Assembly: GCF_015707995.1 (NCBI RefSeq) | Contig: NZ_JAAGRY010000005.1 | Location: forward strand, 1-64,000 | Origin: Microbacterium paulum | Lineage (GTDB): Bacteria; Actinomycetota; Actinomycetes; Actinomycetales; Microbacteriaceae | DNA length: 64,000 bases | Direction: 5' to 3' | Shown here: positions 1-64,000 of the stretch, in pieces | Layout of the letters: every line of letters begins with the position of its first letter | How positions within the stretch are numbered: the first letter of the stretch is position 1 | Notes under the pieces: generated by a model | What the model was told of the DNA's origin: nothing | Databases searched by the model: none | Seen by the model: the letters and a program-made list of their open reading frames with translations, nothing else | Translations under genes and position numbers: made by a program

Positions 1-517
1 CGCGGCGGCCGGCGCCGACGTCGCCTTCGTGCCCGTCGGGGAGTCGTCAGCCGCCGCGATGGCGGCCCAGTGGTGCGCCGGGCGCACGCCGGCGGGCGCC
101 GGGCGATCGCTGGTCGTCCGCTCCGACCTCGCCACCGCCGTCATCAGCGATGAGCTGGCCCTGCGCGGCTTCGCGGTCGACGTGTGCATCGCCTACCGCA
201 CCGTCGGCGTCGACCTCCCGCCGCAGGTCGCCGCCGACCTCACGACCGGCGCGATCGATGTGGTACTGCTCACGTCGCTCAGCGTCGCCCGCGAGCTGCG
301 GCGCCAGGTCGGCCCCCTGCCGCCCGCCGTGCGGGTAGCGTCGATCGGGCCGGGAACGACCCGCGACGCCGAGCGCCTCGGCTTCACGGTCTCGCACACG
401 GCTCGCACGCAGAGCGTCGACGCGCTGCTCGCCGAGCTCGACGCGCACCCGCCCGCCGAGCCAGCCGGCGGCCGACCCGATCCGTCCATTCCGACTCCTC
501 CGGAAGGAACCCCATGA
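1..517 (+). CDS. hemD: uroporphyrinogen-III synthase, C-terminal part
   Basis: The 5' end lies outside the window; the frame is open from base 2 to the TGA at 515-517, about 171 residues. HemD cyclises hydroxymethylbilane to uroporphyrinogen III in the cytosol. The visible part fits the second HemD lobe: a strand-helix pattern around VVRSDLATA, then the typical YRTV segment and a [14 protein letters not shown] segment matching the family's 'IGPxTaxaa...G' loop near the end. The C-terminal 20 residues are a Pro-rich tail. The stop overlaps the hemB start (ATGA), and hemL follows, so this is a hem operon; hemC would be expected just upstream. The identification rests on these motifs and on context. 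Confidence 0.85.
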
Positions 518-1521
518 CCGCATTCCCCGTCCGGCGCCTGCGCCGCCTGCGCCAGAACCCGGTGCTCCGCCGCCTCGTCGCCGAGCACGACCTCACGCCG
601 CGGCGGCTCGTGCTGCCCGTGTTCGTCAAGGAGGGCATCGACGCGCCGCAGCCCATCGCGAGCATGCCGGGGGTGTCGCAGCATCCGCTCGACGCCGTTC
701 CCGCGCTCGTCGAGGAGGCGGTCGCGGCGGGCATCGGCGGCCTCATGCTCTTCGGGGTGCCCGAGACCCGCGACGCCGTCGGCAGCGGGGCGACCGACCC
801 CGAAGGCATCCTCAACCGCGCCATCGCGGTCGCCGCCCGGGCTTCGCGGGGGCGCATCACGGTGCAGGCCGACCTGTGCCTCGACGAGTTCACCGACCAC
901 GGTCACTGCGGCGTGCTCGCCGCCGACGGCTCGGTCGACAACGACGCGACCCTCGAGATCTACGCACGGATGGCGCTCGCACAGGCCGAGGCCGGCGCCG
1001 ACATCCTGGGCCTGTCGGGCATGATGGACGGCCAGGTCGCTGCGTGCCGGGCCGCGCTGGATGCCGCGGGGTTCGGCACGACCCGCAGCGACGTCGTCAT
1101 CCTCGCGTACTCGGCGAAGTACGCCTCGGCCTTCTACGGGCCGTTCCGCGAGGCCGTCGAGTCGACGCTCACAGGCGACCGGCGGACGTACCAGCTCGAC
1201 GCGGCGAACGGCCGCGAGGGTGTGCAGGAGGCTCTCGTCGACATCGACGAGGGCGCCGACATCGTCATGGTGAAGCCCGCCGGCCCCTACCTCGACGTCC
1301 TCGCCGAGGTCGCCGCCGTCTCTGCCGTGCCGGTCTGGGCGTACCAGGTGTCGGGGGAGTACGCGATGATCGAGCACGCCGCCGCGGCGGGGGTCATCGA
1401 CCGCGACCGGGCGATCGGCGAATCCCTCCTCGGCATCCGCCGGGCGGGCGCCGAGGCGATCCTCACCTATTGGGCGCTCGAGGTCGCGGGCTGGCTGAAC
1501 GCCGGGCGGAGCCTCGCATGA
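514..1521 (+). CDS. hemB: delta-aminolevulinic acid dehydratase (porphobilinogen synthase)
   Basis: 335 residues, usual family length. It condenses two 5-aminolevulinates to porphobilinogen. The Schiff-base lysines are visible as K202 (AYSAKYAS) and K254 ([10 protein letters not shown]). The metal-site segment reads [14 protein letters not shown]: the first and third cysteines of the zinc-type CxC...C site are kept but the middle one is Asp, a hybrid of the Cys-rich and Asp-rich classes. The ATG at 514 overlaps the hemD stop and the hemL ATG at 1518 overlaps this gene's stop, so the three are translationally coupled. Longer upstream frames are only open hemD antiphase sequence. Confidence 0.97.
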
Positions 1522-2837
1522 GCGCCACCTCGCCTGCCACGAACGACGAGCTGTTCGCCCGCGCCCGCGCCGTGATCCCCGGCGGCGTCGACTCGCCCGT
1601 CCGCGCCTACGGCTCGGTCGGCGGCACGCCGCGGTTCGTGACGAGCGCTTCGGGCGCGTGGATCACGGATGCCGAGGGCCGCCGCTATATCGACCTCGTC
1701 GCCAGCTGGGGGCCCGCCCTTCTCGGCCACGCCCACCCCGAGGTCGTCTCCGCCGTGCAGGAGGCCGCCGCGCGCGGCCTGTCGTTCGGGGCGCCGACCT
1801 CGGCCGAAGCGGAGCTCGTCGAGGAGATCGTCGCGCGGGTGCCGGCTGTCGCGAAGGCGCGCCTGGTCTCGACTGGCACCGAGGCGACGATGACCGCGAT
1901 CCGCCTCGCGCGCGGGGCGACCGGGCGCGATCTGGTGGTGAAGTTCGCCGGTCACTATCACGGGCACTCCGACGGTCTGCTCGCGGCGGCCGGGTCGGGT
2001 CTCGCGACCTTCGCCCTGCCCGGGTCGGCGGGGGTGCCCTCCGCGATCGCCGCGCAGACCCTCGTCGTGCCCTACAACGACCCTGACGCGCTCGCGTCGG
2101 TCTTCGCCGCGCACCCCGGGCGCATCGCCGCGGTGATCACCGAGGCGGCGGCCGCCAACATGGGTGTCGTGGCTCCGGCATCCGGGTTCACCTCGTTCGT
2201 CCGCGACCTCACCGCCCGTGAGGGCGCGCTGCTGATCAGTGACGAGGTGCTCACCGGGTTCCGCGCCGCACCCGGTGGGTATGCACAGGTGCTCGCCGAG
2301 TCGGGCGAACCCGTCGTCCCCGACCTCGTCACCTTCGGCAAGGTCATCGGTGGGGGGCTCCCCGTCGCCGCCGTCGGCGGGCGCGCCGACGTCATGGACC
2401 TCCTCGCGCCCACCGGCCCGGTGTACCAGGCCGGCACCCTGAGCGGAAACCCGGTCGCGGTCGCCGCGGGCCTCGCGACCCTGCGGCTCGCGGACGACGC
2501 CGCCTACGCGCGCCTCGCCGAGGCCTCGGCGACGCTGTCGGCCGCCGTCGGGCGGGCGCTCGACGAGGCATCCGTCCCGCACGTCGTCCAGCGCGCGGGC
2601 ACCCTCTTCAGCGTCTTCTTCGGCTCCGAGGTCGCCAGCGGCGTGCCCGACTACGAGACGGCCTTGCGGCAGAATGCCCCGGCCTACGGCCGCTTCTTCC
2701 ACGCGATGCTCGACCAGGGGGTGTCGCTGCCACCGTCGGCCTTCGAGGCGTGGTTCGTCACCGCGGCGCACGACGACGAGGTGATCGGCCGTATCGTCGA
2801 GGCGCTTCCCGCCGCCGCCCGCGCAGCGGCGGGCTGA
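1518..2837 (+). CDS. hemL: glutamate-1-semialdehyde 2,1-aminomutase
   Basis: 439 residues. It is a PLP enzyme of the class III aminotransferase fold that makes 5-aminolevulinate in the C5 pathway, directly supplying HemB. Seen: [16 protein letters not shown] at the N-terminus, the [15 protein letters not shown] substrate loop, SDEVLTGFR (PLP-binding Asp region) and the Schiff-base lysine K275 in [17 protein letters not shown]. The ATG sits in an ATGA overlap with hemB. The last codons and the stop lie inside a long perfect hairpin (2821-2855) that probably ends the operon. Confidence 0.97.
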
Positions 2838-2855
2838 CACAGCCCGCCGCTGCGC
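2821..2855. terminator. bidirectional hairpin between hemL and the GH81 gene
   Basis: Perfect 15-bp stem (2821-2835 with 2841-2855) and a five-base loop GACAC. The TGA stop of hemL (2835-2837) is at the stem-loop junction. There is no T-tract. It sits between two convergent operons, so it can serve both directions. Confidence 0.65.
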
Positions 2856-2867
2856 TGACGCAGACCC

Positions 2868-4883
2868 TCAGCGCGCCGCGAGGCGGACCGCGGCGAGCCA
2901 CGCGAGCACCGCCGAGCGTGAGTTCCCGTCATCGAGGGCGTCCGGCGCGACCTGCGCCGCCCACGCATCCGCCGCGATGAGCGCGCTCGGCCCGCCGAGC
3001 GCCGAGTACATCGCGACGGCGTCGCCGAGTGGCCCGGTGAATGCGGCCGTGCCACCGGCATCGGCCACGTTCGCCGCGACCCGACTCGGGTCGCCCGCGA
3101 GGTACTGCAGCGAGACCGGTCCGAGAGGCAGCGCTTGGATGCCGAGGATCGCCGACGGCTCCGCGCTGAACCACGTCGCGTAGTCCCGCTTCGCGCTCCA
3201 CGAGATCGACACGATCGTGTGGGCGTACCCGGCGGGAAGATCGGTCGGCTCGAGCCACAGGGCGCGCGCGGCGTCGGCCTCGCTCGAGAGCAGCCACGTG
3301 GCCTCGCCCGTCAGGTCCTGCTGTCCCGAGGCCTCCGCCCACAGCGCGAGGCCGTTCCAGGCCGCCACGGCCTCCGAGCTCGACTCCTGATTGTTCCCGT
3401 CGGCGAACGGGGAGGTGCCCGAGGCCCAGGAGTGCCCGCGATACGGGTCGAACACCCGCAGCGCGGGCAGCTCCGCACTCCCGGCGGCGACATCGGCGGC
3501 GAGGGCATCCATCACAGGACGCATTCCCGCGACTGCGTCGGGGCGCTCACGGCCGAGCACGCCGGCCGCGTAGAGGAAGTAGCCGTAGTGGAAGTGATGG
3601 TCGTTGCCCTCTTCGGACCCGAAGCTCGGGTCTTTTCCGACGACGAGATGCAGCACGTCGTCGTAGACGAAGCAGCGCGCGGCGGCCGTCGTGCAGCCGT
3701 GCGGATCGATCCACGGGGCGAGCTCGGTGGCGAGCCGGTCGGCGGCGGCCGAGGCGAGCGCGTCGTCGCCGAGGGCGCGTGCGATCTCGACGAGGTTCGC
3801 GATGCGGGCGAGTGCCTTGCCGCCGAAGTACGTGTCGGCGGGGGTGGCCGGTGTCGCGTCGAGGTCGGTCTGCGCCTGCGCCAGTATCGCCCCCCGCGTG
3901 GCGTCGTCGATGCCGTCGAAGTCGTAGGTGGATGCCGCGGTGATCCGCGGGACCGTCCACGTGAGGGTCGACCCGGCGCACGCGGGGGAGGCGCCGTAGG
4001 GCGTGTCGTAGGTGCCGAGGTCGCAGTCGCCGCCGGCATGGCGCCCGGCGAACGGGACGACGACCGTGCGGTCGGTGCCGACGTAGGCGAGGTGCGTGGT
4101 GACGTCGGTGTCACCGAGGTCGTAGCTGGTCTCGACGGCGTCGACCGGATCTCCGATCGCCGCCGCCCACGCCGCCGCGTCCGCGCCGCCGGGCAACCCC
4201 GCGACCTGCAGCGTGCCGCCGGCCGGGACGTGCACCGACGAGCCGCTGACCTGCACATCGCCGCGCAGCACGTACGTGATGCCGTCGACCACGGCGGTCC
4301 ATGCCCCCTCCTGCAGGGGCGTCGGTGCCGCGCCGAGTACGACGTCCAGGTCGGCGACGGCGGTGATCGCGACGATCGGCGACCCCTCCGCGAGCGTCAC
4401 GCGCGCGCGCTCGTCCGTGCCGGAGAGGTAGGTGACGGTGACCGATACCGGGTCGGCGCGCACCACTTGCAGGCCGGAGGTGCCGAGACCGAGCGAGAGT
4501 CCACCGGTGAAGCTCGCGCTGATCGTCTTCTCACCGGTCGTGACGGTGGGAACCTGCACCGTCAAGCCGTCGTCGCGGGGCGCGACGGCGAGCGGCGACG
4601 GATAGATCGGCAGCAGCGTGGGCGAGAACACGAGGCTCGAATACCAGCGGTTCGTCGGGGGCGTGACGCCCGCGGCCAGGCGCTGGGGAGTCGTCGCCGA
4701 AAGATGGTCGACCGGAAGGTCGGCGACGGCCGACGATGCGGCAGGCGTCGGGATGCCCCCGGCGAGCCCGTCCCCGGCGGCCGGGCTGTCGCCGGTGCAC
4801 CCCGCTAGCGCGAGCGCCGAGACGACGATCAGGGTGAGCGCGGCGGCGAGAGCCGAGATCCGCCGCGGTGCCGGACGGGTCAT
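2868..4883 (-). CDS. GH81 endo-beta-1,3-glucanase lipoprotein
   Basis: 671 residues. The N-terminus has a basic stretch, a hydrophobic run and a lipobox LALAGC (lipidated Cys29), so it is predicted to be anchored on the outer face of the membrane. The rest matches glycoside hydrolase family 81: PTNRWYSSL near residue 85, NDHHFHYGYFLYAAGVLG in the catalytic (alpha/alpha)6 domain, and DGNNQESSSEA carrying the two family glutamates four apart (E500 and E504). GH81 enzymes cut internal beta-1,3-glucosidic bonds. The ATG at 4883 overlaps the stop of the HlyD-like gene (ATGA), so it is the third gene of an operon headed by a GT2 synthase. An endoglucanase beside a processive synthase recalls BcsZ of cellulose systems. 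Family call is strong; the role in glucan export is inference. Confidence 0.88.
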   Translation of the reverse strand: MTRPAPRRISALAAALTLIVVSALALAGCTGDSPAAGDGLAGGIPTPAASSAVADLPVDHLSATTPQRLAAGVTPPTNRWYSSLVFSPTLLPIYPSPLAVAPRDDGLTVQVPTVTTGEKTISASFTGGLSLGLGTSGLQVVRADPVSVTVTYLSGTDERARVTLAEGSPIVAITAVADLDVVLGAAPTPLQEGAWTAVVDGITYVLRGDVQVSGSSVHVPAGGTLQVAGLPGGADAAAWAAAIGDPVDAVETSYDLGDTDVTTHLAYVGTDRTVVVPFAGRHAGGDCDLGTYDTPYGASPACAGSTLTWTVPRITAASTYDFDGIDDATRGAILAQAQTDLDATPATPADTYFGGKALARIANLVEIARALGDDALASAAADRLATELAPWIDPHGCTTAAARCFVYDDVLHLVVGKDPSFGSEEGNDHHFHYGYFLYAAGVLGRERPDAVAGMRPVMDALAADVAAGSAELPALRVFDPYRGHSWASGTSPFADGNNQESSSEAVAAWNGLALWAEASGQQDLTGEATWLLSSEADAARALWLEPTDLPAGYAHTIVSISWSAKRDYATWFSAEPSAILGIQALPLGPVSLQYLAGDPSRVAANVADAGGTAAFTGPLGDAVAMYSALGGPSALIAADAWAAQVAPDALDDGNSRSAVLAWLAAVRLAAR

Positions 4884-5611
4884 AGGCCCATCCTGCGCAG
4901 GAAGTCGCGGAACGAATCGCTCACGCCCGCCAATGGTCCGTCGTCGCGCAGCGAGAGGGTGGCGACCACGGGGGTGCCGGGTCGATAGAGTCCACTGATC
5001 TTCTGATCGGCCAGCGCGGGCGCGGAGATGGTGATGGTGGATGCCGCCCGCCCGTCGACCGTCTCCACCTCGATCGCGTCGACGGTGCCTTCGACGGTCG
5101 TGTCGTTGGGCAGCTGCAGATCGACCGCGGTCCCCTGGGCGATGCGGCCGTAGTCGCGTGCGGTGAGGGTGAACTTCGCGCTCACGCCGAGGCTGCCCGT
5201 GCGGTCGATGGTGGCGACCTCTGCACCTGCGGTGACGAAGTCCCCGACCGGAGCGGCGATCGACGCGACCGTCCCGTCGACGGCTGAACGCACCTCGTAG
5301 GTGCCCGCGGCCGTGTCGACGCCGTCGAGATCGGTGGCGCGGATGACTCCGGCCTCCATGTCTCGAACCATCTGGGGGCTGTGCACGGTGAACAGGCGCT
5401 CGCCGGTCGTGACGTCGTCGCCGACCGTGACGGCCTGGTCGACGACGGTGCCGGCGTACACCGCACCCGCCGAGAACTCCTGGGCCGTGATCGTCGCGCT
5501 CTCGCTGCGCGCCGAGTTCTGCCGCTGCGTGAAGACGACCGTGCATGCGCCCACGATCGCGAGGACGACGACGAGGCCGACGGCGAGTTTGATCCGGGCC
5601 GCCCACGTCAT
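4880..5611 (-). CDS. HlyD-like membrane-fusion/biotinyl-lipoyl-like protein
   Basis: 243 residues. One hydrophobic segment at about residues 8-27 (after RIK) is either a membrane anchor or, less likely, a lipoprotein signal ending at VGAC (Cys23). The remainder resembles a periplasmic adaptor: two half lipoyl-like hairpins (AGTVVDQAVTVGDDVTTGE and VRSAVDGTVASIAAPVGDFV), separated by a short region instead of a long coiled coil, then a beta-barrel-like domain. Both ends overlap neighbours by ATGA: start with the GT2 stop and stop with the GH81 start. In this position it may guide nascent polysaccharide away from the synthase, as HlyD-type partners such as Alg44 do in other GT2 systems. That role is inference. 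Confidence 0.7.
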   Translation of the reverse strand: MTWAARIKLAVGLVVVLAIVGACTVVFTQRQNSARSESATITAQEFSAGAVYAGTVVDQAVTVGDDVTTGERLFTVHSPQMVRDMEAGVIRATDLDGVDTAAGTYEVRSAVDGTVASIAAPVGDFVTAGAEVATIDRTGSLGVSAKFTLTARDYGRIAQGTAVDLQLPNDTTVEGTVDAIEVETVDGRAASTITISAPALADQKISGLYRPGTPVVATLSLRDDGPLAGVSDSFRDFLRRMGL

Positions 5612-7269
5612 CGCGCCGTCTCCAGCTCGCGCGGCGCGGGGCGTGACACGACGGTCCGCAGCGGCGTCTCGACGGGCTCGGGCATGATCGCCGGGGCCGG
5701 CGAACGCTTCGACTCCCGGGCTGCGGCGCCGATGAACAGGGCCAGGATCACGGTGTTCGTGACGTTCCACGCGGTCGCGATGGTGGGGGTGCCGTTCTGC
5801 CAGTCTCGCCAGACCGCGACGACCGAGGTCAGCAGCAGGAAGACGAAGAAGAGCAGTTGGGGAATGATGAACTGGAACGGCGAGCTCGGCTTGCCGCGGG
5901 CCCCCGTCGCCTGCCAGCCGACGTCCTTTCCGACGATCACGTTCCACAGTGCCTTGGCGTAGATCGGGAACGAGGCTGTGGCGAGCGTCAGAGTCTCCCA
6001 CCGGAACGACCCCATCACGAACCAGGCCAGCACGATCTGCATCCCGTAGAAGCCGAAGTAGTAGAGCGCCCACGTGCCGGCGGTGATGCTCAGGTTCATC
6101 GGGCGCAGGTCGAAATAGATCTCGAGCGGCGGCACGAGCAGCAGCAGAAGCGGGCAGATCCCGGTGAGGTAGAACGACGCGGTCACGAAGTACTGGATGC
6201 GCTGATCGGCGGTCAGGGTGCGCCGCGGACTCAGCGGGTTGTGCGTCAGCAGGATCTCGAACCCGCCGGTCGCCCACCGCAGCTGCTGCTTGCTGTACGC
6301 CTCGACCGTCTCCGGCGCGTCACCGATGGCGAGGACGTCGGAGATGTACACCGATCGCCATCCCTGCTCGTGCAGCGCCAGCGCCGTCCAGACATCCTCG
6401 GATTTCGAGTCGGTGTGCATGCCTCCGACCTCATCGATCGCGGCCCGGCGGAAGATCACGTTGGTGCCGACGCAGAAGGCCGCGTTCGACCTGTTGCGTC
6501 CGCGTTGGACGAACCGGTAGAACACCGTCTGCATGTAGGCGGCTCCCCGCGCGACGATGGTGTCGAGGTTGCCGTAGGTCTGCGGCGTCTGGACGAACGC
6601 GACGTTCGCGTCGGCGAAGAACGGCATCGTCTCGACGAGGAAGTCCGGGTGGGGCACGAAGTCGGCGTCGAAGATCGCGAAGTACTGTCCCTTGGCGATC
6701 GAGAGCCCGTGGTTGACGTTCCCTGCTTTGGCGCCGTTGCTGCTGAGGCGGCGGACGTACCACGCGCCCAGTTCCTCGCACGCCTCGCGGACGGCCTCTG
6801 ACCTGCCGTCGTCGAGCACCCAGGTCCGATGGGCGCCCCGCACGGCGATCGCCGCGGCGATCGTGCGCCGGACGGCGTCGATGTCCTCCCCGTAGACGGT
6901 GATGAAGATGTCGATCAGCACGGGCTCGCCGTCGATGAACATCGTGTCGGCATCGTCGCGGCGCCGTGAGAACAGTGATCGCTTGGCCTCGTGATAGGCG
7001 AAGTCGCGCGGCTCGTAGCCGGCGGAGAGGATCGTCCACATCGACAGCAGGGCGTGGAAGATCAACACCGACTCGGCCACGATGACCAGGGCGTACGGCA
7101 GCAGATCCCCCTGGTTCGCGGGATTGAGCAGGAAGAGCATATAGGCGAGGACACCCAGGGTCGCCACGATCGAGATGAGTACGAACAGCGCCGAATTGTC
7201 GGCTCTGCGTGCACCCCCGCGCCGCGCGTTCTGCGTCGTCGAATTGCTTTTTCGTACGTTTGTCGCCAT
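5608..7269 (-). CDS. processive GT2 membrane glycosyltransferase (cellulose/beta-glucan synthase-like)
   Basis: 553 residues from the ATG at 7269; the preceding G-run can act as ribosome site. Two transmembrane segments (about 27-75) precede a cytosolic GT-A domain, with about five more after it. Catalytic motifs of processive synthases are all present: D153-D154 (UDP binding), D201-A-D203 (metal DxD), a TED-like SED with D292 as base, and Q328QLRW332 (acceptor/exit). No PilZ domain follows, so direct c-di-GMP control as in BcsA is unlikely. The first gene of an ATGA-coupled operon with a HlyD-like protein and a GH81 beta-1,3-glucanase, which suggests a beta-1,3- or mixed-linked glucan product. 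Cellulose or another beta-glycan remains possible. Confidence 0.85.
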   Translation of the reverse strand: MATNVRKSNSTTQNARRGGARRADNSALFVLISIVATLGVLAYMLFLLNPANQGDLLPYALVIVAESVLIFHALLSMWTILSAGYEPRDFAYHEAKRSLFSRRRDDADTMFIDGEPVLIDIFITVYGEDIDAVRRTIAAAIAVRGAHRTWVLDDGRSEAVREACEELGAWYVRRLSSNGAKAGNVNHGLSIAKGQYFAIFDADFVPHPDFLVETMPFFADANVAFVQTPQTYGNLDTIVARGAAYMQTVFYRFVQRGRNRSNAAFCVGTNVIFRRAAIDEVGGMHTDSKSEDVWTALALHEQGWRSVYISDVLAIGDAPETVEAYSKQQLRWATGGFEILLTHNPLSPRRTLTADQRIQYFVTASFYLTGICPLLLLLVPPLEIYFDLRPMNLSITAGTWALYYFGFYGMQIVLAWFVMGSFRWETLTLATASFPIYAKALWNVIVGKDVGWQATGARGKPSSPFQFIIPQLLFFVFLLLTSVVAVWRDWQNGTPTIATAWNVTNTVILALFIGAAARESKRSPAPAIMPEPVETPLRTVVSRPAPRELETAR

Positions 7270-7328
7270 GTCGGCCCCCCAGCCGTCCCCCCACGTCGGC
7301 GCCGGCGGTGGCGCTGCTAACGGGTCCA

Positions 7329-7380
7329 GCATGCGGCGCGCACGTTCCCTCATCGTTTTCACCGCGTGAACACCGCGTGA
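7329..7380 (-). promoter_or_regulatory. candidate promoter and tandem activator site of the GT2 operon
   Basis: CACCGCGTGA occurs twice in direct repeat at 7360-7369 and 7371-7380, eleven bases apart, i.e. one helical turn. On the minus strand a possible -10 (CATGCT, 7334-7329) lies downstream of a GAAAAC-like -35 (about 7357-7352). The repeat then falls just upstream of -35, where a class I activator such as an OmpR-type regulator would bind. The repeat is seen; the promoter reading is inference. Confidence 0.45.
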
Positions 7381-7489
7381 CGATCTCCTGGACGATGACC
7401 GAGCGTGGGCGACGCGGAGGGCTCGGCCCGGGCAGCGCTGCAGCCGCCCGGATCGGGGCGCGGGCGCAGCCCCCCGGTAGGCTCGACGC

Positions 7490-8338
7490 ATGCCCGTGAC
7501 CCTCCTCGGAGCCGCCGAGATCCGCGCGCTCGCCGCCGACCTCGACGTGACCCCGACGAAGAAGCTGGGGCAGAACTTCGTCGTTGACGCCAACACGGTG
7601 CGCAAGATCGTGCACGTGGGCGAGGTCGCGGCATCCGACCGCGTCGTCGAAGTCGGTCCGGGTCTCGGCTCGCTCACGCTCGCGGTGCTCGAGACCGGTG
7701 CGACCGTGACGGCTGTCGAGATCGATCACCGGCTGGCCGCGCGGCTATCCGAGACGGCCGCCGCGCACGGCGTGCCGGCGGGTGCGCTGACGGTGGTGGA
7801 TGCCGATGCGCTGCGCGTCACCGAGTTGCCGGGCGATCCCACGATGCTCATCGCGAACCTGCCCTACAACGTCAGCGTGCCGGTGCTGCTGCATTTCATG
7901 GAGACCTTCCCCGCCATCGAGCGCGGCGTCGTCATGGTGCAGGCCGAGGTGGGGGAGCGGCTCGCCGCCCCGCCCGGGTCGAAGGTCTACGGCGCGCCGA
8001 GCGTGAAGGCGGCCTGGTACGGGCAGTGGCGGCTGGCCGGCACGGTGTCGCGGCAGGTCTTCTGGCCGGTGCCGAACGTCGACAGCGTGCTCGTCGCGTT
8101 CCGTCGCGACCCCGAGCCGCGCGGCGACGAGACACTGCGGCGGGCGACGTTCCGGATCGTGGACGCCGCGTTCCAGCAGCGTCGCAAGATGCTGCGCCAG
8201 GCGCTCGCCGGCGTGCTGGGCGGCTCCTCGGCATCCGCCAGCGACACCCTCACCCGCGCCGGCGTCGACCCGACCCTCCGCGGCGAGCAGTTGACGATCG
8301 ACGACTTCGTCGCGATCGCCCGTGTCGCCGGCGTCTGA
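7490..8338 (+). CDS. rsmA: 16S rRNA dimethyladenosine transferase
   Basis: 282 residues. RsmA (KsgA) dimethylates the two adjacent adenines of helix 45 in 16S rRNA during 30S maturation. Seen: KKLGQNFVVD near the N-terminus, the SAM motif VVEVGPGLGSLTLAV, the acidic VEIDHRLAARL segment, and the catalytic NLPYNVSVPVL (NxPY). The ATG is fixed by a -10 box TAGGCT at 7478-7483 ending six bases before it, so the transcript is probably leaderless. It is usually next to ispE; here an aldo/keto reductase gene intervenes. Confidence 0.96.
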   Translation: MPVTLLGAAEIRALAADLDVTPTKKLGQNFVVDANTVRKIVHVGEVAASDRVVEVGPGLGSLTLAVLETGATVTAVEIDHRLAARLSETAAAHGVPAGALTVVDADALRVTELPGDPTMLIANLPYNVSVPVLLHFMETFPAIERGVVMVQAEVGERLAAPPGSKVYGAPSVKAAWYGQWRLAGTVSRQVFWPVPNVDSVLVAFRRDPEPRGDETLRRATFRIVDAAFQQRRKMLRQALAGVLGGSSASASDTLTRAGVDPTLRGEQLTIDDFVAIARVAGV

Positions 8339-8340
8339 GC

Positions 8341-8368
8341 CGCCCGCCCGCCCGCCCGCCCGCCCGCC
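8341..8368. repeat. (CGCC)7 tetranucleotide tandem repeat
   Basis: Seven perfect CGCC units between the rsmA stop and the -10 box (TAACCT, 8377-8382) of the next gene. The position where a -35 would lie (about 8354-8359) falls inside the repeat, so slippage could alter promoter context. Confidence 0.9.
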
Positions 8369-8388
8369 CACGTCGCTAACCTGGAGGG

Positions 8389-9462
8389 GTGACCGAGACC
8401 GAAGAACGCTTCCCCGCGACGCGCGGCGGAGACATCCACCGCCCGTACACCGCCGCCGCAGACCGGTATGAGGGGGCGCAATTCCGTCAGGTCGGCGAGA
8501 GCGGCCTGTACCTTCCGCCACTGTCGCTCGGGCTCTGGTGGAACTTCGGCGACAACATTCCGTTCGACCGCCAGCGCGCCCTGCTGCGCCACGCGTTCGA
8601 CCGGGGCATCACGCACTTCGACCTCGCCAACAACTACGGCCCGCCGTACGGCACCGCCGAGACCAACTTCGGCCGCATGATGCGCGAAGACCTGCACCCG
8701 TACCGCGACGAGCTGATCATCTCGTCGAAGGCCGGATGGGACATGTGGCCCGGGCCCTACGGCACGTACGGCTCGCGCAAGTATCTGCTGGCGAGCGCCG
8801 AGCAGTCGCTCACCCGCATGAGCGTCGACTACGTCGACATCTTCTACTCGCACCGCTTCGACCCGGTGACGCCGCTCGAAGAGACCATCGGCGCGCTCGA
8901 CACCCTCGTGCGGCAGGGCAAAGCGCTCTACGTCGGCATCTCGTCGTACAGCGCCGAGCGCACCGTCGAGGCGAAGGCGATCGCCCGGTCGCTCGGCACC
9001 CCGCTGATCATCCACCAGCCGGCCTACTCGATCCTCAACCGGTGGATCGAAGACGGGCTCACCGGGGCGCTCCGTCAAGAGGGCATGGGCGCGATCGCGT
9101 TCACGCCGCTCGCGCAGGGCCTGCTGACCGACAAGTACCTCGGTGATGGCACGGCCGAGCGCGCGCAGAGCCGCTCGTCGCTGCCCGACGGGCGCCTCAG
9201 CGAGAACGCCCTCGCGGCGCTACGCAGCCTCGACGTCGTGGCGAAGGAGCGAGGGCAGACCCTCGCGCAGCTCGCGATCCAGTGGGTGCTGCGCGACCCG
9301 GTGGTCGCCTCGGCCCTCGTCGGCGCGTCGCGGCCCGAACAGCTCGACGAGAACCTGGCGGCCCTCGACGGCCCCGCCTTCGATGCCGAAGAGATCGAGC
9401 AGATCGACGCCGTCGCCGACTCGATCGACGTCGACCTGTGGGCGGGATCGGCGACGGCGTGA
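8389..9462 (+). CDS. YghZ/Gpr-type aldo/keto reductase (L-glyceraldehyde 3-phosphate reductase-like)
   Basis: 357 residues. Closely matches the YghZ (Gpr) branch of NADPH-dependent aldo/keto reductases that reduce short aldehydes such as L-glyceraldehyde 3-phosphate and methylglyoxal. Seen: LPPLSLGLWWNFG, HFDLANNYGPPYG with the catalytic Tyr, SSKAGWDMWPGPYG, VDYVDIFYSHR, LYVGISSYS and AFTPLAQGLLTDKYL. The GTG start follows -10 TAACCT by six bases; the intervening GGAGGG touches the start codon and is too close to be a normal Shine-Dalgarno. Its stop overlaps the ispE GTG, so the two are coupled although functionally unrelated. Confidence 0.9.
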   Translation: MTETEERFPATRGGDIHRPYTAAADRYEGAQFRQVGESGLYLPPLSLGLWWNFGDNIPFDRQRALLRHAFDRGITHFDLANNYGPPYGTAETNFGRMMREDLHPYRDELIISSKAGWDMWPGPYGTYGSRKYLLASAEQSLTRMSVDYVDIFYSHRFDPVTPLEETIGALDTLVRQGKALYVGISSYSAERTVEAKAIARSLGTPLIIHQPAYSILNRWIEDGLTGALRQEGMGAIAFTPLAQGLLTDKYLGDGTAERAQSRSSLPDGRLSENALAALRSLDVVAKERGQTLAQLAIQWVLRDPVVASALVGASRPEQLDENLAALDGPAFDAEEIEQIDAVADSIDVDLWAGSATA

Positions 9463-10388
9463 GAGAGCGCCCCGGCGACCTCCGCCGCGTGCACGCGCGG
9501 GCCCCGGGGAAGATCAACGTCTTCTTCGAGGTGGGCGACGTGCAGCCCGACGGCTATCACGATGTCGCCTCGGTGTACCAGGCGGTCTCGCTGTACGAAG
9601 ACGTCTGGGCGAGCCGCGCCGACAGCGATGCGATCACGGTCGACGGTGACGTCGACGTGTCGGGTGTGCCGTTGGATGCCTCGAACCTGGCCGTGCGCGC
9701 GGCGCGCCTGGTGGCCGATCGCCTCGGCTACACCGGAGGCATCCGACTCGAGATCCACAAGGGCGTGCCGGTCGCCGGTGGCATGGGCGGCGGTTCGGCC
9801 GACGCCGCGGCGGCGCTCGTCGCCGTGAACGAGCTGCTCGAGGGCAGGCTGACTCCGCTCGAACTACAGGGTCTCGGCGCGCGACTCGGCGCCGACGTGC
9901 CTTTCGCGGTGCTCGGCGGCACCGCCGTCGGCACGGGGCGCGGTGACGAACTGGCCACCGCTCTCGCACGCGGACGGTTCGACTGGGTGCTCGCGACGCG
10001 TTCCGAAGGCCTGTCGACGCCGGCGGTCTACGCCGAGCTCGACCGGCTGCGCGCGGGGGTCGACATCCGCCCGCGTCGCGGTGCTCCGCAGGCCGACCCG
10101 GGTGTGCTGCAGGCGCTTCGCGCGGGCAGCGCCGGTGCGCTCGCCGAGGTCGCCCGCAACGACCTGCAGCGCGCCGCCTGCTCGCTGGCGCCCGATCTCG
10201 TCGACGTGATGGGCGAGGGCGATGCGCACGGCGCCCTCACTGCGTTCGTTTCGGGCTCGGGGCCGACGGTCGCCTTCCTCGCCGATGGGGCAGAAGCGGC
10301 CGACGCCCTCGCGCGCAGCCTGCGCGGCCTCGGTCGCGAGACGTTCGTCGCGCACGGCCCGGTGCCGGGCGCGCGGATCGTTCCCTGA
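9459..10388 (+). CDS. ispE: 4-diphosphocytidyl-2-C-methyl-D-erythritol kinase
   Basis: 309 residues, a GHMP-family kinase of the MEP isoprenoid pathway that phosphorylates the 2-hydroxyl of CDP-methylerythritol. Seen: RAPGKINVFFEVG and DGYHDVASVYQAVSLY (substrate site), PVAGGMGGGSADAAAAL (ATP loop with catalytic Asp nearby), GADVPFAVLGGTAVGTGRG, and the C-terminal SGSGPTVAFL. The GTG start overlaps the preceding stop (GTGA). Confidence 0.95.
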   Translation: MRERPGDLRRVHARAPGKINVFFEVGDVQPDGYHDVASVYQAVSLYEDVWASRADSDAITVDGDVDVSGVPLDASNLAVRAARLVADRLGYTGGIRLEIHKGVPVAGGMGGGSADAAAALVAVNELLEGRLTPLELQGLGARLGADVPFAVLGGTAVGTGRGDELATALARGRFDWVLATRSEGLSTPAVYAELDRLRAGVDIRPRRGAPQADPGVLQALRAGSAGALAEVARNDLQRAACSLAPDLVDVMGEGDAHGALTAFVSGSGPTVAFLADGAEAADALARSLRGLGRETFVAHGPVPGARIVP

Positions 10389-10466
10389 CGCGTCCACCCC
10401 GAAGGTTCCGCTCGTTCGCGCAGGCCTCCGCGCGGGTATCGGCGATCCCGCGTAGCGTGGGGAAGC

Positions 10467-11780
10467 ATGACCGACCTCGCTTCGCGTTTTCACGATGCCC
10501 CGCTCGACACCGCACTGGTCGCCACGCTGAGCGCCGGGGGACTCACCCCCGCCCGGGTCGACGATGCCGACCGGGCGCAGGTCGACGCATGGCTGGGGGC
10601 CGTGGCGCGCGGCTTTCTCGACGGCGAGCCGAACGACCAGCGGCGCGAGGCGTTCTTCGACCACACGGCGTACCGGCGCAAGATCGGCGTCTACGACACG
10701 GATGCCCCGCAGCCGCTCGAACCCGTCGCGACGTTCGCGTCGTGGGGCGCCGCCCTCGCCGTGCCCGGGGGAGACCTGCCCGCGTGCGCGATCAGCGCGG
10801 TGACGGTGTCGCCCACGCACCGCCGCCGTGGCATCTTGCGCACGCTCATGGCGGGCGAGCTCCGCACCGCCGCCGAAGCCGGCTTTCCCGTCGCGGCGCT
10901 GACCGTCAGCGAATCGACGATCTACGGACGGTTCGGGTTCGGCCCCGCTGCCGCCGTCGCCGACTGGCGGCTGAACGTGCGCCGCGCCCGCTGGACCGGC
11001 CCCGCGGCGCCCGGCCGCGTCGACTTCGTCACGCGCGAGCAGGGCCGCGCTCTCGCCGAGGCGCTGCACGAGCGGGTGCGCCCGGCGTCGCCCGGCGAGC
11101 TCGACATGCCCCGCGGCCACTGGGACCGCTTCTTCGGCACCCGGCCCGACGCCGAGAAGCCCGAGCTGCTGCGCGTCGTGCAGTACGCCTCGCCTTCCGG
11201 CGAGGTCGACGGGATCGCGCTCTACACGGTCACCGAGAACGAGGACGATTTCACCGAATCGAGCCTCGGGCTGCAGGTGCTCCTCGCCGCAACCGACGCG
11301 GCGTATGCGGGGCTGTGGCGGTTCTTCCTCTCCATGGACCTCATCGGCACGATCCGCGCGCCGGGTCTCGCCGTCGACGAGCCGCTGTGGTGGATGATCG
11401 CCGACCAGCGCGCCGCGACCATCACGGTGCGCGACCACCACTACGTGCGCATCCTCGACGTGCCGGCAGCCCTCGCCGCGCGTCGCTACGACGTCGCCGA
11501 TACCGTCGCGATCGAGGTCGTCGATCCGCTCGAGATCGCCGGCGGCCCGTTCGTGCTCACCACCGACGTCGACGGGGCGGGATTCGTCGAGGTCGCCGAC
11601 GAGCCGCCGCTCGGGCTGCCGTCGCTGCGCCTGGGCATCGCCGAATTGTCGGCACTGCTGCTCGGCGGTGTGTCGGCGGTCACGCTCGCCCGCGCGGGCC
11701 GCATCGAGACCGACGACCCCGAACGCATCGCGCGGATCTTCCAGACCGTTTCGGCCCCGCGGCTGAGCTTCTGGTACTGA
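10467..11780 (+). CDS. Eis-family GNAT N-acetyltransferase
   Basis: 437 residues, much longer than a single GNAT domain and fitting the Eis (enhanced intracellular survival) three-part layout: an N-terminal GNAT with the acetyl-CoA loop TVSPTHRRRGILRTLM, a second degenerate GNAT, and a C-terminal SCP2-like domain ending RLSFWY. The YGRFGFGPA segment and the free C-terminal carboxylate are Eis hallmarks. Mycobacterial Eis acetylates many amines including aminoglycosides; the substrate here is unknown. A TAGCGT box lies eight bases before the ATG. Confidence 0.85.
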   Translation: MTDLASRFHDAPLDTALVATLSAGGLTPARVDDADRAQVDAWLGAVARGFLDGEPNDQRREAFFDHTAYRRKIGVYDTDAPQPLEPVATFASWGAALAVPGGDLPACAISAVTVSPTHRRRGILRTLMAGELRTAAEAGFPVAALTVSESTIYGRFGFGPAAAVADWRLNVRRARWTGPAAPGRVDFVTREQGRALAEALHERVRPASPGELDMPRGHWDRFFGTRPDAEKPELLRVVQYASPSGEVDGIALYTVTENEDDFTESSLGLQVLLAATDAAYAGLWRFFLSMDLIGTIRAPGLAVDEPLWWMIADQRAATITVRDHHYVRILDVPAALAARRYDVADTVAIEVVDPLEIAGGPFVLTTDVDGAGFVEVADEPPLGLPSLRLGIAELSALLLGGVSAVTLARAGRIETDDPERIARIFQTVSAPRLSFWY

Positions 11781-11827
11781 CGGGTTGTCGGCAGCCCGGC
11801 CACCTGCGGCCCGGCATCGCGCGCGGG

Positions 11828-12676
11828 TCAGTCCCAGCGCGGGTCGTCGGGGTCGGGCGAATCGGTGCCGTCGGCATCCGTCATGATCCGTGACGCACCG
11901 ATCCATGCGGTGAGGTCGTCTCCCGCGAACACGTGCGGCGCCGGCAGGCCGAGCAGAGCGGGGTGTCGCGCGATGTCGAGCGGGCGGTCGCTCGCGAACG
12001 CGACGACGTTGCCGAGCGGCCCGTCCTCGTCGTGCGGGTCGAACTCGAGCACGACCGCGACGTGCGCGAACACCGCTCGGAGCGTCTCGGCCTGACGGCG
12101 CGAGTACTCGAACGGATGCCCGTCGAGCAGGTTGACCGCGACGACGCCGCCCGGCGCCGAACGCGCAGCGACACGGGTGTAGAACTCCCTGCTCGCCACC
12201 CGGTGGCGAATGACCGCGGCATCCCAGAGATCGACGACGGTGAACTGCGCGCCGGTCCAGTCGGCCGCCTCGGGGGATTCTGCGACGTTGCGGGCGTCGC
12301 CGAAGATCGCGCGCACGTTCGCCGCTGCGGGGAGGGGGAGCGCCGTCAGCACGGCGGAGTAGAGGTCGCGTTCGAACTCGACCACGAGCTGGCGCGAACC
12401 GGTGCGCGTCGCCTCGACGTAGCGCGCCAGGGTGAGCGCGCCGGCGCCCAGGTGCACCGTGAACAGCCGCGCGCCCGCCGGCGCGGCGGCGTCGATGGCC
12501 CGCGCGATGTGGCGCACGTAGCCGTAGGCGAGGCGGGTGGGGTCGCTGGCCGTGACGATCGACTGGGGGACGCCGCCGACGCGCAATTCGTATTGGTGGG
12601 GGCGTCGCCAGGACCGCAGCAGCACGGCGTCGCGGTCGCCGAGCGGGAGCGAGAAGACGCGGCGACGGAGCGGCAC
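11828..12676 (-). CDS. spermidine synthase-fold SAM-dependent protein
   Basis: 282 residues. A Rossmann methyltransferase fold of the spermidine-synthase type: FTVHLGAGALTLARYV (SAM loop), VVEFERDLYSAV (acidic residue after strand 2), FGDARN (strand 3-4) and TVVDLWDAAV. True spermidine synthases have a DxAY-type active-site tyrosine that I do not see, so polyamine synthesis is uncertain. The start is a GTG set by -10 TAGGCT (12688-12683) six bases upstream. It stands alone between two plus-strand genes and converges with the Eis-like gene. Confidence 0.7.
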   Translation of the reverse strand: MPLRRRVFSLPLGDRDAVLLRSWRRPHQYELRVGGVPQSIVTASDPTRLAYGYVRHIARAIDAAAPAGARLFTVHLGAGALTLARYVEATRTGSRQLVVEFERDLYSAVLTALPLPAAANVRAIFGDARNVAESPEAADWTGAQFTVVDLWDAAVIRHRVASREFYTRVAARSAPGGVVAVNLLDGHPFEYSRRQAETLRAVFAHVAVVLEFDPHDEDGPLGNVVAFASDRPLDIARHPALLGLPAPHVFAGDDLTAWIGASRIMTDADGTDSPDPDDPRWD

Positions 12677-12749
12677 CCGACCAGCCTAAAGGGGTGCCGA
12701 CGCCGCGGAGCGCAGAGCATCGTGCAGACCCGCGTAGCCTGGAGCAGAC

Positions 12750-14564
12750 ATGGCACACCTTCTGGGCGGCGAAAGCCTCCACCTCGAATACCCCACCAAG
12801 GTCGTCTTCGACTCGGTGTCGATCGGCGTCGACGAGGGCGACCGCATCGGCATCGTCGGTCGCAACGGCGACGGCAAGTCCTCGCTCATGGCGATGCTCT
12901 CGGGGCGGATCGAACCCGACTCCGGGCGCGTCACGGTGCGAGGCGGCGTGCGCGTCGGCGTGCTCGACCAGGCCGACGTCTTGGACGACGACGACACCGT
13001 CGGCCACGCGATCGTCGGCGACACCCCCGAGTACGAGTGGGCCGGCTCCGCGCAGACGCGCGAAGTGATCGCCGGGCTCGTCGCGGACCTGCCGTGGGAT
13101 GCCACGCTCGGCACCCTCTCGGGTGGTCAGCGCCGGCGCGTCGCCCTCGCGCGCCTCCTCGCCGGCGACTGGGACGTGCTGGCCCTCGACGAACCGACCA
13201 ACCACCTCGACGTCGAGGCTGTCGCGTGGCTCGCCGATCATCTCAAGAAGCGGTGGGCCAAGGCATCCGGTGCTCTTCTCGTCGTGACGCACGACCGTTG
13301 GTTCCTCGATGAGGTGTGCACGACGACGTGGGAGGTGCACGACCGCATCGTCGAGCCCTTCGAGGGCGGCTACGCGGCCTACATCCTGCAGCGCGTCGAG
13401 CGCGACCGGCAGTCGGCCGTGATCGAACAGCGCCGCAAGAACCTCGCCACGAAAGAGCTCGCGTGGCTCCGCCGTGGCGCGCCCGCCCGCACGGCCAAGC
13501 CGAAATTCCGCATCGAGGCGGCGAACGCGCTCATCGAAGACGTTCCCGAGATCCGCGACAAGGTGTCGCTGCAGTCGCTCGCGGTCACGCGCCTCGGCAA
13601 AGACGTCGTCGACCTGCTCGACGCGGACGTCGCCTATGACGGGCGCGACGTGCTGCAGGACGTCGAATGGCGGATCGCGCCGGGGGAGCGCACCGGCATT
13701 CTCGGTGTCAACGGGGCCGGCAAGTCGACGCTGCTCGGCCTCGTCGCGGGGACCGTCGAACCGACCAGCGGCCGGGTCAAGCGCGGCAAGACGGTGAAGG
13801 TCGCGACCCTCACGCAGCGCATGGACGAACTCGACGAGCACCTGAACGACCCGGTGCGCGTCGTCATCTCGGGCCTGCGCACGAGCTACACGATCGGCAC
13901 GGGCGCGAAGGCGGCCGAACTCACGCCGGGGCAGTTGCTCGAGCGCATGGGGTTCAGCTCGGCGCAGCTCTCGACGCCCGTGAAAGACCTCTCAGGTGGG
14001 CAGCAGCGACGGCTGCAGCTGCTCCTCATCCTGCTCGATCAGCCGAACGTGCTGATCCTCGACGAGCCGACCAACGACCTCGACACCGACATGCTCTCGG
14101 CGATCGAAGACCTGCTCGACTCGTGGGCCGGCACACTGCTGGTCGTCAGCCACGACCGGTACTTCCTCGAGCGCGTCACCGATCAGCAGTACGCCGTGCT
14201 CGGCGGACGCCTGCGGCATCTGCCGGGGGGCATCGACGAATACCTGCGGCTGCGCGAGCACGAGCGTGCCGTCTCGGCCGCGGGCGGCGCAACGGGCACT
14301 CCGGCGGCGCCGGGCGCCCAGGCATCCGCCGCGCCGGCGCTCGCGGGCGCCGACCTGCGCGCCGCGCAGAAAGAGCTCGCGGCGGCCGAGCGTCGCATCG
14401 AGAAGCTGACGGCGCAGGCGGATGCCGCGCGCACGGCCCTCGCCGAGCACGACCAAGCCGACTACGTGGGCCTCGGCGAGAAGATGGCGAAGATCGGCGA
14501 GCTCGACGCCGAGGTCGCCGCCCTCGAAGAACGCTGGTTCGCCCTCACCGACCTGATCGGCTGA
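12750..14564 (+). CDS. ABC-F family ATPase (translation factor type)
   Basis: 604 residues with two ABC domains and no membrane segment. Domain 1: Walker A GRNGDGKSS, signature LSGGQRRRVALARLL, Walker B LALDEPTNHLD. Domain 2: GVNGAGKSTLLG, LSGGQQRRLQLLLI and LILDEPTNDLD. A linker around KTTWEVHDR-like residues separates them. The C-terminus, after an Ala-rich stretch, has a predicted coiled coil with heptads around AAERRIEKLTAQADAA, as in Uup. ABC-F proteins act on ribosomes or give antibiotic protection; the layout is Uup-like. TAGCCT occurs nine bases before the ATG with GGAG between. Confidence 0.9.
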   Translation: MAHLLGGESLHLEYPTKVVFDSVSIGVDEGDRIGIVGRNGDGKSSLMAMLSGRIEPDSGRVTVRGGVRVGVLDQADVLDDDDTVGHAIVGDTPEYEWAGSAQTREVIAGLVADLPWDATLGTLSGGQRRRVALARLLAGDWDVLALDEPTNHLDVEAVAWLADHLKKRWAKASGALLVVTHDRWFLDEVCTTTWEVHDRIVEPFEGGYAAYILQRVERDRQSAVIEQRRKNLATKELAWLRRGAPARTAKPKFRIEAANALIEDVPEIRDKVSLQSLAVTRLGKDVVDLLDADVAYDGRDVLQDVEWRIAPGERTGILGVNGAGKSTLLGLVAGTVEPTSGRVKRGKTVKVATLTQRMDELDEHLNDPVRVVISGLRTSYTIGTGAKAAELTPGQLLERMGFSSAQLSTPVKDLSGGQQRRLQLLLILLDQPNVLILDEPTNDLDTDMLSAIEDLLDSWAGTLLVVSHDRYFLERVTDQQYAVLGGRLRHLPGGIDEYLRLREHERAVSAAGGATGTPAAPGAQASAAPALAGADLRAAQKELAAAERRIEKLTAQADAARTALAEHDQADYVGLGEKMAKIGELDAEVAALEERWFALTDLIG

Positions 14565-14595
14565 CGTGCGGGTGCGCCGTGCCTAGGCTGGAGGG

Positions 14596-15843
14596 GTGAC
14601 TGTCACCACCCGCCGCCTGCTCGACCTCACGATCGACGACCACACCCTCACCGTGCCGCTCGTCTGGGGTGACGACGCCGACACGCGCACGATCGACGTG
14701 CACGCCGCCGTCGTGACCCGCGAGGGCGGCGAGAACCTGCCCTACCTGCTGTTCCTGCAGGGTGGCCCAGGGTTCGAGGCGCCCGCCCCCTTCCACGCGC
14801 CGACGGCGCCCAGCTGGCTCGACGGTGCGCTCGCGCACTACCGGGTCGTGCTGCTCGATCAGCGCGGCACCGGGGCATCCACGCCGTTCGGCGACGTCGA
14901 TCTCGACCGCGGGGCGGAGGGCATCGCCGAGTACGTCACTCATCTGCGCGCAGACGCGATCGTCGAAGACGCCGAGGCGCTTCGCGAAAGCCTGGGCGCG
15001 GCGCGCTGGAGCGTGCTCGGCCAGTCGTTCGGCGGCTTCACGATCCTCCGCTACCTGAGCGTGCACGCCGACTCTCTCGGCGAGGTCTACATCACCGGCG
15101 GACTGAGCGCCGTGGCTCGGCACCCCGACGAGGTCTACGCGCTGACGTACGACAAGATGCGGGATGCCTCGGAGCAGTACTACCGGCGCTTCCCGGGCCA
15201 CCGCGACGCGATGCGCGCGCGGCTCGACCTGGCGGCATCCGGCGGCATCGTGCTGCCGACCGGCGAGGTCGTGTCGGTGTCGCGGCTGCGCTCACTCGGC
15301 ATGCTCCTCGGCACGAACGACGGCTGGCAGGCGCTGCACGCGCTGCTCGAGACCGACCCTCGCACGAACGCCTTCCGCTACGATCTCGCGGCCGCCCTGC
15401 CCTTCTCGGCGCGGAACCCGCTGTACTACCTCTTCCACGAGTCGAGCTACGCCGACGGTTTCGCGACCCGCTGGGCCGCCGATCGCGTCGAGCCGCAGGA
15501 CTTCCGCGACGACCAGACCCTCCTCACCGGCGAGCACGCGCGTCGCGACTGGCTCGACACGGTGCCCGGGCTCGCGCCCTGGAAAAACGCCGCGCTGCGC
15601 GTCGCCGACACCGAGTGGCCGCGGCTCTACGACGCCGCCGCACTCGAGGCATCCGGTGCCCGCGGCGCGGCCGCCGTCTACGTCAATGACGTGTACGTGC
15701 CCGTCGAGTTCTCTCTCGAGACCGTGCGGCTCCTTCCCGGCGTCACCCCGTGGATCACGAGCGAGCACGAGCACAACGGCCTGCGCGCCGGCGACGTGCT
15801 GCCGCGCCTCATCGACCTCGCCCACGGCCGTCGCGTGCGCTGA
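14596..15843 (+). CDS. alpha/beta hydrolase, prolyl aminopeptidase family (S33)
   Basis: 415 residues. Serine hydrolase that should release N-terminal proline. Seen: the oxyanion-hole segment FLQGGPGFEAP (HGGPG variant with Gln), LDQRGTGASTPFG, and the nucleophile elbow GQSFGGF with Ser144; the His is in the C-terminal EHEHNGL. GTG start six bases after -10 TAGGCT (14584-14589), so probably leaderless. A short CCCCC-GTTC-GGGGG hairpin (15857-15870) follows. Confidence 0.88.
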   Translation: MTVTTRRLLDLTIDDHTLTVPLVWGDDADTRTIDVHAAVVTREGGENLPYLLFLQGGPGFEAPAPFHAPTAPSWLDGALAHYRVVLLDQRGTGASTPFGDVDLDRGAEGIAEYVTHLRADAIVEDAEALRESLGAARWSVLGQSFGGFTILRYLSVHADSLGEVYITGGLSAVARHPDEVYALTYDKMRDASEQYYRRFPGHRDAMRARLDLAASGGIVLPTGEVVSVSRLRSLGMLLGTNDGWQALHALLETDPRTNAFRYDLAAALPFSARNPLYYLFHESSYADGFATRWAADRVEPQDFRDDQTLLTGEHARRDWLDTVPGLAPWKNAALRVADTEWPRLYDAAALEASGARGAAAVYVNDVYVPVEFSLETVRLLPGVTPWITSEHEHNGLRAGDVLPRLIDLAHGRRVR

Positions 15844-15928
15844 GCCTGCGCGCTTTCCCCCGTTCGGGGGTCGCTTGGCGCCGTTATCGCCCGCGAGTTC
15901 CGGCGCGAGCCGCCCCGCGAACCCGGGC

Positions 15929-16426
15929 TCAGGCGTCGAAGCCCAGCGAGAGCTTGCGCAGCAGCCCTGCGAGGCGTTCGCGGTCGGCGCGCGCGAGCAC
16001 GCCCAGCAGCACGGCCTCGGCATCGACGAGGCGCGTGATCGCGGCGTCCACCCGCGTCTTGCCGTCGTCGGTCAGAGTCACCAGCACGCTGCGACCGTCG
16101 GCGGGGTCGGCCTCCCGCCGCACGAGCCGGCGCCCGACGAGGCGATCGATGCGGTTGGTCATCGTGCCGCTCGAGACGAGCGTCTGCTGCAGCAGCTGCT
16201 TGGGGCTCAGCTGATACGGCTCACCCGCGCGGCGGAGTGCCGAGAGCACATCCCACTCCCACGGCTCGAGATCGCTGCGGCGGAACGCCTCGCGGCGGGC
16301 CCGGTCGAGGTGCCGAGACAGCCGATCCACGCGCGAGAGCACCTCGAGCGGCGAGAAGTCGAGGTCGGGGCGCTGGGTGACCCATGCGCCCACGATGCGG
16401 TCGACTTCGTCGTGCTCGGTGGCCAT
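15929..16426 (-). CDS. MarR family transcriptional regulator
   Basis: 165 residues with the winged-helix MarR core: RSDLEPWEWDVLSALRRAG, recognition helix region SSGTMTNRIDRLVGR and the wing RREADPADGRSVLVTLT. The ATG is fixed by a -10 box GATAAT (minus strand, 16438-16433) six bases before it. It is divergent from oleate hydratase with 149 bases between, the usual arrangement for a local regulator sensing a lipid or phenolic ligand. The target is inferred from position. Confidence 0.9.
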   Translation of the reverse strand: MATEHDEVDRIVGAWVTQRPDLDFSPLEVLSRVDRLSRHLDRARREAFRRSDLEPWEWDVLSALRRAGEPYQLSPKQLLQQTLVSSGTMTNRIDRLVGRRLVRREADPADGRSVLVTLTDDGKTRVDAAITRLVDAEAVLLGVLARADRERLAGLLRKLSLGFDA

Positions 16427-16467
16427 GGACCCATTATCGCGGGTCGTTCGCCGAGCCCGTCGTGCAC

Positions 16468-16496
16468 TTGATCGAGGGGGCGACCGGTTTTAGCGT
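16468..16496 (+). promoter_or_regulatory. promoter of oleate hydratase gene
   Basis: TTGATC (16468-16473), a 17-base spacer and TAGCGT (16491-16496), giving a start near 16503 and a leader of about 73 bases. It is the best-looking -35/-10 pair in the window and lies where the divergent MarR could act. Confidence 0.6.
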
Positions 16497-16575
16497 CGGC
16501 AGTGCGGCACGGATGCCACGGGGCACGATGGTCCGCAGCCGTGTCGCTTCTGTCACAACGATCGGGAGGACGCGC

Positions 16576-18351
16576 ATGTACCGCAGTAACGGAAACTTCG
16601 AGGCTTATGCCACACCCCTGAGGCCTGAGGGTGTTGACGGCAAGAAGGCCTACTTCGTCGGCTCGGGCCTGGCGGGCCTCGCCGGTGCCACCTTTCTGAT
16701 CCGCGACGCGGGGATGTCGGGCGACCAGATCACCATCTACGAGGAGCTCGCCCTGCCCGGCGGCAGCATGGACGGCATCTTCAACGAGCACAAGGGCTTC
16801 ATCGTCCGCGGTGGCCGCGAGATGGAGGCGCACTTCGAGACCCTGTGGGACCTCTTCCGCTCGGTGCCCTCGCTCGAGAACGAGGGCCAGTCGGTGCTCG
16901 ACGACATGTACCACATCCACAAGACGAACCCGTCGACGAATCCCAACCGCGCGACCGAGCACCGGGGCCAGCGCATCCCCGCCCAGAAAGACCTCACGCT
17001 CACCCCGCAGGCGGTCAAAGAACTCATCGGGCTCGCGCTCACGCGCGAGGTCGACCTCCAGGACAAGAAGATCGACGAGGTCTTCGGCGAAGAGTTCTTC
17101 CAGTCGAACTTCTGGCTCTACTGGGCGACGATGTTCGCCTTCGAGCCGTGGGCGAGTGCGATGGAGATGCGGCGCTACATCCTGCGCTTCGTGCACCACA
17201 TCTCGACCCTCGCCGACCTCACGTCGCTCCGCTTCACCCAGTACAACCAGTACGAGTCGCTCATCCTGCCGCTCGTGGAGAACCTCAAGAACCACGGCGT
17301 GACCTTCGTCTACAACGCCGAAGTGAACAACATCCTCGTCGACGTGACGAACGGGACGAAGGTCGCCACCCGGATCGAGCTGACCCGCGACGGCACGCCC
17401 GAGACGGTCGAGCTCACCGAGAACGACCTCGTCTTCGTGACCAACGGCTCGATCACCGAGTCGAGCACCTACGGCGACAACGACACCCCGGCCCCGATCG
17501 AGACCGACAACGGCAGCTCGTGGAAGCTCTGGAAGAAGCTCGCCGCGCAAGACCCGGCGTTCGGCAAGCCGGAGAAGTTCTGCGAGAACATCCCCGACGC
17601 GAACTGGACGATCTCGGCCACCGTCACCCTCACCGACGACAAGATCGCGCCCTACATCGAGAAGCTCACCGGCCGCGATCCCCGTGACGGGAAGATCGTT
17701 TCGGGCGGTCCGATCAGCTTCGCCGACTCGTCGTGGCTGTACGGCTTCTCGATGAGTCGCCAGCCCCACTTCAAGGCGCAAGACCCGCAGAAAGAGCTCG
17801 TGGTGTGGCTGTACGGCCTGTTCTCCGATAAGCCGGGCGATTACGTCAAGAAGACGATCCGCGAGTGCACCGGTGCCGAGCTGTGCGCCGAGTTCCTCTA
17901 CCACCTGGGCGTGCCGGTCGACGAGATCGACGATCTCGCGCACAACTCGGCGAGCACGGTGCCCTGCAACATGCCCTACATCACGTCGTACTTCATGCCG
18001 CGCGCTCTCGGCGATCGCCCCGACGTGGTGCCCGAGGGTTCGAAGAACCTCGCGTTCCTCGGCAACTTCGCCGAGACGCCGGTCGACACGGTGTTCACGA
18101 CCGAGTACTCGGTGCGCACCGCGATGGAGGCCGTCTACGAGCTGCTGAACGTCGACCGCGGCGTTCCGGAGGTCTTCGCGTCGTCGTTCGACGTGCGCGT
18201 GCTCCTCAGTGCGCTGTACTACCTGAACGACCGCAAGAAGCTCAGCGAGCTGAAGCTGCCGTTCATGGAGCGTCAGATCGGCAAGGCGGCGCTGCACAAG
18301 GTGAAGGACACCTACCTCGAAGAGATCCTGCAGGCGGCGAACCTCGTCTGA
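16576..18351 (+). CDS. ohyA: oleate hydratase
   Basis: 591 residues, family length. FAD-dependent hydratase that adds water to the cis-9 double bond of oleic acid giving 10-hydroxystearate, usually membrane-associated, and linked to detoxifying free unsaturated fatty acids. Seen: FAD loop VGSGLAGLAGA, and RGGREMEAHFE with Glu82, the position of the catalytic Glu in the Staphylococcus enzyme; then WDLFRSVPSLE, TMFAFEPWASAMEMRRY, and ITSYFMPR near the C-terminus. A clear GGGAGGA ribosome site (16564-16570) fixes this ATG over upstream options. Divergent from the MarR gene. Confidence 0.95.
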   Translation: MYRSNGNFEAYATPLRPEGVDGKKAYFVGSGLAGLAGATFLIRDAGMSGDQITIYEELALPGGSMDGIFNEHKGFIVRGGREMEAHFETLWDLFRSVPSLENEGQSVLDDMYHIHKTNPSTNPNRATEHRGQRIPAQKDLTLTPQAVKELIGLALTREVDLQDKKIDEVFGEEFFQSNFWLYWATMFAFEPWASAMEMRRYILRFVHHISTLADLTSLRFTQYNQYESLILPLVENLKNHGVTFVYNAEVNNILVDVTNGTKVATRIELTRDGTPETVELTENDLVFVTNGSITESSTYGDNDTPAPIETDNGSSWKLWKKLAAQDPAFGKPEKFCENIPDANWTISATVTLTDDKIAPYIEKLTGRDPRDGKIVSGGPISFADSSWLYGFSMSRQPHFKAQDPQKELVVWLYGLFSDKPGDYVKKTIRECTGAELCAEFLYHLGVPVDEIDDLAHNSASTVPCNMPYITSYFMPRALGDRPDVVPEGSKNLAFLGNFAETPVDTVFTTEYSVRTAMEAVYELLNVDRGVPEVFASSFDVRVLLSALYYLNDRKKLSELKLPFMERQIGKAALHKVKDTYLEEILQAANLV

Positions 18352-18423
18352 GGCCCGACACGGCACGCCCGTGCGCGCGCCCTCCCGGTCGATGGCAGAC
18401 TAGGAAGGCCCGCGTGCGGGCGT

Positions 18424-18495
18424 TCCGCCGTGGTGTAACGGCAGCACGACAGCCTTTGGAGCTGTTAAGTCCAGGTTCGAATCCTGGCGGCGGAG
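18424..18495 (+). tRNA. tRNA-Gln (UUG)
   Basis: Complete cloverleaf of 72 bases: acceptor 18424-18430 with 18488-18494, G discriminator, anticodon stem ACAGC/GCTGT, loop CTTTGGA with anticodon TTG, T arm CCAGG-TTCGAAT-CCTGG. CCA is not encoded. A -10-like CAGACT lies at 18396-18401, and the 5' leader holds a small GCCCGC/GCGGGC inverted repeat. Only one base separates the tRNA from the glmU start codon. Confidence 0.96.
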
Positions 18496-18496
18496 C

Positions 18497-19936
18497 ATGA
18501 CGAACACCCTGGATGCCTCGCTGGCCGTCGTGATCCTCGCGGCGGGTCAGGGCACGCGCATGCGTTCGGCGCTGCCGAAGGTGCTCCACCGCATCGGCGG
18601 CCGGCCTCTCGTCGGGCACGTGCTCGACACGGCGCGCGACCTCGCGCCGGCGCATGTGCTCGTCGTGGTGCGTCACGAGCGCGACCAGGTCGCCGAGGCC
18701 GTCACCGGCATCTCGCCCGAGGTGGTCGTCGTCGATCAAGACGAGATCCCCGGCACCGGCCGCGCCGTCGAGGTGGCGCTCGCCGCCGTTCCCGACTTCG
18801 TCGGCGACGTGCTCGTGCTTTCGGGCGATGTGCCCCTGCTCGACGCCGACACGCTCCTCACGCTCGTCCGCGACCACCGTGCCTCGCGCGCGGCGGTGAC
18901 GCTCCTTTCGGCCGTCGTCGACGATCCGACGGGCTACGGCCGCGTGATCCGCGCCGTCGACGGCACCGTCGAACGGATCGTCGAGCAGAAGGATGCCTCG
19001 GCCGCCGAAGCCGCCGTCCCCGAGATCAACGCGGGCGTGTACGTCTTCCAGGCGGCCCCGCTGCGCGCGCACCTCGGCCGCGTGGGCACCGCGAATGCGC
19101 AGGGGGAGAAGTACCTCACCGACGTGGTCGCCCTCGCCCGGGCCGACGGGCTCGCGGTCACGGCATCCGTCGTCACCGACGTCGCCCTGACCCTCGGCGT
19201 CAACGATCGCGCCCAGCTGGCCGAGGCGGGGCGCCTCTTGAACGCACGCACGGTGCGCCGGTGGCAGCTCGAGGGCGCGACGATCCAAGACCCCGCCACG
19301 ACCTGGATCGACGTCACCGCGACCCTCGCCCCCGACGTCACGGTGCTGCCGAACACGCACATCCTGCGCGCGACGGCGGTCGCCTCCGGCGCCGTCATCG
19401 GCCCCGACACGTCGCTCGAAGACTGCGAGGTCGGCGAGGGCGCGACCGTCCGCCGTACCGACGCGACCCTCGCCGTCATCGGCGCGCGCGCGACCGTGGG
19501 CCCGTTCGCGTACCTGCGGCCCGGCACGATCCTCGCCGAGGGCGGCAAGATCGGCACCTTCGTCGAGACGAAGAACTCGACGATCGGCGAGGGCAGCAAG
19601 GTGCCCCACCTCTCGTACATCGGCGACACCACGATCGGCCGCGGGGTGAACCTCGGCGCGGGTGCCATCACCGCGAACTACGACGATCTCGCCAAGCACC
19701 GCACGGAGATCGGCGACGAGGTGCACTCGGGCTCGCACAACGTGTTCGTCGCGCCCGTTAGGATCGGAGATGGCGCCAAGACGGGCGCCGGTGCCGTCAT
19801 CCGCAAGGACGTCCCCGCCGGTGCGCTCGCTCTGAGCGTCGCCCCTCAGCGCAACGTCGAGGGGTGGGTCGAGAATCACCGATCGGGAACGGCTGCGGCG
19901 GATGCCGCTGCCCGGGCCCGCTCCACACAGGAATAG
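18497..19936 (+). CDS. glmU: bifunctional UDP-GlcNAc pyrophosphorylase / GlcN-1-phosphate acetyltransferase
   Basis: 479 residues. N-terminal nucleotidyltransferase: LAAGQGTRMRSALPKVLH, VLSGDVPLLDADTL, NAGVYVF. C-terminal left-handed beta-helix acetyltransferase: many hexapeptide turns, PFAYLRPGT, GTFVETKNSTIGEGSKVPHL, NYDDLAKHRTEIGD. It supplies UDP-GlcNAc for peptidoglycan. The ATG is the second base after the mature 3' end of tRNA-Gln, so no Shine-Dalgarno fits between; the tRNA end itself carries GGAG one base from the ATG. No better downstream start exists before the catalytic loop. RNase Z cleavage would leave a leaderless mRNA. prs follows after four bases. Confidence 0.96.
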   Translation: MTNTLDASLAVVILAAGQGTRMRSALPKVLHRIGGRPLVGHVLDTARDLAPAHVLVVVRHERDQVAEAVTGISPEVVVVDQDEIPGTGRAVEVALAAVPDFVGDVLVLSGDVPLLDADTLLTLVRDHRASRAAVTLLSAVVDDPTGYGRVIRAVDGTVERIVEQKDASAAEAAVPEINAGVYVFQAAPLRAHLGRVGTANAQGEKYLTDVVALARADGLAVTASVVTDVALTLGVNDRAQLAEAGRLLNARTVRRWQLEGATIQDPATTWIDVTATLAPDVTVLPNTHILRATAVASGAVIGPDTSLEDCEVGEGATVRRTDATLAVIGARATVGPFAYLRPGTILAEGGKIGTFVETKNSTIGEGSKVPHLSYIGDTTIGRGVNLGAGAITANYDDLAKHRTEIGDEVHSGSHNVFVAPVRIGDGAKTGAGAVIRKDVPAGALALSVAPQRNVEGWVENHRSGTAAADAAARARSTQE

Positions 19937-19940
19937 GGCG

Positions 19941-20975
19941 ATGGCGCGCAAGAAGAACACGGTTGACCTCGACGTCGAGCGCGGCATCGCGCCGGGTCTG
20001 GTCGCCAAGACCAAGAAGCGCCTCGTCGTCGCGAGCGGTAGCTCGCATCCGGCCCTCTCCGAAGAGGTGGCCCTGCACCTCGGCACCGAACTCGTGCCGA
20101 CCGAGCACCGCACGTTCGCGTCGGGCGAGATCCTGACCCGCTTCGAGGTCTCGATCCGCGGCTGCGACGCGTTCATCATCCAGTCGTTCGGCCCGCCGGT
20201 GAACGAGTGGCTCATGGAGCTGCTCATCATGCTGGATGCCGCGAAACGGGCATCCGCCAAGCGCATCACGGTCGTGGCGCCGTACTACCCCTATTCGCGG
20301 CAGGACAAGAAGGGCCGCGGGCGCGAGCCGATCTCGGCCCGTCTGGTCGCCGACCTGCTGAAGACGGCGGGTGCCGATCGCGTCATGAGCGTCGATCTGC
20401 ACGCCGCGCAGATCCAGGGCTTCTTCGACGGCCCCGTCGACCACCTCTTCGCCAAGCCCGTGCTGCTCGACTACTTCCAGCGCACGCTCAGCCCCGAAGA
20501 CCGCGACAAGCTCACGGTCGTCTCGCCCGACACGGGCCGCGTGCGCGTCGCCGACCAGTGGTCGGACTCGCTCGGCGCACCGCTCGCGATCATCCACAAG
20601 CGTCGCGACCCGAACGTGGCGAACCAGATCACGGTGAACGAGATCGTCGGCCACGTCGCGGGCCGGGTGTGCCTGCTCGTCGACGACATGATCGACACCG
20701 GAGGCACGATCGTGAAGGCCGCGCAGGCCCTGAAGGCCAACGGTGCGGAACGGGTCATCGTCGCCGCGACCCACGCGATCTTCAGCGACCCGGCCGTCGA
20801 CCGGCTGCAGGACGACGCGATCGATGAGGTCGTCGTCACCGACACGATCCCGCTGCCGCCCGAGAAGCGCTTCGAGGCGCTCACCGTGCTGCCGATCGCG
20901 CCGCTGCTCGCCCGTGCCATTAAAGAAGTCTTCGAAGACGGGTCGGTCACGAGCATGTTCGACGGCGCCGCCTGA
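19941..20975 (+). CDS. prs: ribose-phosphate pyrophosphokinase
   Basis: 344 residues; makes PRPP from ribose 5-phosphate and ATP. Seen: SSHPALSEEVALHLG, SGEILTRFEVSIRGCDAFI, ITVVAPYYPYSRQDKK (catalytic flexible-loop region), DLHAAQIQGFF and the PRPP loop LLVDDMIDTGGTIVKAA. The N-terminus carries about 20 residues (MARKKNTVDLDVERGI...) more than the common core, as in related actinobacteria. ATG four bases after the glmU stop, giving the conserved glmU-prs operon. Confidence 0.96.
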   Translation: MARKKNTVDLDVERGIAPGLVAKTKKRLVVASGSSHPALSEEVALHLGTELVPTEHRTFASGEILTRFEVSIRGCDAFIIQSFGPPVNEWLMELLIMLDAAKRASAKRITVVAPYYPYSRQDKKGRGREPISARLVADLLKTAGADRVMSVDLHAAQIQGFFDGPVDHLFAKPVLLDYFQRTLSPEDRDKLTVVSPDTGRVRVADQWSDSLGAPLAIIHKRRDPNVANQITVNEIVGHVAGRVCLLVDDMIDTGGTIVKAAQALKANGAERVIVAATHAIFSDPAVDRLQDDAIDEVVVTDTIPLPPEKRFEALTVLPIAPLLARAIKEVFEDGSVTSMFDGAA

Positions 20976-21028
20976 GCGCACGGCGCGAGTGGTCTCAGCC
21001 GGTCGCCGCGCGGGCATAGGATCGCGCC

Positions 21029-23752
21029 ATGAGCGCACCTGCTGTCGACGCACGACTGTCTGTCGATCGTCCCTTCTCGGTCTCCGTCGTCGAGGTCGCG
21101 GGTGCGCTCGGCACCGGTGACGACGGGCTGTCGCCCGCCGAGGCCGCCGACCGTCTGGCCCTCGTCGGGCCGAATCTGCTGCCCGAGCCGAAGCGCACGC
21201 CCGCGTGGCTGCGCTTTCTGTCGCACTTCAACGACACGCTGATCTACATCCTTCTCGGCGCGGCGGCCATCAAGGCTGTCATGGGGGACTGGCTCGACTT
21301 CTGGGTGATCATGGCGGTCGCCGTCATCAACGCCGTCATCGGCTACGTGCAGGAGGGCCGCGCCGAGAAGGCGCTGGCGGGCATCCGCGGCATGCTCTCG
21401 GCCGACGCGACGGTGCGCCGGGGCGGCACGTGGGCGACGATCCCCGCCGCCGAGCTCGTGCCGGGCGACCTCGTGCGCCTCATGCCCGGCGACAAGGTGC
21501 CCGCCGATGTGCGGCTCGTCGAGGCCTCGCAACTGCGGATCGACGAGGCGGCGCTGACGGGCGAGTCGGTGCCCTCGTCGAAGCACACCGACGCGGTCGA
21601 CGCCGGTGCCGGTGTCGGCGACCGGGCCTCGATGGCGTTCTCGGGAACGATCGTCTCGGCCGGGCAGGGTCGCGGCATCGTGACCGCGACGGGGGCGCGC
21701 ACCGAGATCGGCCGCATCCAGGCTCTCGTCGGCGAGGCGGGCAGCCTCGCGACGCCGCTGACGAAGCAGCTCGATTCGTTCGGCAAGGTGCTCACGATCG
21801 TCATCCTCGGCATGGCCGCGGTGATGATGCTGATCGGCCGCTACCTGCACGACATGCCCATGCCCGAGCTCGTCTCGGCGACGATCGGCTTCGCGGTGGC
21901 GGCGATCCCCGAGGGCCTGCCGGCGCTCGTGACGATCACCCTCGCGATCGGCGTGCAGCAGATGGCGCGGCGCAACGCCATCACCCGCAAGCTCCCCGCC
22001 GTCGAGGCGCTCGGGTCGGTCACGACCGTCTGCAGCGACAAGACCGGCACCCTGACGAAGAACGAGATGACCGTGCGCACCATGGTCACCGCGGTCGAGC
22101 GCTACGAGGTCTCGGGGCTCGGCTACGACCCTTCGGGTGAGATCGCCCCGCCCGCCGGCCGCGACCTGTCGGCCCTCCTGGCCGTCGCCGACCTCTGCAA
22201 CGACGCGCACATCGACCGGCTGAGCGGCCCTGCGGGTGAGGGCTGGGCGCTCGTCGGCGAACCGACCGAAGGCGCGCTCAAGATCGTCGCGATGAAGGGC
22301 GGCGCGGATGCCACCGGCACAGCCCGCCTCGGCGTCGTGCCGTTCGACTCGGCCTACAAGTTCATGGCGACGCTCAACGAGGCATCCGACGGCTCTCGCG
22401 CGATCCTCGTCAAGGGAGCACCCGACCGCCTGCTCGAACGCTCGCTCACCCAGCGCGGCGCCGACGGCTCCGAGCCCCTCGACATCGCGTTCTGGGAGGC
22501 GGCGATCGACGATCTGAGCGCGCAGGGGCTCCGGGTGCTCGCCGCGGCGCGCAAGCCCACCCGCGGTGACACCGTGTCGATCGGCGATCTGGACGACCTC
22601 GAGTTCCTCGGCCTGTGGGGCATCCTCGACCCGCCTCGGCCCGAGGCGATCGAGGCGATCGCCGACTGCCACACCGCCGGCATCCGGGTGAAGATGATCA
22701 CGGGCGACCACGCCGGCACGGCGCTCGCGATCAGCCGCGAGATGGGGCTCGTGGAGGCATCCGACGACGGCCCGGCGGTGCTGACGGGGGCCGAGCTCGA
22801 GTCGATGAGCCAAGACGAACTGGCGAAGGTCGTGCAAGACGTCGACGTGTTCGCGCGCACGAGCCCCGAGCACAAGATCCGCATCGTCCGCGCCCTGCAG
22901 TCGCGCGGCGAGGTCGTCGCGATGACGGGCGACGGCGTCAACGACGCCCCCGCCCTCACCCGCGCCGATGTCGGCATCGCGATGGGCATCAAGGGCACCG
23001 AGGCGACGAAAGAAGCCGCCGAGATCGTCTTGGCCGACGACAACTTCGCGACGATCCGCAGTGCGATCGCCGAAGGGCGGCGCATCTACGACAACCTGCG
23101 CAAGTCGGTCGTCTTCTTGCTGCCGACCAACGGCGCCCAGTCGCTCGTGATCCTGGTGGCCGTCGTGTTCGGTCTGACGCTGCCGCTCACGCCCGTGCAG
23201 GTGTTGTGGGTCAACATGGTCACGGCGGTCACCCTTTCGCTCGCCCTCGCCTACGAGCCCGCCGAGCGCGGCATCATGAGTCGGCCGCCCCGCGGGTCGG
23301 GCGGCTCGATCGTCAACGGGCGCGAACTGGGCTTCGTGCTGCTCGTTTCGCTGCTGATCGGCGGGACGACGCTCGCCGTGTTCGGCATCTCGATCGCGTC
23401 GGGCACCGACCTCGCCGTCGCCCGCACCGAGGCGGTCACGATGCTCGCACTCGGTCAGCTCGCCTATCTGCTCAACTGCCGCTTTCTCGGTCGGTCGAGT
23501 CTCACCCTCGACGTGTTCCGCGGCAACCCCGCGATCGGCTGGTCGGCGCTCGCCCTCATCGTGTTCCAACTGATCTACACCTACGTGCCGTTCATGAACG
23601 CACTGTTCGGCTCCGAGCCCCTCACGGTCGGCGGGTGGCTGCTGCCGATTGCCTTCTCGGTCGCGATCTTCCTCGCCGTCGAGGTGCTCAAAGCGGTGCG
23701 CCGGCGCGCCGACGAGGGCGCCACGGCCGCTCGATTCAATGCGAACGCATAG
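21029..23752 (+). CDS. P2-type cation-transporting ATPase
   Basis: 907 residues. Order: cation ATPase N-terminal domain (about 10-80), M1-M2, actuator domain with [15 protein letters not shown]3-M4 with PEGLP in the ion pathway, phosphorylation site [12 protein letters not shown] (Asp337), N-domain [11 protein letters not shown], hinge [22 protein letters not shown], and six C-terminal membrane helices. PEGLP and length fit the Ca2+/Mn2+ (P2A) group, but Na+ export cannot be excluded. TAGGAT (21017-21022) ends six bases before the ATG, so the gene is probably leaderless and has no room for a riboswitch. Confidence 0.9.
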
Positions 23753-23839
23753 GTAATAGCGGGACGGCGCAGAGCGGAGCCACGTTAGCGTGGGGAACGC
23801 CACCACGCCCGCGGGCGGCACGACAGAAGGAGGACCATC

Positions 23840-24355
23840 ATGATCCGCACCACCGCCGTTGCTCGCCCTCGCACCGCCGGCGCGCTCCGCACCGGCTTCG
23901 CCGCCGCATCGGTCGTCGGTGTCGCCGTGCTCGCCGGATGCGCCGGCACGGCCGAGGCCGAGACCACCACCCCCACCGCAACCACGACCCCGACTGCGAC
24001 CACCACGCCCTCGGCCACAGCGACCGCGTCGGCCACGGCGGCGGCTCCCGCGAGCACCTACGTCGACGGTACCTATACGGCAGACGGCAGCTACATCGAC
24101 GGCGGCGGCGACGCCGAGTCGGTGACCGTCACGATCACCCTCGCCGACGACATCGTCACCGAGGTCGATGTCACCGGCAGCGCGACGAGCCCGCAGTCGC
24201 GCCAGTACCAACAGGCCTTCATCGGCGGCATCCAAGCCGAGGTCGTCGGAAAGGACATCGACACCCTCTCGGTCTCGCGCGTCGCCGGCTCGTCGCTCAC
24301 GAGCGGCGGCTTCAACCAGGCCCTCGAGACGATCAAGGCCGACGCCCTGTCATGA
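23840..24355 (+). CDS. FMN-binding (flavinylated) lipoprotein
   Basis: 171 residues. Signal peptide with lipobox VLAGC (Cys34), then a Thr/Ala/Pro linker of about 30 residues and an FMN-binding domain. The last part, SRVAGSSLTSGGFNQAL, matches the site at which ApbE links FMN through phosphoester to a threonine, here Thr154. It should sit on the outer membrane face and carry electrons. Strong ribosome site GAAGGAGG. The stop overlaps the apbE ATG; the NqrB-FNR gene follows, so partner, modifying enzyme and membrane electron source are adjacent. Confidence 0.9.
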   Translation: MIRTTAVARPRTAGALRTGFAAASVVGVAVLAGCAGTAEAETTTPTATTTPTATTTPSATATASATAAAPASTYVDGTYTADGSYIDGGGDAESVTVTITLADDIVTEVDVTGSATSPQSRQYQQAFIGGIQAEVVGKDIDTLSVSRVAGSSLTSGGFNQALETIKADALS

Positions 24356-25248
24356 GCGCCCCGGCGCCGGGGGTGTGGGAGTTCGACGCCATCGGCACGC
24401 GCTGGCACATCGTGACCGCCGCGCCGCTCGCCGAGGCGGCGCGAGCCGACATCGCGCAGCTCATCGACGGTTTCGATCGGGAGTGGTCGCGGTTCCGCGC
24501 CGACTCGGTGGTGAGCGCATTGGCGGACGGTGGTGACGCGCCGCTGCCGAAAGACGCCGCCGACATGCTCGGTCTCTACGCCGAGCTCTCCGACGCCACC
24601 GGCGGCGCCGTCAACCCGCTCGTCGGCGAGAGTCTCGCCCGGCGCGGGTACGACGCCGCCTATTCGCTCCGCGACACCGGGGCGCAGCCCGCCCCCGCGA
24701 ACTGGCGCGACGTGCTCACGTGGTCGAACGGGACGCTCGCCCTCACCGCCCCCGCGCTGATCGACGTCGGCGCTCTCGGCAAGGGGCGGCTCGTCGATCT
24801 CGTCACCGACTGGCTGCTCGAGTGCGCGGCGCAGGCATCGGCCGACGGTGCGGTGGTGGTGGATGCCTCGGGAGACATCCGCCTCGCCGGCACGACCGAG
24901 CGGATCGCCCTCGAGCACCCGTACGACCCGGGCAAAGCGATCGGGGTGTGGCAGGTCGCCGGCGGCGCCCTGTGCGCGTCGGCAGCGAACCGTCGCGCGT
25001 GGGGGGAGGGGCTGCACCACGTGCTCGACGCCCGCACCGGCGAGCCGGTCACGACGATCGCCGCCACGTGGGCGCTCGCTCCCACCGCGACGCTCGCCGA
25101 CGCTCTGGCGACCGCCCTGTTCTTCGACGGCGGACCGGCGCTCGCACACCGGTGGGGGGTGGAGTGGGTGCGGATGACCACGACGGGACGGCTGGAATGG
25201 TCTGCCGGAGCGGTGGATGCCGGCGCCGACCTCTTCGTCGGACGATAG
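24352..25248 (+). CDS. apbE: FAD:protein FMN transferase
   Basis: 298 residues. ApbE transfers FMN from FAD to a Thr/Ser of target proteins, using Mg2+. Seen: FDAIGTRWHI (start of the fold), FDREWSRFRADSVVSAL, DVGALGKGRLVDLV (FAD/metal site), VVVDASGDIRLAG, HHVLDARTGEP and ADALATALFFDGG. No signal peptide is evident, so it may act in the cytosol before export of its target or be exported otherwise. Coupled by ATGA to the FMN lipoprotein gene. The far upstream open frame is antiphase to the ATPase gene. Confidence 0.94.
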   Translation: MSAPAPGVWEFDAIGTRWHIVTAAPLAEAARADIAQLIDGFDREWSRFRADSVVSALADGGDAPLPKDAADMLGLYAELSDATGGAVNPLVGESLARRGYDAAYSLRDTGAQPAPANWRDVLTWSNGTLALTAPALIDVGALGKGRLVDLVTDWLLECAAQASADGAVVVDASGDIRLAGTTERIALEHPYDPGKAIGVWQVAGGALCASAANRRAWGEGLHHVLDARTGEPVTTIAATWALAPTATLADALATALFFDGGPALAHRWGVEWVRMTTTGRLEWSAGAVDAGADLFVGR

Positions 25249-25257
25249 TTTGGAACA

Positions 25258-26832
25258 GTGATGACCGCTGTGACCTCCGCCTGGAACAGACTGCTCGCGT
25301 TCGTCGGACGCTTCTCGATGTATCGCCTGGTGCTGATCGCGCTGGCACTGCTGACCGTGATCTCGCTGCTCCTGTCGCTCTTCGACGCCGTCACCCCGTC
25401 GACCCTCGCGCTGCTTGTCACCTTCGCGGTGCTGAACATCGTGTGCGTGCTGGTCGACCTCGTCGGTCAGCGGGTCACCGGTCGCGCCTGGCGATACGAG
25501 TCGTCTCTGATCACCGCCGGGATCCTGCAGTTCGTCCTGTACCCGACGACCGAGGCGATGGGCCTCGTGGGCATCGCCATCGCCGGTGCGGTGGCCTCGG
25601 CATCCAAGTACGTCATCGCCTGGCGCGGCCGGCACATCGTCAACCCGGCCGCGTTCGGCGCGACGGTGCTCTCGATCGTGACGGCGGCGACCGGCGTGTA
25701 CGCGCTCGGTGCCGCGGGCTGGTGGGTGGGAACGCCGGCGCTCGCGGCGCCCGTGCTGCTGCTGGGCTTCTTCGTCGTCGCACGGGCAGACAAGATGAGG
25801 CCCGTGCTGCTGTTCCTCGCGGTCGCCCTCGTCGTCAACGCGGTGCGGGTCTCGCTCGCTTACGCGGGCGCGGGGCAGGCCGTCGACCTCGGTCAGCTGC
25901 TGTCGATGGTGCTGTGGTCGTCGCCGTTCTTCTTCCTGGCGGCGTTCATGTTCTCCGAGCCGCTCACCCAGCCGCCGCGACGGTGGCAGCAGTACATCGT
26001 CGCGGTCGTCGTGGGCGTGTTCGCCGGGGCGCCGCTCAGCGTCGGCGTTCTGACTTTCGGCCCCGAGGCGGCCGTCGTGATCGGCAACCTCGTCGCCTTC
26101 GCGTTCGCCTACGCGACGCGCGCCTCGCTGAAGCTCACTTTCCTCGGGCGTGAGCAACTGACCCCGAGCGTCGAAGAGCTCTCGTTCCGCGCGAGCCGCA
26201 TGATGCGCTTCGACGCGGGCCAGTACCTCGAGCTCGAGGTGCCGCACGCGCACGCCGACGCGCGGGGCACGCGGCGCGAGTTCAGCATCGTGTCGGCGCC
26301 CGAAGAGCTGCCCGTCGTGAAGGTCGCGATGCGGCGCGGGTCGCAGTCGTCGTACAAGAAGGCCCTCGCGGCGATCGATCCGGGCGCCGAACTGTCGGTC
26401 ACGGGCGTGTGGGGCGACTTCGTGCTGCCCGCCAAGACGTCGACGCCGGTGCTGATGGTGGCGGCCGGCATCGGTGTCACGCCGTTCGTGTCGCAGTTGC
26501 GGCATCTGCGTCTCGAGCGTCAGGGCGGTGGCGCCCGCGACGTCGTGTTCGTCTACGTTGCCTCGGGCGCCGAAGAGCTCGCCTTCCGCCAGGATCTCGA
26601 AGATGCCGGCATCCCCGTCATCGTCTTCACGCGCGACGAGCCGACCGACCTTCCCCCGCACTGGACGTGGGCCCAGGGCGTGCGCCTCGATGCCGCCGGT
26701 CTCGAGCAGGTCGTGCCCGACCTGGCCTCGCGCCACGCGTACATCTCGGGCCCCCCGGGTCTCATCGCCGACCTCGCACCGGCGCTCGAGAAGGCGCACG
26801 GCCTCACGACCGACGCGTTCTCGGGGTACTGA
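25258..26832 (+). CDS. NqrB/RnfD-like membrane domain fused to ferredoxin-NADP(H) reductase domain
   Basis: 524 residues. Residues about 18-300 form some eight hydrophobic helices resembling NqrB/RnfD (GRHIVNPAAFGATVL; FMFSEPLTQPP, compare TDPVT). From about 310 a cytosolic FNR module follows: FAD site RREFSIVSAPEE, VAAGIGVTPFVSQLRHL for nucleotide and YISGPPGLI near the end. It should take electrons from NAD(P)H in the cytosol and pass them through the membrane to the flavinylated lipoprotein. Start: TAGTTT (25246-25251) is six bases before GTG 25258, favouring GTG over ATG 25261. The physiological acceptor is unknown. Confidence 0.85.
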   Translation: MMTAVTSAWNRLLAFVGRFSMYRLVLIALALLTVISLLLSLFDAVTPSTLALLVTFAVLNIVCVLVDLVGQRVTGRAWRYESSLITAGILQFVLYPTTEAMGLVGIAIAGAVASASKYVIAWRGRHIVNPAAFGATVLSIVTAATGVYALGAAGWWVGTPALAAPVLLLGFFVVARADKMRPVLLFLAVALVVNAVRVSLAYAGAGQAVDLGQLLSMVLWSSPFFFLAAFMFSEPLTQPPRRWQQYIVAVVVGVFAGAPLSVGVLTFGPEAAVVIGNLVAFAFAYATRASLKLTFLGREQLTPSVEELSFRASRMMRFDAGQYLELEVPHAHADARGTRREFSIVSAPEELPVVKVAMRRGSQSSYKKALAAIDPGAELSVTGVWGDFVLPAKTSTPVLMVAAGIGVTPFVSQLRHLRLERQGGGARDVVFVYVASGAEELAFRQDLEDAGIPVIVFTRDEPTDLPPHWTWAQGVRLDAAGLEQVVPDLASRHAYISGPPGLIADLAPALEKAHGLTTDAFSGY

Positions 26833-26842
26833 CCCCCGGCAA

Positions 26843-26869
26843 GCGGCGACCTGATCGCGTGGTCGCCGC
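26843..26869. terminator. hairpin between the FNR fusion gene and histidine kinase gene
   Basis: GCGGCGACC (26843-26851) pairs with GGTCGCCGC (26861-26869), nine bp and a nine-base loop, between convergent genes. No T-tract. Confidence 0.55.
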
Positions 26870-26885
26870 GCGCCGCGCGCTGCTG

Positions 26886-28415
26886 TCAGGCGCGGGGGTC
26901 GGCGGGGCGTGCCGGCAGGCGCACTTCGAACACCGTCGAGCCGGGTTCGCTGGCGACCGTGATCGTGCCGTGGTGGGCGGTCACGATGGCCTTGGCGATC
27001 GAGAGGCCGAGGCCCGTTCCGCCGGTCTGCCGCGCGCGCGAGGCGTCGGCGCGCGAGAACCGTTCGAACAGCTCGTCGGCGACCGCCGGGTCGATCCCGG
27101 GGCCGTCGTCGGCCACGCGCAGCACCGCGACGCCCTCCTGCACGGCGACGCTCGCCGTCACGTGCACGCCCTCGGGCGTGTGCACGCGGGCGTTCGTGAG
27201 CAGGTTCGCGATCACCTGGTGCAGGCGTGTGGCGTCTCCCGCCACGACCACCGGCTCCTCGGGCACGTCGATGATCCACTCGTGGTCCGGTCCCGCCACC
27301 TGCGCATCGGTCATCGCGTCGACGACGACACGCGTGAGGTCGACGGCGCCGTAGACGAGCTCTTTGCCCTCGTCGAGCCGGGCGAGCAGCAGCAGGTCTT
27401 CGACGAGTGTCGTCATGCGCAGGGATGCCGCCTGAATGCGCTCCAGGCCCTGCTGCGACTGCGCAGAGCTGGCGACCAGCTGTGTCTTGGTCACCTGCGT
27501 GCCCGCCGACTGCGCCTGCGACAGCGCGCGGAGCGAAAGCTCGGAATACCCGCGGATCGCCGCCAGGGGAGTGCGCAGCTCGTGGCTGGCGTCGGCCACG
27601 AACGCCCTCATGCGCTCCTCGTTGCGCTGGCGGGCGGCGAGCGAGGTGTCGATGTGGTCGAGCAGGGTGTTCAGCGCCGCGCCGACGCGGCCGATCTCGT
27701 CCGAGGCATCCGCTTCGGCCGCCGGCACGCGCTCGGTGATGCTGACGTCGCCGACATCGAGGGGCTGTGCGGCGACCCGGGTCGCCGTCGCGGCGACGGC
27801 GCGCAGCGGCTTGAGCGACCCGCGGATCACGAGTGCGATGATCGCCGCGAGCACCAGCAGGCCACCCGTCGTGACGAGGCCGACGGTCGTGAGGATCTGC
27901 GTGATGGTCGCGCTCACCGCCGACAGCGGCAGTCCGGCGGCGATCACGTACGACCCGGGTACGCGCCCCGAGAACACCCGGTAGGTTCCGAGCCCGTCGA
28001 TCGTGGCGGTCGTGGTCGACTGCCCCATGTCGAAGGCTGAGACCACCTGGTCGACCTGCGCGTTCGACAGGGTCGCGACCGTGTTGTCCGACGTGAGGTA
28101 GGCGCCGTCGGTGCCGGTGGAGGACTGCACGATGAGCACCATGCCCGTCGGGAAGCCGCGCCCCTCCTGCAGTGCCGTGTAGGCGTCGGTGGCGTCGCTC
28201 AGGTCGCCGGGGTGACGCGAGAGCTGCGAGCCGGCGAGGTTCGCGGCATCGCGCACCTCATTGTCGAGCTGCTGGGAGAGGATGTTCCCGAGCAGCGCGC
28301 TCGTGGCCACGCCGATCATGGCGAGGATGAGGGCCACCATGCCGACCACCGTCGCGATCAACCGTGTCTGCAGGCTCCACCGGCGACGCTGCCGGGGGCG
28401 TGTCGCCCGGCTCAC
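26886..28415 (-). CDS. sensor histidine kinase
   Basis: 509 residues. Two membrane helices (about 15-40 and 170-200) flank an extracytoplasmic sensor region of about 130 residues. A HAMP domain follows, then the dimerisation helix with phospho-acceptor His278 in [15 protein letters not shown]. The ATPase domain shows N box [10 protein letters not shown]1 DDGPGID, F box FERFSRAD and G2 [11 protein letters not shown] start overlaps the regulator stop (GTGA). TcrY/TrcS-like arrangement. Divergent from an ABC exporter, its likely target. Confidence 0.93.
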
Positions 28416-29146
28416 TGCGGCGCTTTGATCATGTAGCCGACGCCGCGCACCGTGTGGATGAGCGGATCGCGGCCGGCGTCGATCTTCTTGCGCAGGTACG
28501 AGATGTACAGCTCGACGACCGACGAGCGTCCGCCGAAGTCGTAGTTCCAGACCCGGTCGAGGATCTGCGCCTTCGACACCACGCGACGCTGGTTGCGCAT
28601 GAGAAAGCGCAGCAGCTCGAACTCGGTCGCCGTCAGCTCGATCTCGGTGCCGGCGCGCTCGACCTCGTGCGAGTCTTCGTTGAGCGACAGCTCACCCACG
28701 CGCAGGATGGGGTCCGACCCGCCCGCCGTCGCGGTTCCCGCACGGCGCATCAGTCCGCGCAGACGCGCGACCACCTCTTCGAGGCTGAAGGGCTTCGTGA
28801 CGTAGTCGTCGCCGCCCGCGGTGAGCCCCGCGACCCGGTCGGCGACCGAGTCCTTCGCCGTCAGGAACAGCACCGGCACGTCGTTGCCGGCGTGCCGCAG
28901 CCGCTGCAGCACGGCCATGCCGTCGAGGTCGGGCATCATGATGTCGAGCACGAGGGCGTCGGGGTCGAAGTCGCGGGCGACGGCGAGGGCGTCGAAGCCC
29001 GAGCCGGCCGTGCGCACCTCCCAACCTTCCATGCGCAGGGCCATCGACAGCAGGTCGGTGAGCATCTGCTCGTCGTCGACGACGAGCACGCGAAGCGCAG
29101 ATCCGTCGGGGCGGTGAAGTGCGGCCGTGGCGGCGGGAGTGGTCAT
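28412..29146 (-). CDS. OmpR-family response regulator
   Basis: 244 residues. Receiver domain with phosphorylated Asp68 (LVLDIMMPDLDG), T in FLTAKD and K in YVTKPFS; then an OmpR/PhoB winged helix with ELTATEFELLRFL, RVVSKAQILDRVWNYDF and VYISYLRKKID-like helices ending VRGVGYMI. Start ATG six bases after -10 GACAAT (29158-29153, minus strand), so probably leaderless. Cotranscribed with the kinase. The 191 bases to the divergent permease gene hold both promoters; I did not find a clean repeat. Confidence 0.94.
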   Translation of the reverse strand: MTTPAATAALHRPDGSALRVLVVDDEQMLTDLLSMALRMEGWEVRTAGSGFDALAVARDFDPDALVLDIMMPDLDGMAVLQRLRHAGNDVPVLFLTAKDSVADRVAGLTAGGDDYVTKPFSLEEVVARLRGLMRRAGTATAGGSDPILRVGELSLNEDSHEVERAGTEIELTATEFELLRFLMRNQRRVVSKAQILDRVWNYDFGGRSSVVELYISYLRKKIDAGRDPLIHTVRGVGYMIKAPQ

Positions 29147-29337
29147 GGATCCATTGTCATGCGCCGACTGTGAAGGGGCTATGGCGTTGATTGTGCGAAG
29201 TCTATGAATCCGCTCACGGCGGACGCCGAGGTCGCACGATCACGCGCATAGCATCTCCATCACTTCGCCCGAGATTCTCCATCGACACCGCTTCTACCGT
29301 CGAGCCATCGGGGGTGGCTACGCCCAGAAGGAGAACC

Positions 29338-30876
29338 ATGTACTGGACGTACTTGCGCCGCGAACTGTCGGGGCGCACCAAGCAGACCGCGATCGTCGCC
29401 ATCGGCCTCGCGATCGCGATCGCTCTCGTGATCATCGTCAACTCGCTGTCGGCAGGCGTGCGCGACGCGCAGTCAGAGGCTCTAGCGTCCGTCTACGGTG
29501 TCGGCACCGACCTCACCGTCACGGGCGCGCAGTCCGAGCCCTCGCAATCGGGCGAAGGGGGAGGGGGCGGCCCGGGCGGCGGCCAGTTCGACTTCGGCAC
29601 GGACGGAGGGCAGACCTCGTCGGACGGCACGACGACCCTCAGCCAGTCGCGCCTGACCACCGACTTCCGTCGCGGCACGCTCGCCGCCTCGACCGTCGAC
29701 GAGGTCACTGCGGTCGACGGTGTCGCCGCGGCGACGGGTGCCCTGAGCCTCACGAACATGACCTTCAGCGGTGAGCTGCCGCAGGCGCCGAGCGGCAGCT
29801 CGGACAGCTCGACCGACGGCTCGACGACCCACGGCCAGATGCCCCAGGGCGCACAGAGCGGCCAGAGCGGCCAGAGTGGCGAAGGCGGCCAGGGCGGCGG
29901 CTTCGGCGGCGGATCGTTCGGCGTCGACTCGTTCACCGTGCTCGGCGTCGACCCCGTAGCCACCACCGTCGGGCCTCTCTCGGCGGTCACGATCAGCTCG
30001 GGCCGTGCGCTCGCGGCGTCTGACGCCGGAACCGACGTCGCGGTGCTCGATGCGACCTACGCGGCTTCGAGCGACCTCGCCGTCGGCGGCACGATCGATG
30101 TCGGCGGCACGACGTTCGAGATCGTCGGCATCGCCGCCTCGGCTTCGTCGTCGGCCGACACGGCCTCGAACGTCTACATCCCGCTCGACGTCGCGCAGAC
30201 GCTCTCGGGCGCCGGCGATGTGGTCTCGACCGTGTACGTGCAGGCCTCGTCGAGCGACCAGATCGCTTCGGTGCAGTCGGCGCTGCAGACGGCGCTGCCG
30301 AGCGCCACGGTCAGCTCGCAGTCCGAACTCGCCTCGACCGTGTCGGGATCGCTCTCGAGCGCGGGGTCGCTCATCACGAGCCTCGGTACGTGGCTGTCGA
30401 TCATCGTGCTCGCCGTGGCGGTCGCGCTGGCGGTGCTCTTCACGATCTCGGGCGTCTCGCGTCGCACTCGCGAGCTCGGCACCCTCAAGGCGATCGGCTG
30501 GTCGAACGGCCGCGTCGTCGGGCAGGTCGCCGGCGAGTCGGTCGTGCAGGCCCTCATCGGCGGGATCGCGGGCGTGATCCTCGGCCTCATCGGCGTGACG
30601 ATCATCAACGTGATCGCCCCCACGATCTCGTCTGCCCCCGCGGCGTCGACGGGTCGCGGCGGCGCGGGTGGCGGCCCCGGCGGTGGCATGGGCGGGGGCG
30701 GCTTCGGCTCGACCCTGCAGACCGCGTCCGACATCGTGCTGCACGCACCGCTCTCGCTCTGGATCGTGCTCACCGCGCTGCTCCTCGCCGTCGCGGGCGG
30801 CCTCGTCGCCGGTGCCTTCGGCGGCTGGCGCGCCGCGCGCCTCAGCCCCGCCGAGGCTCTGCGGTCCGTCGCGTGA
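29338..30876 (+). CDS. MacB-like ABC transporter permease (FtsX family)
   Basis: 512 residues. One N-terminal membrane helix (about 18-40), a large extracytoplasmic MacB_PCD region, then three C-terminal helices with the FtsX motif RTRELGTLKAIGWS. The external region contains two low-complexity inserts: a Gly-rich stretch near residue 75 and a Gln/Gly/Ser stretch (GQSGQSGEGGQGGG) near 180; another Gly/Met run occurs between the last helices. Good ribosome site AGAAGGAGA. Pairs with the ATPase at 30921. Likely exports a peptide or lipid-like toxic compound or senses cell-envelope stress. Confidence 0.88.
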   Translation: MYWTYLRRELSGRTKQTAIVAIGLAIAIALVIIVNSLSAGVRDAQSEALASVYGVGTDLTVTGAQSEPSQSGEGGGGGPGGGQFDFGTDGGQTSSDGTTTLSQSRLTTDFRRGTLAASTVDEVTAVDGVAAATGALSLTNMTFSGELPQAPSGSSDSSTDGSTTHGQMPQGAQSGQSGQSGEGGQGGGFGGGSFGVDSFTVLGVDPVATTVGPLSAVTISSGRALAASDAGTDVAVLDATYAASSDLAVGGTIDVGGTTFEIVGIAASASSSADTASNVYIPLDVAQTLSGAGDVVSTVYVQASSSDQIASVQSALQTALPSATVSSQSELASTVSGSLSSAGSLITSLGTWLSIIVLAVAVALAVLFTISGVSRRTRELGTLKAIGWSNGRVVGQVAGESVVQALIGGIAGVILGLIGVTIINVIAPTISSAPAASTGRGGAGGGPGGGMGGGGFGSTLQTASDIVLHAPLSLWIVLTALLLAVAGGLVAGAFGGWRAARLSPAEALRSVA

Positions 30877-30920
30877 CCGGCTCGCCCACCTTTCCGCTCC
30901 GCCACCAGAAAGAGACCGAC

Positions 30921-31646
30921 ATGACTCTCATCGACCAGCCGGCGACGGATGCCTCCGCCGCCCCGTCCGCACCCGCCTACCGCCTCACCGGTTTGACGAT
31001 GACCTATCAGCAGAAGGGGCGGGTCGTGCAGGCGCTGAAAGGCGTCGACGTCGAGATCGCCACCGGCGACTTCGTCACGATCCAGGGCCCGACCGGCGGC
31101 GGCAAGTCGACCCTGCTGCAGCTGCTCGGAGCCCTCGACGTGCCCACGACCGGGCACGTGCTGATCGGAGACAAAGACCTCGCGACGGCGTCGGCGAAAG
31201 AGCTCGAACACCTGCGCGCGGGCGAGGTGGGGTTCGTGTTCCAGGCGTTCAACCTCATCCCGACGCTGACGGCGGCGGAGAACATCGCGATGGGGCTCGA
31301 GCCGCTGGGGCTGGATCGGGCCGAGCGCGATGCCCGGGTGGCCGACGCGCTCGCGCGCGTCGATCTGTCGGAACGCGCCGACCACCGGCCGGGGGAGCTC
31401 TCGGGCGGCCAGCAGCAGCGTGTCGCCATCGCCCGTGCGATCGCGAAGCGACCGCGGGTGCTGCTGGCCGACGAGCCGACCGGAAACCTCGACGAGCAGA
31501 TGCGCGACGAGATCTTGACGGTGCTCGAAGACCTGAACGCCGAGGGCCTCACCCTCGTCGTGGTGACGCACGATTCCGCCGTCGCGAAGCGCGCGCGGCG
31601 CCGGCTGCTGCTCGAGAAGGGCACGATCCGCGACATCACCCGCTGA
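30921..31646 (+). CDS. MacB/LolD-type ABC transporter ATPase
   Basis: 241 residues. Walker [10 protein letters not shown] with Lys62, Q-loop [14 protein letters not shown], signature [15 protein letters not shown], Walker [14 protein letters not shown]-loop VVVTHD. The FNLIPTLT after the Q-loop is characteristic of the LolD/MacB/FtsE group. It lies 44 bases after the permease stop in the same direction and should power it. Confidence 0.95.
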
Positions 31647-31685
31647 GCGTCCAGGTGGGGGCGGGCGGGCCTCTAGGGTGACAGC

Positions 31686-32699
31686 ATGGCCCAGCCGCAC
31701 TGCGTCGTCTACGACCGCCACACGCCCGTTCCCACCGATCCCGACCCGGCGACAGCCCTCGCCGCCGCACGGGCGGCGGGCGGCATGCTGTGGGTGGGGC
31801 TCTCGCGGCCGACGCGCGAGCAGGTGCACGAACTGGCGGATGTGTTCGGTCTCGAGCCGCTCGGGGTCGCGTCGGCGCTCCGCACGCACCAGCGGTCGAA
31901 ACTCGACCGGTACGGCGAGCACCTGTTCGTCGTGGTGCAGCCGGCGCAGTACGACGACGCCGCCGAGACCGTCGAATGCCACGAGGTCGACCTCTTCGTG
32001 GGTGAGGACTTCTTCATCGCGATCTCGCCCGACGGCCAGGTCGACCTCGAGAAGCTGCGAGTGCTGCTCGAGGAGCACCCCGAGGTGCTCGACCGGGGCC
32101 CGTACGGCGTGCTGTGGGCCACGTTCGAGTTCGTCACACGGGGCTATCGCGACGTTCTCGACGGCATCGAGCACGACATCGACCAGATCGAAGAGCAGCT
32201 CTTCGGAGACGACGATGAGGTCTCGCACCGCATCTTCGCGTTGCAGCGCGAGGTGATCGATCTCGGGCACGCGACCGCGCCCCTGCCCGACATGCTGCTG
32301 CGGTTGCAGCGCATCGTCGAGAACCGGTTCCACGTCGACGACGCACCGGCGTTCCGCGAGGTGGCCGACCGCGCGCGCTACGTCGACGCGCGGGTGAGCG
32401 CCTTTCGCGGCACGCTCGACAGCGCCCTCACCGTCCACTCCTCACTCGTCGATCAGCGCCGGAACGAGGCCATGCAGCGCATGACCGAGACGAGCCTCGA
32501 ACAGAACGACCAGGTCAAGAAGATCTCGTCGTGGGCGGCGATCGGGTTCGCCCCGACCCTCGTCGCGGGCATTTACGGCATGAACTTCCGCACCATGCCC
32601 GAGCTCGACTGGCCGTGGGGCTACCCGTTCGCGATCGCGCTGATGGCGGCCGTCAGCGCGGGTCTCTACGTCGTCTTCAAGAAGAACGACTGGCTGTGA
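31686..32699 (+). CDS. corA: CorA-type magnesium/cobalt channel
   Basis: 337 residues. N-terminal cytosolic domain, long stalk helix (DIDQIEEQLFGDDDEVSHRI region), then two C-terminal membrane helices with the selectivity motif G298-M299-N300 in IYGMNF and a basic tail KKNDWL. Moves Mg2+ (possibly Co2+/Ni2+) inward as a pentamer. TAGGGT (31674-31679) ends six bases before the ATG, so leaderless and without a 5' Mg2+ riboswitch. Confidence 0.93.
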   Translation: MAQPHCVVYDRHTPVPTDPDPATALAAARAAGGMLWVGLSRPTREQVHELADVFGLEPLGVASALRTHQRSKLDRYGEHLFVVVQPAQYDDAAETVECHEVDLFVGEDFFIAISPDGQVDLEKLRVLLEEHPEVLDRGPYGVLWATFEFVTRGYRDVLDGIEHDIDQIEEQLFGDDDEVSHRIFALQREVIDLGHATAPLPDMLLRLQRIVENRFHVDDAPAFREVADRARYVDARVSAFRGTLDSALTVHSSLVDQRRNEAMQRMTETSLEQNDQVKKISSWAAIGFAPTLVAGIYGMNFRTMPELDWPWGYPFAIALMAAVSAGLYVVFKKNDWL

Positions 32700-32706
32700 C
32701 GCGGAA

Positions 32707-32742
32707 GGCCCCGCACCCGCGCGTGAGCGCGGAAGCGGGGCC
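32707..32742. terminator. nested hairpin between corA and gnd
   Basis: Outer stem GGCCCCGC/GCGGGGCC (32707-32714 with 32735-32742) encloses an inner CCGCGC-GTGA-GCGCGG hairpin (32717-32732) with a GNRA tetraloop. Lies between convergent genes. Confidence 0.7.
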
Positions 32743-32758
32743 CCGGAGGCGTCGCGCC

Positions 32759-34228
32759 TCAGTGCGTGTCTTCGGCCTCGATCTCGGTGCGGTCGCCCGA
32801 CCACAGCGTGTGGAAGGTGCCCGGCTTGTCGATGCGCTGGTAGGTGTGCGCGCCGAAGAAGTCGCGCTGGCCCTGGATGAGCGCGGCCGGCAGGCGCTTC
32901 GCGCGCAGACCGTCGTAGTACGCCAGCGACGACGAGAACGCGGGGGCGGGGATGCCTGCCGTCGCGGCCGTCCCGACGATGTGGCGCCAGGCGTCTTGGG
33001 CCCGACCGAGCGCGTCGACGAAGTACGGCGCCGTCAGCAGCACCGCGAGGTCGGGGGTGGCCGCGTAGGCATCCGCGATGCGGTTGAGGAACTGCGCTCG
33101 GATGATGCAGCCTGCACGCCAGATCTTGCTGATCGCGCCGAGGTCGATCGTCCAGCCGTACTGCGCGGCGCCGGCGCGGATCTCGTCGAAGCCCTGCGAA
33201 TAGGCGACGATCTTCGAGGCGTAGAGGGCCAGGCGCACCTGCTCGACGAACGCATCGGCGTCCTCGACGGTGAACGCGTCTTCCGCGGGGCCCGGGAGGC
33301 CGCCCGCGACGGCGCGCTGCTCGCGATGGCTGGAGAGCGAGCGGGCGAAGGTCGCCTCGGCGATGCCCGACACGGGAACGCCGAGGTCGAGGGCGGTCTG
33401 CACCGTCCAGGCGCCCGTGCCCTTCGCGCCGGCCGAGTCGAGGATCACGTCGACGAGGGGCTTGCCGGTCGCGGCATCCACCTGGCGGAGCACCTCGGCG
33501 GTGATCTCGATGAGGTACGACTCGAGTTCGCCGCGGTTCCACTCGGCGAAGATGTCGGCGATCTCGGCCGGGCTCTTGCCGGTGCCGCGCCGGATGAGGT
33601 CGTACGCCTCGGCGATCAGCTGCATGTCGGCGTACTCGATGCCGTTGTGCACCATCTTCACGAAGTGGCCCGCGCCGTCGTGGCCGACGTGCGTGACGCA
33701 GGGCTCGCCGTCGGGGGCGACCGCCGCGATCGAGCGGAGGATCGGGCCGAGGGTCGTCCACGCCTCGTCGGGGCCGCCGGGCATGAGCGAGGGGCCGTGC
33801 AGGGCGCCCTCCTCGCCGCCCGAGACGCCCATGCCGACGAAGTTGAATCCGCGCTCGCGCACGGCCTTCTCGCGGCGGATCGTGTCGGTGAACAGCGAAT
33901 TTCCGCCGTCGATGATGATGTCGCCGGGCTCGAAGACCTCCATGAGCGACTCGATGACGGCGTCGGTCGGGGCGCCGGCCTTCACCATGATGAGCGCCGT
34001 GCGGGGCTTCTGCAGCGCCGCGGCGAACTCCTCGTAGCTGAAGGCGGGCACGAACCCGGCCTCGGGGTGCTCGGCGACCAGCTCGTCGGTCTTCGATCGC
34101 GACCGGTTGTACACCGCCACGGTGTTGCCCTCGCGCGAGGCGAGGTTGCGGGCGAGGTTCGACCCCATGACCGCGAGTCCGACGACTCCGATGTTGGCGG
34201 TGGCAGTGGCGGTGGCGGAATCGGGCAC
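32759..34228 (-). CDS. gnd: 6-phosphogluconate dehydrogenase, decarboxylating
   Basis: 489 residues. Oxidises 6-phosphogluconate to ribulose 5-phosphate with NADP+. Seen: GVVGLAVMGSNLARNLA (nucleotide loop), NRSRSKTDEL, GMGVSGGEEGALHGPS, VHNGIEYADMQLIAEAY (catalytic Lys neighbourhood), and DSAGAKGTGAWTVQTALDLG; the C-terminus has FFGAHTYQRID. GTG start at 34228 is preceded by AAGGAGCG; a longer open frame upstream lacks a ribosome site. Third gene after gntP-gntK, 65 bases downstream, completing gluconate entry into the pentose phosphate pathway. Confidence 0.95.
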   Translation of the reverse strand: MPDSATATATANIGVVGLAVMGSNLARNLASREGNTVAVYNRSRSKTDELVAEHPEAGFVPAFSYEEFAAALQKPRTALIMVKAGAPTDAVIESLMEVFEPGDIIIDGGNSLFTDTIRREKAVRERGFNFVGMGVSGGEEGALHGPSLMPGGPDEAWTTLGPILRSIAAVAPDGEPCVTHVGHDGAGHFVKMVHNGIEYADMQLIAEAYDLIRRGTGKSPAEIADIFAEWNRGELESYLIEITAEVLRQVDAATGKPLVDVILDSAGAKGTGAWTVQTALDLGVPVSGIAEATFARSLSSHREQRAVAGGLPGPAEDAFTVEDADAFVEQVRLALYASKIVAYSQGFDEIRAGAAQYGWTIDLGAISKIWRAGCIIRAQFLNRIADAYAATPDLAVLLTAPYFVDALGRAQDAWRHIVGTAATAGIPAPAFSSSLAYYDGLRAKRLPAALIQGQRDFFGAHTYQRIDKPGTFHTLWSGDRTEIEAEDTH

Positions 34229-34293
34229 GAAACGCTCCTTGGGGAAGGCTGGGGTGTGTTTCCAGCGTAGCGGGGTGAGGGGACGGTGGGCGC

Positions 34294-34812
34294 TCACGCA
34301 GACGGCTGCAGGCGCAGGGTGGCGGCGATGAAGGCGACCTGATCCTCGGGCGCAAGGCGCAGGTCGACGGTGAGCGCCGCCTCGTCGGGCGTGGGAGCCT
34401 CGAGGGCCGCGAACTGCGAGTCGAGCAGCGCCGGTGGCATGAAGTGGCCCTGGCGGCGCATCATGCGCTCGAGCACCACGTCGCGTTCGCCCGTGATGTG
34501 GACGAACACGACGTTCTCGCGCCGCAGCACGTCGCGGTACCGGCGCTTCAGGGCCGAGCAGGTGACGATGCCCGGCTCACCGGCCGTGCGGCGCGCGTCG
34601 ATCCACGCGGCGACGAGTGCGAGCCACGGGGCCCGATCGTCGTCGTTCAGCGCATGGCCCGCGGCCATCTTCGCGACGTTCTCGGCGGGGTGCAGATCGT
34701 CGCCCTCTTGGAAAGGCCAGCCGAGGCGCCCGGCGAGCATCGCTCCGACGGTCGACTTGCCGGTGCCGGAGGCGCCCATGATCACGAGCACGGGACGAGA
34801 GAGCGTGGTCAT
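34294..34812 (-). CDS. gntK: gluconokinase
   Basis: 172 residues, typical length. Walker A GASGTGKSTVGAML, FQEGDDLHPAENVAKM (gluconate site), DDDRAPWLA, CSALKRRYRDVLR and FVHITGERDVVLERMMRRQGHF. Phosphorylates D-gluconate to 6-phosphogluconate. Begins nine bases after the gntP stop. Confidence 0.96.
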   Translation of the reverse strand: MTTLSRPVLVIMGASGTGKSTVGAMLAGRLGWPFQEGDDLHPAENVAKMAAGHALNDDDRAPWLALVAAWIDARRTAGEPGIVTCSALKRRYRDVLRRENVVFVHITGERDVVLERMMRRQGHFMPPALLDSQFAALEAPTPDEAALTVDLRLAPEDQVAFIAATLRLQPSA

Positions 34813-34821
34813 CGCCGGGCC

Positions 34822-36228
34822 TCAGACGAACAGGCCGAGCACGAGCACGCCGGCGAGGCCCGTCACCGAGATCAGGCACTCGAGCACCGTCCACGACTTC
34901 AACGTCTGCGGGATGCTGAGGCCGAAGTACTCCTTGATGAGCCAGAACCCCGCGTCGTTGACGTGCGAGAGGAAGAGCGAGCCCGAGCCGATCGCGAGCA
35001 CCAGCAGCGCGATCATTGGCTGGTCGAGGGTGGTCGTGAGGGGCTGCAGGATGCCTGCGGCGGTGATCGTGGCGACCGTCGCCGATCCCGTCGCCACGCG
35101 GATCAGTGCCGCCACCGACCAGGCGAGCACGAGGACCGACACCGACGAGCCGGCCACGGCGTCGGCGATCACTCCGCCGATACCGGTGTCGATGAGCACC
35201 TGCTTGAATCCTCCGCCGGCGCCCACGATCAGAAGGATGCCCGCGATCGGCCCGAGCGAGTCGCCGACGATCGCGTTCACCCGCGTGCGGTCGAACCCGG
35301 CGCCACGGCCGAGGATGAAGAACCCCGCCAAGACGGCGAGCAGCAGCGCGATGACCGGCGTACCGAGGAAGTCGATGATGACCTTCCACGCCGCTTGCGA
35401 GTCGGGCGCGACGATGTCGGCGACCGCCTTCAGCAGCATCAGCACGACCGGCAGCAGGATGCTCGTCAGCGTCGCGGCGAAAGTGGGGCGGCGGCGGGCG
35501 CTCCGCTCGGCCTCGTCGGCGGTGAACAGATCGGGCACCGGGACGTCGACCCAGCGTGCGGCGAGCGGGGCGAACAGCGGTCCGGCCACGATGATCGCGG
35601 GGATCGCGACGATGACGCCGAACGCGAGGGTGATCCCGAGGTTGGCCCCGAGGGCCGAGATCGCGGCGAGCGGGCCCGGGTGCGGCGGCACCAGTCCGTG
35701 CATGGCCGACAGACCGGCGAGGGTCGGGATCGCGATCTTCATCAACGGCTGACCCGATCGCCGCGCGACGAGGATGATCACCGGCACGAGGAGCACGAGG
35801 CCGACCTCGAAGAACATCGGCAGGCCGATGATCGCGCCGATCAGTCCCATGATCCAGGGGAGTGCGCGCGCTGAGGCGCGGTCGACGAGCGTGTCGACGA
35901 TGCGGTCGGCGCCACCCGAGTCGGCGAGCAGCTTGCCGTAGATCGCGCCGAGGGCGATGAGGATGCCGACCCCGCCCATCGTCGAGCCGAAGCCGTTCGT
36001 GAAGCTCGTCACGGCGCCCGAGACGCTCATGCCGGCGAGCACGCCGGTGAGCAGGGCGCCGATCGTCAGGGAGACGAAGGGATGGAGCTTCACCCACGTG
36101 ATCAGCACGACGATCACGGCGATGCCGATCACCGCGGCGGTGATGAGCTGGCCGGCGGGCGCCGCGGGAGTGACGGGGTCGTTCGCGGCGGGGGCGAGGA
36201 GGGCGGGGAGAGCGATGAGCCGGGCCAT
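34822..36228 (-). CDS. gntP: gluconate permease, GntP family
   Basis: 468 residues, about 12-14 membrane helices. Family features: NGFGSTMGGVGILIALGAIYGKLL, GLPMFFEVGLVLLVPVI, SAMHGLVPPHPGPLA (conserved His-Gly...PPHPGP), VGAGGGFKQVLIDTGIG and GSGSLFLSHVNDAGFW. Gluconate:H+ symporter. The ATG at 36228 follows AAGGACG; the farther upstream ATG would run through the operator. First gene of gntP-gntK-gnd. Confidence 0.94.
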   Translation of the reverse strand: MARLIALPALLAPAANDPVTPAAPAGQLITAAVIGIAVIVVLITWVKLHPFVSLTIGALLTGVLAGMSVSGAVTSFTNGFGSTMGGVGILIALGAIYGKLLADSGGADRIVDTLVDRASARALPWIMGLIGAIIGLPMFFEVGLVLLVPVIILVARRSGQPLMKIAIPTLAGLSAMHGLVPPHPGPLAAISALGANLGITLAFGVIVAIPAIIVAGPLFAPLAARWVDVPVPDLFTADEAERSARRRPTFAATLTSILLPVVLMLLKAVADIVAPDSQAAWKVIIDFLGTPVIALLLAVLAGFFILGRGAGFDRTRVNAIVGDSLGPIAGILLIVGAGGGFKQVLIDTGIGGVIADAVAGSSVSVLVLAWSVAALIRVATGSATVATITAAGILQPLTTTLDQPMIALLVLAIGSGSLFLSHVNDAGFWLIKEYFGLSIPQTLKSWTVLECLISVTGLAGVLVLGLFV

Positions 36229-36270
36229 GAGCGTCCTTGATCTGGCGGGGTGTGGGACCACACCGTCCTT

Positions 36271-36308
36271 ATTTGTCGTACATATAAGCATATTGACGCG
36301 CGATATGC
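36271..36308. promoter_or_regulatory. operator region of the gluconate locus
   Basis: ATTTGTCGTACATAT (36271-36285) is a palindrome around TGT-CGT-ACA and fits ten of eleven positions of the TNGTNNNACNA consensus of FCD-type GntR proteins. A second inverted repeat, GCATAT-N9-ATATGC (36288-36308), overlaps an AT-rich stretch rare in this genome. Both lie between the divergent gntP and gntR-like genes. Confidence 0.6.
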
Positions 36309-36375
36309 ACGATGTTTCTTGACGCGGCTCTGATCACGACGGGTGAATCGGGCCGTGCGCGGGCATAATCGAGAC

Positions 36376-37107
36376 ATGAGCGCCGCATCGTCGCAGGTTC
36401 CCGCCCACGGCAGCCCGTTGCACGATGCTTTCGTGGCCGACGTCGGATCGGCGATCGTCGACGGCACTTACCCCGCCGGCTCACGGCTCGTGACCGGAGA
36501 GCTCGCGGAGCAGTCCGGAATCTCGCGTTCGGCGGCGCGTGAGGCGGTCCGCGTGCTCGAGTCGCTCGGACTGGTCGGTGTGCGACGCCGGTCGGGCATC
36601 GAGGTGCTTCCCGCCGCCCGCTGGAACGTCTACGCGCCCGAGATCATCGCGTGGCGCCTCGCGGGGCGGGGGCGTGCCGACCAGCTGCGCGAACTCAGTC
36701 AACTGCGCGGCGCGATCGAGCCGCTCGCAGCCTCGCGCGCCGCGGTCGCCGCGACCGATGACCAGCGGCGCGAGATCATGGCGGCCGTCACCGAGATGGC
36801 GCGCACCGAACAGCACGCCGACGGCACCGAATACCTCGATGCCGACGTGCGCTTCCACCGCACCGTGCTCGAGGCGTCCGGCAACTCGATGCTCGCCGCG
36901 CTCGGCGACGTCGTCGGGGCGGTGCTCGTCGGCCGCACGCACCACGAACTCATGCCGCACTCCGCGAACCCCGAGGCCGTCCGGTGGCACCACGATGTCG
37001 CCTTCGCGATCGCGAGCGGTCGCCCGGGTGAGGCGGCAGATGCCATGCGACGGATCGTCGTCGAGGCCGACGAGGCGATGCAAGACGCGGCCCGTTCGGC
37101 GCTCTGA
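36376..37107 (+). CDS. GntR-family (FCD) transcriptional regulator
   Basis: 243 residues. Winged helix at the N-terminus (DGTYPAGSRLVTGELAEQ, ISRSAAREAVRVLESLGLV), then an all-helical FCD ligand domain with metal-type residues in DADVRFHRTVLEASGN and RWHHDVAFAIASG. Probably senses gluconate or 6-phosphogluconate and represses gntP-gntK-gnd. The start is set by -10 CATAAT (36364-36369) six bases before the ATG; no Shine-Dalgarno. Confidence 0.92.
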   Translation: MSAASSQVPAHGSPLHDAFVADVGSAIVDGTYPAGSRLVTGELAEQSGISRSAAREAVRVLESLGLVGVRRRSGIEVLPAARWNVYAPEIIAWRLAGRGRADQLRELSQLRGAIEPLAASRAAVAATDDQRREIMAAVTEMARTEQHADGTEYLDADVRFHRTVLEASGNSMLAALGDVVGAVLVGRTHHELMPHSANPEAVRWHHDVAFAIASGRPGEAADAMRRIVVEADEAMQDAARSAL

Positions 37108-37215
37108 GCGTCGCGCGCCCGAAGCTCGGGCGGTGCGCGCGCATCGTTTCGTGCCGTCGCGCGCCCCCGCGTGCCGCACCGCGTCGAACGGGGCACGCCG
37201 TGACACGATGGCCGC

Positions 37216-37683
37216 ATGCGCATCGTGGTGACCGGTCCCGCCGAGGCGGCGACCCCGCTCGTGGCGGCGGCGCTCGCGGCCCACCTGCGTGCGCGGTTCC
37301 TCGACACGGGCGAGCTCTACCCGGCGCGCGTCCGCCCCGGCGGCCCGCCGCTCGGCGAGATCTGGGTCGAGGCGCTCGCGCTCGCCTTCACGCGCGAGCG
37401 GTCGCTCGTGGCATCCAGCGGGTCGCTCACGCGACGGCGCCGCGACGAGATCCGCGCGCGTGTCCCGGGTGTGGTGTTCGTCGAACTCGTCGTCGACGAA
37501 GGCGCCGCCCCGCCGCGTCGTTCACGATGGCGGCGTGCAAAGCCCGTGGAGCGCCCGGCGGTCGAGCCCCTCGGCGGCGACGAGCCGGGCGTGCGGGTGG
37601 CCGACGACGCCGATCTCGCCTCGATCGTCGACCGGATCGCGCAGCTGCTGTCGGGCGGCGTGCCGGGTCAGTCCTTGCGGTAG
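37216..37683 (+). CDS. gluconokinase-like protein lacking the P-loop
   Basis: 155 residues. Aligned by eye with the GntK at 34294-34812 it keeps the general course: hydrophobic first strand (RIVVTG), FLDTGELYP at GntK's FQEGDDLHP, a W..ALALAFTRERSLVASSGSLTRRRRDEIR block matching GntK's ACSALKRRYRDVLR region, then VVFVELVV. The Walker A is gone (GPAEAATPL replaces GASGTGKST), so ATP-dependent kinase activity is unlikely. It lies beside the gluconate regulator. It may be a decayed paralogue or a substrate-sensing relative. CACGAT lies six bases before the ATG. Overlaps the 3' end of the next minus-strand gene by 16 bases. Confidence 0.6.
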   Translation: MRIVVTGPAEAATPLVAAALAAHLRARFLDTGELYPARVRPGGPPLGEIWVEALALAFTRERSLVASSGSLTRRRRDEIRARVPGVVFVELVVDEGAAPPRRSRWRRAKPVERPAVEPLGGDEPGVRVADDADLASIVDRIAQLLSGGVPGQSLR

Positions 37684-37790
37684 CCCGAACGGCCCATCGA
37701 CCACATCGCGCCCACGGCGCCCACCAGCGCGCACACCGACATGAGGCCGACGATCCACATCAGTGCGTGTGACATCCAGCCGTAATCCAT
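37668..37790 (-). CDS. small single-span membrane protein
   Basis: 40 residues, with one hydrophobic span (about 8-30) and a basic tail GRSGYRKD. A strong ribosome site GAGGAGG five bases before the ATG at 37790 supports translation. Methionine-rich short membrane proteins of this kind are common in Microbacteriaceae. No function known. Its end overlaps the convergent gluconokinase-like gene. Confidence 0.6.
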   Translation of the reverse strand: MDYGWMSHALMWIVGLMSVCALVGAVGAMWSMGRSGYRKD

Positions 37791-37852
37791 GGGTCCTCCT
37801 CGGGGCGCGTCGCCCGCGCCGGACGACGTCCTCATCGTAGCGGGGTCGCTGG

Positions 37853-37900
37853 TAGACTGATGCGGTACTTCGGCGAGGGATGCCTGCGCAAGCGGCATCC
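37853..37900 (+). promoter_or_regulatory. rplY promoter and leader hairpin
   Basis: -10 box TAGACT at 37853-37858 (start near 37865) gives a leader of about 138 bases. GGATGCC (37878-37884) and GGCATCC (37894-37900) form a perfect 7-bp stem with a nine-base loop near its 5' end. It could be an autoregulatory site for L25; this is inference. Confidence 0.4.
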
Positions 37901-38002
37901 GTGATCGACGCGGTGAGGCCTTACGGGGCATCCTCACGCGTGTGCGTTCGAGTCGAGACCCCCGATCCCAGACCAGGGCCCACCGCCCGCAAGGAGAACA
38001 AC

Positions 38003-38626
38003 ATGTCCACCGAGACCGACACCAAGGTCGTCGCCGAGGTCCGCGAGAACTTCGGCAAGGGCTACGCCCGCCGCCTGCGCGCCGCCGGCAAGATCCCCGC
38101 CGTGATCTACGGCCACGGCACCGACCCCGTGCACGTGTCGCTGCCCGGCCACCAGGTTTCGCTGCTCATCCGCCGCGCCAACGCGGTGCTCGAGCTCGAT
38201 GTCGCCGGCACGCAGCAGCTCACGCTCGTCAAGGACGTGCAGAAGGACCCGGTGCACCAGATCATCGAGCACATCGACCTGCTCGTGGTGAAGAAGGGCG
38301 AGAAGATCCAGGTCGACGTGCCCGTCGTCGTGCTCGGTGAGCCCTTCGCCGGCACCATCGCGAACCTCGAGAACACCACCGTGCTGCTCGAGGTCGAAGC
38401 GACCCACATCCCGCAGCACATCGAGGTCGACGTCGAGGGCCTCGAAGACGGCACGCACATCACCGCCGCCGACCTGAAGCTGCCCCAGGGCTCGTCGCTC
38501 GTCGTCGACCCCGAGACCCTCATCGTCGCCGTGTCCGTGCCCACTTCCGCCCTCGCCGCAGAAGAGGAGATCGCCGAGGCTGACGCCGAGGTCGCCGCCG
38601 AGCAGTCCGAAGAGGCCGCCGAGTAA
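38003..38626 (+). CDS. rplY: 50S ribosomal protein L25 (TL5/CTC type)
   Basis: 207 residues. The N-terminal 5S rRNA-binding L25 domain ([21 protein letters not shown]) is followed by the TL5/CTC beta domain (about 100-185) and an acidic Ala/Glu tail ([19 protein letters not shown]). AAGGAG eight bases before the ATG fixes the start. Followed after 86 bases by pth, a conserved pair. Confidence 0.95.
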
Positions 38627-38642
38627 TCACAGCTCATCGTCT

Positions 38643-38680
38643 GCAGCCCGTCTCCGCCGACACCGGGGGAGGCGGGCTGC
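38643..38680 (+). terminator. hairpin between rplY and pth
   Basis: GCAGCCCG-T-CTCC (38643-38655) pairs with GGAG-G-CGGGCTGC (38668-38680): 13 pairs with one G-U, 12-base loop. May reduce read-through into pth. Confidence 0.55.
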
Positions 38681-38712
38681 GACCGTTCCAGCACGCGAGA
38701 GAGAGGGAGCAC

Positions 38713-39297
38713 ATGGCCGACACCTGGTTGGTCGTGGGTCTCGGAAACCCCGGCACCCGCTACGAGAACACGCGCCACAACGTGGGTCAGATGGTCGTCG
38801 CGGAACTCGCCGCGCGCCGGAGCGAGACGCTCCGCGCGCACAAGGCGAACGCCCGCGTCGTCGAGACCTGGCTGCGCCCCGGTGCGGCGAAGCTCGTGCT
38901 GGCGACGCCGAACTCGTTCATGAACGTGTCGGGCGGCCCGGTGTCGCAACTCGCGCGGTTCTACGATGTGCCCGCCGAGCGGATCGTGCTCGTGCACGAC
39001 GAACTCGACATCCCGTTCGACACCATCAAGCTCAAGGTGGGCGGCGGGCACGGCGGGCACAACGGCATCCGCGATGTCGCCAAGGCGCTCGGCACCCCCG
39101 ACTTCCCTCGGGTGAGGGTCGGTATCGGTCGCCCGCCCGGTCGGCAAGACCCCGCCGACTGGGTCCTCGACCCGTTCGCGGCCGCCGAGCGCGCGCAGCT
39201 GCCGATCCTCGTCGGCGACGCTGCGGATGCCGTGGAGCAGATCATCGGCGAGGGGCTGCTCGCCGCGCAGCAGAGATTCCACGCGCCGCGCGCGTGA
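38713..39297 (+). CDS. pth: peptidyl-tRNA hydrolase
   Basis: 194 residues. Recycles tRNA from peptidyl-tRNA that has dropped off ribosomes. Seen: [19 protein letters not shown] with catalytic His22, [27 protein letters not shown] with Asp96, and [12 protein letters not shown]. Start preceded by a GAGAGAGGGAG purine run. Ends 15 bases from the convergent next gene. Confidence 0.97.
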
Positions 39298-39312
39298 GGG
39301 GAGACGGCGTCG

Positions 39313-39996
39313 TCAAGACGCGCCGGCGGCGATTCCGGCGACGACGAACGCGCCGACCGTGATCCCGTAGAGGAACGGTCCGACAGCCGCGACGACGACC
39401 GCGGCGACGCCGAAGCCCCGGCCGCGCCGCGTGGCGATGGCCGTGATCCCGAGCGCGAGGGCGACCAGGCCGAGCGCCGTGCCGAGCCAGAAGCCGATCT
39501 CCGCCCACAGCACGAGCCCGCGCACGGGGCTGAGGAGGGCGAGCAGCTGATCTTCGGAGAGGTTCTCGAGCCCCTCGGGCGAGAGGCCGATCGCGTGGCG
39601 CATCGCGCCCTCGGCCGCAGCGAATCCGGTGGTGGCGCTCAGGATCACCGAGAGGACGACGGCGGCGATCGCAACGACGAGCGCGACGACGCCCAGTGTG
39701 CGGGAACGCGCCGGGGCGGGCTGGGGCGCGTTCGGGCCGTCCGGATAGCCCGCGGCGCCCGGATAGGGCGCGACGCTGCCCGGGTAGGGGGCCGCGGTGC
39801 CCGGGTAAGGGGCGGGGGCGCCATAGGGAACGGCGCCATAGGGGGCGGGGGCGCCATACGGCGCGGGGGTGCCCGGATAGGGCTCGGGCGCTCCGGTCGG
39901 CACGGGAGCCGCTCCGGGGGCCGGCTGCGTGTAGCCGCCGGTCGGGTACGACTGCGGATACGGGGCCGGCGGGGGCGTCTGCGGGTCGTCGCTCAC
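39313..39996 (-). CDS. Pro/Tyr/Gly-rich membrane protein
   Basis: 227 residues. The first ~105 residues are a cytosolic low-complexity region built from repeated PYG/PYPG units (GAPAPYG, APYPG), then three to four membrane helices (about 108-130, 165-190, 200-225). DUF4190-like architecture; function unknown, such proteins often scaffold envelope or division factors. GTG start six bases after -10 TAGGAT (40008-40003), so probably leaderless. Confidence 0.7.
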   Translation of the reverse strand: MSDDPQTPPPAPYPQSYPTGGYTQPAPGAAPVPTGAPEPYPGTPAPYGAPAPYGAVPYGAPAPYPGTAAPYPGSVAPYPGAAGYPDGPNAPQPAPARSRTLGVVALVVAIAAVVLSVILSATTGFAAAEGAMRHAIGLSPEGLENLSEDQLLALLSPVRGLVLWAEIGFWLGTALGLVALALGITAIATRRGRGFGVAAVVVAAVGPFLYGITVGAFVVAGIAAGAS

Positions 39997-40107
39997 ACGC
40001 TCATCCTAGGCAGTGCCCACCGTCCTGGGCATTGTCCGCCGGCGCCCGAATGCGGGGGAGCGGCCATGCCCGAGACCGGTGTCGGTGGGGCGGAATAGAC
40101 TCGACCG

Positions 40108-43100
40108 GTGACAATTTCCGGGATCGCGCGCGCCCTGACGCAGGCTTCTTCCGTGCAGCGCGCCGTCGAGGCCGCGCGCGTCGACACCGACTTCTCGATG
40201 GTGGCGGGACTCGACGCGCCGGTACTGGCCTCGCTGCTCGCCGAGCGTGGGCGGGCGGGCGGCGGCGGTGCGCCGGCATCCCTTCTCGTCATCACCCCGA
40301 CCGGGCGACGCGCCGAGAGCATCGGTGCTGCCCTGCAGAGCCTCGTGCCGCACGCCGCCGTGCGTCACTTTCCGGCGTGGGAGACACTGCCGCACGAGCG
40401 GCTGAGCCCCTCGACCGAGACCGTCGGCCGTCGCCTCGCGGTGCTCCGCGAAGCCGCGCTGTGGTCGGATGCCGGTGACGTGCCCCTCATCGTCACCGCA
40501 TCCGTGCGCGGCGCCCTGCAGCCGGTGGCGGCCGGGCTCACCGACGCCGGCGTGCTCGACCTCGCCGTCTCGGGCCGCGGCTACGACCTCGAAGCCGTCG
40601 CGCGCCGCCTCGTGGAGCTCGCCTATCTGCGGGTCGACATGGTCTCGCGGCGCGGCGAGTTCGCGGTGCGCGGAGGCATCCTCGATGTCTTCCCGCCCGT
40701 GGCCGACCACCCCTACCGCGTCGAGTTCTTCGGCGACGAGGTCGATCAGATCCGCGCGTTCTCGGTCGCCGACCAGCGCTCACTGCCGGGCGAGGTGCCC
40801 GCTGTCACGCTGCTCCCCGCGCGCGAACTGCTGCTCACGCCCGGGGTGCGTGACCGCGCTGCCGCACTGCACGGCAAGTTCCCGGGGCTCCGCACGATGC
40901 TCGAGAAGATGAGCGAAGGCATCCCGGTGGAGGGCATGGAGTCGCTCCTGCCCGCCGTCGCCGACGGCATCGTGCCGCTCGTCGATTACCTGCCCCGTGG
41001 CACGGCCGTCGCCCTCATCGATCCCGAGCGGGCCGTCACGCGTGCGATGACCCTCGGCGAGACCAACCGCGAGTTCCTCGAAGCCGCGTGGAGTGCCGCG
41101 ACGGCGGGCGCCGACGCGCCCGTCGACCTCGACTCGGGCGACTTTCTCGCCCTGCCCGAACTGCACGCCGCGACGCGTGAGCGCGGTGGGGTGTGGTGGA
41201 CGTTCAGCGGCTTCGATTCGGGCGAGACGGATGCCGCCGACGAAGGCCTCGGCTCGAGCGACGTCGTGCGCGTGCCCGCGCGCCCGGTGCCGTCGTTCCA
41301 GGGGAACGTCGACGGCGCCACGGCCCACGTCGGTACGCTCGTCGCCGACGGGTGGAGCGTCGCGGTCACCGCCTCGGGCGCCGGTCTCGTCGACCGCGCC
41401 GGGGACGTGCTCGCCGACCGCGGCATCGCGGCGCGCACCGCCGAGGGGCTCGACGACGCTCCCGAGCCGGGTGTCGTCGTCGCCGTGCTGGGCCAGCTCG
41501 AGAGCGGCTTCGAGCTGCCCGAGACGAAGCTCGCCGTGCTCACCGAGGCCGAGTTCTACGGCCGCACGATCGCCGCCGACGGGCGTGTGGTGAAGAAGCT
41601 CGCCTCGCGGCGGCGGAACGTCGTCGACCCGCTGCAGTTGAAGGCGGGCGACGTCGTCGTGCACTCCACGCACGGCATCGGGCGCTTCGTCGAGCTCGTG
41701 CAGCGCGAGGTGTCGTCGGGTGGACGGAACGCGGTGAAGACCACCCGCGAGTACCTCGTGCTCGAATACGCGCCGTCCAAGCGCGGGCACCCGGGCGACA
41801 AGCTGTTCGTCCCCACCGATCAGCTCGACCTGCTGAGCAAATACGTCGGCGGCGACGCGCCGGCCCTGTCGAAGATGGGCGGCAGCGACTGGGCGGCGGC
41901 GAAGGGCAAGGCGCGAAAGGCCGTGCGCGACATCGCCGTCGAGCTCGTCAAGCTCTACTCGGCGCGCATGTCGGCGAAAGGCTACGCGTTCGGGCCCGAC
42001 ACGCCGTGGCAGCGCGAGCTCGAAGAGGCCTTCCCGTTCGCCGAGACGCCCGACCAGTTGCAGACGATCGACGAGATCAAAGCCGACATGGAGCGGCCCA
42101 TCCCGATGGACCGCCTGCTGTCGGGAGACGTCGGCTTCGGCAAGACCGAGGTCGCCGTGCGCGCCGCGTTCAAGGCGATTCAAGACGGCAAGCAGGTCGC
42201 CATGCTCGTGCCGACGACGCTGCTCGTCAAGCAGCACCTTGAGACCTTCACCGAGCGCTTCGCCGGGTTCCCCGTGAAGGTGCGCGCGCTCTCGCGCTTC
42301 CAGACCGACAAAGAAGCCCGCGACACGCTCGCGGGGCTCACCGACGGCACCGTCGACATGGTCATCGGCACGCACCGCATCCTCACCGAGAAGGTCATCT
42401 TCAAAGACCTCGGCCTCATGATCATCGACGAGGAGCAGCGGTTCGGCGTCGAGCACAAGGATGCCTTGAAGAAGCTCAAGACCAACGTCGACATCCTCGC
42501 GATGAGCGCGACCCCCATTCCCCGCACCTTGGAAATGGCGGTCACCGGCATCCGTGAGATGTCGACCCTGCAGACGCCGCCCGAGGACCGGCATCCGATC
42601 CTCTCGTACGTCGGCGCGCGCAGCGACAAGCAGATCGCCGCCGCGATCCGGCGCGAGCTGCTGCGCGAGGGACAGGTGTTCTACGTGCACAACCGGGTGC
42701 AGTCGATCCAGCGCGTCGCCGCGCACCTGGCCGAACTCGTGCCCGAGGCGCGCATCGCGGTCGCGCACGGACAGATGGGCGAGCACGCCCTCGAAGAGGT
42801 CGTCGACGGGTTCTGGGAGCGCAAGTACGACGTGCTCGTCTCGACGACGATCGTCGAGACGGGGCTCGACATCTCGAACGCGAACACGATCATCATCGAC
42901 CGCGCCGACAAGTACGGACTCAGCCAGCTGCACCAGCTGCGCGGGCGCGTCGGGCGCGCTCGCGAGCGGGCGTACGCGTACTTCCTCTACGACGACCTCA
43001 CACCGCTCTCCGAGACGGCGGCCGACCGGCTCGAGACGATCGCGGTCAACAACGACCTCGGCTCGGGCATGCAGGTGGCGCTGAAAGACCTCGAGATCCG

Positions 43101-43716
43101 CGGCGCCGGCAACCTGCTCGGCGCCGAGCAGGCGGGGCACATCGCCGGCGTCGGCTTCGACCTCTACCTGCGCATGATCGGCGAGGCGGTCGCGACATTC
43201 CGCGGCGACGAGGTCGACGGACCGCAAGAGCTGCGGCTCGAGCTGCCGGTCGACGCGCGCCTTCCCGAGACCTACATCGACAGCGAACGGCTGCGCCTCG
43301 AGGCGTACCAGAAGCTGTCGGCCGCCGCCTCGCTCACCGCCGCGCCCGCGTCCGGCGGCGACGCGATCGATCTCGTGCGCGAAGAGCTCGAAGACCGCTA
43401 CGGCCAGGCGCCGGCCGAGGTCGAGGGACTCTTCCGCATCGCGCGGTTGCGCCGGCGCGCCGCGCAATCGCAATTGACCGATGTCGTGGCGATGGGGCCG
43501 AACCTGCGCGTCGCGCCCGCGCCGGCGGCCGACTCGCTGCGCGTGCGGCTGCAGCGGCTGTACCCGAAGTCGAAGGTGCTCGCCGGGGGAGAGGCGATGG
43601 TCGTGCCGCTCCCGAACGCGGGCGGCGAGCCGCTCGCCGATACCGACCTGATCGCCTGGGTCGAGCAGCTGCTCGACCAGCTGTTCCCCCTGCCCGAACC
43701 CGCCGCCGAGGCCTGA
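40108..43716 (+). CDS. mfd: transcription-repair coupling factor
   Basis: 1202 residues. N-terminal UvrB-like domains (about 30-480), the RNA polymerase interaction domain (around VVHSTHGIGRFVEL, residue about 515), a RecG-like SF2 translocase with Walker A SGDVGFGKTEVA (Lys679), DEEQ box (Asp774), SATPIPRTLEM and RVGRARERAYAY, and the C-terminal TRCF domain. Displaces stalled RNA polymerase and recruits UvrA. GTG start lies six bases after -10 TAGACT (40096-40101). Confidence 0.97.
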   Translation: MTISGIARALTQASSVQRAVEAARVDTDFSMVAGLDAPVLASLLAERGRAGGGGAPASLLVITPTGRRAESIGAALQSLVPHAAVRHFPAWETLPHERLSPSTETVGRRLAVLREAALWSDAGDVPLIVTASVRGALQPVAAGLTDAGVLDLAVSGRGYDLEAVARRLVELAYLRVDMVSRRGEFAVRGGILDVFPPVADHPYRVEFFGDEVDQIRAFSVADQRSLPGEVPAVTLLPARELLLTPGVRDRAAALHGKFPGLRTMLEKMSEGIPVEGMESLLPAVADGIVPLVDYLPRGTAVALIDPERAVTRAMTLGETNREFLEAAWSAATAGADAPVDLDSGDFLALPELHAATRERGGVWWTFSGFDSGETDAADEGLGSSDVVRVPARPVPSFQGNVDGATAHVGTLVADGWSVAVTASGAGLVDRAGDVLADRGIAARTAEGLDDAPEPGVVVAVLGQLESGFELPETKLAVLTEAEFYGRTIAADGRVVKKLASRRRNVVDPLQLKAGDVVVHSTHGIGRFVELVQREVSSGGRNAVKTTREYLVLEYAPSKRGHPGDKLFVPTDQLDLLSKYVGGDAPALSKMGGSDWAAAKGKARKAVRDIAVELVKLYSARMSAKGYAFGPDTPWQRELEEAFPFAETPDQLQTIDEIKADMERPIPMDRLLSGDVGFGKTEVAVRAAFKAIQDGKQVAMLVPTTLLVKQHLETFTERFAGFPVKVRALSRFQTDKEARDTLAGLTDGTVDMVIGTHRILTEKVIFKDLGLMIIDEEQRFGVEHKDALKKLKTNVDILAMSATPIPRTLEMAVTGIREMSTLQTPPEDRHPILSYVGARSDKQIAAAIRRELLREGQVFYVHNRVQSIQRVAAHLAELVPEARIAVAHGQMGEHALEEVVDGFWERKYDVLVSTTIVETGLDISNANTIIIDRADKYGLSQLHQLRGRVGRARERAYAYFLYDDLTPLSETAADRLETIAVNNDLGSGMQVALKDLEIRGAGNLLGAEQAGHIAGVGFDLYLRMIGEAVATFRGDEVDGPQELRLELPVDARLPETYIDSERLRLEAYQKLSAAASLTAAPASGGDAIDLVREELEDRYGQAPAEVEGLFRIARLRRRAAQSQLTDVVAMGPNLRVAPAPAADSLRVRLQRLYPKSKVLAGGEAMVVPLPNAGGEPLADTDLIAWVEQLLDQLFPLPEPAAEA

Positions 43717-43717
43717 C

Positions 43718-43735
43718 CGCCGCGCCGGCGCGGCG
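43718..43735. terminator. palindromic hairpin between mfd and gdhA
   Basis: CGCCGCGCC followed directly by its reverse complement GGCGCGGCG, 18 bases, between convergent genes. Confidence 0.55.
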
Positions 43736-43764
43736 CAGCGATCAGGCCACCTGTCGGGCAGGGC

Positions 43765-45165
<1,401 letters not shown>

Positions 45166-45265
45166 TCACCCTAACGGCGCCGCCGTGCGCCCTCGACGCG
45201 TGTGACATCGCCGCCCTACGCTGGGCCGTGGAGGCCCGTCGTGGCGACGGCCGAGGAGGTCCACC

Positions 45266-45865
45266 ATGCAGTTCGAGCACCTCGGGGCGCAGCCCCGCAT
45301 CCACCCGGGCGCGGTCGTCGCGCCGACGGCCGTGATCTCGGGCGACGTCACGATCGGCGCCGGATGTCAGGTGCTGCACGGCGCCGTGCTGACGGCGGAA
45401 GGCGGCCCGATCACCCTCGGCGAACACGTCATCGTGATGGAGAACGCCCTCATCCGCGCGAGCGCCGCGAACCCCGTCCACATCGGCTCGCACGTTCTCG
45501 TGGGGCCCACGGCGAGCCTGTCGGGCGCGACGGTGGGCGACGAGGTGTTCCTCGCGACCGGCACCCGGGTGTTCAACGGTGCGCGGATCGGGGAGCGCAG
45601 CGAAGTGCGCATCGGGGCGATCGTGCACCTGCGCACGGTGCTGCCGCCCGAGTCGGTCGTGCCGATCGGCTGGATCGCGGTCGGCGATCCGGCGCAGGTG
45701 TTCTCACCCGACCGGCACGACGAGATCTGGGCGCTGCAGAAAGATCTCGACTTCCCCGGCTACGTGTTCGGCCTCGACCGTGACACGCCCGACCTGATGA
45801 TCCAGCTCACCGAGCGTTACGGCGCCGCCCTCGCACGCCACGCCCGCGACGGGCGCCTCGACTGA
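45266..45865 (+). CDS. gamma-carbonic anhydrase-like hexapeptide-repeat protein
   Basis: 199 residues. About seven hexapeptide turns form a left-handed beta-helix (HPGAVVAPTAVISGDVTIGAG onward), followed by a C-terminal helix. ENALIRAS...PVHIGSHVLVG resembles the metal-binding part of the gamma-CA/PaaY family. PaaY-type thioesterase activity is an alternative. Strong GGAGGT ribosome site; TACGCT (45217-45222) may be its -10. Confidence 0.75.
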   Translation: MQFEHLGAQPRIHPGAVVAPTAVISGDVTIGAGCQVLHGAVLTAEGGPITLGEHVIVMENALIRASAANPVHIGSHVLVGPTASLSGATVGDEVFLATGTRVFNGARIGERSEVRIGAIVHLRTVLPPESVVPIGWIAVGDPAQVFSPDRHDEIWALQKDLDFPGYVFGLDRDTPDLMIQLTERYGAALARHARDGRLD

Positions 45866-45885
45866 CGCCGCGCCCACCCGCGGCG
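45866..45885. terminator. hairpin between gamma-CA-like gene and ppc
   Basis: CGCCGCG (45866-45872) pairs with CGCGGCG (45879-45885) across a six-base loop, between convergent genes; a TCCGCC/GGCGGA palindrome follows. Confidence 0.5.
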
Positions 45886-45920
45886 CGGGCGTCCGCCGGC
45901 GGAGCGCCGTCTGGCCGGGC

Positions 45921-48605
45921 TCACCCGGTGTTCTGCAGTCCGGCCGAAACCCCCGAGACCGAGAGCAGCAGCAGCCGCTGCCAGCCGGGAAGGTCCTCCT
46001 CCGGCACGTCGCCGGTGCGCAGCGTCCGCAGGGCGCGCAGCTGCAGGAGCGACAGGGCGTCGACGTAGGGGCTCCGCATCTTCACGGCGCGCTGCAGCAC
46101 GGGCTTGTTCGCGAGCAGGTCGTCGCCCCCGGCGATGGCGATGACCCAGCGCTTGGTCAGGGCCATCTCCTCGGCGACGAGGTCGCCGAGGTCCGCCCGG
46201 TCGCCGAGATCGAGGTAGCGCCGCGCGATGCGGTCGTCGGCCTTCGCGAGGCTCATGCCGACGTTGTCGATGACGGTGCGGAAGAGGGGCCATTCGTCGT
46301 AGGCGCGGCGCAGCACGTCGATGTCGCCGACGGCGTCGAGCGCGGTGCCGAGCCCGAACCAGCCGGCCAGGTTGATGCGCGCCTGCGACCAGGCGAAGAC
46401 CCAGGGGATCGCGCGCAGGTCCTCGAGGGATTCGACCGAGAGCCCGCGGCGGGCCGGGCGCGAGCCGAGTGCGAGCAGGCCGATCTCCTCCATCGGGGTC
46501 ACGGTCGCGAACCACGGGGCGAAGCCGTCGGCCTTCACGAGCGCGAAGAACCGCTCGCGCGACGCGCGGTCCATCGTCGCGGCGACGTCGGCGTAGCGTT
46601 CGGCGGCCTCGCGGTTGTGCGACTCGATCGAGGGGGCGGATGCCAGGAGCACCGCCGCGGCGACCTGGTCGATGTGGCGCATCGCGATGTTCGGGTCGCC
46701 GTACCGCGCGAAGATGACCTCGCCCTGCTCGGTGAGCTTGAACCTGCCGTCGACCGAGTGCGGCGGCTGCGCGAGGATCGCCGAGTTCGCGGGGCCGCCG
46801 CCGCGCCCGAGAGCGCCGCCGCGGCCGTGGAAGAGGGTGAGCTGGATGCCTTCGTCCTGCGCCCACGCGGCGATCTTCGCCTGCGCTTCGTACAGGGCGA
46901 GGTTCGCGGCGACCGGCCCGACGTCCTTCGACGAGTCGGAGTAGCCGAGCATGACCTCGAGGCGCCGGCCCGTGGCATCCATCCGCGCGGCGAAGTCGGG
47001 GTGGTCGATGATCTCGGCCATGATGGCGGGCGCCGCCTGCAGGTCGGCGAACGTCTCGAACAGCGGGATCACGTCGAGTACCGGCGCCGTGCCGCCGGGG
47101 CCCGCCGCGAAGCGGGCGAGCTCGTGCACGGTCGCGAGGTCGTTCGCCGACTGGGTGAAAGAGACGATGTAGCGCCCCGCGGCGCCGGGGCCGTAGCGGT
47201 GCTGGATCTGCGCGATCGTGCGGAAGACGTCGAGCACTTCTTCGGCCTGCGTGCTCAGGGCGGCGCCCTCGTCCCGCGCCGCGATGCACTCGGCGAGCAC
47301 CTTCGCGTGCACCGCGGAGTGCTGGCGCACCTCGAGCTCCGCGAGGTGGAAGCCGAAGGTCTCGACCTGCCAGATGAGCTGCTGGAGGTGTCCGTAGGCC
47401 TGGCGCGGTGCGCCGGCGGCGACGAGCGAGTCCTGGACGACCCGGAGGTCTGCGAGCAGGTGCGCGGGATCGCGGTAAGCGAGATCGGCGTCGCGGCGCC
47501 GAGTGGCCGAGATGCGTCGCGTGAGGAGCAGTATCGCACGCTTGTGCGGCTCGCCCGTGGCCCGTTTGGCGGCGTCGGCTGCGCCGTCTTCGTCGGCCGA
47601 CGACAAGCGCTGCAGCAGGGAGTCGAGCGCCGGGCTCGGCACCGTCGTGTCGGCCGAGAGGGTGAGGGTCTTGGCGATGCGGTTCGCCGAGTTCTCGAGG
47701 CCGAGCAGAATGTGCTCGGCGGCGATACCGGCCGCCTTCTTGGTGATCGATGCCGTGACGAACGGATTGCCGTCGCGGTCGCCGCCCACCCACGTGCCCA
47801 GGCGTACGAACGGCCGCACGACGGGGGCGCGGCTGCCGGCGGCGGGTCCCTGCAGGGCGTCGTCGACGCGGCGGTAGACATGCGGCACGGCGGTGTAGAG
47901 CGTCTCGTCGAAGACGGCCATGATGGCGCGCACCTCGTCGACGGGCGTCGGCTTCTCGGCGCGCAGGGGAGCGGTGCGCCACAGCGTGTCGATCTCTTCG
48001 AGCATGCGGCGCTCGGCGCGGCGCTCGTCGGCACCGCCCCGCAGCGACGCGTCGTGCTCGCTGAGCAGGTTCACGAGGCGACGGATGCTCGTCGAGACCG
48101 CGCGACGGCGGGCCTCGGTCGGGTGGGCGGTGAAGACGGGGTGGAACCTCAGCGCCTGCAGACGCTTCAGCGCCGTGTCGTCGCCGACCTCGGCGGCCAG
48201 GCGCACGAACGCGGCGGCGACCGAATCCGCGGCATCCTCCTTCTCGGGCCGGCCGTCGCGTTCGCGCAGAACGCGTACGCGCTGGTGCTCCTCGGCGAGG
48301 TTCACGAGGTGGAAGTACACCGTGAAGGCGCGGGCGACCTCGTCGGCGCGCGCGATGGAGAACGACTCGGCGATCGAGGCGGCTCGCTCGAACGCTTCGT
48401 CCGACTCGTCGGTGTAGGCGGCGATCGTCGCCTGCCGCAGCCGCTCGACGTCCTCGTACAGGCCCGGCGACCCGCTCTCGCGCAGCACGCGGCCGAGCAG
48501 AGCGCCGAGCATGCGCACGTCGGCACGCATGCTCTCGGGCAGTTCCTGCTCGGCTTCGTAGCGCCCGACGAGGTCGATGGCTTCGGTGCGGGTCAGTTCT
48601 CGCAT
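45921..48605 (-). CDS. ppc: phosphoenolpyruvate carboxylase
   Basis: 894 residues. Carboxylates PEP to oxaloacetate, the main anaplerotic step. Seen: VFTAHPTEARRRAV with the catalytic His, GTWVGGDRDGNPFVT, VMLGYSDSSKDVGPVAA, LFHGRGGALGRGGGP, KLTEQGEVI, and the conserved C-terminus QNTG. The ATG is fixed by TAGCGT (48617-48612) six bases upstream, with only a G-run between, so leaderless. Confidence 0.97.
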   Translation of the reverse strand: MRELTRTEAIDLVGRYEAEQELPESMRADVRMLGALLGRVLRESGSPGLYEDVERLRQATIAAYTDESDEAFERAASIAESFSIARADEVARAFTVYFHLVNLAEEHQRVRVLRERDGRPEKEDAADSVAAAFVRLAAEVGDDTALKRLQALRFHPVFTAHPTEARRRAVSTSIRRLVNLLSEHDASLRGGADERRAERRMLEEIDTLWRTAPLRAEKPTPVDEVRAIMAVFDETLYTAVPHVYRRVDDALQGPAAGSRAPVVRPFVRLGTWVGGDRDGNPFVTASITKKAAGIAAEHILLGLENSANRIAKTLTLSADTTVPSPALDSLLQRLSSADEDGAADAAKRATGEPHKRAILLLTRRISATRRRDADLAYRDPAHLLADLRVVQDSLVAAGAPRQAYGHLQQLIWQVETFGFHLAELEVRQHSAVHAKVLAECIAARDEGAALSTQAEEVLDVFRTIAQIQHRYGPGAAGRYIVSFTQSANDLATVHELARFAAGPGGTAPVLDVIPLFETFADLQAAPAIMAEIIDHPDFAARMDATGRRLEVMLGYSDSSKDVGPVAANLALYEAQAKIAAWAQDEGIQLTLFHGRGGALGRGGGPANSAILAQPPHSVDGRFKLTEQGEVIFARYGDPNIAMRHIDQVAAAVLLASAPSIESHNREAAERYADVAATMDRASRERFFALVKADGFAPWFATVTPMEEIGLLALGSRPARRGLSVESLEDLRAIPWVFAWSQARINLAGWFGLGTALDAVGDIDVLRRAYDEWPLFRTVIDNVGMSLAKADDRIARRYLDLGDRADLGDLVAEEMALTKRWVIAIAGGDDLLANKPVLQRAVKMRSPYVDALSLLQLRALRTLRTGDVPEEDLPGWQRLLLLSVSGVSAGLQNTG

Positions 48606-48715
48606 CCCCCCACGCTAACGCCCGCCTGTTTCGGCTGTGTCACGCGTTACGATGGGTCAGGGTGTGCCGGGAAGCCTGGTCGGCGTTTCTGTTCCCCGAC
48701 CCCGAAAGCAGAGGC

Positions 48716-49894
48716 ATGAGCCTGCTCCGATCCGACCGTTTCCCCGCCGTCATCCTCCTCGTCGCCGCGGCGCTCGGCCTCGTCGTCGCGAACAGCCCGG
48801 CGGGCCCCGCGGTCGACAGTGCGATGCACGTGTACCTCGGCATCCCGGGGGTCTTCGAGCTCTCGGTCGAGCACTGGATCAAAGACGGACTGCTCGCGAT
48901 CTTCTTCTTCGTCGTGGCGGTGGAGCTGCAGTTCGAGCTGACGAGCGGCGAGCTGAACTCGGCCGGAAAGGCAACGCAGCCCGCGATCGCCGCCGCCGGT
49001 GGCATCCTCGTGCCCATCGCGATCTTCCTGCTGTTCGCCGCCGGCACCGACAGCGCGTCGGGATGGCCGGTGCCGACGGCGACCGACATCGCCTTCGCGC
49101 TCGGTGTGCTCGCGGTGTTCGGTAGGGGCCTGCCGTCGGCGCTGCGGATCTTCCTCTTGGCGCTCGCGATCCTCGACGACATCGTCGGGATCGTGTTCAT
49201 CGCGGTGCTGTTCACGAGCGACGTGAATCTCGTCATGCTCGCGATCGCCGCCGCGCTGGTGGTCCTGTTCGGCATCCTGAGCCGCCAGCTCGACGGGCCC
49301 GCCCGTGTGCCGCTCACGATCGCCCTCGTCCTCATCGCCGTGCTCGCGTGGGCGTTCACGTACGCCTCGGGCGTGCACGCGACGATCGCCGGGGTGGCCC
49401 TGGGTCTCGCGATGGCCCAGTACCCGGCGCTGCGCGCTCGGCACGTGCTGGAACCGTGGGTGAACGGCCTCGTGCTGCCGCTGTTCGCCTTCTCGGCGGC
49501 GCTCGTCGTGATCCCCGCCGTCTCGCCGTCGCAGCTGCAGCCCGCGTTCTGGGGTGTCGCCGCGGCGCTGCCGATCGGCAAGCTCATCGGCATCTCGCTG
49601 TTCGGCTGGGTCGCGCTGCGGCTCGGGCGCGAGAAGGGCGCCGTACCCGCCCTGCCGTTCTCGGACCTGCTCGCGGCGGGAGCGCTCGGGGGCATCGGAT
49701 TCACGGTGTCGCTGCTGCTGTCGGAGCTCGCGTTCGCGGGCGACGCGCTGCTGCGCGACGAGGCGATCCTCGGCGTCCTCACCGGGTCGATGGTCGCGCT
49801 CGTGCTGGCGAGCGTGCTCGTGTCGTGGCGTGCGCGGCACTATCGTCGCCTCGAGCGGGCGGGTGGGTCTCCCGCCGAGGAGGTCGCCCCGTGA
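48716..49894 (+). CDS. nhaA: Na+/H+ antiporter NhaA
   Basis: 392 residues, about 12 membrane helices. Seen: LLAIFFFVVAVELQFELTSG, PTATDIAFALGVLAVFG, and the ion-site pair Asp154-Asp155 in AILDDIVGIVF; helices with GIGFTVSLLLSELAF near the end. A GTG at 48662 gives 18 extra residues (Pro/Trp-rich, not NhaA-like); I chose the ATG because the protein then starts, as usual, just before the first helix. TACGAT (48648-48653) is a likely -10. Coupled to mazG by GTGA. Confidence 0.92.
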   Translation: MSLLRSDRFPAVILLVAAALGLVVANSPAGPAVDSAMHVYLGIPGVFELSVEHWIKDGLLAIFFFVVAVELQFELTSGELNSAGKATQPAIAAAGGILVPIAIFLLFAAGTDSASGWPVPTATDIAFALGVLAVFGRGLPSALRIFLLALAILDDIVGIVFIAVLFTSDVNLVMLAIAAALVVLFGILSRQLDGPARVPLTIALVLIAVLAWAFTYASGVHATIAGVALGLAMAQYPALRARHVLEPWVNGLVLPLFAFSAALVVIPAVSPSQLQPAFWGVAAALPIGKLIGISLFGWVALRLGREKGAVPALPFSDLLAAGALGGIGFTVSLLLSELAFAGDALLRDEAILGVLTGSMVALVLASVLVSWRARHYRRLERAGGSPAEEVAP

Positions 49895-50550
49895 ACGAGC
49901 CGTTCGGCGCCGAGTCCCCGTCCGACGACCCGCTGCGGCGGGCGGCGGAGGCGATGCGGGCGGTGCGCGAGCGCTGCGTGTGGTCCCAGCGGATCACCCA
50001 CGACGACCTGGTGCCGTACCTCGTCGAGGAGTCGGCGGAGCTCATCGACGCGGTCGAGACCGGAACGCGCGCGGACCTGCGCGAAGAACTCGGAGATTTG
50101 CTCTGGCAGGTGCTCTTCCACGCCGCCGTCGCTGCGGAGGACGCCGACGACCCGTTCACCATCGACGACGTCGCGGAAGGACTCACCGAGAAGATGGTGC
50201 GCAGGCATCCGCATGTGTTCGCGGACGCTGTCGCGACGACCCCCGACGAGGTGCTCGTGCACTGGAACGCGGCGAAGGCGGCCGAGAAGCGCGAGCGCCG
50301 GTCGGTGCTCGACGGCGTGTCGCCGCACATGCCGTCGCTCGCGCTCGCGCAGAAGCTCCTCGGCCGCGCCGCGCAGGTCGGCGTCGTCCGCACTCCGGCC
50401 GACGCTGCGTCTGCGTCGGAGGCGCAGCTGGGGGAGGCGCTGCTCGGACTCGTCGCGCTCGCGCGCGAGCGCGGGTGGGACGCCGACCGGGCCCTGCGCG
50501 GCGCGATCCGCACGCTCGAGGGCGATGTGCGCGGCGCCGAGCGTTCATAA
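49891..50550 (+). CDS. mazG: nucleoside triphosphate pyrophosphohydrolase MazG
   Basis: 219 residues. All-alpha NTP-PPase: EESAELIDAVE and REELGDLLWQVLFHAA supply the Mg2+-binding ExxE...ExxD motif, followed by VRRHPHVFAD and WNAAKAAEKRERRS. Removes non-canonical NTPs or tunes stringent response. About 40 residues shorter than E. coli MazG at the C-terminus. GTG start overlaps the nhaA stop, with a GAGGAGG ribosome site. Confidence 0.92.
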   Translation: MNEPFGAESPSDDPLRRAAEAMRAVRERCVWSQRITHDDLVPYLVEESAELIDAVETGTRADLREELGDLLWQVLFHAAVAAEDADDPFTIDDVAEGLTEKMVRRHPHVFADAVATTPDEVLVHWNAAKAAEKRERRSVLDGVSPHMPSLALAQKLLGRAAQVGVVRTPADAASASEAQLGEALLGLVALARERGWDADRALRGAIRTLEGDVRGAERS

Positions 50551-50622
50551 CTCCTCCGATTCGTCGCGGGTCGGCTCGTGTGATCGTCGCCACGGCTCTG
50601 ATCGGCTCGGATCGGAGGAGTT
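50549..50622. repeat. 12-bp inverted repeat between mazG and hisS
   Basis: AACTCCTCCGAT (50549-50560) and its exact complement ATCGGAGGAGTT (50611-50622) enclose 50 bases. The left arm covers the mazG stop TAA. It could be a long stem terminator, a REP-like element or a mobile-element remnant; no target duplication is visible. Confidence 0.8.
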
Positions 50623-50676
50623 CTGCACACGCCCCCGCGGGACCGGCGCCGGAAGGCGACCTGGAATACTGACGGG

Positions 50677-51972
50677 GTGGCATCTGTGAACCCGCCGCGC
50701 GGCATGCGCGACTTCCTCCCCGCCGACAAGGCCCGTCGTGAGCGCGTGCTCGCCGTCATCCGCGAGCGCTACCGCGCGCACGGTTTCGACGAGATCGAGA
50801 CGCCCGTGATGGAGGACTACGACCGCCTGCACGCCGGCATCGGCGGCGACAACGAGAAGCTCGCGTTCAACGTCCTGAAGCGCGGGCTGGATGCCGAGGC
50901 CATCGCCGCGGCGGCCGACCAGCCGTCTCGGCTCTCCGACCTGGGGCTGCGCTACGACCTGACCGTGCCGCTCGCCCGGTTCTACGCCACCAACCGCGCG
51001 CAGCTGCCGACGGTGTTCCGCTCGATCCAGATGGCGCCGGTATGGCGCGCCGAACGGCCCCAGAAGGGCCGGTACCGCCAGTTCGTGCAGTGCGACATCG
51101 ACATCATCGGCGACGCGACGGGGCGCGCTGAGGCCGAGCTGATCGTCGCGACGCTCGACGCCGTCGACGCCCTGGGCCTCGAGGGCGCGACCGTGCGCCT
51201 GAACGACCGCCGTGTGCTGGACTGGATGCTCGGACACTTCGGATTCGCCGAAGATGAGCGCCCCGGCGTGCTGATCACGATCGACAAGCTCGACAAGCTC
51301 GGCCCCGAGGGCGTGGTGGCAGAGCTGCGCGAGCGGGATGCCACGCCGGCGGCCGTCGACGCGTTCGAGGCGTTCCTGCGTCGTCCGCAGACGCTCGAAC
51401 TGCGCGCGTTCGGCGAGGGCGCGATCCGCAAAGCCCTTCCCGACGGGGCGCCCGACGAGGTGGTCGCCGACCTCGTCGCCCTCGGCGACGCGGTGGGCCG
51501 TGCCCGGGGCATCCCGCAGCCGTACTTCACGCTGCCGATCGCGTTCGATCCGTTCCTCGTGCGGGGGATGGGGTACTACACGGGAACGATCTTCGAGCTC
51601 GTCCACCCGAGCGTCGACTACTCGCTCGGCGGCGGCGGTCGTTACGACGGCATGATCGGCCGGTTCCTCGGGCAAGACGTGCCGGCGGTCGGGTTCTCGA
51701 TCGGCTTCGAGCGCATCGTCGATCTGCTCGAGGCCGGGGTGGACGATGCGGCAGAGGCCGTCGTGCTCGTGCACGACCGCGACGTGCCGCTCGCCGAGCT
51801 GGCGGCGCTCAAAGCGGCGCTCGTCGCGGACGGGTCGCGCGTGCGCCTCGAGCAGCGCACGAAGAACCTGAAGGCGCTCCTCGAGCGCGCCGCCGCCGAC
51901 GGCTACACCTCGTTCGCGACGGTCGCCGCAGGCCAGAACGCCGAGAGTCTCGACCTCAAACCGCTGAGCTGA
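50677..51972 (+). CDS. hisS: histidine-tRNA ligase
   Basis: 431 residues, class II synthetase. Motif 1 region PPRGMRDFLPADKARRERV, motif 2 FRSIQMAPVWRAERPQKGRYRQF, His-specific GMGYYTGTIFEL, motif 3 GGGGRYDGMIGRF...VGFSIGFERI, and a C-terminal anticodon-binding domain. GTG start six bases after AATACT (50665-50670). Confidence 0.96.
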   Translation: MASVNPPRGMRDFLPADKARRERVLAVIRERYRAHGFDEIETPVMEDYDRLHAGIGGDNEKLAFNVLKRGLDAEAIAAAADQPSRLSDLGLRYDLTVPLARFYATNRAQLPTVFRSIQMAPVWRAERPQKGRYRQFVQCDIDIIGDATGRAEAELIVATLDAVDALGLEGATVRLNDRRVLDWMLGHFGFAEDERPGVLITIDKLDKLGPEGVVAELRERDATPAAVDAFEAFLRRPQTLELRAFGEGAIRKALPDGAPDEVVADLVALGDAVGRARGIPQPYFTLPIAFDPFLVRGMGYYTGTIFELVHPSVDYSLGGGGRYDGMIGRFLGQDVPAVGFSIGFERIVDLLEAGVDDAAEAVVLVHDRDVPLAELAALKAALVADGSRVRLEQRTKNLKALLERAAADGYTSFATVAAGQNAESLDLKPLS

Positions 51973-52012
51973 GCCCTCGCGCCGGCCACCGCGGTGAGGC
52001 ATCATGCCAAGC

Positions 52013-52447
52013 ATGACCCTGCACGTGCGCACGACCCTGCCCGCCCATGGACCCGCGACGGCGATCGAACTCACCGACGCGCAGGTCGACGAACTCGGCG
52101 GCGGCAAGCGCGCCGCCGTGCGGGTGCGCATCGGCGATCATGAGGCCCGACTGCGGCTGGGGGTGATGGGCGGCAAGAACCTCGTCGGCCTGTCGAAGGC
52201 CGCCCGCGCCGAGCTGGGGGTCGAGATCGGCGACACGGTCGACGCCGAGATCGAGCTCGATGCCGACGATCGCGTGATCGAGGTCCCCACCGACCTGGCA
52301 TCCGCCCTCGATGTCGCCGGAGCCCGTGCGGCTTTCGACGCGCTGTCGCCGTCGCGCCGCAAGGAGTTCGTGCGCGGCATCGTCGAGGCGAAGCAGCCCG
52401 CAACCCGCGAGCGGCGCGTGCAGGCGGCCGTCGACGCCGTCTCGTGA
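52013..52447 (+). CDS. DUF1905 / YdeI-type small protein
   Basis: 144 residues. N-terminal DUF1905 beta-barrel (LGGGKRAAVRVRIGDHEARLRLGVMGGKNLVGLSKAARAE region) and a short C-terminal YdeI-like helical part with LSPSRRKEFVRGIVEAKQ. Function unknown. An ATG at 52004 adds three residues; CATCAT (52000-52005) seven bases before 52013 favours the shorter form. Overlaps the next gene by GTGA. Confidence 0.8.
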   Translation: MTLHVRTTLPAHGPATAIELTDAQVDELGGGKRAAVRVRIGDHEARLRLGVMGGKNLVGLSKAARAELGVEIGDTVDAEIELDADDRVIEVPTDLASALDVAGARAAFDALSPSRRKEFVRGIVEAKQPATRERRVQAAVDAVS

Positions 52448-53451
52448 GTCGGCCGCTCGCTGTACGCCGCTTCACGCTGGTCGCCGTGACGTTGCCGGCG
52501 GTGCTCGTCGCGGTCGCTCTCGCGGTACAGGTGCTCGCCCTTCCTGCGCTGCCCGACCCGGTGGCGATCCACTGGGGCGCGAGCGGTTCACCCGACGGCT
52601 TCGGTCCCGCGTGGATCGTCCCCGTGCTGACGGCGGCGATCGGGTTCGGGCTGCCGCTCGTGATCGCGGCATCGGCCCTCGCGGGGCTGCGTCGCGGCGA
52701 CCGCGGCACGACCTACCGCCTGCTCGGGGCGGTGGCCCTCGCCGTATCGACGATGATGTGCGTCCTCGGCACGTGGACGCTCGTGATGCAGGCGGGGCTG
52801 CTCGAAGCGGCCGACGGGCCGTCGGCGATCCCGGCGGTGCTGTGCTCGTTCGGTGCGGCGATCGCCGCCTTCGTCGCCGGCTGGTTCGCGCAGCCCGACG
52901 AACCGTACCGGGTGACCGTGCTCGCGGCGCCCGGCCGAAAGCCCGACACCGATTCACGCGGTCCCTGGCAGCAGCGCACCACGCTGTCGCGCGGAGCGAT
53001 CATGATCCTCGTCGGGGCGATCGCACTCCTCGTGCTCATGACCCTCGTGACGGCCCTCACGTCCGGCGGAGCGGCGCCGGCCTGGGCCGTGGTGCTGCTG
53101 ATCGCCGTGACCGTCCTCGCGGTGGTCGTCGTGGTGTCGTCGATCGCCTTCCACGTGCGCGTCGACGATGACGGGCTGTCCGTGACGTCGGTCGTCGGGC
53201 TGCCGCGCGTGCACATCGCGCTCGCCGACATCGCCCGGGCAGAGGCGGTGCTCGTCAGCCCGATGGGCGAGTTCGGCGGCTGGGGACTGCGCTGGGCTCC
53301 GGGCAGCGGGTTCGGCGTCGTGCTGCGCACGGGCCCCGGCATCCGCGTCACGCGCACGAACGGCAAGATCTTCACCGTCACGGTCGACGACGCCGAGACC
53401 GGCGCGGCGCTGCTCGACGGCCTCGCCGCCCGCGCCCGCGCCGCGGGGTGA
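52444..53451 (+). CDS. DUF1648-type membrane protein
   Basis: 335 residues. First segment with LPDPVAIHWGASGSPDGFG is the DUF1648 signature; about five to six membrane helices follow in two groups (1-140, 180-225), with a C-terminal soluble PH-like region. Related proteins include the SdpI immunity family, but no specific role can be assigned. GTG start coupled to the DUF1905 gene. Confidence 0.75.
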   Translation: MSRPLAVRRFTLVAVTLPAVLVAVALAVQVLALPALPDPVAIHWGASGSPDGFGPAWIVPVLTAAIGFGLPLVIAASALAGLRRGDRGTTYRLLGAVALAVSTMMCVLGTWTLVMQAGLLEAADGPSAIPAVLCSFGAAIAAFVAGWFAQPDEPYRVTVLAAPGRKPDTDSRGPWQQRTTLSRGAIMILVGAIALLVLMTLVTALTSGGAAPAWAVVLLIAVTVLAVVVVVSSIAFHVRVDDDGLSVTSVVGLPRVHIALADIARAEAVLVSPMGEFGGWGLRWAPGSGFGVVLRTGPGIRVTRTNGKIFTVTVDDAETGAALLDGLAARARAAG

Positions 53452-53498
53452 GGCGCGCGCGGCTTGACTCGCCGCCCGTGCCCCGCTTGGCTGACCCC

Positions 53499-54167
53499 AT
53501 GTCAGAGCTGACACCCGAGACCGCGCGTGCCGTCGACCGCTATCTGGTCGACACCCTCGTCGGTCGAGACGCCGCGCTCGATCGGGCGATCGCCGACCAG
53601 AGGGCGGCGGGACTGCCCGCCATCGAGGTCGCACCCACGAACGGCAAGCTGCTGCACCTGCTCGCGCGGGCGACGGGCGCGCGGCGGGTTCTCGAAATCG
53701 GCACGCTCGGCGGCTACTCGACGATCTGGCTCGCGCGCGCCCTGCCCGAGGACGGGCGGGTCGTGACGATCGAGGCCGAACCGCGACATGCCGCCGTGGC
53801 GCGGGCGAGTATCGACCGGGCGGGCGTGGGGGAGCGGGTCGACATCCGAATCGGGCGCGGCGTCGACGTGCTGCCGACCCTCGCCGACGAGGCGCCGTTC
53901 GATCTCGTGTTCATCGACGCCGACAAAGAGTCGAACACGTTCTACCTCGACCAGGCCGCGCGCCTCGGTCGGCGCGGGGCGCTCGTCATCGTCGACAACG
54001 TTGTGCGGGGCGGCCGCATCGTCGACGCGGAAGACGACAGCGCGCAGGTCACGGGGGTACGCGCGGGCCTGGCGATGCTGCGCGACGATCCCCGGTTCGA
54101 TGCGACCGCGGTGCAGACGTGGGATGCCAAGGGGTGGGACGGCTTCGCCCTCGCGGTGCTCGTGTGA
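53499..54167 (+). CDS. class I SAM-dependent O-methyltransferase (family 3)
   Basis: 222 residues. SAM motif VLEIGTLGGYSTIWLARAL, acidic VVTIEAEPRHAAVA, metal/catechol-type motif LVFIDADKESNTFYLDQA and VIVDNVVRGGRI. Resembles caffeoyl-CoA/catechol O-methyltransferases; substrate unknown. An earlier GTG at 53448 overlaps the preceding stop, but TTGGCT (53487-53492) is six bases before this ATG and the extra residues are not conserved-looking. Confidence 0.88.
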   Translation: MSELTPETARAVDRYLVDTLVGRDAALDRAIADQRAAGLPAIEVAPTNGKLLHLLARATGARRVLEIGTLGGYSTIWLARALPEDGRVVTIEAEPRHAAVARASIDRAGVGERVDIRIGRGVDVLPTLADEAPFDLVFIDADKESNTFYLDQAARLGRRGALVIVDNVVRGGRIVDAEDDSAQVTGVRAGLAMLRDDPRFDATAVQTWDAKGWDGFALAVLV

Positions 54168-55583
<1,416 letters not shown>

Positions 55584-55603
55584 TGCGCCGCTGAGACGCT
55601 GAC

Positions 55604-55641
55604 GAAAGGGGAGCCGTGAGAAGACCTACGGCTCCCCTTTC
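55604..55641 (+). terminator. 14-bp hairpin after eno covering the ftsB start
   Basis: GAAAGGGGAGCCGT (55604-55617) pairs perfectly with ACGGCTCCCCTTTC (55628-55641); ten-base loop. The ribosome site and GTG of the next gene are in the left arm. Acts as terminator, attenuator or translational block. Confidence 0.75.
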
Positions 55642-56161
55642 CCGTTCCTCCGAGCAGGAGGTGACGGGTGGAGCGCGCGAGCGCCGCACCGTCGACGTGC
55701 GGGAGTGGGCCGGTGGCATCCGGTTCTCGGCCTTCACGGCGATCATGCTCGGGCTCGTCGTCCTCGCCGTATTCGTGCTCGTGCCGACGGTGGGCACCTA
55801 TCTGTCGCAGCGCCAGCAGATCGCGGCGCTCGAGCAGTCGGTGCAGTTGACCACCGACCAGGTCGCGACCCTCGAGCAGCAGAAGCAGCGGTGGGCCGAC
55901 CCGGCGTACGTCACCTCGCAGGCCCGCGCGCGGCTGTACTACGTGCGCCCCGGCGAGGTCGTCTATCTCGTCGACGACGACCTGCCGCCCGCGTCGATCC
56001 CGCTCGACCAGAACCCGGTGAGCGAGGACGTGCACGAGACCCGGTCGGACTGGATGGCGCAGTTCGTGCGCTCGGTGACCACCGCGGGGCTCACGCAGAC
56101 GGCGACCGGGCCGTCGACCACGGGCGACGAGGCGGTCGACCCGACACCGACCACTCCGTGA
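55616..56161 (+). CDS. ftsB: septum formation initiator, FtsB/DivIC family
   Basis: 181 residues. Short basic cytosolic N-terminus, one membrane helix (about 38-58), then a coiled coil (QRQQIAALEQSVQLTTDQVATLEQQ) and RLYYVRPGEVVYLVD, which is typical of actinobacterial DivIC. Long Thr/Pro tail. Part of the FtsQ-FtsL-type divisome complex. The GTG is inside a strong hairpin; a later in-frame GTG at 55661 is the alternative. The conserved eno-ftsB neighbourhood supports it. Confidence 0.88.
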   Translation: MRRPTAPLSRSSEQEVTGGARERRTVDVREWAGGIRFSAFTAIMLGLVVLAVFVLVPTVGTYLSQRQQIAALEQSVQLTTDQVATLEQQKQRWADPAYVTSQARARLYYVRPGEVVYLVDDDLPPASIPLDQNPVSEDVHETRSDWMAQFVRSVTTAGLTQTATGPSTTGDEAVDPTPTTP

Positions 56162-56211
56162 GATCGGCGCCCGATCAGCCGTTCGTCAGCCCGCCCCGCT
56201 ACCCTTGAGGC

Positions 56212-56739
56212 GTGCCCCACCCCACGCTGAGTCCCGCGACCGACGCCGATCTCGAGGTCATGCGCGAGCAGCTCGGCCGGCCGATGCGCGGCGTCGTGGG
56301 CATCGCGGCACGCTGCGTGTGCGGCAACCCGACGGTCGTCGCGACCGAGCCGCGGCTGCCCGAGTCGGCGGGGAGCACGCCGTTCCCGACGTTTTACTAC
56401 CTGACCCACCCCGGTGCGACCGCGGCCATGTCGGCCCTCGAAGCGGGGCAGGTGATGCGCGAGTTCACCGAACTGCTCGAAACGGATGCCGAGGTCGCGG
56501 CCGCCTATCGCGCCGCCCACGAGGCGTACCTCTCCGACCGGGCCGTCTACGGCGAGGTGCCCGAGATCGAGGGGGTGTCGGCGGGAGGCATGCCGACGCG
56601 CGTCAAATGCCTGCACGCCCTCGCCGGGCACGCGCTCGCGGCGGGGCCGGGGGTCAATCCGATCGGCGACCTCGCGCTCGCGCGCGGCGACTGGTCGGCC
56701 GAGCGGTGCACGTGTGCGCAGCCGCGGGAGGCCGGGTGA
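56212..56739 (+). CDS. DUF501 protein
   Basis: 175 residues, soluble. Features: GVAARCVCGNPTVV-like CxC near residue 37, FPTFYYLTHPGATAAMS, RVKCLHALAGHALA and the C-terminal RCTCAQ; three Cys/His groups suggest a metal site. Function unknown; normally found between ftsB and ppx or the S8 gene. GTG start six bases after TACCCT (56200-56205), so it has its own promoter. Stop overlaps the protease start. Confidence 0.88.
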   Translation: MPHPTLSPATDADLEVMREQLGRPMRGVVGIAARCVCGNPTVVATEPRLPESAGSTPFPTFYYLTHPGATAAMSALEAGQVMREFTELLETDAEVAAAYRAAHEAYLSDRAVYGEVPEIEGVSAGGMPTRVKCLHALAGHALAAGPGVNPIGDLALARGDWSAERCTCAQPREAG

Positions 56740-58082
56740 CCGTCACCCCCCGCCGCGTGGGGCGTCTCGCCCTCGTCCCGCTCACAATCGCGATCGCCGC
56801 ACTCCTGACGGGGGCGACCTTCGTGCCCACCGTCGACCCGACGCCCTCACCGGGAGTCGGGGCAGCGGCGCAAGACCCCGCGCGCGCCGCGGAATACTGG
56901 CTCGACGAGTACGGGGTGCGGACGGCCTGGCAGACGACGCGCGGCAAAGGCTCGACGATCGCGATCATCGACACCGGCATCGGCCGTTCACCGGTCGAGT
57001 TCGCGGGGGCCGTCGCGGGCGGTGCCGACTTCTCGGGAGTGGGCGCCTCCGACGGCCGCCTCCCGGTGGGTGCGGTCGACTCCAATCACGGCAGCTGGGT
57101 GGCCTCGCTCGCGGCCTCCCGCGGCACGGGCGCCGACACCGGCATGATCGGGGTCGCGCCCGAGGCGCAGCTGCTGTCGATCTCGATCGGGTTCGGCGCC
57201 TCGTCGTCGGTGCCGTTCGTCGAGCAGGTGGCGAGCGCCATGCGCTGGGCGGTCGACAACGGCGCCGACATCATCAACCTGTCGTTCACGACGAACACCC
57301 TGTCGTGGGATCAGAGCTGGGACAGCGCCTTCCAGTACGCGTTCGACCACGACGTCGTCGTGATCGTCGCCGCCGGCAACAAGGGCAGCGGCACCGACGA
57401 AGTCGGCGCGCCCGCGACGATCCCGGGAGTGCTGACCGTGGGTGGCGTCAACCGTGCCGGGCAGGCGAGCGAAGAGGCATCCACGCAGGGCATCACGATC
57501 GGCATCTCGGCCCCGAGCGAGGAGCTCCTGGGCGTCTCGGCCGACGGGCAGTTGGTGGTCTGGAACGGCACGAGCGGCGCCGCGCCGATCGTCGCGGGCA
57601 TCGCTGCGCTCGTGCGCTCGGCGCACCCCGAACTCGACGCCGACAACGTCATCAACCGCATCATCCGCACGGCGCGGCCCGCGGCCGCCGCGACGGCGAG
57701 CCCCGACCCGAAGTACGGCTACGGCCTGGTGGATGCCGCGGCGGCCGTGAGCGCCAACGTGGCATCCGTCTCGAGCAGCCCGCTCGGCATGACCCTGAAG
57801 GAATGGGTGCGCCTGTACCGGCGCGCCGACGTCGACCCGGCGCCGCAGCCGTCGTCATCGCCGGTCACCCTGCCCGACCTGCCGGCGGCCGACCGGGTCG
57901 ACGCGCGCTCGCCCCTGCTGCCCACCGCCGACACCCTGCGCTACGGCACGGTGCCGCTCATAGCCGGGACCCTGGCGGCTATACTGGTGGCGCTCGGTGT
58001 CACTGCTGCTGCCCGGCGCATCAGATCGGAGCGCGCACCTCGTACTCCGAGTCGCCCATCCAAGGAGTACTTCCACCTGTGA
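56736..58082 (+). CDS. mycosin-like subtilisin (S8) membrane-anchored protease
   Basis: 448 residues. Signal sequence (about 8-30), subtilisin domain with the triad Asp79 (IAIIDTGIG), His118 (DSNHGSWVASL) and Ser280 (GTSGAAPIVAG), oxyanion Asn in VAAGNKGSG; then a Pro/Ser linker and a C-terminal membrane helix (about 407-428) with a short basic cytosolic tail. This is the MycP layout, but no ESX genes are nearby. The helix contains two ATA codons, very rare here, one inside TATACT (57980-57985), a possible promoter for ndh. GTGA overlaps at both ends. Confidence 0.9.
   Translation: MTVTPRRVGRLALVPLTIAIAALLTGATFVPTVDPTPSPGVGAAAQDPARAAEYWLDEYGVRTAWQTTRGKGSTIAIIDTGIGRSPVEFAGAVAGGADFSGVGASDGRLPVGAVDSNHGSWVASLAASRGTGADTGMIGVAPEAQLLSISIGFGASSSVPFVEQVASAMRWAVDNGADIINLSFTTNTLSWDQSWDSAFQYAFDHDVVVIVAAGNKGSGTDEVGAPATIPGVLTVGGVNRAGQASEEASTQGITIGISAPSEELLGVSADGQLVVWNGTSGAAPIVAGIAALVRSAHPELDADNVINRIIRTARPAAAATASPDPKYGYGLVDAAAAVSANVASVSSSPLGMTLKEWVRLYRRADVDPAPQPSSSPVTLPDLPAADRVDARSPLLPTADTLRYGTVPLIAGTLAAILVALGVTAAARRIRSERAPRTPSRPSKEYFHL
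57980..57985 (+). promoter_or_regulatory. possible internal -10 box for ndh
   Basis: TATACT within the S8 coding sequence, using a rare ATA codon. A start near 57992 would leave about 87 bases before ndh. No convincing -35. Confidence 0.3.
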
Positions 58083-59635
58083 CTCACACAGCGTCCAGCA
58101 CTGCCGATTCCACGGTCGGTCGCACGGTTCCCAAGATCCTCGTCGTCGGCGGTGGCTACGCCGGTTTCTACACCGCATGGAAGCTCGAGAAGCACCTGCG
58201 CAAGGGTGAGGCCGAGGTCACGATCGTCGACCCGCTGCCCTACATGACCTACCAACCCTTCCTGCCCGAGGTCGCCGCCGGCGAGATCGAGGCGCGCCAC
58301 GCCGTGGTGGGGCTTCGCCGTCACCTGAAGAAGACGCGCGTCATCACCGCGAAGGTCACCGGCATCGACCACGCGCACCGCACGGCGACCATCACGCCGG
58401 AGTACGGCGAGCCGTGGCAGGAGAGCTACGACCAGATCGTCGTGACCGCCGGTGCCGTCTCTCGCACGTTCCCCATCCCGGGCATCGCCGAGAACGCGAT
58501 CGGTCTGAAGAGGATCGAAGAGGCCGTGGCGGTGCGTGACCGCATCCTCTCGAACTTCGACCGTGCCGCGAACCTCCCCGCCGGGCCTGAGCGTGACCGG
58601 CTGCTCACCGTCGTCGTCGTGGGCGGCGGCTTCGCCGGGATCGAGGTGTTCGCCGAGCTGCGCGCCCTGGCATCCTCGCTGCTGAAGAACTACCCGCAGC
58701 TGCAGTTCGACGACACGCACTTCCACCTCATCGAGGCGATGGGGCGGATCATGCCCGAGGTATCGCTGAAGACGAGCGAGTGGGTGCTGAAGGATCTCGC
58801 CAAGCGCGGCGCCAACGTGCACCTCGACACCCAGGTGACCGGTGCCGTCGACGGCAACGTCGAGTTGTCGACGGGCGAGGTCATCCCGAGCGACCTGATC
58901 ATCTGGACCGCTGGTGTCATGGCGAACCCGACCGTCGTGCGCGGGGGAGACCTGCCCGTCGAAGAGCGTGGCCGCATCCGCACCCGCGCCGACCTGCGTG
59001 TCGGTTCGGAAGACGAGATCGTGGCGGATGCCTGGGCCGCGGGTGACGTCGCCGCCGTTCCCGACCTCACCGGCAAGGGCGTCGGCGGCTATTGCGTGCC
59101 GAACGCGCAGCACGCCGTCCGCCAGGCGAAGCTGCTCGCGAAGAACATCGTCGCCGACCTGCGCGGCGAGCTGCCCCGCCAGTACATCCACCACAACCTC
59201 GGGGCCGTCGCGGGCCTCGGCCTCTACAACGGCGTGTTCCAGTCGGGCAAGATCGCCCTCAAGGGTTTCATCGCCTGGTGCGCGCACCGCGCCTACCATG
59301 GCCTGGCCATGCCGTCGTGGGAGCGCAAGTGGCGCGTCATCGGCGACTGGTGGCACAACTTCTGGCTGCACCGCGACAACGTGTCGCTCGAGACCGTGCA
59401 GAACCCGCGTTACTTCTTCGAGGAGTTCGCCGCGCGCCCGCGACCGGCAGCGCCCGAGGCTGCTCCGGCGGCGCCGGCTGCCCCCGCAGCCCCGGCGATC
59501 GACCCGAAGTCGGTGAAGGCCGAGAAGACCACTGCGGCCCCCGAGGCATCCGCCTCGGCTGCTGAGAAGGCCGCGCCGGCGAAGAAGGCCGCGGCAAAGA
59601 AGGCCCCCGTCAAGAAGGCGGATGCCTCGGCCTGA
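58079..59635 (+). CDS. ndh: type II NADH dehydrogenase
   Basis: 518 residues. Non-proton-pumping NADH:quinone oxidoreductase. Two nucleotide folds: VVGGGYAGFYTAW (about 21, FAD) and VVVGGGFAGIEVFAEL (about 180, NADH), then WAAGDVAAVPD and CVPNAQHAVRQAKLLAKNI; amphipathic C-terminal membrane-binding helices with WERKWRVIGDWWHNFW. Beyond these is an extra tail of about 70 residues rich in Ala/Pro then Ala/Lys (APAKKAAAKKAPVKK), histone H1-like. Ribosome site AAGGAG; GTG overlaps the protease stop. Confidence 0.93.
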   Translation: MTHTASSTADSTVGRTVPKILVVGGGYAGFYTAWKLEKHLRKGEAEVTIVDPLPYMTYQPFLPEVAAGEIEARHAVVGLRRHLKKTRVITAKVTGIDHAHRTATITPEYGEPWQESYDQIVVTAGAVSRTFPIPGIAENAIGLKRIEEAVAVRDRILSNFDRAANLPAGPERDRLLTVVVVGGGFAGIEVFAELRALASSLLKNYPQLQFDDTHFHLIEAMGRIMPEVSLKTSEWVLKDLAKRGANVHLDTQVTGAVDGNVELSTGEVIPSDLIIWTAGVMANPTVVRGGDLPVEERGRIRTRADLRVGSEDEIVADAWAAGDVAAVPDLTGKGVGGYCVPNAQHAVRQAKLLAKNIVADLRGELPRQYIHHNLGAVAGLGLYNGVFQSGKIALKGFIAWCAHRAYHGLAMPSWERKWRVIGDWWHNFWLHRDNVSLETVQNPRYFFEEFAARPRPAAPEAAPAAPAAPAAPAIDPKSVKAEKTTAAPEASASAAEKAAPAKKAAAKKAPVKKADASA

Positions 59636-59694
59636 CCCCACCCGGTCATCGAGCGAGCGGAGCCAGTCGACTCGCCGCCCCCGTGTCTCCAGCT

Positions 59695-59738
59695 CGCGAA
59701 ACCCCGCCGCGCCTCGCCGCGACCGGCGGGGTTTCGCG
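59695..59738 (+). terminator. terminator after ndh
   Basis: Perfect 15-bp stem CGCGAAACCCCGCCG (59695-59709) with 59724-59738; 14-base loop. Confidence 0.8.
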
Positions 59739-59752
59739 TCCTCGAGGGCGGA

Positions 59753-59758
59753 TACCCT
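59753..59758 (+). promoter_or_regulatory. -10 box of tRNA-Leu
   Basis: TACCCT; the expected start (about 59765) is within two bases of the mature tRNA 5' end. Confidence 0.5.
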
Positions 59759-59766
59759 GGGCTGAT

Positions 59767-59839
59767 GCCCCCGTAGCCCAATGGCAGAGGCAGGCGACTT
59801 AAAATCGCTTCAGTCTGGGTTCGAGTCCCAGCGGGGGCA
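59767..59839 (+). tRNA. tRNA with Leu anticodon UAA and a short variable loop
   Basis: Cloverleaf of 73 bases: acceptor GCCCCCG/CGGGGGC, discriminator A, D stem GCCC/AGGC (last pair C-A mismatched), anticodon stem GGCGA/TCGCT, loop CTTAAAA giving anticodon TAA, variable loop TCAGT of five bases, T arm CTGGG-TTCGAGT-CCCAG. No CCA encoded. Bacterial tRNA-Leu is normally class II with a long variable arm, so identity by anticodon only is uncertain. Confidence 0.85.
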
Positions 59840-60199
59840 CTCGATCGACGGGCGGTAGCGTCGAGATTGTGCCTTCGCCCAGCCCCCACGCCACCACCGA
59901 CCCCGCATTCGCGCGGGTCATCCCGATTACCGCATGAGCACCGAGGTGCGTACGTCATCACCGGCGATCGGGTAACCCTCGTGGACGAAGGGTTCGTGTG
60001 AGTCGCTTGACGATGCGCCATGTGAGGCCCGCAGGCGGGCATCGAGCGAAGACCTGATCCGAAGCCATTTTTCCGGCCTTCTGTCGGTTGCGTGTCCGCC
60101 GACCCTAGTACATTGGAGAAGTCTCATCTTTGTGTCGGCATTGAACCGTCGATGTGCGGCGCGATCGAGGCGTTTCTTTCCCCGCATCACAGGAGAACC
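59840..60199. other. 360-base region without a clear gene
   Basis: Holds a possible leaderless micro-ORF (59869-59937) and, overlapping it by ATGA, a 13-codon frame from 59934. The later part is less GC-rich (CTAGTACATTGGAG near 60107, a T-run near 60068) and probably carries the promoter of the gene at 60200. Nothing else recognised. Position after a tRNA gene would suit remnants of an integrated element. Confidence 0.6.
59869..59937 (+). CDS. possible 22-residue leaderless micro-ORF
   Basis: GTG at 59869 follows TAGCGT (59856-59861) by seven bases, nearly the spacing used by leaderless genes here. The peptide is Pro/Ser-rich then ARVIPITA. May be a leader peptide, a truncated gene remnant or chance. 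Confidence 0.25.
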   Translation: MPSPSPHATTDPAFARVIPITA

Positions 60200-61036
60200 A
60201 TGACCGACGCACCCCCGCCGCCGTCCACTCAGCAGCCGCAGTACCCCGTTTACGCCCCGCCCGCCACCAAGCCCGCCAACAACGTCCTCGGCATCGTCGC
60301 GCTCGTCGTCTCGGCCCTGGGCTTCGTGTTCGCGTGCATCCCCGGCGCGCTGATCATCGGGTGGCTCCTCCTGCCGATCGGCTTCATCCTCGGCATCGTC
60401 GCGGTGTGCCTCAAGGGCAAGGCCAAGTGGCAGGGCATCACGGCCATCGTGCTGTCGGTCGTGGGAACGGTCGTCGCCGCCATCGTGTTCATGGTGGTCG
60501 TTGCGACCTCGGTCAGCAGCGCGATCGACGACGCCAGTGGCGGAGACATCACGGTCAGCGAGTCGCCGTCCGCGTCGACCAAGGGCGACGACGCCGCGGG
60601 TGACTCGGAGGTCGGCACGCGCGAGAACCCTATCGCACTCGGCACGGCGTTCTCGAATGACGACTGGACGGTCGTCATCAACTCCGTCACCCCCAACGCC
60701 GCGGAACAGATCAACGCCGCCAACGGCTACCCGCAGGAGGCGGACCCCGGTACGGAGTTCCTTCTTATCAACTACACCGTCACGTACACGGGTGACGACG
60801 CCGACGGCCAGTACCCGGCGATGGTGCAGATCGAGTACGTCACCGGAGGCGGCGTCACGGTGAACGCGCTCGACAAGTTCGTGGTCGCGCCGGACGCGAT
60901 CAACTCCACCAGCGTGCTTTACACGGGCGCGACGGTGACCGGCAACACCGCCATCCAGGTGCCGAGCCCCGTCGACGGCGTCCTCGTGGTCACACCGGGC
61001 ATGTTCGGTGACGAGGTGTTCGTCGCGGTCCAGTAG
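60200..61036 (+). CDS. DUF4190/DUF4352-type membrane-anchored protein
   Basis: 278 residues. Cytosolic Pro/Gln-rich N-terminus (1-28), two to three membrane helices (about 30-95) of DUF4190 type, an acidic Ser linker, then a DUF4352-like immunoglobulin-fold domain outside the cell (GTRENPIALGTAFSNDDW, FLLINYTVTYTGDDADG). Function unknown. Ribosome site AGGAGA six bases before the ATG. Confidence 0.78.
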   Translation: MTDAPPPPSTQQPQYPVYAPPATKPANNVLGIVALVVSALGFVFACIPGALIIGWLLLPIGFILGIVAVCLKGKAKWQGITAIVLSVVGTVVAAIVFMVVVATSVSSAIDDASGGDITVSESPSASTKGDDAAGDSEVGTRENPIALGTAFSNDDWTVVINSVTPNAAEQINAANGYPQEADPGTEFLLINYTVTYTGDDADGQYPAMVQIEYVTGGGVTVNALDKFVVAPDAINSTSVLYTGATVTGNTAIQVPSPVDGVLVVTPGMFGDEVFVAVQ

Positions 61037-61053
61037 CCGACCGCGCGTGAGGG

Positions 61054-61083
61054 CGGAGGCCGGGGGTACACCCCCGGCCTCCG
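61054..61083. terminator. terminator between the DUF4352 and VOC genes
   Basis: 13-bp perfect stem (61054-61066 with 61071-61083) and a TACA tetraloop; serves convergent genes. Confidence 0.8.
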
Positions 61084-61088
61084 GCGTC

Positions 61089-61475
61089 TTACGACGGATT
61101 GTGCATGAACTCGAGGCGGATGCCGTTGTCGTCCTCGACGAACGAGGCGTAGTAGCGGTCGCTGAAGCGCGGGTACAGCTTCGGCTCGCGGACGACCGTC
61201 CACCCGGCATCCACGGCGATGCGATGCAGCCTGTCCACCTCGTCCCGCGAGTCCACGGCGAAGGCGAGGTGCTGCCATCCTGCCCGGCCGTGCCGATGCT
61301 CGCCGGCCTCGCGCGTCGGCAGCACGATGAACTCCGTCTCGCCCTCCGCCCACCACGACGCCCCGTTGCCCCCGTCGCTGCGCTGGAGGCCGAGGGCGGT
61401 GAGGATCGGGTCGAACTGGACGACCGCGCGCGGCACGTCTTTGACGCTGACGCCGATGTGATCGAAGAGGGGCAT
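61089..61475 (-). CDS. VOC family (glyoxalase/dioxygenase fold) protein
   Basis: 128 residues. Starts PLFDHIGVSVKDV with the first metal-ligand His, then WAEGETEFIVLPT, HLAFAVDSRDEVDRLH and the C-terminal DDNGIRLEFMHNP with Glu. A single VOC module; substrate unknown. CAGACT (61487-61482) six bases before this ATG favours it over an ATG six codons upstream. Confidence 0.82.
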   Translation of the reverse strand: MPLFDHIGVSVKDVPRAVVQFDPILTALGLQRSDGGNGASWWAEGETEFIVLPTREAGEHRHGRAGWQHLAFAVDSRDEVDRLHRIAVDAGWTVVREPKLYPRFSDRYYASFVEDDNGIRLEFMHNPS

Positions 61476-61508
61476 CCGCCCAGTCTGACGCATCGCGCCG
61501 GGCGACGC

Positions 61509-62450
61509 TCAGACGCCGGGGAACGTCACCCCGGTGAGCTCCTGGCTCACGTCCCAGACTCGCCGCGCCTCGTCAGAGCTCTGCAGGCGCGAGTACAGCG
61601 TCTGTTCGGCGGGCTTGCCGCCGAGCCCGCGGAAGCCGTCGGGACCGTAGAACCTTCCCCCCTGATCACCCGGCGCGGTCGCGGCCATCAGCGCGGGTTG
61701 CGCCGCGCTTTCGACGGTGCCGAGAACCCCGAGGCGGGAGAACAGCGAGATCAGGGGGCGCCAGCGCACGGGTTCCGCTCGACCGATCTCCGGGCGGGCC
61801 GCCAGCAGGTTCGTCGGCGCGATGCCCGGGTGCGACAGGTCGACGGTGATCCCCCACCCCGCGGCCTTGCTGCGACGATCGAGTTTGAGACCGAACAGGC
61901 CGTACGCGATCTTCGACTGCGAGTACGCGGCCATGCTGTCGTACGAGCGCTCCCAGTTGAGATCGTCCCAGTTGATCGCGCCCTGGTTCGCGGCGATGCT
62001 CACCTGCAGCGTGACGCGGGCACGACCGGCCCGGAGCAACGGCATCAGGTGCCCGATCAGTGCGACGTGGCCCAGGTGGTCGGTGCCGAACTGCAGCTCG
62101 AAGCCGTCTGCGGTGACCTGCCGGGCCGGCGGGTTCATGACGCCGGCATTCCCGATGAAGATGTCGATCGGTACCTCTTCATCGCGCAGCGTCTCGCCGA
62201 GGGCGGCCACCGACGAGAGCGAGGACAGCTCGAGCGACCGGAGCGACACGGTCGCCTTCGGTGCGCTCTCGCGGATCGTCGTGATCGCCGCCTCGCCTTT
62301 GCGGGCGTTCCGCACCGGCAGGACGAGGTCGGCTCCCGCAGCGGCGAGCTGCGTCGCCATGACGAGTCCCATCCCGTCGCTGCCGCCGGTGAGGACGACG
62401 CTCTTTCCGGACAGATCGGGCAGGGTGAGGGGTTCGATGCGGCGTGCCAT
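61509..62450 (-). CDS. short-chain dehydrogenase/reductase
   Basis: 313 residues. Cofactor loop TGGSDGMGLVMA, GNAGVMNPP, catalytic Ser region and YSQSK (Tyr-x3-Lys). Extended C-terminal part like retinol-dehydrogenase-type SDRs. GAAGGAG before the ATG at 62450. Divergent from an XRE regulator, which probably controls it. Confidence 0.9.
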   Translation of the reverse strand: MARRIEPLTLPDLSGKSVVLTGGSDGMGLVMATQLAAAGADLVLPVRNARKGEAAITTIRESAPKATVSLRSLELSSLSSVAALGETLRDEEVPIDIFIGNAGVMNPPARQVTADGFELQFGTDHLGHVALIGHLMPLLRAGRARVTLQVSIAANQGAINWDDLNWERSYDSMAAYSQSKIAYGLFGLKLDRRSKAAGWGITVDLSHPGIAPTNLLAARPEIGRAEPVRWRPLISLFSRLGVLGTVESAAQPALMAATAPGDQGGRFYGPDGFRGLGGKPAEQTLYSRLQSSDEARRVWDVSQELTGVTFPGV

Positions 62451-62523
62451 GTGACGGCTCCTTCGGAGGGTAGGGGGTGAGTGAGGGTGCTCGGTGACCA
62501 GACTGCGCCTTCGACGCGAAGGC

Positions 62524-62548
62524 ATCCACGGCCTGACGATCCGTGGAT
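62524..62548. promoter_or_regulatory. operator between SDR and XRE genes
   Basis: Perfect inverted repeat ATCCACGG-N9-CCGTGGAT; a further half-site CCGTGG lies at about 62556. Likely bound by the adjacent XRE protein. Confidence 0.6.
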
Positions 62549-62647
62549 ACCGCGTCCGTGGCGGCCGCCTCTCTCACCGGGGGATCGGCAGGTCCTGGAT
62601 GGTGCACCGCGGCGACGGTAGAAAGGAGGGCAGAAGAAAGGGATGCC

Positions 62648-63484
62648 ATGGACATCGACCGCACCGCACGGGCGGATTTCCTCCGCCTTCGGCGCGAGGC
62701 TCTGCAACCCGCCGACGTCGGTCTGCCGCGCGGGCAGCGCCGCCGTACGCGCGGATTGCGCCGCGAAGAGGTCGCTGCCCTCAGTCACATGTCGACCGGC
62801 TACTACGCGCGACTGGAACGCGCCCGCGGTCCGCAGCCTTCGGAGCAGATGATCGGCTCGATCGCGCAGGGGCTTCACCTGACGTTGCCCGAACGCGATC
62901 ACCTCTACCGGCTCGCCGGTCACACGCCGCCGACATCCGCAAGCGGCACCACCCAGCACATCGCGCCGGGCATGCTGCGCATTCTGGACCGTCTCGACGA
63001 CACGCCCGCCGAGATCGTGACCGAACTGGGCGAGACGCTGCGCCAGACCCGCATGGGCGTCGCTCTCGTGGGCGATCTCACCCGCTACACCGGCCGAGCG
63101 CGGAGCCTCGGCTACCGGTGGTTCACCGACCCTGAGACCCGCTCCCGCTACGCCCCCGGGGAGCATGAGCATCTTTCCCGCGTTTTCGTGTCGGGTCTTC
63201 GCGAGGCCGCCGTCCGGCGCGGACCCGATTCGCGCGCCGCTGATCTCGTCGACGCCCTCCTGCGTGAAAGCGATGAGTTCCGCGCCCTGTGGGAGCTCCA
63301 CGAGGTCGGGCTGCGGCCTGCCGCAGGCAAGAGTTTCCTCCATCCCGACGGGGGGCGCCTCGATCTCGACTGCCAGACGCTGCTCGATCCCGACCAGTCG
63401 CACCTGCTGCTCGTCTACACCGCCAGTCCCGGAAGTGAGAGCTATCAGAAGCTCGAGCTTCTGTCGGTCATCGCTGCGGCGTGA
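62648..63484 (+). CDS. XRE-family regulator with MmyB-like ligand domain
   Basis: 278 residues. N-terminal helix-turn-helix (RTRGLRREEVAALSHMSTGYYARLER is its core, residues about 32-60), then a PAS-like MmyB domain (LDDTPAEIVTELGETLRQTR onward) that in relatives binds fatty-acyl ligands. Ends YQKLELLSVI as usual for the family. Such proteins commonly control a divergent SDR, as here. Ribosome site AAAGGG seven bases upstream. Confidence 0.92.
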   Translation: MDIDRTARADFLRLRREALQPADVGLPRGQRRRTRGLRREEVAALSHMSTGYYARLERARGPQPSEQMIGSIAQGLHLTLPERDHLYRLAGHTPPTSASGTTQHIAPGMLRILDRLDDTPAEIVTELGETLRQTRMGVALVGDLTRYTGRARSLGYRWFTDPETRSRYAPGEHEHLSRVFVSGLREAAVRRGPDSRAADLVDALLRESDEFRALWELHEVGLRPAAGKSFLHPDGGRLDLDCQTLLDPDQSHLLLVYTASPGSESYQKLELLSVIAAA

Positions 63485-63511
63485 CATCGTTTGCACGGGA
63501 TGCGGTCTGAG

Positions 63512-64000
63512 ATGAGGCGAACCCACGGCCGCACGGCCGCCGCGCTCGCGGCGGCGTTGCTCCTTGTGCTCGTGTCCGCATGCGCGTCGGTGGTGGCAGG
63601 GGAAGATTCCGGCGCGGCCTCGCCGGCGTCCCCCGCCACAGCGGGCGAGATCGATGCGCCGCCGCCGGGAGGGGCGTTCGACTACCAACTCGGCGGCGCC
63701 TACGCGCCACCGACCGGCGTGACGGTGGTCGTGCGCGACCGCACGGCAGCGCCCGTGGGTGCCGGCTACGACGTCTGCTACGTGAACGGGTTCCAGACGC
63801 AGCCGGGCGAGTCCGACTCGTTCGCCGACGAGCATACCGACCTGCTCGTGACCGTCGACGGATCGCCGCTCGCCGACCCCGGTTGGCCTGACGAATACCT
63901 CTTCGACACGTCATCGGCCGAAAAGCGCAGCGCCCTCGTCGCCATCGTGGGGGACTGGATCACCGGATGCGCCGAGGATGGTTTCCAGGCCGTCGAGATA
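63512..64000 (+). CDS. GH114-like (endo-alpha-1,4-polygalactosaminidase family) lipoprotein, N-terminal part
   Basis: 163 codons are in the window and the frame runs off the end. Signal peptide with lipobox LVSAC (Cys24), Ala/Pro linker, then AFDYQLGGAYAPPTG, VVVRDRTAAP, YDVCYVNGFQTQPGE and DPGWPDEYLFDT, the typical start of the GH114 barrel. Family members cut alpha-1,4-linked galactosaminan. The ATG lies 28 bases after the regulator; no clear ribosome site. Confidence 0.8.
   Translation, partial: MRRTHGRTAAALAAALLLVLVSACASVVAGEDSGAASPASPATAGEIDAPPPGGAFDYQLGGAYAPPTGVTVVVRDRTAAPVGAGYDVCYVNGFQTQPGESDSFADEHTDLLVTVDGSPLADPGWPDEYLFDTSSAEKRSALVAIVGDWITGCAEDGFQAVEI

Follow-up and report, generated by a model that had tools for sequence, protein, structure and literature searches.

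Microbacterium paulum carries a compact three-gene cassette, in which a GT2 glycan synthase, an HlyD-type adaptor and a GH81 glucanase are encoded one after another (Table 1), in the 64,000-nucleotide stretch of DNA that was analyzed (the window). We infer with moderate confidence that this cassette serves to synthesize, export and trim a curdlan-like glucan with beta-1,3 linkages, where the sugar donor, the linkage, the complex formation and the trimming are all part of the inference. The model is based on the gene content, the overlaps, the conservation of the unit, the predicted folds, the catalytic residues, the tethering signals and a genome attributed to Cellulomonas flavigena.

Table 1. 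Features of the cassette and its surroundings in the window
Feature	Position	Strand	Remarks
GT2 membrane glycan synthase	5608-7269	-	553 aa; BcsA-like fold, no PilZ
Short HlyD-type membrane-fusion adaptor	4880-5611	-	243 aa; N-terminal helix, barrel-sandwich and beta-barrel domains, no long hairpin
GH81 (endo-beta-1,3-glucanase family) lipoprotein	2868-4883	-	671 aa; lipobox LAGC; active-site D428, E500, E504
ATGA overlap, GT2 stop / HlyD start	5608-5611	-	sequence
ATGA overlap, HlyD stop / GH81 start	4880-4883	-	sequence
Intergenic stretch between operon and divergent ksgA	7270-7489	-	putative promoter region
ksgA	7490-8338	+	divergent from operon

The first-pass annotation had described three genes that overlap by ATGA at both junctions, and its coordinates were borne out, with all three genes on the minus strand. 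These stop-start overlaps suggest that translation of the GT2, HlyD and GH81 genes may be coupled. Judging from the layout, the operon promoter likely lies between the GT2 gene and ksgA.

Conserved GT2-HlyD-GH81 synteny had been set beforehand as a test, and it was found widely. In the family sample, a GH81 gene lies on the same strand, 1.7-2.5 kb downstream, in 38 of the 39 GT2 loci, our own locus included. In the named loci, which are the best 80 of 423 relatives ranked on nearness to a Cellulomonas sequence, the adaptor follows the GT2 in 80/80 and GH81 was found in 78/80. The GH81 of one named locus (L151) is broken over three frames. Gene order and most overlaps are alike across eight named families. 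The 4-nt overlap is present in 129 of 145 GT2-HlyD pairs and in 93 of 145 HlyD-GH81 pairs (ten of the 145 have no scorable junction); these pairs are non-independent, and some genomes appear twice, such as the identical L057 and L082. A chance origin of the overlaps was ruled out, since ATGA overlaps recur across the relatives, non-independent as the pairs are.

The two enzymes also occur together. GH81 was listed in 36 of the 37 GT2 genomes of the family sample, and in the 37th the beginning of the gene is seen at the locus; eleven genomes of the sample possess GH81 without this operon's GT2. The co-occurrence gave a Fisher p of 5e-37, which is not to be taken literally because of shared ancestry. 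The genome G298 was left out of this test, since the GH81 search, which covered 298 genomes instead of 299, does not list it; the start of a GH81 gene is nevertheless seen at its locus (L010).

In five congeners without the operon, hemL and ksgA are only 0.1-0.8 kb apart. Thus, the cassette consists of these three genes. No fourth conserved gene was found among the neighbors, as the next families reach only 6 of 26 genus labels; the gene caller used for the neighbor families detected the adaptor in only 36 loci, and the profile search in 80. In the wider phylum, GT2 hits with E values from 2e-52 to 2e-78 gave 21 loci in 20 other genomes, and neither HlyD nor GH81 was matched within their flanks of up to about 1.5 kb. 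Likewise, no adaptor was matched among the called genes of ten wider regions, of which eight surround such GT2s and two surround operon-less GH81s; in one of the regions (L228), the gene caller overlooked the GT2 itself. Another region (L231) possesses an operon-type GH81 close to a non-orthologous GT2. Within Cellulomonas, a strong match was found in only 51 of 81 genomes. Literature searches found no description of this operon, and the first-pass annotation likewise knew of no described actinobacterial operon of such composition.

The synthase matches the Pfam GT2 and cellulose-synthase models. The processive-synthase motifs D153-D154, D201-x-D203, E291-D292 and Q328-Q329-x-R331-W332 are invariant in 28 aligned rows, as are W452, T455 and G456 at the gating loop. 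No PilZ domain was found in the Pfam scan. These results uphold the initial description of a GT2 with processive beta-glycan motifs and without PilZ. As to a C-terminal c-di-GMP-binding domain like that of BgsA, Pfam gave no additional match, and the predicted model is mostly of low confidence over residues 524-553. Alignment of the model with BcsA, a cellulose synthase, covered 457 residues (Z 30.8, rmsd 2.6), and the closest solved structures are cellulose synthases.

The adaptor gave an HlyD_3 match of 48.5 bits in Pfam, and its model aligned with ZneB over 186 residues (Z 13.6, rmsd 3.2). The barrel-sandwich and beta-barrel domains of the membrane-fusion family were found by both Pfam and the model. 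The long alpha-hairpin that docks to TolC was sought in the model (mean pLDDT 86.9), where the one notable helix between the half-motifs has 8 residues (79-86). Among 30 aligned rows, L060 and a few others have insertions in the linker, which is otherwise short. Thus, the second protein does resemble a membrane-fusion adaptor, as first proposed, and it lacks the TolC-docking hairpin.

GH81 enzymes are known for acting on consecutive beta-1,3 bonds. The third protein matched Glyco_hydro81C (PF17652) with 168.3 bits and the solved GH81 structure 6fop with an E value of 4.9e-50. D428 is kept in 135/135 aligned GH81s, free ones included, and E500 and E504 in 134/135; these are the active-site acidic residues. 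The counts were taken from alignment columns, since a regular-expression count of the catalytic motif (54/84) was too strict. In a tree of 41 of the 135 rows, with a long-branch warning that includes the window's GH81, the operon copies and three operon-type orphans form one 100/100 group apart from 16 other GH81s. By sequence, the operon GH81s are a separate subfamily. An N-terminal hydrophobic segment is present in 80 of 81 operon copies and a lipobox in 45 of 81, three of 84 loci having no scorable GH81 start. The earlier assignment as a lipoprotein agrees with the lipobox of the copy in the window; it does not extend to most Cellulomonadaceae copies, which have the hydrophobic segment without the lipobox cysteine. 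No CBM was found in the two operon GH81s scanned.

The cassette was compared with known systems. The curdlan operon crdASC was represented by a proxy on an A. tumefaciens plasmid (L205; genes of 484, 655 and 426 aa), chosen on gene order and length; its CrdA-like gene is 1455 bp, against 1458 bp for CrdA. Both units have three genes, including a GT2 synthase and an HlyD-type protein. However, the proxy is Gram-negative and differs in gene order and GT2 clade. Its CrdA-like protein has 484 aa against 243 aa for the adaptor, with an HlyD_3 score of 24.3 bits at a cut-off of 22.2; its CrdS-like GT2 is 34-36% identical over the core to operon-family GT2s; and its third gene, at the CrdC position, has no Pfam match, whereas that of our operon is a GH81. 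The bgsBA operon of Sinorhizobium and Rhizobium also places an HlyD-type protein beside a GT2 without PilZ. In contrast to our operon, its HlyD protein is larger (421 aa in L031), its GT2 belongs to a different clade, and no gene annotated as a glucanase adjoins it in L031 and L208. BgsA bears a c-di-GMP-binding C-terminal domain. In the alphaproteobacterium Palleronia sp. LCG004 (L204), an HlyD-type gene overlaps a GT2 gene and a gene of a beta-glucanase family (GH8) stands two genes on, although the GH8 gene is set off by an opposite-strand cache-domain gene and the GT2 is of a different clade. The bcsAB(Z)C cellulose operons share the BcsA-like fold and the set of synthase, outer-face partner and polymer-matched hydrolase, whereas our operon has no PilZ and no outer-membrane channel gene, an HlyD-type partner for BcsB, and GH81 for GH8. 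RiGT2 of Romboutsia ilealis is, by description, another GT2 glucan synthase of cellulose-synthase type in a Gram-positive, but it comes from Clostridia and is reported as not clustered with a bcsB gene (PMC10374906).

A GT2 tree was built from 51 hand-picked rows, with a long-branch warning that includes L205. The operon family (21 rows) forms its own 100/100 clade, and the CrdS-like protein of L205 groups with BgsA and BcsA (98/92), not with the operon GT2s. Topologies uniting the operon GT2s with L205 (p-AU 2.25e-05) or with the HlyD-paired alphaproteobacterial GT2s (p-AU 2e-5) were rejected. Since the operon GT2 falls outside the clade of the CrdS-like proxy, the product is not transferable by orthology. 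Product assignment through the GT2 phylogeny thus failed, the operon family being a separate clade. The analogy with cellulose drawn at first remains good for the mechanism, whereas the GT2 itself belongs to neither the BcsA nor the CrdS-like proxy group.

There are long-standing reports of curdlan from Cellulomonas, among them a patent of 1990 and subsequent papers (cited in PMC3544764), and C. flavigena is described there as a producer. The curdlan genes of Cellulomonas have so far been guessed from weak CrdS similarity, with no proven synthase. The operon is present once in the genome attributed to C. flavigena, where no protein matches the CrdS-like protein better than the operon's GT2 does. 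It was also found in C. gelida (L086) and in genomes attributed to C. fimi and C. gilvus. Because the GH81 subfamily is separate and the operon occurs in genomes attributed to Cellulomonas curdlan producers, a beta-1,3-glucan is the best reading. The pairing of BgsA and, via L205, of CrdS with HlyD-type proteins and not BcsB is in its favor. Against it, C. gelida is reported as making no curdlan EPS (PMC3035266, citing Kenyon 2005), added curdlan is reported to have supported no growth of C. fimi and C. gilvus (PMC3544764), the C. flavigena-attributed genome has a second, weaker CrdS-like GT2 (at about 2.926 Mb), the operon GT2 is outside the clade of the CrdS-like proxy, 30 of the 81 Cellulomonas genomes have no strong match, and the GH81 of L151 is broken. 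The genes around that second GT2 speak for the operon, since they are SpoIIE, ATPase and ABC genes and not an adaptor or a glucanase. For the original reading of a unit that makes, exports and trims beta-1,3-glucan, the synteny, the GH81 subfamily and the curdlan-producer genomes fit; the product itself is a deduction from them.

According to the curdlan-like model, the GT2 would polymerize UDP-glucose and pass the chain across the membrane by way of a channel of its own. The single-pass, hairpin-less adaptor may cap the channel at the outer face, where BcsB sits in cellulose synthase. The membrane-tethered GH81 would cut beta-1,3 bonds in the emerging chain, setting its length, releasing jams or editing stray folds, a role like that thought for BcsZ/CMCax in cellulose.

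It is unlikely that the GH81 instead reclaims a storage glucan at carbon exhaustion. A storage role has been suggested for the curdlan of C. flavigena, its reuse being stated as unclear (PMC3544764), and a second GH81 adjoins the operon in 6 of the best 80 named loci, the one scanned having FN3 and CBM6 domains. However, the operon GH81s bear tethering signals, the two scanned have no CBM, their translation is probably coupled to that of the synthase genes, given the stop-start overlap, and the growth result for C. fimi and C. gilvus speaks against such reuse. Quite improbable, in our estimate, is a mixed-linkage (1,3;1,4)-beta-glucan as with Sinorhizobium BgsBA, of which GH81 would trim only the 1,3 runs. 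The gene pair of bgsBA resembles ours, but GH81 is known for acting on consecutive beta-1,3 bonds, and the operon GT2 lies outside the BgsA clade, its union with the HlyD-paired alphaproteobacterial GT2s being rejected as above. The report that the Gram-positive RiGT2 makes mixed-linkage glucan (PMC10374906) also favors this product, whereas the curdlan reported for C. flavigena (PMC3544764) does not.

We regard as very unlikely the explanation that the GT2 makes cellulose or another beta-glycan and that the target of the GH81 is foreign beta-1,3-glucan, for instance callose or the walls of fungi. The cellulose synthases among the closest structures are compatible with it, and the eleven genomes with GH81 and without this GT2 imply that GH81 has other uses there too. 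On the other side, a 100/100 branch sets the operon GH81s apart from 16 others, and they bear tethering signals and accompany nearly every GT2 in the family sample.

The operon names candidates for the synthase, adaptor and hydrolase of curdlan in C. flavigena, a non-pathogenic laboratory species, and it leads to the prediction that the other genera bearing it make this polymer too. It is also a minimal three-gene case for the question of how a Gram-positive bacterium, having no outer membrane, exports an insoluble glucan, and of why synthase operons retain an enzyme that cuts their product. More tentatively, and slightly on the doubtful side, the operon might be the curdlan machinery of actinobacteria, a second, separately evolved lineage of bacterial beta-1,3-glucan synthases. 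Its three genes would have spread together as a cassette, with an adaptor free of the hairpin and a tethered GH81 editor in place of the Gram-negative parts for outer-membrane export. In that case, it would supply both the curdlan synthase and the curdlanase that have been missing for C. flavigena.

Three adjoining minus-strand genes had been read in the first-pass annotation as one unit of a GT2 synthase lacking PilZ, an HlyD-type adaptor and a GH81 glucanase. The coordinates, the ATGA overlaps at both the GT2/HlyD and HlyD/GH81 junctions and the Pfam matches agreed with this reading, and the Pfam scan detected no PilZ domain in the synthase. The nearest solved structure was bacterial cellulose synthase for the GT2 (5ej1, E 1.1e-47), and GH81 enzymes for the GH81 (6fop, E 4.9e-50). 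The GT2 is a single-copy gene in its own genome.

Genes of the operon and its two neighbours in the window
Gene	Position	Strand	Remarks
hemL	1560-2837	plus	one side of the operon, ends at 2837; name from reading the translation
GH81	2868-4883	minus	671 aa; Pfam Glyco_hydro81C
HlyD-type adaptor	4880-5611	minus	243 aa; Pfam HlyD_3
GT2	5608-7269	minus	553 aa; Pfam GT2 and cellulose-synthase models
ksgA	7490-8338	plus	other side of the operon; name from reading the translation

Conservation of the gene order was analyzed in the same family, in the order and in a named collection. Among 299 same-family genomes, the GT2 was found at E <= 1e-60 in 37 (own genome included), from 22 of 85 genera. Thirty loci of the 39 GT2 matches were read. 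The adaptor lay directly behind the GT2 in all 30, and the start of GH81 was visible in 28; the stretches of the other two (L014 and L016) end too early, and their GH81 was recovered by a later independent GH81 search of 298 genomes. When the positions from that search were compared with the GT2 matches, a same-strand GH81 was located 1.7-2.5 kb downstream in 38/39 loci. The 39th genome (G298) was not among the GH81 search rows, and a GH81 start is visible in its locus. GH81 without this GT2 occurred in 11 genomes. At the order level, 61/396 genomes, in six family codes, passed E <= 1e-50, and 53 of these were below 1e-170 (counted from the rows). In 28 new loci from this search, the adaptor was present in 27 and GH81 in 25; one locus without visible GH81 is at a contig end (L046), and in two a second GT2 copy comes next (L042 and L048). 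In the best 80 of 423 named relatives, the adaptor was detected in 80/80 and GH81 in 78/80, the two remaining contigs (L094 and L124) stopping about 560 and 40 bases past the adaptor. These 80 belong to Cellulomonadaceae, Microbacteriaceae, Promicromonosporaceae, Sanguibacteraceae, Beutenbergiaceae, Nocardioidaceae, Propionibacteriaceae and Demequinaceae, with one contig labelled Acidobacteria, probably by a binning error. A 4-nt overlap was found at 129/145 GT2-HlyD and 93/145 HlyD-GH81 junctions. Thus, the predicted conserved synteny was confirmed (38/39 same-family loci; 78 of the best 80 of 423 named relatives). Around the 80 named loci, no gene family apart from those of the operon is shared by most genera; the next most widespread neighbour families reach 6/26 genus labels. 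We conclude that GT2-HlyD-GH81 is a real, conserved and dedicated operon.

Some variant loci were observed. L169 (genome G1113) has two GT2-HlyD pairs followed by one GH81; in several genomes coded as family f10, GT2 is present twice, with a few kb between the copies. In one Cellulomonas locus (G1096:C1:360130-361679), the GT2 is split over two frames, with the adaptor and GH81 still matched behind. In Naasia aerilata (L151, 11586-14541), the operon GH81 was matched as three pieces in different frames.

Within Microbacterium, the operon is patchy (4/18 same-genus rows in the order-level search, own genome counted). Of 30 same-genus hemL loci, three have GH81 behind hemL (the window, L246 and L247), and in five (L248-L252) the hemL match is followed after 98 to 804 bases by ksgA, with no operon match; in 22, neither ksgA nor the operon GH81 was found within the flank read. 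Three congeners (L033-L035) carry the operon with ksgA adjoining. From these loci, we infer that the cassette was gained or lost whole at the hemL-ksgA spot. The window hemL shares 76-91% identity with seven congeners and 64-70% with the remaining matched genus sample; ksgA was absent from the flank in 22 loci read from the latter group.

In the aligned GH81s, free copies included, D428 is kept in 135/135 and E500 and E504 in 134/135; we take these to be the catalytic residues of the window GH81. In a tree of 41 sequences, 22 operon copies and three operon-type orphans formed one group, separated from 16 other GH81s by a 100/100 branch at which, by the tool's warning, long branches meet. The free copies read are long, with F5/8-type domains in the two scanned. 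Among operon GH81s with a scorable start, an N-terminal hydrophobic segment was present in 80/81 and a lipobox in 45/81; of the 36 lacking a lipobox, 34 come from Cellulomonas or its family, and the N-terminus in C. flavigena, judged by eye, resembles a membrane anchor. In six Cellulomonas loci (L088, L089, L092, L093, L096 and L117), a second GH81 lies directly behind the operon; the one scanned (L093) has FN3 and CBM6 domains.

In the adaptor model (mean pLDDT 86.9), residues 3-31 form an N-terminal helix, and barrel-sandwich and beta-barrel domains are present; the long hairpin of TolC-docking adaptors is replaced by a helix of only 8 residues (79-86). ZneB (Z 13.6, rmsd 3.2, 186 aligned), MacA and EmrA are among the structures matched by this model. 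The GT2 model (mean pLDDT 76.7) aligned along most of the protein with the cellulose synthase BcsA (9fmz; Z 30.8, rmsd 2.6, 457 aligned) and also matched the barley mixed-linkage synthase CslF6 (Z 20.2). The linkage cannot be read from the fold.

In a tree of 51 GT2s, the operon family formed its own deep clade (100/100). The GT2 of L205, a crdASC-like cluster on an A. tumefaciens plasmid taken by gene order and length as proxy for the curdlan synthase CrdS, clustered on a long branch with BgsA, its relatives and BcsA/CelA (98/92). Constrained trees rejected grouping the operon GT2 with this proxy (p-AU 2.3e-5) or with seven HlyD-paired alphaproteobacterial GT2s (p-AU 2.0e-5). So far as L205 represents CrdS, the operon GT2, if curdlan-making, is not a CrdS orthologue. 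As in the operon, an HlyD-type protein is paired with a GT2 in the mixed-linkage system BgsBA, and also in L205, whose CrdA-like protein matches HlyD_3 at 24.3 bits. From this common pairing, the operon would work like them and belong to neither. The CrdA-like protein (L205 3138-4592) is just over the HlyD_3 cut-off, and PMC10819609 gives CrdA function as unknown. Endoglucanases of cellulose-synthase operons matter for synthesis in an exact role stated to be unknown (PMC5407803); they are the analogy for the proposed trimming by GH81.

Other gene arrangements were also observed. In an actinobacterial genome (G829; L229, 843-4411), a distant GT2 of the broader group overlaps a GH26-domain gene (56 bits) by 1 nt, which would be another synthase-hydrolase pair. 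In L231 (G220, 823-5903), an operon-type GH81 (779 bits) is upstream of a GT2 that is not an orthologue (293 bits), and a gene for a 266-aa protein with no Pfam match separates the two. On a plasmid of Palleronia sp. LCG004 (L204, 3607-8978), a GH8 gene lies two genes beyond an HlyD-GT2 pair, which may be a Gram-negative counterpart of the GT2-HlyD-hydrolase plan.

The curdlan link comes from Cellulomonas. According to passages of PMC3544764, C. flavigena is an abundant producer of curdlan, and C. fimi and others make small amounts. Two GT2s sharing 35-39% identity with Agrobacterium CrdS are stated there for every sequenced cellulomonad; curdlan supported no growth of C. gilvus or C. fimi, and its reuse is called unclear. 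The same passages mention GH81 without a tie to synthesis. The genomes assigned to C. flavigena, C. fimi and C. gilvus each have one GT2 match, with adaptor and GH81 behind. With the L205 query, the operon GT2 was the top match in all three (35-36% identity), and a weaker split match lay elsewhere, adjoining SpoIIE, ATPase and ABC genes in C. flavigena. From its position at 3.50 Mb, the C. flavigena operon GT2 is presumably Cfla_3154. The second CrdS-like GT2 of C. flavigena (L243 5677-10397) matches cellulose-synthase model PF03552 (74 bits) and adjoins an HATPase and a MASE1-PAS-SpoIIE protein. Over the genus, the GT2 matched in 53/81 genomes at E <= 1e-40; 51 matched strongly, one with its GT2 in two pieces. 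Curdlan-type biofilms are described for C. flavigena, C. uda and C. fimi in PMC8832061, and C. uda carries the operon (L087). C. gelida also carries it (L086), and is cited as forming no curdlan EPS (Kenyon 2005, in PMC3035266). Thus, either carrying the operon does not suffice for curdlan in the conditions employed, or its product is a different one.

No description of a GT2-HlyD-GH81 operon was found in open-literature titles and abstract starts; most subscription papers were beyond reach, and a prior description is possible. Within the searchable literature, the operon is new in composition and clade, and its general type is already known. It is best read as a unit for the synthesis, export and trimming of a predicted product, a curdlan-like beta-1,3-glucan.
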